Positions 1 to 24,616 of a stretch of DNA of 24,616 nucleotides are shown here, one piece after another. Each line of letters begins with the position of its first letter. The stretch's first letter is position 1. The translations under genes were made by a program, and so were the position numbers. The notes under the pieces were generated by a model, which was given only the letters and a program-made list of their open reading frames with translations, had not been told where the DNA came from and ran no database searches. This stretch comes from Halomonas halophila (GTDB lineage Bacteria > Pseudomonadota > Gammaproteobacteria > Pseudomonadales > Halomonadaceae), in assembly GCA_002433675.1 (NCBI GenBank), contig DJIP01000117.1, positions 2,700 to 27,315 of the forward strand, given 5' to 3'.

Positions 1-676
1 CGAGACCCTGGGCGTGGTCGGCGAGTCGGGGTCCGGCAAGACCACCCTGGCCTCCGCTCTGCTGCGCCTGAACCAGGCCAAGGGCGCCATCGACTTCGCA
101 GGCGCCAGGCTGGATCAGCTATCGGGCAAGGCGCTGCGACAGCAGCGCAGGGATCTGCAGATCGTGTTCCAGGATCCCTACGGCTCTCTCTCCCCGAGAA
201 TGCCGGTGGCGGATATCATCAGCGAGGGACTGCGCTATCATCAGCCAGAGCTTTCCGAGCAGGAAGTCAGCGCTCGGGTCCGTGCAACCTTGCGTGAGGT
301 GGAACTCCCGGAGCAGGTCGCCCAGCGCTATCCTCACGAGTTCTCCGGCGGTCAGCGCCAACGCATCGCGGTAGCCCGAGCGATCATCCTCGAGCCGCGC
401 CTGATCGTGCTTGATGAGCCGACATCGGCACTGGACAGGACAGTGCAGAAGCAACTGATTGCCCTGCTCAGGGACCTCCAGGCACGGCGCGGACTAAGCT
501 ATCTGTTCATCAGCCACGACCTGGCAGTGGTGCGCGCAATGGCCCACAGGGTGATGGTGTTGAAAGAAGGCCGCCTGATCGAACAGGGGCCCTGCACGGA
601 AGTCCTTTCCCGGCCGGCCGACCCCTACACCAGGGCTCTGGTCAAGGCGGCGGGGCTTGACTTGACGCCGGGCTGA
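1..676 (+). CDS. yejF: Peptide ABC transporter ATP-binding protein, YejF-like (5' truncated by window edge)
   Basis: This is the C-terminal ATPase half of a peptide importer of the YejABEF type (microcin C and peptide uptake in E. coli), which energises an inner-membrane permease. The frame is open from base 2 and the Walker A motif GESGSGKTT comes almost at once, so the gene begins outside the window. YejF proteins normally carry two ABC domains, and only the second is visible. Also seen are the Q-loop (VFQDPYGSLSPR), the signature FSGGQRQR, Walker B LIVLDEP and the H-loop FISHD. The stretches DEPTSALDRTVQ, YLFISHDLAVVRA and EQGPC are close to what I recall of E. coli YejF. Oligopeptide ATPases such as OppF or DppF are the alternative. 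The permease genes would lie upstream of the window. Confidence 0.85.
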   Translation, partial: ETLGVVGESGSGKTTLASALLRLNQAKGAIDFAGARLDQLSGKALRQQRRDLQIVFQDPYGSLSPRMPVADIISEGLRYHQPELSEQEVSARVRATLREVELPEQVAQRYPHEFSGGQRQRIAVARAIILEPRLIVLDEPTSALDRTVQKQLIALLRDLQARRGLSYLFISHDLAVVRAMAHRVMVLKEGRLIEQGPCTEVLSRPADPYTRALVKAAGLDLTPG

Positions 677-707
677 CAAGAGGTGTCCTGACGCTAGCGC
701 CGCCCCA

Positions 708-725
708 CGCCCTACCACCAGGGCG
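708..725 (+). terminator. Weak hairpin after the yejF-like gene
   Basis: Arms cgccct (708-713) and agggcg (720-725) are perfect complements around a six-base loop. A competing, wider pairing of 699-705 with 721-727 is possible. No T-run follows, so this is at most a Rho-type or processing hairpin 32 bases after the stop codon. Confidence 0.25.
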
Positions 726-861
726 GCAGATGGCTCAGCATCTTTACGCGGTGGACGCCGGACTCACTGCATAGCGGGGCAATCCAGAGGCGAGGGCCGT
801 CCAGGCCCCAAACGTTTACTGTTTCGACTATCCCGTCGAATGTTGTTATCGCCACCTCGTT

Positions 862-868
862 CTATACT
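862..868 (+). promoter_or_regulatory. Candidate -10 element (C-TATACT) for the diguanylate cyclase gene
   Basis: The hexamer TATACT at 863-868, preceded by C, matches a sigma-70/sigma-S -10 box. No good -35 is seen at 16-18 bases upstream. A transcript starting near 875 would leave a leader of about 20 bases before the ATG at 897, so this element also argues against translation starting at 840. Confidence 0.35.
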
Positions 869-896
869 GGCCGAGTTGCCGTCCATAGGTCTCGCC

Positions 897-3191
897 ATGT
901 TTCGCTGTATCACGCTTCTTGTACTCGCCCTGCTCTGGCTGCCCGGCAGTCAGGTACTGGCTGGCGAGCGCGCGTTGAATGATGGCTGGGAGTATCGTTG
1001 GGGGGACTCGCCCCGCACCGCTGGCGGAGAGCTGGAATGGCTCGTCACCGGCGATGCGGCGTGGCACAAGCTCGATGGAATCGCTAACCCGCCAGGGCGT
1101 GACGGTCGCGACAGCCTCTGGCTGCGTCGGGAGCTGCCAGCCGGTGACTGGCTCCAGCCGGCCTTATTCATTTCAAGCCTTGATCTGGTGGCCGAAGCCT
1201 ACGTCGATGGACAACGCGTCTATCGCCACGGCCAGCTCGAAGGTCCGGACGCCGGGGCCTTCGCCGGCTGGACCTGGCACGCCATCGAACTGCCCTCGCC
1301 CACTCAGGGCAAGACCCTTTACCTGCGCCTGAAGTCGTCTTACAAGGACATCGGGCTATGGGGCAAGGTCGTGATCATGGAGCAGTCACGGATACTGCCC
1401 TCGATCCTCGAGGCCACCAAGGGCGAACTGGTGATAGCGCTTGTGTGTCTGATCGTCGCTGCCCTGGCGCTCGTGTTGATCCTGACCCAGCCCGAACGCT
1501 GGCGACTGGGCAGCCTCGGGCTCTTCTCGCTGGCCGTCGGTTTGATGGTGCTGGCCGAGAGCGACGCCAGCCAATTGATCGTGTTCGCGCCGCTGGCCTG
1601 GGACTATGTGGCCGCCATTGCCTATTTTTCGTTGCCGGTGGCCATGGCGCTGATCCTCGAGCACTGGTTTCCGCAAATCCCTCGTCGGGGAATGCGACGT
1701 CTGTGGCTAGGCTTGCTGGCCTACGCCACCGGCGCCCCTGTGCTGGCAATGCTGGACATCATATCGCTTCCGCCGACCTTTCCGTTGTTCGACCTGATAC
1801 TGCTCGGGGCGCTGACCTATATGGCACGCTGGCTGTTTCGCTATCGACGAGAGTTCGACAGCGACCAACGGCTGATCGTCGCGAGCTACGCCATCTTTGC
1901 TGCCATCGCCATCACCGACATGTTGGTGGCCCATAGTCTGGTGGGCTGGATAAGTGTACCGGTGCACCTTGGTGCCCTGGCCTTCATCGTCGCCATGATC
2001 GTCATCTCGACACGCCACTATGCTCGCTCACAACGCCAGTTGCTGCGACTCAACGATCACCTCGAGCAAGAGGTGGCCGAGCGTACCCGACAACTGGAAA
2101 GCCTCGCAGAGCAGGAGCGGCAACGTGCCCTTGTGCTGGCCACCGAGCACCACAAGACTCAGCGACTGGCCAGCCTGATCGACACGTTGCAGGCATGCAC
2201 CAGCCTCGAGGAAGCACTGTGCATGACCCAGCGGGCCATGCCAGAGATACTGGAACCGATGCAGGGTGCCTTCTACCGCCCTCAAGATCAGCCGGACAAC
2301 ATGACGCTGGAACTGTTCTGGCCCACCACCTATCGCCCGCCGGCTTGGCTGGACACCACCGCGATTCCGCCGCTTCGAACGCGCACGGAAGAGAGCCTGC
2401 CCGCCCTGGACGACCTGCTCACGATCTCCACCAGGAGGCCTCTCTCAGACGCTTCGTCCCCTTCTCGTGCCGAAAACCTGCCTCACTGGGTCTTTCCGCT
2501 GGACTTGACCGGTCCAGATCGCCAGCACCGTCGACTGGGCGTGATCTGCGTGGTGCCCGACGGGGCACTGGTCAAGCGCCCTCAATACTGGGATCGCACC
2601 CGCAGTTTCATCGAACTCGGCGTCAGTCGCCTGGCCCTGGTGCTGTCGAGTATTGCCCTGCAGGAGGAACTGTCGGCGCTATCCTATCGCGATGATCTGA
2701 CCGGGCTACACAATCGTCGCTACTTCGACGAGCTCTTTGCCCATGAGACGGCTATCTCGCTGCGCAAGAAAAGCCCCTTGGCGGTGGTGATTCTGGACAT
2801 CGACCACTTCAAGAAATTCAACGACCGCTATGGACATGCCGCTGGCGACACGGTGCTCGAAGGGGTCGGTAGAATGCTTGCCAACAGCTTCCGTGATATC
2901 GATGTGGTCTGTCGCTTTGGCGGAGAGGAGTTCGTGGTACTGCTGCCCGGCGCCGAGGCCGACGACGCCCACCACCGCATGCAGCGCATGTGCCACGCCC
3001 TGGCCAGCGCGAGCTTCCGCCACGAGGGCCAGAGCCTGGGCACGGTATCGGTATCCTGCGGCATCGCCAGCTTCCCGGCCACCAGCAACGACCCGAGCTG
3101 CCTGCTGACACTGGCAGACAGCGCCCTGTATCGGGCCAAGCACGCAGGGCGGGCGCGTATTGCACTCGCCACGCCGCACGAGAACGACTAG
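897..3191 (+). CDS. Membrane diguanylate cyclase with 7TMR-DISM sensor, GAF-like and GGDEF domains
   Basis: It is predicted to make c-di-GMP from two GTP in response to a periplasmic or membrane signal. From the chosen ATG (764 residues) there is a signal peptide (MFRCITLLVLALLWLPGSQ), then a periplasmic 7TMR-DISMED2-like domain (about residues 20-170), seven hydrophobic helices (about 175-380), a coiled coil rich in Glu, Arg and Gln, a degenerate GAF-like segment (LQACTSLEEAL onward) and a GGDEF domain. The active-site motif is GGEEF at residues 675-679. The sequence RDID sits five residues before it and matches the inhibitory I-site RxxD, so product inhibition is expected. The frame is open back to an ATG at 840, but that adds 19 residues before the signal peptide, has no ribosome site and contains a -10-like box. 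The ATG at 897 has only a weak AGGT upstream. Confidence 0.88.
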   Translation: MFRCITLLVLALLWLPGSQVLAGERALNDGWEYRWGDSPRTAGGELEWLVTGDAAWHKLDGIANPPGRDGRDSLWLRRELPAGDWLQPALFISSLDLVAEAYVDGQRVYRHGQLEGPDAGAFAGWTWHAIELPSPTQGKTLYLRLKSSYKDIGLWGKVVIMEQSRILPSILEATKGELVIALVCLIVAALALVLILTQPERWRLGSLGLFSLAVGLMVLAESDASQLIVFAPLAWDYVAAIAYFSLPVAMALILEHWFPQIPRRGMRRLWLGLLAYATGAPVLAMLDIISLPPTFPLFDLILLGALTYMARWLFRYRREFDSDQRLIVASYAIFAAIAITDMLVAHSLVGWISVPVHLGALAFIVAMIVISTRHYARSQRQLLRLNDHLEQEVAERTRQLESLAEQERQRALVLATEHHKTQRLASLIDTLQACTSLEEALCMTQRAMPEILEPMQGAFYRPQDQPDNMTLELFWPTTYRPPAWLDTTAIPPLRTRTEESLPALDDLLTISTRRPLSDASSPSRAENLPHWVFPLDLTGPDRQHRRLGVICVVPDGALVKRPQYWDRTRSFIELGVSRLALVLSSIALQEELSALSYRDDLTGLHNRRYFDELFAHETAISLRKKSPLAVVILDIDHFKKFNDRYGHAAGDTVLEGVGRMLANSFRDIDVVCRFGGEEFVVLLPGAEADDAHHRMQRMCHALASASFRHEGQSLGTVSVSCGIASFPATSNDPSCLLTLADSALYRAKHAGRARIALATPHEND

Positions 3192-3209
3192 CCGGCTGCG
3201 GCCCTGGAG

Positions 3210-3239
3210 GGGCGCTGGAGCGGTCTTACACCAGCGCCC
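3210..3239. terminator. Hairpin between convergent genes
   Basis: Nine-base arms gggcgctgg (3210-3218) and ccagcgccc (3231-3239) are perfectly complementary with a 12-base loop. The hairpin lies in the 60-base gap between two converging stop codons, the expected place for a shared terminator. Neither side has a T-run, so intrinsic termination is unproven. Confidence 0.45.
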
Positions 3240-3251
3240 GCCCCCGCGCGC

Positions 3252-3947
3252 TTAGAACAGGTCCCGTTCATGCGCTGTCAGTTCGCGCCATTGGCCGGGT
3301 TCGAGTGACGTGTCCAGTGTCAAGGGTCCGACCGTGTGACGATGCAGCGTTTCGACATGGTTGCCGATGGCGGCGAACATGCGACGGACCTGATGATAAC
3401 GCCCTTCGACGATGGCAAGTTCCACCTCTCGCGGTCCGTGACAGGTCAGTGTGGCGGGACGCGTCGGGGTTTCCTCGCCTTCGAGCATGATGCCCTCGGC
3501 AAAGCGGGCGACGGCCTCGTCAGGATCGTCGAGGTCCCGCGCCAGCCGTGCCTGGTAGATCTTGGCACTGCGATGGCGGGGCGAGGTGATGCGATGGGAC
3601 CACTGGCCATCGTCGCTCAACAGCAGCAAGCCAGTGGTGTCGACGTCCAGCCGCCCTACCGGCTGCAGGCGCTCGGCCTTGGGCAGATCGATCAGGTCCA
3701 CGGCTCGCGGGTAGAGTCCCCGCCTGGCCGTGCACTCCACCCCGACCGGCTTGTGCAGCATGATGTAGCGAAGTCCCACCAGCTCAAGAAGCCGTCCTTC
3801 CCAGCGCACCTCGTCGTCGCTCGCAACATGTCGCGCAGCCTTCTTTTCAAGCTCGCCATTGACCGTCACCTCCCCGCGCACCAAGGCTCGCTTGGCCAGG
3901 CTGCGCGTCAGGTCGGTGGTCTCGCTGAGAAAACGGTCCAGACGCAT
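3252..3947 (-). CDS. rsuA: 16S rRNA pseudouridine-516 synthase RsuA
   Basis: It converts U516 of 16S rRNA to pseudouridine during 30S assembly. The 231-residue product has an N-terminal S4-like RNA-binding segment (MRLDRFLSETTDLTRSLAKR) and the catalytic motif GRLDVDTTG with the nucleophilic aspartate at residue 101. It also has DDGQWSHRITSPRH and EGRYHQVRRMFAAIGNHV, which follow E. coli RsuA closely. RluB, RluE and RluF are related alternatives, but the DDGQWSHRITSPRH stretch favours RsuA. A GTG directly before the ATG would add one residue. I prefer the ATG because it forms a TGATG overlap with the stop of the upstream yafV gene, implying translational coupling. Confidence 0.92.
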   Translation of the reverse strand: MRLDRFLSETTDLTRSLAKRALVRGEVTVNGELEKKAARHVASDDEVRWEGRLLELVGLRYIMLHKPVGVECTARRGLYPRAVDLIDLPKAERLQPVGRLDVDTTGLLLLSDDGQWSHRITSPRHRSAKIYQARLARDLDDPDEAVARFAEGIMLEGEETPTRPATLTCHGPREVELAIVEGRYHQVRRMFAAIGNHVETLHRHTVGPLTLDTSLEPGQWRELTAHERDLF

Positions 3948-4762
3948 CACTTGACCTCGTCATCGGCGAGTTGAAAGGCGTCGGCATCTTGCCATGCCGG
4001 AAACTTCTCCCGGAATGCCGCCAATTCGTCGCGGTCGAGCACTCCGGTCTTGATAAAGGGCTCATCGCGTGGCTCGTCGATCAGCGCCTCACCCTTGGCA
4101 TCGATCAACATCGAGTCACCCGAGTAGGCGAGGCCCTTGGCGTCCTCACCAACGCGATTGACACCGATCACCGGGGCCAGGTTCTCGATGGCACGCGCCT
4201 GCAGCAGCGTGCGCCAGGGGTGGCGCCTCGGCGCCGGCCAGTTGGCAACACACAGAAGGGCGTCATATTCGAAGTGGGTCTGTGCATGCTGGCGTTGGCG
4301 CAGCCATACCGGAAAGCGCAGGTCGTAGCAGACGCTCAACAGGATACGGAAGCCATTGAGCTCGACGATCACGCGCTCACGGCCCATGTCGTAACGTTCA
4401 TGCTCGCCTGCCATACGGAACAGATGGCGCTTGTCGTACCAGCTGATATTACCGTCCGGACGCGCCCAGACCAGGCGGTTGAAGTACTCGCCCTGCTCTT
4501 CGATGGCTACGCTGCCGGTGACCACGCAGCCTCGTTGGCGCGCCTGATCCACTAGCCATGCCACCACGCTGCTGTCCGCCATGGGCTGGGCCATCTCGCG
4601 TGAGTTCATGGTAAACCCGGTGGCGAACATTTCCGGCAGCACGATCAGGTCGGTGTCCTTGGCGCCCAGGTCCGCCAGGCTGTCCTCCAGCATCCGGCAG
4701 TTGGATTCGGGATCTTCCCAGTGAAGGTTGCACTGGACAAGCGTCGTACGCAGCTGTGTCAT
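3947..4762 (-). CDS. yafV: Omega-amidase YafV (nitrilase superfamily)
   Basis: This is a carbon-nitrogen hydrolase of the YafV/Nit2 type. The family deamidates 2-oxoglutaramate and 2-oxosuccinamate, clearing products of glutamine transamination and methionine salvage. The catalytic triad is visible as E44 (VLPEMF), K111 (YDKRH) and C145 (VCYDLRFP). The segments YDKRHLFRMAGEH, ANWPAPR, RAIENLAPVIGVNRVG and REKFPAWQDAD match E. coli YafV as I recall it, and the length of 271 residues is normal with a short acidic tail. It is the first gene of a two-gene unit with rsuA, overlapping by one base. No strong Shine-Dalgarno sequence is evident before the ATG at 4762. Confidence 0.9.
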   Translation of the reverse strand: MTQLRTTLVQCNLHWEDPESNCRMLEDSLADLGAKDTDLIVLPEMFATGFTMNSREMAQPMADSSVVAWLVDQARQRGCVVTGSVAIEEQGEYFNRLVWARPDGNISWYDKRHLFRMAGEHERYDMGRERVIVELNGFRILLSVCYDLRFPVWLRQRQHAQTHFEYDALLCVANWPAPRRHPWRTLLQARAIENLAPVIGVNRVGEDAKGLAYSGDSMLIDAKGEALIDEPRDEPFIKTGVLDRDELAAFREKFPAWQDADAFQLADDEVK

Positions 4763-4947
4763 GGTAGTCTCATCAATTGACGTCGTCCCCCTAGCCTAAA
4801 CGACACAGCGCCTTGTCGCAGCAGGTGGCAACGGTCGAATGCCCCAGGCCCCGGAAAATCTCACCGTCATCCGGCCTGACGCGACGCGACGATCAGCCCA
4901 ACCTTCGCTACCAACATCGGCACTAACTCTGAACGGGAATTTGCGGC

Positions 4948-5847
4948 ATGAAAGGACTCTCCACACCCTCGGCCCAGGGCGTCGCCTTTGCGCTGCTGGC
5001 TTATGGCACCTGGGGTGGATTCCCCCTTTTTTTCGCATTGTTCGACGGCGTAGGTGCACTCGAGATACTCGCCCATCGTGTCATCTGGTCGTGCCTGTTT
5101 CTGGCACTGGTGATAAGTCTGCTCAAGCGCTGGTCGGTCATCGCCAACATTCGCCAGGCACCTCGACAACTGCTGCCGGCGCTCGCCTGCGCGCTACTTA
5201 TCGGCGCCAACTGGGGCCTTTATATCTACTCGGTAGAGACCCATCGGGTGCTGCAGGCGAGCCTGGGCTATTTCATGACACCGCTGGTCAACGTGGCGCT
5301 GGGCGTGGTGGTGCTCAAGGAACGCGTCGCGCCGACCCAGCGCCTGGCCATTGGCCTTGCCCTCGGTGCCATCGCGCTGCAACTGTTGCAGCTGGGCACC
5401 TTGCCCTGGCTGAGCCTCTGCCTGGCAGTGTCCTTCGGCACTTACGGACTGCTGCGCAAGCAGCTTGCGCTGGACGGGCTGTCGGGCCTGTTCATCGAAA
5501 CGCTGCTGCTGCTTCCCCTGGCGCTGCTGCTGATACAACAGCTGCCGGTCAGCCACTTCGACGGAGCGCTATTCTTCACCGCCCCCTACAGCGCAGCGCT
5601 GCTGATGGCCTCCGGGGTGCTGACCGCGCTGCCGCTGCTGGCCTTTGCCGGCGCCGCGCGACGGCTGACGCTCGGCACTCTGGGATTTCTGATGTACATC
5701 AACCCGACGCTGCAGTTTCTGATTGCGTTATGGGTGTTCAACGAGCCCCTGGCGGTCGAGCAACTGACCACCTTCGTTCTCATCTGGATCGCGCTGGCGC
5801 TCTACTCCTGGTCGAGCCTGCGTCAGCAGCGCCGAGTACCCACCTGA
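4948..5847 (+). CDS. rarD: RarD family EamA-type permease
   Basis: This inner-membrane protein of 299 residues has about ten hydrophobic helices in two EamA/DMT repeats. RarD is annotated historically as a chloramphenicol-sensitivity protein, and its natural substrate is uncertain. The signature stretches are AYGTWGGFPLFF, HRVIWS, ANWGLYIYSVETHRVLQASLGYF and GFLMYINPTLQF, typical of RarD rather than of generic EamA exporters. The ATG is preceded at eight bases by GGGAA. The gene diverges from yafV across 185 bases. Its 3' end overlaps the convergent EAL gene by 25 bases, so both C-terminal tails are encoded by the same DNA. Confidence 0.9.
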   Translation: MKGLSTPSAQGVAFALLAYGTWGGFPLFFALFDGVGALEILAHRVIWSCLFLALVISLLKRWSVIANIRQAPRQLLPALACALLIGANWGLYIYSVETHRVLQASLGYFMTPLVNVALGVVVLKERVAPTQRLAIGLALGAIALQLLQLGTLPWLSLCLAVSFGTYGLLRKQLALDGLSGLFIETLLLLPLALLLIQQLPVSHFDGALFFTAPYSAALLMASGVLTALPLLAFAGAARRLTLGTLGFLMYINPTLQFLIALWVFNEPLAVEQLTTFVLIWIALALYSWSSLRQQRRVPT

Positions 5848-8324
5848 CGCAGTACCGTCGTCGGCATCGGGCCCGCTGGCTTCTCGCCATAGACTGCGAC
5901 CAGATCCTCCAGCTCCATCGGTGGCGCAAAGAAATAGCCCTGCCCTTCCTGGACCCCCAGGGTGATCAGCCAACTCGCGTCCTCGACGGTCTCGACGCCT
6001 TCCGCCACCACCGTCAGTTCCATGCGATGGCAGAGTCCCACCAGCGCCGCATAAGCCTGACGCGCCTGATCGAAACGCCGCGCGGCGTGGAGTAATGAAT
6101 AATCCAGCTTGATCGCCGCCAGGGGCAGGCGCTGAAGCAGGTTGAAGGCGGTGTAGCCGCTACCGAAGTCGTCCAGTGCGACGCCAATACCGCGTTCGTG
6201 GAGCCGCCTCATCTGTCGCTGAACCCGCTCGACGTCATCGACATGCTCGTGCTCCACCAGTTCGAGTGCCAGGCAGCGCGGAGGCAGCCGACGTCGCGCC
6301 AGTTCAGTCACCATGAAATCGGGGAAGTCATCGGCCACAAGCGTCGACAGGTGGACATTGACCGAGACGGTACCGAGCCAGGCCGCGCCTCGCAGTTCCA
6401 TCAGCCAGTCGAGGGTGCGGCCGATCACCCAACGGTCGAAACGCTCCGCCAGGCCGAGCATCAGAATGACCGGAAGAAACTCCGGTGGCGGAATATTGCC
6501 CGCGTCGGGATGACACCAGCGGATCAACACCTCGGCCCCGACCAGGGTTCTGCTCGAGGGCGCCATCTTGGGTTGGGCCACCAGACGCCATTGATTGCCG
6601 GGATTCTCGATCAGCAGACTGACCTGCCGACACAGCCAACGCAGCTGAGTCTCGTGATAGGGACCCGCCGCGGTCACCCTGAACACCGGACGTACCCAAC
6701 CTTCGCTTTCCAGCCGCTGCACTCCCTCTTCCAGCGAAGCCAGACAGTTGCTCAGGTCGGTGGAATGGCCGGGCACCACCACCACACTGGCATGCCAGCG
6801 CAGGACCCGTGCGCTGTCGCGTTGCTGAAACTGCCCCACCAGGGCCAGGTAGCTATCGAGCTGGGATTCCACGTCGGGTCCGTGGGCCTGGGCAGGGACC
6901 ATGCCGATCAGCTGCTCTTCGCCTCCCAGATACAGCCGCCAGCCCTTGGGGAGATGCGCCTTGAAGACATCGATACTGATCCGCAGAAGACCCTCCAGGC
7001 TGCCGCTGCCGAAGCGCCTGCGATAGCTCCTGAGTTCGGGGGACACCAGCACGAACAGCCACTCCACCTCCTCGCATCGACTGCCTCGATAGTCGCTTTC
7101 CAGCGCCAGCCTCGTAGGCAGACCAAAACGCTGATCAACCATCAACTTGCGACGAAGACGGCGTGACCTGTTGCGCGCCACCAACAAGGCCCCCACGCCC
7201 AGCAGCGAACCTACCGCCACCACCGACACCCCGTACAGTGCCTGACGATACTCCCGCGCGACCTGCTCCAGCCGTCCGCGAACGCCGATCCACTGGAACG
7301 GGAGGTTGTCATGGCCGTCGAACAGACGGTACCAGCGGGCATCGATCAGGTGACGCTGGGCCATCACCGAGGAACTGGCCGGTACCAGGTCAAAGGCTGG
7401 CGTCAGCGCCAGTTCCACGGCGGCGTGGGCAAGGAAGTCGACATCGAGAATCGCCCCGCCGGCACAACCTATCGCCATCTGGAATTCGAAATGACAGAAC
7501 ACCGGATAGCCCTGGGCGGCTAGCGCTTCCAGTCGATGAGCGGTGCTTCCCGCCCCTTCGGACCAACCGGAGTCCTGCCCCCCTTGCATGTAGAGTCGAG
7601 TTCCCGGGGGACTTCGCGACAATCGCTCGATCACCGCCTCCGGGGTCCAGCCAGTGACCACGTCGACCAGGGTCACATCGGCGACACTGCCGATCACCTC
7701 CACCATGTCATCGACGACATTGAAGGCGTGTTCGGAGTCTTCGGCCAGCAGCATCAAAGGCACCGGTGAGCCAAAGGTTTCCACCAGCATATTGAGCGAC
7801 TGGGCCATGACCGGATAGGACTTGAGCAGTTTCACTCCAAACGCCTGGGCCTGCTCCCTGAAGCGGTCATCATTGAGGCCCAGCGCCACCACCTTGCGCG
7901 GCCAGGGGAGCTCGTCGCGAAACTCCAGGTAGAAGGCCATGGCGGGGTCATCGGCAATGATCAGACTGCCGCCGTCATTCAAGGTGCTTTCAGATAGCCG
8001 CTTGAACAGGGCCTCATGGGCCAGCGGCCGAGCCAGGCGCAGCGCATCGACATACTCGACCAACAGTTGACGGTCTGCGCTGGCTTCGTGACGAAAGCGC
8101 GCCTCGACACTGCTGACGACATCGTCATTCCACCGATACCCCTGGTGGTAAGAGGTCAATAGTGTCAGCGAAGCACCCTGCGACTCGTCCAGTTCATCAC
8201 CCGGTAGCGCCGCACAAGCGGCCATGGCCACCAGGCCAAAGGTGATCGCCACAAGTCTTCTGAGTATCGCCGGAAACAGCGACCCCAACCACGGAAGAGG
8301 GCGCAGCCTGAGCAGGATGTGCAT
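5823..8324 (-). CDS. Periplasmic-sensor protein with degenerate GGDEF and EAL domain (likely c-di-GMP phosphodiesterase)
   Basis: It is predicted to hydrolyse c-di-GMP. The 833-residue product has an N-terminal hydrophobic signal or anchor (about residues 20-40). A periplasmic region resembling substrate-binding-protein-like sensor domains follows (LTSYHQGYRWND; about 50-345), and one membrane helix lies at about 363-385. Next comes a degenerate GGDEF domain (FGLPTRLALESD, then GGEEQ at 467-471) and a C-terminal EAL domain. In the EAL domain the key residues appear kept: E598 in AEVL, N656 in SVNV, ELVE (688-691), DDFGSGY (from 718), K739, AEGVE (774-778) and Q795. The frame opens at a GTG (8339), but the ATG at 8324 has GGGAG eight bases upstream and is preferred. 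That ribosome site lies in a small palindrome (8332-8345) that could hide it. Confidence 0.88.
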   Translation of the reverse strand: MHILLRLRPLPWLGSLFPAILRRLVAITFGLVAMAACAALPGDELDESQGASLTLLTSYHQGYRWNDDVVSSVEARFRHEASADRQLLVEYVDALRLARPLAHEALFKRLSESTLNDGGSLIIADDPAMAFYLEFRDELPWPRKVVALGLNDDRFREQAQAFGVKLLKSYPVMAQSLNMLVETFGSPVPLMLLAEDSEHAFNVVDDMVEVIGSVADVTLVDVVTGWTPEAVIERLSRSPPGTRLYMQGGQDSGWSEGAGSTAHRLEALAAQGYPVFCHFEFQMAIGCAGGAILDVDFLAHAAVELALTPAFDLVPASSSVMAQRHLIDARWYRLFDGHDNLPFQWIGVRGRLEQVAREYRQALYGVSVVAVGSLLGVGALLVARNRSRRLRRKLMVDQRFGLPTRLALESDYRGSRCEEVEWLFVLVSPELRSYRRRFGSGSLEGLLRISIDVFKAHLPKGWRLYLGGEEQLIGMVPAQAHGPDVESQLDSYLALVGQFQQRDSARVLRWHASVVVVPGHSTDLSNCLASLEEGVQRLESEGWVRPVFRVTAAGPYHETQLRWLCRQVSLLIENPGNQWRLVAQPKMAPSSRTLVGAEVLIRWCHPDAGNIPPPEFLPVILMLGLAERFDRWVIGRTLDWLMELRGAAWLGTVSVNVHLSTLVADDFPDFMVTELARRRLPPRCLALELVEHEHVDDVERVQRQMRRLHERGIGVALDDFGSGYTAFNLLQRLPLAAIKLDYSLLHAARRFDQARQAYAALVGLCHRMELTVVAEGVETVEDASWLITLGVQEGQGYFFAPPMELEDLVAVYGEKPAGPMPTTVLRQVGTRRC

Positions 8325-8442
8325 GAACAAGGCTCCCACGGGAGCGTCTGCTGGCGACGTTCGATCAAGCGCTGTTTTTCGCCCCGTAGATGAAGCCTAG
8401 AAGTCGCCGATGCTCCCCTCGCGCCCCCTTTGGAGGTAGCAA

Positions 8443-8448
8443 TATAAT
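8443..8448. promoter_or_regulatory. Isolated TATAAT in the divergent gap between the EAL and FAD oxidoreductase genes
   Basis: A perfect TATAAT on the plus strand lies in the only AT-rich patch of the 215-base divergent gap, and TATATT reads the other way. No convincing -35 hexamer is found at the right distance in either direction, so which gene it serves is unclear. Confidence 0.3.
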
Positions 8449-8539
8449 GAAGATAGGGTTAGGTCCAGCGCGCACCGACTTTGACCTGGCGCACGTCAGC
8501 CGGGATGATCGCTACTCGCTTTCAGGATGACGGCCGCCC

Positions 8540-9673
8540 ATGTCCTCGACCACCGCGCGATCCCGCCCCTCCAGTAACAGCCGCAAGCCACGGCTGCTGC
8601 TGATCGGCGCAGGCCACGCCCATTTACATCTGTTGCACCAGCGCCCCTTGCTGTCACGCTTCGATATCACCCTGGTAGACCCCGGCGCCTTCTGGTACTC
8701 GGGTCTGGCCAGCGGCGTGCTGGCCGGCGACCATTCACCTTCGACCGACAGGATCGATCCAGCGGCGATCTGTCATGCGCAAGGGGTTTCACTGGTCAGG
8801 GCGCGTCTTTGTGGGCTGAACACCGAGGCGCGCCAGGCGCTGCTGTCCAATGGGGCCTCTCTGTCCTTTGATCGATTGGGGCTGAATCTGGGCTCCGCTC
8901 CTGCATTGCGTTCGAGCGATCATCAAGCCAGCGGCGACAAGCAGACACACTGGCAGATCAAGCCCATCCCCCATCTGCTGCGCCTGCGGCACAGCCTCGA
9001 GCGTCGATTTCGTCGTCGACAGTCGGTGAGTGTCGAGATCCTCGGTGCCGGCGCCAGCGGGGTCGAGATCGCCTGCGCCATCGAAGCGCTCGGCCGCCGC
9101 CACCAGCTCGCCGCTGGTGCTCTGACCATTTGCCTGCGACATCGCGGCTCTGGCCCCTTGCCAGAAGCGCCCGCGCGAGCCCGACGTTACCTGCTGGCGG
9201 CCCTTGAACGTCGCGGAATCCTCGTCGTCGACAGCCGCCATGATCGGCATTGTTCGGCATCCGACATCGTCGACGCCACTGGACTGGGTCCTCCTCGAGG
9301 ACTTGAGAGATTCGGCCTGCCGGTGGTCGATGGTCGCGGCATCGCCATCGACCCGTCGCTTAAGGTCCAGGGGACCGACGGCGTCTTTGCCAGCGGAGAC
9401 TGTGCTGCACTGATAGACCATCCCTTGCCACGGCTGGGCGTCCACGGGGTTCGTCAGGGCCCCGTGCTTGCCCACAACCTGATCGCATCGCTTGACCCCA
9501 AGGCTCCCCTGACCTCATACCGCCCGCCTGCCCGAGCCTTGTCGATCGTCAATCTCGGTCACGGCGAGGCCCTGGCGCTCTACGGCAACGCCTGGTGGGG
9601 CGGACGCCTGGCCAGCCGCCTGAAACATCATCTGGACCTGAGCTTTATGCAGCGAACCAGAAACCTGCTCTGA
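8540..9673 (+). CDS. FAD-dependent pyridine nucleotide oxidoreductase of the SelD-associated, NDH-2-like family
   Basis: This is a two-dinucleotide-binding flavoprotein of 377 residues. An FAD-binding Rossmann motif GAGHAH is at residues 23-28, and a second NAD(P)-type motif GAGASG is at 169-174. The C-terminal FAD motif is VFASGDCA (282-289). The opening LLIGAGHAHLHLL, the SGLASGVLAGDHSP segment and the end RLKHHLDLSFMQR resemble the oxidoreductase domain that in many bacteria is fused to selenide, water dikinase (the TIGR03169 type, from memory). Here it stands alone: no SelD domain follows, and no selenium gene is visible in the window. There is no CxxC redox pair. An AGGA lies 12 bases before the ATG. 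The substrate is unknown. A membrane NADH:quinone role is possible by analogy with NDH-2. Confidence 0.78.
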   Translation: MSSTTARSRPSSNSRKPRLLLIGAGHAHLHLLHQRPLLSRFDITLVDPGAFWYSGLASGVLAGDHSPSTDRIDPAAICHAQGVSLVRARLCGLNTEARQALLSNGASLSFDRLGLNLGSAPALRSSDHQASGDKQTHWQIKPIPHLLRLRHSLERRFRRRQSVSVEILGAGASGVEIACAIEALGRRHQLAAGALTICLRHRGSGPLPEAPARARRYLLAALERRGILVVDSRHDRHCSASDIVDATGLGPPRGLERFGLPVVDGRGIAIDPSLKVQGTDGVFASGDCAALIDHPLPRLGVHGVRQGPVLAHNLIASLDPKAPLTSYRPPARALSIVNLGHGEALALYGNAWWGGRLASRLKHHLDLSFMQRTRNLL

Positions 9674-9716
9674 CAAGGCTCTACTCGCTCACCGCTTTCG
9701 GCTAGGCTAGAGGTTT

Positions 9717-9733
9717 CGCAGGAAGCGCCTGCG
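9717..9733. other. Small hairpin upstream of the SulP gene
   Basis: Arms cgcagg (9717-9722) and cctgcg (9728-9733) pair around a five-base loop within the 100-base gap between the oxidoreductase stop and the SulP start. No T-run follows. It may be a weak terminator or chance in GC-rich DNA. Confidence 0.25.
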
Positions 9734-9773
9734 CCAGGCTCCCCAACCCCCTGACTCGGACGTCGGCATATCC

Positions 9774-11486
9774 ATGATCAAGCGTTACCTCCCGATTCTC
9801 GCCTGGTTGCCACACTATACGCCTCGCCTGCTGGGTGGCGATCTGCTGGCGGGCATCATCGTTACCGTCATGGTGATCCCCCAATCGCTGGCCTACGCCA
9901 TTCTGGCGGGTCTGCCTGCCGTGGTAGGACTCTACGCCAGCCTGCTACCGGCGGTGGTCTACGCCATGCTGGGCACCAGTCGGTCGCTGGCGGTGGGACC
10001 GGTGGCGATCATCGCGCTGATGACGGGGGCCGCCCTGTCCAAGGTGGCCACCCCCGGTAGCGCTGCGTACCTCGAGGCGGCCCTGGTGCTGGCGCTGCTG
10101 TCGGGATTGATGCTGACCGCCATGGGCATCCTGCGCCTGGGCTTTTTCGCCAACTTTCTCAGCCACCCGGTCATCGGGGGCTTCCTCTCGGCCTCAGGGC
10201 TGCTGATCGCCATCAGTCAGCTGTCACACCTGCTGGGCATCGAGGCCGGCGGCTATACCGCCCTGGCACTGATCTACAGCCAGCTCTCCCACCTCGACCA
10301 GACCAACCTGACAACCCTGGCAATGGGCGCCTCGACCCTGCTGTTCCTGTGGGCGACCCGCCGCTATGGGCAACACGCACTCACCGCACTGGGCCTGCCA
10401 AAGGGACCCGCCAGCATGCTGGTGCGCGCTGGCCCCGTGGCGGCGGTGGTCATCACCACGCTGATCAGTTGGCAGTGGGATCTTGCCTCCCGAGGGGTCG
10501 CGACCGTGGGGCAGATTCCCGCCGGCCTGCCGAGCTTTGGTCTGCCGGCATTTGAGCTGGGTCTATGGCACGCCTTGCTTGTGCCGGCGCTGTTGATCAG
10601 TGTGGTGGGCTTTGTCGAGTCCATCTCGATGGCCCAGATGCTGGCAGCGAAGCGCCGCGAGCGCGTCTCTCCCAATCAGGAGCTGATCGGTCTCGGCGGC
10701 GCCAACCTGGCCGCTGCTGTCACCGCCGGCATGCCGGTCACCGGCGGACTGTCACGCACCGTGATCAATCAGCAGTCTGGTGCACGCACCCCCATGGCCG
10801 GCCTGTTTGCCGCCATCGGTATCGGTGTGGTGACACTGGCGCTCACTCCCCTGCTGGAACATCTTCCCATCGCCACCCTCGCCGCCACCATCACCGTGGC
10901 CATTCTGACGCTGGTGGATATCCCGCTAATCCGCCAGACCTGGCGCTACTCCCGCAGCGATTTCTCGGCCCTGGCGGTGACCATGCTGCTGACCCTGGTC
11001 GAGGGCGTCGAAGCCGGCATCATCGCCGGGGTAGCCCTCTCGATCGCACTTTTCCTGTACCGTACCAGTCGCCCCCACAGCGCCATCGTCGGTCGCATCC
11101 CGGGCAGTGAACACTTCCGTTCGATCACTCGGCATCAGGTCGAGACCGTCAGCCATCTCGCCCTGTTCCGGGTCGACGAGAGCCTCTATTTCGCCAACGC
11201 CCGCTATCTGGAAGACACCCTCTATACGCTGGTGGCCCAGCGCCCCGAGCTGAGCGACGTGGTCCTGATCTGCTCCGCGGTGAATCTGATCGACGCCTCG
11301 GCACTGGAGAGCCTGGACGCGATCAATGCCCGCCTGAAGGACTCTCGCGTCACCCTTCACCTGGCCGAGGTCAAGGGGCCGGTAATGGACCGACTGAAGC
11401 ATTCCGACTTTCTCGATGAACTGACCGGCCGCGTCTTCCTCAGTACCTACGCCGCCTGGACGGAGCTGCGACGCACGCGGGATTGA
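9774..11486 (+). CDS. SulP family anion transporter with C-terminal STAS domain
   Basis: This inner-membrane transporter of 570 residues belongs to the SLC26/SulP family, whose bacterial members carry sulfate, bicarbonate or dicarboxylates. The N-terminal domain begins with the family pattern (VMVIPQSLAYAILAGLP, VGLYASLLPA, AVGPVAIIALMTG). It also has SISMAQMLAAKRRERVSPNQE and GMPVTGGLSRTVIN in the later helices. A cytoplasmic STAS domain occupies about residues 445-560, with the conserved loop NLIDASALESL. No carbonic anhydrase or sulfur assimilation gene is next to it, so the substrate cannot be assigned. The gene follows the FAD oxidoreductase by 100 bases in the same direction and could share its transcript. 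Confidence 0.9.
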   Translation: MIKRYLPILAWLPHYTPRLLGGDLLAGIIVTVMVIPQSLAYAILAGLPAVVGLYASLLPAVVYAMLGTSRSLAVGPVAIIALMTGAALSKVATPGSAAYLEAALVLALLSGLMLTAMGILRLGFFANFLSHPVIGGFLSASGLLIAISQLSHLLGIEAGGYTALALIYSQLSHLDQTNLTTLAMGASTLLFLWATRRYGQHALTALGLPKGPASMLVRAGPVAAVVITTLISWQWDLASRGVATVGQIPAGLPSFGLPAFELGLWHALLVPALLISVVGFVESISMAQMLAAKRRERVSPNQELIGLGGANLAAAVTAGMPVTGGLSRTVINQQSGARTPMAGLFAAIGIGVVTLALTPLLEHLPIATLAATITVAILTLVDIPLIRQTWRYSRSDFSALAVTMLLTLVEGVEAGIIAGVALSIALFLYRTSRPHSAIVGRIPGSEHFRSITRHQVETVSHLALFRVDESLYFANARYLEDTLYTLVAQRPELSDVVLICSAVNLIDASALESLDAINARLKDSRVTLHLAEVKGPVMDRLKHSDFLDELTGRVFLSTYAAWTELRRTRD

Positions 11487-11504
11487 GGTTCACCAGACTC
11501 GCCT

Positions 11505-11559
11505 CACCGGAAAATGTCCGATACCTGCCCGACAACGTCCCGGCGAGATCGGACCGGTG
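11505..11559. repeat. Interrupted inverted repeat downstream of the SulP gene
   Basis: The left side reads caccgg (11505-11510) and tccgat (11517-11522), separated by aaaatg. The right side atcggaccggtg (11548-11559) is the exact complement of the two left halves joined. This may form a bulged stem in the 3' region of the SulP transcript or be a protein-binding site. Confidence 0.3.
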
Positions 11560-11613
11560 TCGATTGGCCCTGCTCGAACGATGCGCCTGGGTCATCGTTG
11601 CAGCTGGTACGAA

Positions 11614-11627
11614 CGTCAGTCCTGACG
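11614..11627. repeat. Palindrome cgtcag-tc-ctgacg upstream of the GntR regulator
   Basis: Two perfect six-base arms are separated by two bases, about 100 bases before the regulator start. It is a candidate operator or hairpin. Palindromes of this size can occur by chance. Confidence 0.25.
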
Positions 11628-11670
11628 CCATCGACACAATCGGGTGCCAACCGATGCCTTAGGAGAATAT

Positions 11671-11681
11671 CGACATTGTCG
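11671..11681. promoter_or_regulatory. Palindrome cgaca-t-tgtcg, possible operator of the GntR regulator
   Basis: A perfect 11-base palindrome with odd centre lies 45 bases before the start of the GntR-type gene, where an autoregulatory site would be expected. It does not match the GTnnnAC core I recall for many FCD regulators, so the link is positional only. Confidence 0.3.
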
Positions 11682-11725
11682 GCATTGCGGTAAGATGGCC
11701 CGGTGATACATGGACGGGCCACGAG

Positions 11726-12412
11726 ATGGAAGACTCACCCAAGCAGAACCTCGCCATCAGCGCTTACCGCTGGCTCAAGCGGGACATCATCCGTGGCGTC
11801 TTCGCCCCGGGCGAAAAGCTGTTGATGGCAAGGCTGAAAGAGCGCTACGACCTGGGCGTGGGGCCGCTGCGCGAAGCCTTGTCCCAGTTGGTCGCCGACC
11901 GTCTGGTGGTTGCCATCAGTCAACGCGGTTATCGGGTGGCCCCCATGTCGCTGGCGGAACTTGAGGATCTGTACGATGCCCGCGCCCAGCTCGAGGGGCT
12001 GATGCTGGAGCTGGCCATCCAGCGCGGTGATGATCGCTGGGAAGCGAATATCATCGCCACCGCGCATACCCTGGCCAAGGTCGAAAGCGTCAGCTCCTCC
12101 GAGGAGCTGCTCGATATCTGGGACAGTCGCCACAAGGCCTACCACAGTGCCATCGTGGCCGGTTGCAACTCGCCACACCTGATGCAGGTGCGCGACACCC
12201 TGTTCGACCAGGTCGAGCGCTACCGCCACCTGTGGCTTCGCGAGACGGTCTTCTCCAGCGAGGCCCTGGCGGTCAAGCGTGACGAACATGCGGCCCTGAC
12301 CGAGGCGGTATTGAGCCGGGACGCCAGCAAGGCCCGGCGCATGATGCGTGACCATCTGATGACACCGGTGCCGATCATCACCGAGGTGATGGCCCGGTGC
12401 GGCCTCGATTGA
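11726..12412 (+). CDS. csiR: GntR/FCD family transcriptional repressor, CsiR (GlaR)-like
   Basis: This 228-residue regulator has an N-terminal winged helix-turn-helix (about residues 10-75) and a C-terminal FCD ligand-binding domain (about 80-215). The stretches YRWLKRDIIRG, GVGPLREALSQLVADRLV, QRGYRVAPMS, AIVAGCNSPHLMQVRD, YRHLWLRETV and LMTPVPII follow E. coli CsiR as I recall it. CsiR represses the csiD-lhgO-gab genes of glutarate and 4-aminobutyrate use. Those targets are not in this window, so it may act at a distance or have another regulon. No Shine-Dalgarno sequence is obvious before the ATG, but the family N-terminus fits this start. The upstream gap holds two small palindromes. Confidence 0.85.
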   Translation: MEDSPKQNLAISAYRWLKRDIIRGVFAPGEKLLMARLKERYDLGVGPLREALSQLVADRLVVAISQRGYRVAPMSLAELEDLYDARAQLEGLMLELAIQRGDDRWEANIIATAHTLAKVESVSSSEELLDIWDSRHKAYHSAIVAGCNSPHLMQVRDTLFDQVERYRHLWLRETVFSSEALAVKRDEHAALTEAVLSRDASKARRMMRDHLMTPVPIITEVMARCGLD

Positions 12413-12611
12413 GTCACCATGACGGGGCAAGCGCTGGAACAAGGCTTTGCTACCGCGCTCAACAGGGGCCAAACTCCCGCCTCGGCGCGCAGTGAGCTAC
12501 TCCCCAAGGGAGAGCGACAGCGCCAGGCGGACAGCGGCACACTTGAAAGGCGCACCGTGCCTGGTCCTGCACCTCGCAGAGCGCCAGCACCGTCCTGACA
12601 GGGCCTGGGGT

Positions 12612-12629
12612 TGTCACCGGACTGTCACC
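12612..12629. promoter_or_regulatory. Tandem TGTCACC repeats upstream of the ribbon-helix-helix gene
   Basis: TGTCACC occurs at 12612-12618 and again at 12623-12629, an 11-base period that places both copies on the same face of the helix. The pair lies 60-78 bases before the start of a small DNA-binding protein gene. Ribbon-helix-helix dimers often bind such short tandem sites, so autoregulation is plausible. Confidence 0.35.
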
Positions 12630-12689
12630 CGCAGCACCTAGACTTTTCACAAATTTGATAGCAGTACGCGTCGCCACCGGAGGAATACC

Positions 12690-12902
12690 ATGCCCCATCT
12701 ACTCAGATTCTCGCGGGACCTGGAGGCACGCCTGGATTTCCTGGCAGAAAAGACCGGCCTGTCCAAGGCGGCGCTGATCGAACGTCTGGTCAGCGAAGGC
12801 GCCGAGGTCCTCGAAGCCGAGCTGGCCCACGAAGGCGCCGGCAGCCAGCGTGCGGAGCGCTCCATCGATCAGCTGCTGCGCGAAAGCGGGCTCGGCGCCT
12901 GA
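12690..12902 (+). CDS. Small ribbon-helix-helix DNA-binding protein (CopG/Arc-like)
   Basis: This 70-residue protein opens with a short strand (HLLRFSRDLEARLDFLA), followed by EKTGLSKAALIERLVSEGAEVLEAEL. That is the strand-helix-helix pattern of CopG/Arc/MetJ-fold proteins with the usual turn TGLSKAAL. The start is secure: GGAGG (12679-12683) lies six bases before the ATG. The tail is acidic and then basic, and no enzymatic domain is present. Many such proteins are antitoxins, but no toxin-sized frame follows. The next gene is the convergent kinase 74 bases away. A stand-alone regulator is therefore likelier than a toxin-antitoxin pair. Its targets are unknown. Confidence 0.7.
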   Translation: MPHLLRFSRDLEARLDFLAEKTGLSKAALIERLVSEGAEVLEAELAHEGAGSQRAERSIDQLLRESGLGA

Positions 12903-12976
12903 ACGCTCACCACCCGGCCGTCTATCAGCGGAAAGGTCATCGGCACGCTGGAAGGGTCAACGCGTCGAGCGTCTGG

Positions 12977-14878
12977 CTAGCGCTGCGCCTGGTGCAAACC
13001 TTCTCGTAGCGCTTCTGGCTCCCCCGCAGACTGCTCGGACATCGCCCTTGCCAGCGCCGCTCTGGGGTCCCTGGGATAGTAGCGTTCCGGCTGACGCGCC
13101 ACGTGGGGAAAGAACCGCGTGTCCTTGTAGGGCATCTTCATGAAGCCGGAGATACCGAGCCCCTCGATCAGTTTCACCGCATCGACAATGTCCTCGAGGC
13201 AGTCATGAAACTCCTGCTCCCTTGAAGGATCGAGCAGCCGATAGTGGTGGTGAATCTTGAGGTGTGACGGCAGCACCTCGAAGATGATCATGCCGGTGTG
13301 GTGGATATCATTGAGCGCCTGCAACGAGGTGATGATCGCCTCCGGCAGTACCAGCAGCTCCTCCGGGTCGGGACCGTCCTCGAAATAGCTGTGCAGACGG
13401 GAGCGATCCTCCAGTTCCGGCACCGCGCTGACCTCATAGGACAGTTTCAGCGACGGATCGACCACGAAGGGGTGATCCGGACTGGTCCGTTCCAGGTGCA
13501 GGGTATCGCGGGCATTGAACAGGCAGCTCTTGAAGATGCCCTGCCGATGGATCGCCCGCGCCAGGGTCACCATGTTGTTGACCGCCGCCACGAAGGCTCG
13601 CTTGAGCCCTGCGTCGTGCAGATTCAATGACGAGTCGATATAGACGCCGTCGGCCTCCCAGCGCACCGCCAGCCCCCCGACCACCGGATACTTGCCGAGC
13701 CGGCTGACCGCGGCCAGAAAGGCCTTTTCGGTCTCCCCCATCCCCTGCATGAAGTTGCGATAGTAGCGATCCAGCTGGACATCGTTGACGTCGTTGAGCG
13801 TCTCCTCCACTCCCTCTTCCCTCAGGAATGCCTTGCGCGAGCTGTACACCACGGTATCGATCTCGCGACTCAGCGCACGGCTCCACACCGGCACCTGTGC
13901 CACTTCCTGGGGCCGTGGCAAATCGAGCATCACCAACCGTCCCAGACGCGGCATTTCTGTAATGAAGTGGTCGCCGGCCTTTAACCGCACTTCGGGGTCG
14001 GGATCGAGCATCCCGTCCAGGGTCCTGGCAAACTCCATCGGCAGACCCAGCGAGGTGGCGGGAATGGCGCGATGTCCAAAACGGCAGGACTGCGCCGAGG
14101 CCAGCGCATAGAGAGTCCCGGCAACGCCCTGCTCGTCGAAGCGCGGTGATGACAGCGCCCCTCCAAGCTGGTCCTCGCCGATAAAATAAACATCACCGAG
14201 CCTGGCATTAGTCTGCTGCAGATTATCGGACATCAGCTCCATCACGTTGGCGGTGACGAACTGCAGCCGTGCATCGAGCTGTGCAAATACCGACGACCCC
14301 CAGTCGATCAGCGCTACCGTTTCATCGCGGGCGTCAAAGACCAGATTCGACGGTTTGATATCGCCATGGACCACGGGCTTTCTCGGGGCGCCGGCGGGCG
14401 TGGTTTCACGCCGGAGTTCACGCAGGATGTCGGCCAGTTGGGTGGCGATATGCACCACCAGTCGCGGTGACAGCCGACCCTGACGCAGCGATACCTCCTC
14501 CAGATTGAGCCCCGGAGCCCGCTCCATCACCAGAATCGACTGGTGGCGCACCCGTTGATAGGCGACCAGCGCCGGCACTCGGGGATGCACCACCTGCTCG
14601 AGCATGAAGGCCTCTTCCTCGAGGCGATCCTGCAGGTGCTGCGGTAACGTGACTCGGCTGAACTTGAAGACGTGATGGCGATTGTCGGGGCTGACCCCGG
14701 CAAACACGAAACCGTAGGCGCCCTTGCCAACCAGCTCGATCCGCCGATACCCCAGCTGCTCGAGCTGGGTACGACACAGCGCGACCCACTCCTTGAGCTT
14801 GCGCGCGTCGTCCTGGCTGAGCAGATAGATCGACTGATCTTCCGGGATGTAGAACTGCTGCAACGGGGCCTGGGCCAT
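12977..14878 (-). CDS. Hanks-type Ser/Thr protein kinase in the branched-chain dehydrogenase operon
   Basis: This is a soluble eukaryotic-like kinase of 633 residues with no membrane helix or signal peptide. Visible motifs are the glycine loop GKGAYG (51-56), the ATP-anchoring lysine K72 (VFKFS), the catalytic loop HGDIKPSN (171-178, with HGD in place of HRD) and the metal-binding DWG (192-194, in place of DFG). All residues needed for phosphotransfer are therefore present. The C-terminal half (about residues 325-633) is a domain I do not recognise, without PASTA, WD or TPR repeats. The frame is open to 15025, but that would overlap the E2 gene. The ATG at 14878 has GGAGGAG about six bases upstream and is preferred. 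The gene starts 64 bases after the E2 stop, in the same direction. A role in controlling the dehydrogenase is inferred from position only. Confidence 0.85.
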   Translation of the reverse strand: MAQAPLQQFYIPEDQSIYLLSQDDARKLKEWVALCRTQLEQLGYRRIELVGKGAYGFVFAGVSPDNRHHVFKFSRVTLPQHLQDRLEEEAFMLEQVVHPRVPALVAYQRVRHQSILVMERAPGLNLEEVSLRQGRLSPRLVVHIATQLADILRELRRETTPAGAPRKPVVHGDIKPSNLVFDARDETVALIDWGSSVFAQLDARLQFVTANVMELMSDNLQQTNARLGDVYFIGEDQLGGALSSPRFDEQGVAGTLYALASAQSCRFGHRAIPATSLGLPMEFARTLDGMLDPDPEVRLKAGDHFITEMPRLGRLVMLDLPRPQEVAQVPVWSRALSREIDTVVYSSRKAFLREEGVEETLNDVNDVQLDRYYRNFMQGMGETEKAFLAAVSRLGKYPVVGGLAVRWEADGVYIDSSLNLHDAGLKRAFVAAVNNMVTLARAIHRQGIFKSCLFNARDTLHLERTSPDHPFVVDPSLKLSYEVSAVPELEDRSRLHSYFEDGPDPEELLVLPEAIITSLQALNDIHHTGMIIFEVLPSHLKIHHHYRLLDPSREQEFHDCLEDIVDAVKLIEGLGISGFMKMPYKDTRFFPHVARQPERYYPRDPRAALARAMSEQSAGEPEALREGLHQAQR

Positions 14879-14903
14879 GACGGTCTCCTCCACCGATACA
14901 CGA

Positions 14904-14937
14904 TGCCACGGCGGCGCCTCGGGCGCACGCCGTGGCA
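14904..14937 (-). other. Strong intercistronic hairpin between the E2 and kinase genes
   Basis: The outer arms 14904-14913 and 14928-14937 pair perfectly over ten bases. The inner arms 14914-14918 and 14922-14926 pair over five, with one unpaired base at 14927 and a three-base loop. The hairpin starts just after the E2 stop and ends before the kinase ribosome site (about 14885-14891). There is no T-run, so an mRNA-stabilising or processing element, or a partial terminator, is more likely than a full intrinsic terminator. Confidence 0.6.
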
Positions 14938-14942
14938 AGCGT

Positions 14943-16625
14943 TCAGGACAGGTGAAGCAGCATGCTTTCAGGGTCCTCGAGATAGCCTTTCCAGGCGTTG
15001 CAGAAACGCGCGATGGTGCCACCATCCAGCAGGCGATGATCTCCGGCCCAGGTCACCGTCATGATGCCCCGACGTACGACCTGCCCTGCCTCATCGAAGC
15101 GGGGCAGCCATTGGGTCTTGCCGATGGCCACGATCGCCGACTCGGGGATATTGATGATGGGGGCGGCGTAGGTCCCGCCGAGGGCACCAATATTGGAGAT
15201 ACTGATGGTGCCTCCCTTGAGGTCGCTGGCAGCCACCCGCCCCTCGCGCGCAGCCTCGGTCAGGCGCTGTACCTCGGCGGCGATCTCGAGCAGGCTGAGG
15301 CGCTCACAGCCCTTGATATTGGGCACCATCAGTCCGGCCTTGCCGTCCACCGCCATGCCCACGTTGCAGTGAGGTGGATAGTGGATTTCGGTGGCCTCGT
15401 CATTGAGACGCGCATTGACCAGGGGATATTGGTCGAGGGCCAGCGCCAGCGCCTTGATGAAAAACGGCATCAAGGTGAGCTTGACGTCCCGGGCTTCAGC
15501 CTGGGGCTTGAGGCGACCGCGCAAGGCCAGCAGATCGGTAACGTCGATCTCTTCACCGTACTGGAAGTGCGGCACGCTGCTGGCCGCCGCTACCATCTGG
15601 CGCGCCATGGCCGCCCGGACCCCGCGCAGCGGCTCCACCCGCACCTCACCCTCGTCACGCCCTGCTCCAGCGGTGCCGGCGAGAGAGCCCGCCCCTGCTG
15701 ACTCGGACCCGGAATCGGCCGCGGAAGCGTCACCGCTGCCTTGCGTGCCATCCAGAAAGCTCAACACGTCTTCCTTCAACACTCGGCCCTGGCGACCGCT
15801 GCCGGGAATGTCCTCGAGTCGAAGCTGGTGTTCCCTGATCAGTCGACGCACCGCCGGGCTTGCCGGGATTCGCCCGTAGGGCCCCTTGCCACCCTCGGGC
15901 GCTGCCTTGGGCGCTGGAGGGTCGCTCTTGCGAGGTGCAGACCTCTCGACCGACGGCTCCTGCGTCACCCCGCCAGGGTCGACAGTACCCGCAGCCTGGT
16001 AGGCAAACAGCGGCGCATGGACCTTGGCCATTTCGCCCTTGGCCACATACAGCTCGGCAACGATCCCGTCCTCCGGTGCAGTGATCTCGACCATGGCCTT
16101 GTCGGTCATGACATCGACCAGTCGCTGGTCTTCGCTGATCTCGTCACCCTGGGCCACGTGCCATTCGACGATCTCGCACTCGACGATGCCCTCACCGATA
16201 TCGGGCAGAATAAAGTCCACCCGTCGACCCGCACCACCCTTTTCGCTGGAACTCGATGGCGGCTTCTGGGCAGGCGGCGCTTGCGCCGGAGCCTTGCCTT
16301 CGCTTTCAGCCGGACCCTCATCACGCGGGGGCTCTCCGCCCTGACCATCGCCGCCCTGACCATCGCCGCCCTGACCATCGCCACCCTGATGCTCGCCACG
16401 ATAGGCAAATAAGGGCGCATGGACCCGAGCCATCTCACCCTTGGCCACGTGCAGCCTGGTAACGATACCGGCCTCCGGGGCGGTGATCTCCACCAGCGCC
16501 TTGTCCGTCATCACCTCGACCACAGGCTGGTCTTCGGCGATGGTGTCACCTTCGGCAATCTTCCATTCCATCACCTCACACTCGACGATGCCCTCGCCGA
16601 TGTCAGGCAGCTTGAACTCTGTCAT
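14943..16625 (-). CDS. bkdB: Dihydrolipoyl acyltransferase E2 of branched-chain 2-oxoacid dehydrogenase, two lipoyl domains
   Basis: This is the core of the complex: it receives the acyl group from E1 on lipoyl-lysine and passes it to CoA. The 560 residues comprise lipoyl domain 1 (about 1-75, K42 in TDKA), a low-complexity linker with GGDGQ repeats and lipoyl domain 2 (about 135-210, K176 in TDKA). A peripheral-subunit binding domain (about 253-291, IPASPAVRRLIREH) and the catalytic domain (about 325-560) follow, the latter with DHRLLDGG giving H530 and D534. Both lipoyl domains open with LPDIGEGIVECE, typical of gammaproteobacterial BCKDH E2 rather than PDH E2. Two lipoyl domains are more than the single one I recall for BCKDH E2. 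GGGAG lies seven bases before the ATG, which follows the E1beta stop by 21 bases. No E3 gene is present in the window. Confidence 0.93.
   Translation of the reverse strand: MTEFKLPDIGEGIVECEVMEWKIAEGDTIAEDQPVVEVMTDKALVEITAPEAGIVTRLHVAKGEMARVHAPLFAYRGEHQGGDGQGGDGQGGDGQGGEPPRDEGPAESEGKAPAQAPPAQKPPSSSSEKGGAGRRVDFILPDIGEGIVECEIVEWHVAQGDEISEDQRLVDVMTDKAMVEITAPEDGIVAELYVAKGEMAKVHAPLFAYQAAGTVDPGGVTQEPSVERSAPRKSDPPAPKAAPEGGKGPYGRIPASPAVRRLIREHQLRLEDIPGSGRQGRVLKEDVLSFLDGTQGSGDASAADSGSESAGAGSLAGTAGAGRDEGEVRVEPLRGVRAAMARQMVAAASSVPHFQYGEEIDVTDLLALRGRLKPQAEARDVKLTLMPFFIKALALALDQYPLVNARLNDEATEIHYPPHCNVGMAVDGKAGLMVPNIKGCERLSLLEIAAEVQRLTEAAREGRVAASDLKGGTISISNIGALGGTYAAPIINIPESAIVAIGKTQWLPRFDEAGQVVRRGIMTVTWAGDHRLLDGGTIARFCNAWKGYLEDPESMLLHLS
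16338..16382 (-). repeat. Three perfect 15-base tandem repeats in the E2 gene (GGDGQ linker)
   Basis: On the plus strand the unit gccctgaccatcgcc occurs at 16338-16352, 16353-16367 and 16368-16382, with a degenerate fourth copy next to it. It codes for GGDGQ units in the flexible linker after the first lipoyl domain. Copy number could change by slippage without breaking the frame. Confidence 0.85.
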
Positions 16626-16646
16626 GTCTTGGCTCCCGGCGCCGTC

Positions 16647-17624
16647 TCAGTAGTGGAGTGAGGTCTTGATGGCCTCGTAGATCTTCAGATGGTCGGGCAG
16701 ATACTCCTTCTCCAGCGTCAGCGGAAAAGGGGTATCGATGCCGGTCACCCGCTGGATCGGCGACTCCAGGTAAAGAAAGCAGCGCTCCTGGATGGCGGCG
16801 GCGACCTCTCCGGCGAAGCCCCCCGTGCGGGGCGCCTCATGGGTGATGACCAGTCGACCTGTCTTCAGTACCGACTCGGCGACGGTATCCTCGTCCCATG
16901 GCAGGATGCTGCGCAGATCGATCACTTCGCAGGACACACCGTCCTTTTCTGCCATCTCCACCGCCCGATCGATCACCTCCATCTGGGCGCCCCAACCCAA
17001 TAGCGTGATATCGGCGCCTTCCTTGGTTACCTCCGCTTCTCCCAGGGGTAGCTGGTAATCCTCTTCCGGGACCTCGCCGGTGGAGGCGCGATAGAGTCGC
17101 TTCGGTTCGAAGAACAGCACCGGATCAGGGTCACGAATGGCGGCCAGCAACAGCCCCTTGGCCTCGTAGGGATTGCGCGGCACCACGATCTTGAGGCCCG
17201 GGGTGTGGGCGAAATAGGCCTCGGGTGACTGGGAGTGATAGAGGCCACCGGAAATACCGCCGCCGTAGGGCGCCCGGATGGTCAGTCCACCGACGTTGAA
17301 CAGATCACCGGAGCGGTAGCGGAACTTGGCGGTCTCGTTGACGATCTGGTCGAAGGCCGGAAAGATGTAGTCGGCGAACTGGATCTCCGCTACCGGCACC
17401 GATCCCTGGGCCGCCAGTCCATTGGCGAAGCCGATGATCCCCTGCTCCACCAATGGCGTGTTGAAGCAGCGCGCCTTGCCGTACTTTTCCTGAAGGTGGC
17501 TGGTCGCGCGGAAGACGCCACCGAAGCCCCCCACGTCCTCACCAAAGCACAGCACCTTGTCGTCTTCGGCCATGGCGATGTCCAGCGCCTGGTTGATGGC
17601 CTGCAGCATATTGATGGTCGGCAT
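16647..17624 (-). CDS. bkdA2: Branched-chain 2-oxoacid dehydrogenase E1 component, beta subunit
   Basis: This is the beta chain of the heterotetrameric thiamine-diphosphate E1, which decarboxylates the 2-oxo acids of valine, leucine and isoleucine. The 325 residues show the transketolase pyrimidine-binding part ([52 protein letters not shown]) and the C-terminal transketolase part ([39 protein letters not shown]). FGGVFRAT and [23 protein letters not shown] segments favour BCKDH over PDH. The frame is open upstream to 17654, but the ATG at 17624 fits the family N-terminus ([14 protein letters not shown]). That ATG is one base after the E1alpha stop and has GGAGGGG in the end of E1alpha as ribosome site, so the two chains are probably made in equal amounts. 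Confidence 0.94.
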
Positions 17625-17625
17625 C

Positions 17626-18834
17626 TCAGTCCCCTCCCTGGTCGGCATCGCCATGGCTTAACGCCGGGTCAAGCGACCTGGCCCCGCGCGGATAGGCCTC
17701 CGGGTAGCGCCGAACATGCTGTTTGAGGGCATCGAGCTGATGCTGCAGCGCAGGCGTCACGTCGGCATAGACGTCGGTGACCATGGTATCGATCGCCGGA
17801 GGTGGGCGCTTCTCGGCACGTTTCATGGTTTCCAGCACTTCGCGACGCAATTCATCCTGTAGCGCCTTTTCCTCGTCTTCACTCCACCAGCCGTGGGTCT
17901 CGAGCCACAGCTGCATGCGACGGATCGGGTCCTTGGCCCGCCAGGCATCCTCTTCCTTGCGCGAACGATAGCCCGAGGGGTCATCGGAAGAGCTGTGAGC
18001 CGCCAGACGGTAGGTCATGGCCTCGATCAGTACGGGCTTGTTCTCTTCCACCGCCAGACGCCGCGCCTTCTCAGTGGCCCGATAGACCGCCAGCACGTCG
18101 TTGCCGTCGACGCGGATCACGTGCATGCGATATCCCAGCGCCCTGGGCGCCACGCCATCTGCAGCGAACTGCTCCACCGACGGCGTGGAAATGGCGTAGC
18201 CATTGTTGCGACAGAAGAAGATCACCGGCGCCTCGTGCACCGCCGCCATGTTGAGCGCCGCATGGAAGTCGCCCTCGGAGGCCGCGCCCTCGCCAAAGTA
18301 GACGATGGTGCAGAGGCCTTCGCCGGCCAGCTTCTGGCCATAGGCATAGCCGGTGGCCTGGGGAATCTGTGTCGCCAGCGGTGAGGAAATGGTCATGTAG
18401 TGCAGCTTGCGCGACCCGTAGTGGATCGGCATCTGCCGGCCCTTGCCGTAGTCAAGTTCATTGCCGAACAACTGGTTCATGAACTCGTCGAAGCTGAAGC
18501 CGCGATAGGCCAAGGCGCCCTGCTCACGGTACTGGGCCATGATCATGTCGGCGTCATCCAGGGCGGCGGCGCTGCCGATGACCGCCGCTTCCTCGCCGGT
18601 ACACTGCATGTAGAAGCTCAGGCGTCCCTGACGCTGTGCCGCCATCATGCGCTCGTCCAGCACCCGGGTCGCCACCATGGCGTGGTAGATTCTCAGCGCC
18701 TTGTCGCGCTCGAGATCCGGCCCTTCGGCACCGTCATGAAGGGTGCCATCCTGGGATAGCACCGCATAGGTGGGAATGCTGTATTCGTCGCCGGACAGGA
18801 AGTCCGGCCGATGGGTCTGTGCGGTCGTCGTCAT
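17626..18834 (-). CDS. bkdA1: Branched-chain 2-oxoacid dehydrogenase E1 component, alpha subunit
   Basis: This is the alpha chain of E1, carrying the thiamine-diphosphate motif GEGAASEGD to CRNNGYAIS (181-216). The 402 residues run strikingly close to the mitochondrial BCKDHA as I recall it: [61 protein letters not shown] and [13 protein letters not shown]. The loop [13 protein letters not shown] keeps serines at 281 and 291, which align with the two phosphorylated serines of the mammalian enzyme. Such serines are also found in bacterial E1 proteins without a known kinase. AAGGAA lies about nine bases before the ATG. It is the first gene of the operon, downstream of a LiuR-like palindrome. 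The C-terminal tail (after about residue 385) is polar and probably disordered. Confidence 0.95.
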
Positions 18835-18882
18835 CGTGCTGTTCCTTTGCCCCTTATGAGGGCAGTGTTGTCTTTATTCCCG

Positions 18883-18896
18883 CCCCTTGCCAGGGG
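18883..18896 (-). other. Small hairpin in the leader of the bkd operon
   Basis: Arms cccct (18883-18887) and agggg (18892-18896) pair around a four-base loop, about 50 bases before the E1alpha start. Too small to assign a function. Confidence 0.2.
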
Positions 18897-18925
18897 ATTG
18901 CCCGTGGCGGGACCAACGCACCCAC

Positions 18926-18941
18926 TTGACGTTAACGTAAA
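18926..18941 (-). promoter_or_regulatory. LiuR-like palindromic operator upstream of the bkd operon
   Basis: The 16-base site TTGACGTTAACGTAAA has a perfect ten-base core ACGTTAACGT (18929-18938) and only one mismatched pair in the whole palindrome. It resembles, from memory, the operator of LiuR, the MerR-family regulator of branched-chain amino acid breakdown in proteobacteria. On the minus strand a TTGTCT lies just upstream and could be the -35, with the palindrome filling a 19-base spacer as MerR-type promoters do. The -10 at that distance is poor. No liuR gene is in the window. Confidence 0.55.
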
Positions 18942-19010
18942 CTGAGACAACTGCCTAGCCGCGACTTTGGTCGAAAATGTCCTTCGTTTGAAGGGCAGGA
19001 AAGGAAGGAA

Positions 19011-19047
19011 AGGAAAAGCGTACCAGGCCCTGGGGTTCGGGCCCGGT
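19011..19047 (-). terminator. Likely intrinsic terminator of the osmoprotectant transporter operon
   Basis: Read on the minus strand, a nine-base stem (19039-19047 with 19022-19030, one G-U pair) closes an eight-base loop. A pyrimidine-rich tract with TTTT follows within about five bases. The hairpin begins nine bases after the stop of the last transporter gene and separates that operon from bkd in the same direction. Confidence 0.6.
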
Positions 19048-19055
19048 CGGCGAGA

Positions 19056-19790
19056 TCAGGCCCGGCGAGCCGGTGCCAGGCGCGCGAACACGCTGTCCAC
19101 CGTCAACGCCAGCAATGCAATCAACACCGCCCCTTGAACAATATAGGCGGTGTTGCCATTGACGATGCCGGAGATGATGGGATCCCCCAGGTTGCTCGAC
19201 CCTACGGTCGCGCCCAGGGCGGCGGTGGCGATGTTGATCGTCACCGAGGTACGGATACCGGCCAGGATCACCGGCGCCGCCAGCGGCAACTCCACCTGGC
19301 GCAGGATCTGGCCGCTGGTCATGCCCATGCCACGGGCCGCCTCGCGCACGGAGGGGTCGATACCCTCGATGCCGGCGAGTGTGTTGCGCACGATGGGCAG
19401 CAGTCCGTAAAGCAGCAGCGCCACCACGATAGGCAGGGTGCCGAAACCCAGTACCGGCACCGCCAGTGCCAGCACCGCCACCGGAGGGAACGTCTGCCCC
19501 AGCGATGCCACCTGGGCGACCAACGGCAGGAAGTCGCGTCCCCCCGGGCGGGTGACGGCAATGGCCCCGCCCACCCCGATCAAGGTGGCCAGCACGGCGG
19601 CAACGCTGACCACCAGCAGATGACGCCCCAACAACACCAGAAAGTCCACCCGCGAGAAGATCACGTCGCGGCTATCGGGCTCGACCCAGCGAAACAGCGC
19701 CTCCAGCTGCCCCATCAACAGACAACCCGCCAGCAGCAACAGTCCCCAGATGACGGGGACCCGCCAGCGTCCGGCCCAGTGATCAGTCAT
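19056..19790 (-). CDS. yehW: Osmoprotectant ABC transporter permease, YehW/OsmW-like
   Basis: One of the two membrane subunits of a compatible-solute importer (OsmU/YehZYXW type). The 244 residues give a leading helix and five or so further membrane helices, with the permease signature EAARGMGMTSGQILRQVELPLAAPVILAG contacting the ATPase. AVTRPGGRDFLPLV, ASLGQTFPPVAVLALAVPVLGFG, IRTSVTINIATA and NTAYIVQGA are close to E. coli YehW as recalled. It overlaps the ATPase gene by eight bases, so it is co-translated, and it is the last gene of the operon. In a halophile the likely cargo is glycine betaine or related solutes, but the E. coli homologue has low betaine affinity and the substrate is not settled by sequence. 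Confidence 0.9.
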   Translation of the reverse strand: MTDHWAGRWRVPVIWGLLLLAGCLLMGQLEALFRWVEPDSRDVIFSRVDFLVLLGRHLLVVSVAAVLATLIGVGGAIAVTRPGGRDFLPLVAQVASLGQTFPPVAVLALAVPVLGFGTLPIVVALLLYGLLPIVRNTLAGIEGIDPSVREAARGMGMTSGQILRQVELPLAAPVILAGIRTSVTINIATAALGATVGSSNLGDPIISGIVNGNTAYIVQGAVLIALLALTVDSVFARLAPARRA

Positions 19791-20727
19791 GGATCCTGGC
19801 TCCCACCAGCCGACGAAAACTCAGTTCACCGATCGGAATATCATCGTCATCGACCACCGCCAGACGCTCGACCCGGCGCCACAGCATTACCGACAGCGCT
19901 TCTCTAAGCGAGGCGCCCTGGTCGATCCGCTCGCGCGCCACGCCACCGGTACCCAGGGGCATCATGCGCTCGCTGACCGGTAGCAGCGCTGCCTCCTTGA
20001 GGCCGCGATCCTCACCGCCCAGCAACGAGGCGACGAAATCGTTGGCGGGTTCGCGCAGCACGCTCAACGGATGTCCCTGCTGCATGATCCGTCCTTCGTG
20101 CATCACCACCAGCCGGTCTGCCAGGGCCAGGGCCTCATCCATGTCATGGGTCACGAACACGATGGTCTTGCCCAGCCGCGCCTGAAGATCGCGCAACTCC
20201 AGTTGCAGGCTCTCGCGGGTGATCGGGTCCAGGGCACCGAACGGCTCGTCCATCAACAGAATATCCGGGTCCGCAGCCAGGGCGCGGGCGACACCGACCC
20301 GCTGTGCCTGCCCCCCCGACAACTGGTCGGGGTACTTGCCGGCGAACTCGTCCATCGACAGACCCAGCAAGGTCATCAACTCCTCGACCCGGGCATCTAC
20401 CTTGGACTTTGGCCACTTGAGCAGTCGAGGCACCAAGCCGATATTGCGCGCCACGGTCCAGTGGGGAAACAGACCGGTGCTCTGGATGGCATAGCCGATC
20501 CGACGCCTCAGGGCCTCTTCCTTGAAGCTGCGAATGGGCTGCTGGTCGATATGGATCTCGCCATCGCTGTGTTCGATCAGCCGGTTGATCATCCTTAGAG
20601 TGGTGGACTTGCCGCAGCCGGAGGTACCCACCAGGCAGCAGAATTCCCCGCTCTCGACCTTCAGCGAAATGCTGTCCACCGCAGTGGTCGACCCGAAGCG
20701 CTTGCTGATATTAATCAATTCGATCAT
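19783..20727 (-). CDS. yehX: Osmoprotectant ABC transporter ATP-binding protein, YehX/OsmV-like
   Basis: This is the ATPase of the osmoprotectant importer. The 314 residues include Walker A GTSGCGKST, a Q-loop (AIQSTGLFPHWTV), signature LSGGQAQR, Walker B ILLMDEP and switch histidine FVTHD. IRSFKEEALRRRIGYAIQSTGLFPHWTV and EPFGALDPITRE are typical of the OpuCA/ProV-like quaternary amine ATPases. The C-terminal part (about residues 235-314) is a shortened CBS-like region with VERLAVVDDDDIPIGELS. In OpuA/OpuC transporters CBS domains sense ionic strength, and one module at most is present here. Its start overlaps the preceding permease stop by four bases (ATGA), and its end overlaps the next permease by eight. 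Confidence 0.92.
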   Translation of the reverse strand: MIELINISKRFGSTTAVDSISLKVESGEFCCLVGTSGCGKSTTLRMINRLIEHSDGEIHIDQQPIRSFKEEALRRRIGYAIQSTGLFPHWTVARNIGLVPRLLKWPKSKVDARVEELMTLLGLSMDEFAGKYPDQLSGGQAQRVGVARALAADPDILLMDEPFGALDPITRESLQLELRDLQARLGKTIVFVTHDMDEALALADRLVVMHEGRIMQQGHPLSVLREPANDFVASLLGGEDRGLKEAALLPVSERMMPLGTGGVARERIDQGASLREALSVMLWRRVERLAVVDDDDIPIGELSFRRLVGARIHD

Positions 20728-21878
20728 GCGGCCTCTCCTCTCCCCAGTCGCCTCGACAGGTTGCCGAGTACCGCATCGGCGAATATTGCCATCACCAGAA
20801 TAGGCAAGGCCCCCAGCAGCACCAGATCCATGGCGGCCTGACCCAACCCTTGAAAGATGAAACGCCCCAGTCCTCCGGCGCCGATCAGGGCCGCCACTGC
20901 GGTCAGGCCGATGGCCTGCACCGTGGTGATACGCACCCCTTCCAGCAGTACCGGTACCGCCAGCGGCAGACGCACCTGAAAGAATATCTGCAACCGACTC
21001 ATGCCCATGCCTCGCGCCGCCTCGATCACGCCGGGGGAAACGCCCTCCAGCGCGACAAAGGTGTTTCTGACCATCGGCAGCAGACTGTAGGCCACCAGCG
21101 CCAACAGCGCCGGCGCCCAGCCGATACCGCTGATGCCCAGCGAATCGAGCCAGGGGTAACGATTGGCGAGCCAGGCCAGCGGGCCGAGCAACAAGCCGAA
21201 CAAGGCCAGGCTAGGGATCGTCTGCAGGAAATTGAGCACAGCGAAGGCGCCCCGCTGAACCCCAGGGTAGCGCCGCATCAGCAGCGCGATGCCGGCCCCG
21301 AGGACCAGACTGACGCCGACGGTGGTACTGACCAGCAACAGGTGTTCGCCGATGGCCAGCCAGAAGTCATCGGCACGGCCCTGATACTCCTGCCACAACG
21401 CCAGACGCTCCAGTCCCAATGGCAGGCAAACGGCGAGCAGCGCCAGCGGCGTCAGCATCAAGAGCCAGGACACCCCGGTCGACAGTCGCTGTCGAGTCCG
21501 CAGGTCCAGCAGCGCCAGCATCAATACGAACAACGCACACCAGATGCCTGAACCGATGCCGAGCCGCGCCTGGGGCAGCTCGGGATCCACCAACTGGTGC
21601 TCCGACAACCCCAGCCACAACGGCAGGCCCGCCAGTGCCAGCAGTACCAGGCCAAGCGAGCGCCAGCCGGGGTCGGCGCTGCGCGCGGACAGCGCTGCAA
21701 GGCCCATGGGCAGGCTGGCCAACAGCGCCATGGCGGGCCCCGCCACCTCCCAGGCGTAGCGAGCCTCGCCGGGCACGATACGATTGGGTGCGACGCTGAC
21801 CACAGGCAGCGCCCACCAGGCGCCGAGCCCCACCAGCATCAGGGTCAGCAATACCGTGTTACCGCGCTCACCGTTCAC
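20724..21878 (-). CDS. yehY: Osmoprotectant ABC transporter permease with extra N-terminal helices, YehY/OsmY-like
   Basis: This is the second permease, 384 residues, about 140-150 longer than its partner. The first 170 residues form several additional helices and contain the VSVAPNRIVPGEARYAW segment characteristic of YehY. The C-terminal part is a standard importer permease with FLQTIPSLALFGLLLGPLAW, EAARGMGMSRLQIFFQVRLPLAVPVLLEG and LIGAGGLGRFIFQGL. The predicted start is GTG at 21878, 21 bases after the binding-protein stop, with only a weak ribosome site. An ATG at 21839 would shorten it by 13 residues into the first helix. It overlaps the ATPase gene by four bases. Confidence 0.9.
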   Translation of the reverse strand: MNGERGNTVLLTLMLVGLGAWWALPVVSVAPNRIVPGEARYAWEVAGPAMALLASLPMGLAALSARSADPGWRSLGLVLLALAGLPLWLGLSEHQLVDPELPQARLGIGSGIWCALFVLMLALLDLRTRQRLSTGVSWLLMLTPLALLAVCLPLGLERLALWQEYQGRADDFWLAIGEHLLLVSTTVGVSLVLGAGIALLMRRYPGVQRGAFAVLNFLQTIPSLALFGLLLGPLAWLANRYPWLDSLGISGIGWAPALLALVAYSLLPMVRNTFVALEGVSPGVIEAARGMGMSRLQIFFQVRLPLAVPVLLEGVRITTVQAIGLTAVAALIGAGGLGRFIFQGLGQAAMDLVLLGALPILVMAIFADAVLGNLSRRLGRGEAA

Positions 21879-21899
21879 TGCACTCAGGAGACCGATGGC

Positions 21900-22802
21900 T
21901 CAGTCCTCGAGGGTCGACAGGTAGTCGGCGGCCACCTTCGCCGGGTCCAGACCGTTCACCGCCACGTCACCGTTGAGACGCTGCAGGGTTTCCAGGTCCA
22001 GCGACTGGAACACCGGCGCCAGTGCCTCTTCGATCTCGGGGTGAGCCTCGAGCACCTCCTTGCGCACCACCGGTGCCGGCTGATAGACCGGCTGGACACC
22101 CTTGGTGTCGGTCATCACGGTGAGGTCCAGTGCCTGCAGGCCACCATCGGTGCCATAGGTCATGGCGGAGTTCACGCCGCTGGTCTGCTGGGCCGCGGCT
22201 CGCATGGTCGCGGCGGTATTGCCACCGGAGAGTACCAGCAGGTCGTCATCCTCCAGAGAAAAGCCGTAGGCCTCCTCGAACGCCGGCAAGGCGAAAGCGG
22301 ACTCGACAAAATCGGTACTGGCCGCGAGCTTGTATTCGCCCCCCTGGTTGATGAAGGCGGCCATGTCCTCGAGGGTCTCGAGCCCGTTGTCACGGGCGAC
22401 GTCTCCGCGCACGCTGATGGCGTAGGTATTGTTGGCCGAGGCCGGCTCGAGCCAAACCAGTCCCTGCTCGGCGTCCTTGCTCTTCACCGTTTCATAGGCC
22501 TTGTCCGCGTCATGCCACACCGGGCTGTCGGTCATGTCGTGGAAGAAGGCACCATTGCCGGTGTATTCCGGATAGATATCGATCTCGCCGTTGATCAAGG
22601 CCTCACGCACGATGCTGGTGCCACCAAGCTGAAGTCGATCCTCGACCTCGAGCCCCGCCGCTTCAAGGCGCTGCAGGATCATCTGACCCAGCACGGAGCC
22701 CTCGGTATCGATCTTGGAGGACACCACCAGCGGGTCCTGTGCTTGAACCTGCCCCGCCAGGGCAGAGGCGACCATCACGGCTAACACCAGGGGACGTTTC
22801 AT
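21900..22802 (-). CDS. osmF: Osmoprotectant ABC transporter substrate-binding protein, YehZ/OsmF-like
   Basis: This periplasmic solute-binding protein is first in the operon, matching the yehZ-Y-X-W order. The 300 residues begin with a Sec signal peptide (MKRPLVLAVMVASALAGQVQA) and cleavage is expected after residue 21. No lipobox cysteine is present, so it should be free in the periplasm. The OpuAC-type fold is shown by KIDTEGSVLGQMI, QLGGTSIVREALINGEIDIYPEYTGNG, WLEPASANNTYAI and the late APVVRKEVLEAHPEIEEAL. GGTGAG lies five bases before the ATG. It is divergent from the DUF1853 gene across 87 bases. The E. coli counterpart is under RpoS and osmotic control. Confidence 0.92.
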   Translation of the reverse strand: MKRPLVLAVMVASALAGQVQAQDPLVVSSKIDTEGSVLGQMILQRLEAAGLEVEDRLQLGGTSIVREALINGEIDIYPEYTGNGAFFHDMTDSPVWHDADKAYETVKSKDAEQGLVWLEPASANNTYAISVRGDVARDNGLETLEDMAAFINQGGEYKLAASTDFVESAFALPAFEEAYGFSLEDDDLLVLSGGNTAATMRAAAQQTSGVNSAMTYGTDGGLQALDLTVMTDTKGVQPVYQPAPVVRKEVLEAHPEIEEALAPVFQSLDLETLQRLNGDVAVNGLDPAKVAADYLSTLED

Positions 22803-22835
22803 TTATCTCACCCAATTCCTTGTGTGTGTATGCTG

Positions 22836-22841
22836 AGTATA
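22836..22841 (-). promoter_or_regulatory. Candidate -10 element TATACT of the osmoprotectant operon
   Basis: On the minus strand TATACT lies about 34 bases before the osmF ATG. No recognisable -35 is found 16-18 bases upstream, which would be tolerable for an RpoS-type promoter. Base -13 is T rather than the favoured C. The RpoS assignment rests mainly on what is known of E. coli yehZYXW. Confidence 0.4.
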
Positions 22842-22889
22842 AGGAGGCAAGGCCAAGCCTGCTGAACGTTTCACCAACGTGAGTCCATC

Positions 22890-24029
22890 ATGACCTCATG
22901 CCAAGGCGCAACCACCGCCGTCCAGCTCGGAGCAGTACCGAACCATCCCATGGTGCGTGATCTGGCATGGCTGATGACGGCTCCCGACCTGATCGACACC
23001 GACTGGCCCGGGCGTCCGAGCCTGACCCAGCTCGGGCTGGGCGAGCCGCAGCGACGACACGCCTACCTGGCGGCCGTCGACGCCGACCCGAGCGCACTGG
23101 AGGCGATGGTCGGACGCACCGCCACCACTCGGCTTGGACAATATCACGAGTTTCTTTGGCAATTTTTGCTCTCTACGGCACCGGCTACCCAGTTGCTGGC
23201 TCACAATGTGCCTATTCGAGAAGAAAAGCGGACCCTTGGCGAACTGGACCTGCTCTACCACCACGCAGACGGACACCTCCAGCACCTAGAAGTGGCGATC
23301 AAGTTCTTTCTCGGCCTCCCCAGCGGTCCGGGCGACCCCGATGACACCTGTCGCTGGATAGGGCCCGGCGGTCTGGACAGCCTGGCGCTGAAGGTCAGCC
23401 ATCTGCTGCATCACCAATTGCCCCTGCTGCAGAGCCAGCACGCCCGAGAGCTGTTGCGCCTGCGCCTGGAAGACAGCCCCGCCGACACACCTGCAGCAGC
23501 CCCCCTGAACTCACTGCAATACGACATCGAGGCCCGCCTGGCGATGCCGGGGGTGCTGTTTCAACCCTGGCACTGTCCCATGACGCTTCCCCGCGGCGTG
23601 CCCGACTCGGCGCTACAGGGGCTCTGGTGCCATTGGCGCGACTGGTCGGCCCTGTGCCGGCACCTCGAGACCATGCGCTTCGGTACCTGCCTGGCGAAAC
23701 CTCATTGGCTCGCTCCGCCACAACCGCGACACTGGAGTAGCCGCAACGACCTGACACGGGCGCTGGCCGCTCACTTTGCCACCTACGCCACGCCGGTTCA
23801 GGTGATGCTGACCGAGGATCCGCTGCGCTTCGAGCGAGAGGCCCTGGACCCGCCGCTGGACGCCTCGCTGGTGCTTGGCCGAGATGCCGAGGAGCCCAGC
23901 ACTTCAGACACGAAAAATGCGCCGCCCGCGGCATGCGGACGGCGCATCTTCGTGGTCGGCGACGACTGGCCTCGACAGGTCCCCCTGCCGCCTCGCACGG
24001 TGCACAGGCGACTGACGGCAGGGGGCTGA
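22890..24029 (+). CDS. DUF1853 family protein, possible PD-(D/E)XK nuclease fold
   Basis: A conserved protein of unknown function, 379 residues, no signal peptide or membrane helix. The family pattern is seen in VRDLAWLMTAPDLI (22-35), RLGQYHEFLWQFLL (81-94), RTLGELDLLY (114-123), HLEVAIKFFLG (132-142), WIGPGGLDSLALKVSHLLHHQLPL and the end RIFVVGDDWP. The order GELD (E118, D120) followed by E134 to K138 recalls the acidic-acidic-Lys arrangement of PD-(D/E)XK nucleases. I believe the family has been placed in that clan, but cannot verify this here. The ATG at 22890 has only GTGAG nearby; Met21 is an alternative start. It is convergent with cysS, with two bases between stops, and its 3' coding part also contains the cysS terminator. 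Confidence 0.8.
   Translation: MTSCQGATTAVQLGAVPNHPMVRDLAWLMTAPDLIDTDWPGRPSLTQLGLGEPQRRHAYLAAVDADPSALEAMVGRTATTRLGQYHEFLWQFLLSTAPATQLLAHNVPIREEKRTLGELDLLYHHADGHLQHLEVAIKFFLGLPSGPGDPDDTCRWIGPGGLDSLALKVSHLLHHQLPLLQSQHARELLRLRLEDSPADTPAAAPLNSLQYDIEARLAMPGVLFQPWHCPMTLPRGVPDSALQGLWCHWRDWSALCRHLETMRFGTCLAKPHWLAPPQPRHWSSRNDLTRALAAHFATYATPVQVMLTEDPLRFEREALDPPLDASLVLGRDAEEPSTSDTKNAPPAACGRRIFVVGDDWPRQVPLPPRTVHRRLTAGG
23913..23947 (-). terminator. Intrinsic terminator of cysS, embedded in the DUF1853 coding region
   Basis: On the minus strand the outer arm of eight bases (23940-23947 with 23917-23924) continues into a five-base inner stem (one G-U pair) around a five-base loop. Four to five T residues follow (complement of 23913-23917). 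It lies 85 bases after the cysS stop. On the plus strand the same DNA has a C-A mismatch and no T-run, so it should act in the cysS direction only. Confidence 0.8.
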
Positions 24030-24031
24030 GT

Positions 24032-24616
24032 TCAGCCCTTGTCGACCACCCAGGAGGTGCCTTCACGGGAGTCCTTGAGCACGATCCCCAGGGCGGCGAG
24101 CTCGTCGCGGATGCGGTCCGCCTCGGCGAACTGCCTGGCCTTCTTGGCCTCCGCCCGCGCTGCGATGCGCGCGTTGATCTCGTCTTCGGACAGCGCTAAA
24201 GACCCCCCTTTGAGGAAGGCAGCCGGTTCCTGGGTCAACAGCCCCAGGATACCGCCCAGACGCTTGAGTTCGAGCGCCAGGGCAGGAACATCATCGGTGC
24301 CTTCCTTGCGCGCACGATTGAGCTCGCGCACCAGCTCGAACAGCACCGACAGGGCCTCCGGCGTGTTGAAATCATCGTCCATGGCGGCGCTGAAGCGGGC
24401 GGCGTAGTCGCCCGGCCCTACTTCGATTTCTGCCGGCAGCTCGACGCCATCAAGCGCGGTATAGAAACGCTCCAGCGACTTGCGTGCCTCGCCAAGCGCC
24501 TCCGGGGCGTAGTTGATGGCGCTGCGATAGTGGCTTGCCACCAGCAGATACCGGACCACCTCTGGATCGTGGTGCTCCAGCACCTCGCGAATGGTGAAGA
24601 AGTTGCCCAGGGACTT
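24032..24616 (-). CDS. cysS: Cysteinyl-tRNA synthetase, C-terminal part (5' end outside the window)
   Basis: It charges tRNA-Cys with cysteine. The reading frame enters at the window edge with KSLGN, the second half of the class I KMSKS signature, so the catalytic core lies outside. What remains (195 codons) is the anticodon-binding and helical C-terminal region: [50 protein letters not shown] and [25 protein letters not shown], all standard CysRS landmarks. It ends two bases from the convergent DUF1853 stop and uses the hairpin at 23913-23947 as terminator. Confidence 0.95.

Follow-up and report, generated by a model that had tools for sequence, protein, structure and literature searches.

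A Hanks-type kinase encoded beside a mitochondrial-type branched-chain 2-oxoacid dehydrogenase: a candidate bacterial BCKDH switch

Do bacteria switch off branched-chain 2-oxoacid dehydrogenase (BCKDH) by phosphorylation? In mitochondria, the E1alpha subunit of this complex is phosphorylated by BCKDK (BDK), a kinase of the GHKL fold, and the complex is switched off. Such control is usually regarded as a mitochondrial trait. The question is raised by a 24,616-nucleotide stretch of DNA from the salt-loving bacterium Halomonas halophila (the window, by which we mean the whole stretch analysed), in which a gene for a Hanks-type protein kinase follows the E1alpha, E1beta and E2 genes (Table 1). The balance of evidence tips slightly towards a kinase dedicated to the adjoining mitochondrial-type BCKDH, likely phosphorylating a subunit and lowering flux. 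This proposal is built on the gene order, the intact catalytic residues, the BCKDH type of the complex as read from its sequence and the one-way dependence of the kinase on E1alpha; kinase activity, a BCKDH subunit as substrate, inhibition as the effect and the nature of the signal sensed are what we infer.

Table 1. Features of the dehydrogenase-kinase locus, in window coordinates.
Feature	Position	Strand	Basis
E1alpha, 402 aa, of a mitochondrial-type branched-chain 2-oxoacid dehydrogenase	17626..18834	-	Pfam E1_dh, 334 bits; best PDB match BCKDH alpha 1dtw_A, 414 bits
E1beta, 325 aa	16647..17624	-	Transket_pyr and Transketolase_C; best PDB match BCKDH beta 1dtw_B, 450 bits
E2 acyltransferase, 560 aa: 2 lipoyl domains, E3-binding domain, catalytic domain	14943..16625	-	Pfam 2-oxoacid_dh, Biotin_lipoyl (2 stretches), E3_binding
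Gap between E2 and kinase, 64 bases	14879..14942	-	GGAGG ribosome-binding-like site, 14887-14891
Kinase of Hanks type, 633 aa; proposed to be dedicated to BCKDH	12977..14878	-	Pfam PF00069; family alignment, n=36
Kinase domain, about residues 35-314	13937..14776	-	
Catalytic loop HGDIKPSN, residues 171-178	14345..14368	-	D173, K175, N178 invariant in 36/36
DWG metal-binding motif, residues 192-194	14297..14305	-	Invariant in 36/36
Kinase C-terminal region, residues 325-612, possible regulatory or docking module	13043..13906	-	No Pfam match

The first-pass annotation had described E1alpha, E1beta and E2 genes in close packing with the kinase next on the same strand, and the coordinates agree: reading along the minus strand, E1alpha is followed after 1 base by E1beta, which is followed after 21 bases by E2 and, 64 bases further, by the kinase. 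We place the kinase start at the ATG at 14878, which has a GGAGG 8 bases upstream and is in line with the majority of the 35 aligned relatives (a longer N-terminus is listed for a few); the listed open reading frame start, 15025, would overlap E2. A consensus scan of the E2-kinase gap found no terminator-like or promoter-like site.

Which dehydrogenase does the operon encode? Against solved structures, E1alpha scored 414 bits with 1dtw, 232 with 1um9, 219 with 1qs0 and 212 with the pyruvate dehydrogenase (PDH) entry 1w85, and E1beta scored 450, 366, 331 and 305 bits in the same order. Of these entries, 1dtw is human BCKDH and 1qs0 is of the P. putida type. By these scores, the dehydrogenase is a mitochondrial-type BCKDH, with both E1 subunits nearest to the human complex among solved structures. 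PDH was considered as the identity of the complex and rejected, since the E1 subunits score higher against BCKDH; E2 was indecisive.

The kinase had been annotated as soluble, as carrying GKGAYG, HGDIKPSN and DWG motifs and as unrelated in fold to the GHKL kinase BCKDK, and each of these points is borne out. All three motifs occur in the translation, the glycine-rich one as GKGAYGFVF (residues 51-59). The highest 19-residue hydrophobicity mean is 1.22, and no segment is hydrophobic enough for a membrane helix. In a family alignment of 36 sequences, comprising the window kinase and 35 relatives, G51, G53, K72, E89, D173, K175, N178, D192 and G194 are invariant (36/36). K72 and E89 are presumably the beta3 Lys and the alphaC Glu, roles assigned by position from the general scheme; with the glycine loop, HxDxKxxN and DxG they complete the Hanks-type catalytic set. 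The Pfam profile search matched PF00069 at 57.1 bits (cut-off 31.7), and the predicted fold is that of a protein kinase. Up to E 1, the Pfam matches comprised kinase-type families and TCAD9 (E 0.05, under its cut-off and inside the kinase domain), with no GHKL ATPase domain among them. The gene product is predicted to be an active cytosolic Ser/Thr kinase. At E 0.001, the host assembly (87% complete) yields no other match to PF00069. Identity as a defence kinase was rejected, because the scores for MAD6 (42.7 bits, NCBIfam cut-off 460) and PglW (33.6 bits, cut-off 990) were too low. For the C-terminal ~290 residues, the Pfam search gave nothing up to E 1, and their model (pLDDT 74.5) gave no confident structural match.

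Does the pairing extend beyond this locus? Surveys of three families (408 genomes) found both kinase and E1alpha in 342, the kinase only in 3, E1alpha only in 14 and neither in 49, counts that are not independent because of kinship and that reflect a far smaller number of events. By family, the figures for both, kinase only, E1alpha only and neither were 230, 3, 0 and 42 in the host's family (n=275) and 57, 0, 7 and 7 in the family of genome G348 (n=71); the Shewanella family (n=62) had 55 with both, none with the kinase only and 7 with E1alpha only. The three genomes with a kinase and no E1alpha are G555 (96% complete), G457 (85%) and G632 (74%); another, G362 (99%), lacks E1alpha and has part of a kinase gene where a contig ends. 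In a sample of the class (n=369), full-length kinase and E1alpha occurred in the same 5 genomes. Among 22 further E1alpha-positive genomes, the kinase was present in 20/20 with an E1alpha of at least 58% identity and in 0/2 with one of 43-44% (one of these two was compared and belongs to the P. putida type); a full-length kinase was found in 0/19 E1alpha-negative genomes. The kinase thus occurs with its proposed target complex (342 genomes with both against 3 of 408 with the kinase only), and BCKDH is kept without it in 14 genomes of two families. Such one-way dependence is consistent with a BCKDH regulator that is specific to the complex but that the cell can do without.

The first-pass annotation had noted that kinases lying mostly away from bkd genes would refute the idea. 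In the host's family, E2 lies upstream of the kinase in all 80 loci examined (the 80 top-ranking of 237), with a gap of at most 150 bases in 65, and in the family of G348 the two are linked in 44/57, so there the objection does not apply. It does apply in the Shewanella family, where linkage is 0/55 as assembled; all 55 kinase-bearing genomes nevertheless have E1alpha. Thus, the pairing of kinase and BCKDH goes beyond neighbourhood.

Do the phosphorylation sites bear on the question? The Ser equivalent to human site 1 is present in 103/103 E1alpha sequences, and site 2 is Ser or Thr in 96/103 and neither in 7/103. However, the seven kinase-less genomes of the Shewanella family retain these residues (site 1 Ser in 7/7; site 2 Ser/Thr in 6/7, with one Leu). 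Because genomes that have the kinase and genomes that lack it alike retain the serines, they are no evidence for phosphorylation, and we dropped their conservation as an argument for kinase action. The suggested tie between kinase and BCKDH therefore draws on position and on the phyletic pattern across about 400 genomes, and gains nothing from the human phosphosites. Compared with the mitochondrial system, the proposed target is of the same enzyme type, with an E1alpha nearer to the human than to the P. putida type and with the human phosphosite serines present; the kinase differs in its Hanks-type motifs and predicted fold, its lack of a GHKL Pfam match up to E 1 and its unmatched C-terminal region.

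Bacteria offer two other points of comparison. AceK, the bifunctional isocitrate dehydrogenase kinase/phosphatase, is likewise reserved for a single metabolic enzyme of bacteria, which stands at a branch point of catabolism; AceK differs in its target and in having two activities. PknG carries TPR and rubredoxin-like domains, and neither type had a Pfam match in our kinase up to E 1. PknG and OdhI are reported to control 2-oxoglutarate dehydrogenase in Corynebacterium (PMC2784874), again a Hanks-type kinase and a 2-oxoacid dehydrogenase complex, but there the kinase acts by way of an inhibitor, OdhI, and both the complex and the phylum are different. Our case likely represents a variant, reached by convergence, of the control of 2-oxoacid dehydrogenases by kinases. 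Judged by genera, the kinase family is probably Cluster 5 of a 2010 classification of prokaryotic Ser/Thr kinases, described as specific to Gammaproteobacteria (Shewanella, Marinobacter, Pseudoalteromonas, Alteromonas), with no function given in the passages on it; the main text of that paper mentions neither "branched" nor "dehydrogenase" (PMC2877116). Shewanella and Marinobacter also appear by name in our surveys. Among the open-licence papers listed by the searches, none tied this family to BCKDH, in keeping with the first-pass annotation, to which no such system was known.

Could the kinase act on something else? It may belong to branched-chain catabolism or its regulation and phosphorylate a transcription regulator, an OdhI-like adaptor or a signalling partner, with BCKDH as a genomic and physiological companion. 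We consider this a serious if rather unlikely alternative. The known bacterial case points that way, PknG targeting OdhI and not the dehydrogenase (PMC2784874), as does the separation of kinase and operon in the Shewanella family. We also rejected the idea that unlinked loci share no common neighbour: a PAS-domain hybrid sensor histidine kinase recurs near the unlinked kinases of L152, L153 and L155, which favours another substrate. However, no such histidine kinase lies beside the kinase within the window, and the kinase accompanies the mitochondrial-type BCKDH and is absent from the two genomes with a lower-identity E1alpha, too few to be firm. Alternatively, kinase and operon may have arrived together and been retained for separate reasons. 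In an exploratory comparison over 88 taxa, kinase and E1alpha distances ran parallel (r 0.96), for which shared descent alone suffices; but joint absence in 42/275 genomes of the host's family and 7/71 of the family of G348, together with zero kinase-only genomes in two families with many unlinked pairs, makes mere co-inheritance improbable.

A catalytically silent scaffold, or an APH-type kinase of small molecules or metabolites, would be suggested by the APH match (32.6 bits, cut-off 23.2), by HGD in place of HRD and by low model confidence at residues 209-244. Yet the catalytic residues are invariant, PF00069 outscores APH, PknB is nearest, and the loop reads DxKPxN with the lysine that marks Ser/Thr kinases, so that we regard this reading as very improbable indeed.

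How would a dedicated BCKDH kinase work? It would most likely phosphorylate a BCKDH subunit, with E1alpha as the first candidate and E2 as the second, and could thereby reduce the flux of branched-chain amino acids into catabolism at times when substrates have to be saved; the unmatched C-terminal region may dock on the complex or sense a metabolite. A fuller version, which we hold to be doubtful, has the kinase convergent with BCKDK and acting on the phosphorylation loop of an E1alpha that would itself be a bacterial cousin of the mitochondrial subunit, the C-terminal region of the kinase adopting a novel fold with which it docks on E2 or detects branched-chain oxoacids. It might even be bifunctional like AceK, since no PP2C_2 phosphatase (PF13672) was matched in the host assembly (87% complete). 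The kinase is a good candidate for a bacterial BCKDH switch built independently of the mitochondrial one. If so, two unrelated kinases have come to switch the same enzyme, one of them in Gammaproteobacteria, and a kinase family so far lacking a function would receive one. This would also matter to attempts to model or engineer how Halomonas and Shewanella metabolise branched-chain amino acids.

Two minor observations concern individual loci. Halomonas litopenaei is close to the host, its locus L002 encoding a kinase 98% and an E1alpha 99% identical to those of the window. At the unlinked loci L152 and L155, a metzincin-like DUF4953/DUF5117 protein is also encoded, and the unlinked locus L156 starts alike, the domain scan having covered L152, L153 and L155.

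The window encodes E1alpha, E1beta and E2 in close succession, followed on the same strand by a 633-aa Hanks-type kinase gene, and our coordinates reproduce the arrangement read in the first-pass annotation, including the short gap between E2 and the kinase. In a consensus scan of 12700-19060, where site totals equalled those of shuffled sequence, the single terminator-like site on the operon strand fell inside E2 (15468-15486) and none lay in the E2-kinase gap. The kinase matches PF00069 (57.1 bits) and has no membrane segment by hydropathy; no other protein of the host assembly (87% complete) matches PF00069 at E 0.001. Its catalytic set was invariant in 36/36 aligned sequences. Among named records, Halomonas litopenaei comes closest (98% for the kinase, 99% for E1alpha). 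The window also encodes a GGDEF protein (840-3191) and an EAL protein (5823-8339).

Coordinates of the operon genes in the window and of histidine-kinase neighbourhoods at unlinked kinase loci
Feature	Sequence	Position	Strand	Gap
E1alpha	window	17626-18834	minus	
E1beta	window	16647-17624	minus	1 base after E1alpha
E2	window	14943-16625	minus	21 bases after E1beta
Kinase, 633 aa	window	12977-14878	minus	64 bases after E2
Histidine-kinase neighbourhood	L152	937-7155		
Histidine-kinase neighbourhood	L155	956-7023		
Histidine-kinase neighbourhood	L153	9631-13287		

Which type of dehydrogenase is this? Against solved structures, E1alpha scored 414 bits with 1dtw (human BCKDH alpha), 232 with 1um9 (2-oxo acid dehydrogenase), 219 with 1qs0 (2-oxoisovalerate dehydrogenase of P. 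putida) and 212 with the PDH alpha 1w85; E1beta scored 450, 366, 331 and 305 bits with structures of the same four kinds. E2, composed of two lipoyl stretches, an E3-binding domain and a catalytic domain, does not decide the type because its top match is a PDH E2 (271 bits), the BCKDH E2 core coming third (239 bits). Judged by the sequences of its E1 subunits, the complex is a BCKDH of mitochondrial type. Two lipoyl domains are present in the window E2, and E2 is shorter in some kinase-bearing relatives (437 aa at L090, 11341-12654, for example); by eye, the 516-aa E2 of the kinase-less locus L171 has two lipoyl-like repeats. The number of lipoyl domains seems unrelated to kinase presence. In the window E2, the first lipoyl domain is followed by a linker that holds a short in-frame repeat of three GGDGQ units (16330-16400).

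A named-genome scan returned 237 relatives, of which we kept the best 80; with two exceptions, these carry the names of Halomonadaceae genera in their titles. Among these best 80 of 237, E2 was always upstream of the kinase on the same strand (80/80), all three BCKDH subunits were visible within the stretch examined in 75, and the E2-kinase gap did not exceed 150 bases in 65; it measured 151-400 bases in another 8 and 725-7641 bases in the other 7. Insertions separate the two genes at locus L088 (7832-8710, an rlmJ-like gene) and at L089 (11357-12898, an ORF on the opposite strand), and the pair remains close in spite of them.

We then surveyed whole genomes. In the host's own family (275 genomes; thresholds 1e-20 for the kinase and 1e-120 for E1alpha), 230 carried both, 3 the kinase only, none E1alpha only and 42 neither. 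The kinase-only genomes are 85% (G457), 96% (G555) and 74% (G632) complete; G555 is either a true exception or an assembly gap. In the family of genome G348 (n=71), E1alpha occurred in 64 genomes and the kinase in 57, all within those 64. Of these 57 pairs, 44 were linked, the two genes having the same orientation and the kinase following E1alpha at 2.7 to 12.9 kb; another 8 were separated by 27 to 577 kb, and 5 were split across contigs. The Shewanella family, named through a 99% match of one kinase, had E1alpha in 62/62 genomes and the kinase in 55/62. Its seven kinase-less genomes belong to two genera, g486 and g485 (L169-L175), which keep the mitochondrial-type BCKDH; they form a natural comparison group for loss of the kinase. 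In the three families together (n=408), 342 genomes had both, 3 the kinase only, 14 E1alpha only and 49 neither, raw counts that carry no significance since related genomes are not independent. The E1alpha-only genomes of the Shewanella and G348 families indicate that BCKDH can do without the kinase.

Wider samples were also searched. Full-length kinases occurred in 5 of 369 genomes of the class sample, the same 5 having E1alpha at 1e-90; a sixth genome, G362 (99% complete), had a fragment from the C-terminal part of the kinase at the end of a contig (L091, 8871-9233), beside an acyl-CoA dehydrogenase-like gene, and no E1alpha at 1e-90. In the phylum sample (n=398), 31 genomes had E1alpha at 1e-80: the kinase was present in all 9 that had been examined before and in 20 of the remaining 22. 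E1alpha identity was 43-44% in the two kinase-less genomes, and in the one compared with solved structures it was of P. putida type (429 bits, vs 255-256 for human). Among 19 E1alpha-negative genomes drawn from the phylum-sample listing, none had a full-length kinase and 3 gave weak matches. Kinase without BCKDH is therefore rare: 3/408, one of them 96% complete, plus the G362 fragment. The co-occurrence that the first-pass annotation proposed to survey held for gene presence, the kinase being nearly always accompanied by E1alpha, but not for linkage throughout: in the Shewanella family 0/55 pairs were linked as assembled, 19 being on one contig but at least 1.1 Mb apart and 36 on different contigs.

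What could the kinase do? Because (i) it depends on BCKDH, (ii) it is expendable to BCKDH, (iii) it mostly lies nearby in two of the three families and (iv) its catalytic residues are kept, it is best read as a dedicated regulator of the BCKDH complex. Mitochondrial BCKDK is a GHKL kinase, and BCKDK and PDK phosphorylate E1 with loss of activity. By analogy, the kinase would likely phosphorylate E1, whereupon BCKDH activity would be lost. What we observed is gene position, identity by sequence and joint occurrence; the activity of the kinase, its substrate, the sign of its effect, the signal and any reversal we infer. A search of the host assembly for the PP2C_2 phosphatase family gave no match. 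Unlike BCKDK, the kinase has no GHKL match and falls outside that family, which does not lower the claim of a BCKDK-like working.

The proposal of kinase control of BCKDH, first made from gene order, is partly supported and gains strength from the phyletic pattern; the phosphosite serines lend it no support. Each of the two serines phosphorylated in human E1alpha has a serine as its counterpart in this E1alpha, within the loop [13 protein letters not shown]. Among 103 distinct E1alpha sequences of >55% identity, site 1 was Ser in 103/103 and site 2 was Ser in 91, Thr in 5, Leu in 4 and Ala in 3. In the kinase-less Shewanella-family genomes, site 1 was kept in 7/7 and site 2 was Ser or Thr in 6/7, and the P. 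putida-type structure also retains site 1. We consequently dropped serine conservation as a sign of kinase action; from these alignments, the loop appears to be conserved for its own reasons.

A bacterial Hanks-type kinase controlling a 2-oxoacid dehydrogenase is known in PknG with OdhI, which differs in acting via an inhibitor protein (PMC2784874). A 2010 classification recognized a Gammaproteobacteria-specific kinase cluster 5 (Shewanella, Marinobacter, Pseudoalteromonas, Alteromonas), for which its retrieved text gives no function (PMC2877116); cluster 5 and the kinase here are probably the same family. Among the papers listed by searches of an open-access library, none links such a kinase to bacterial BCKDH.

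The kinase may also answer to, or act on, another signalling system, a reading with some support from a neighbour that recurs among seven unlinked loci (L151-L157). At L152, L153 and L155, which span two families, the kinase is accompanied at a distance of up to ~5 kb by a hybrid sensor histidine kinase (PAS, HisKA, HATPase_c, receiver). A metzincin-like DUF4953/DUF5117 protein sits between the two kinases at L152 and L155, and L156 has a histidine-kinase-like start. TPMT-family methyltransferase genes occur near the kinase at L151 (5770-6426) and L156 (9946-10605), together with putative porin-, FxsA- and CutA-like genes; neither kind of neighbour was noticed by eye at L154 or L157. The record of a 77% identical kinase (P0097) names the brown alga Ectocarpus; its probable source is an associated bacterium.
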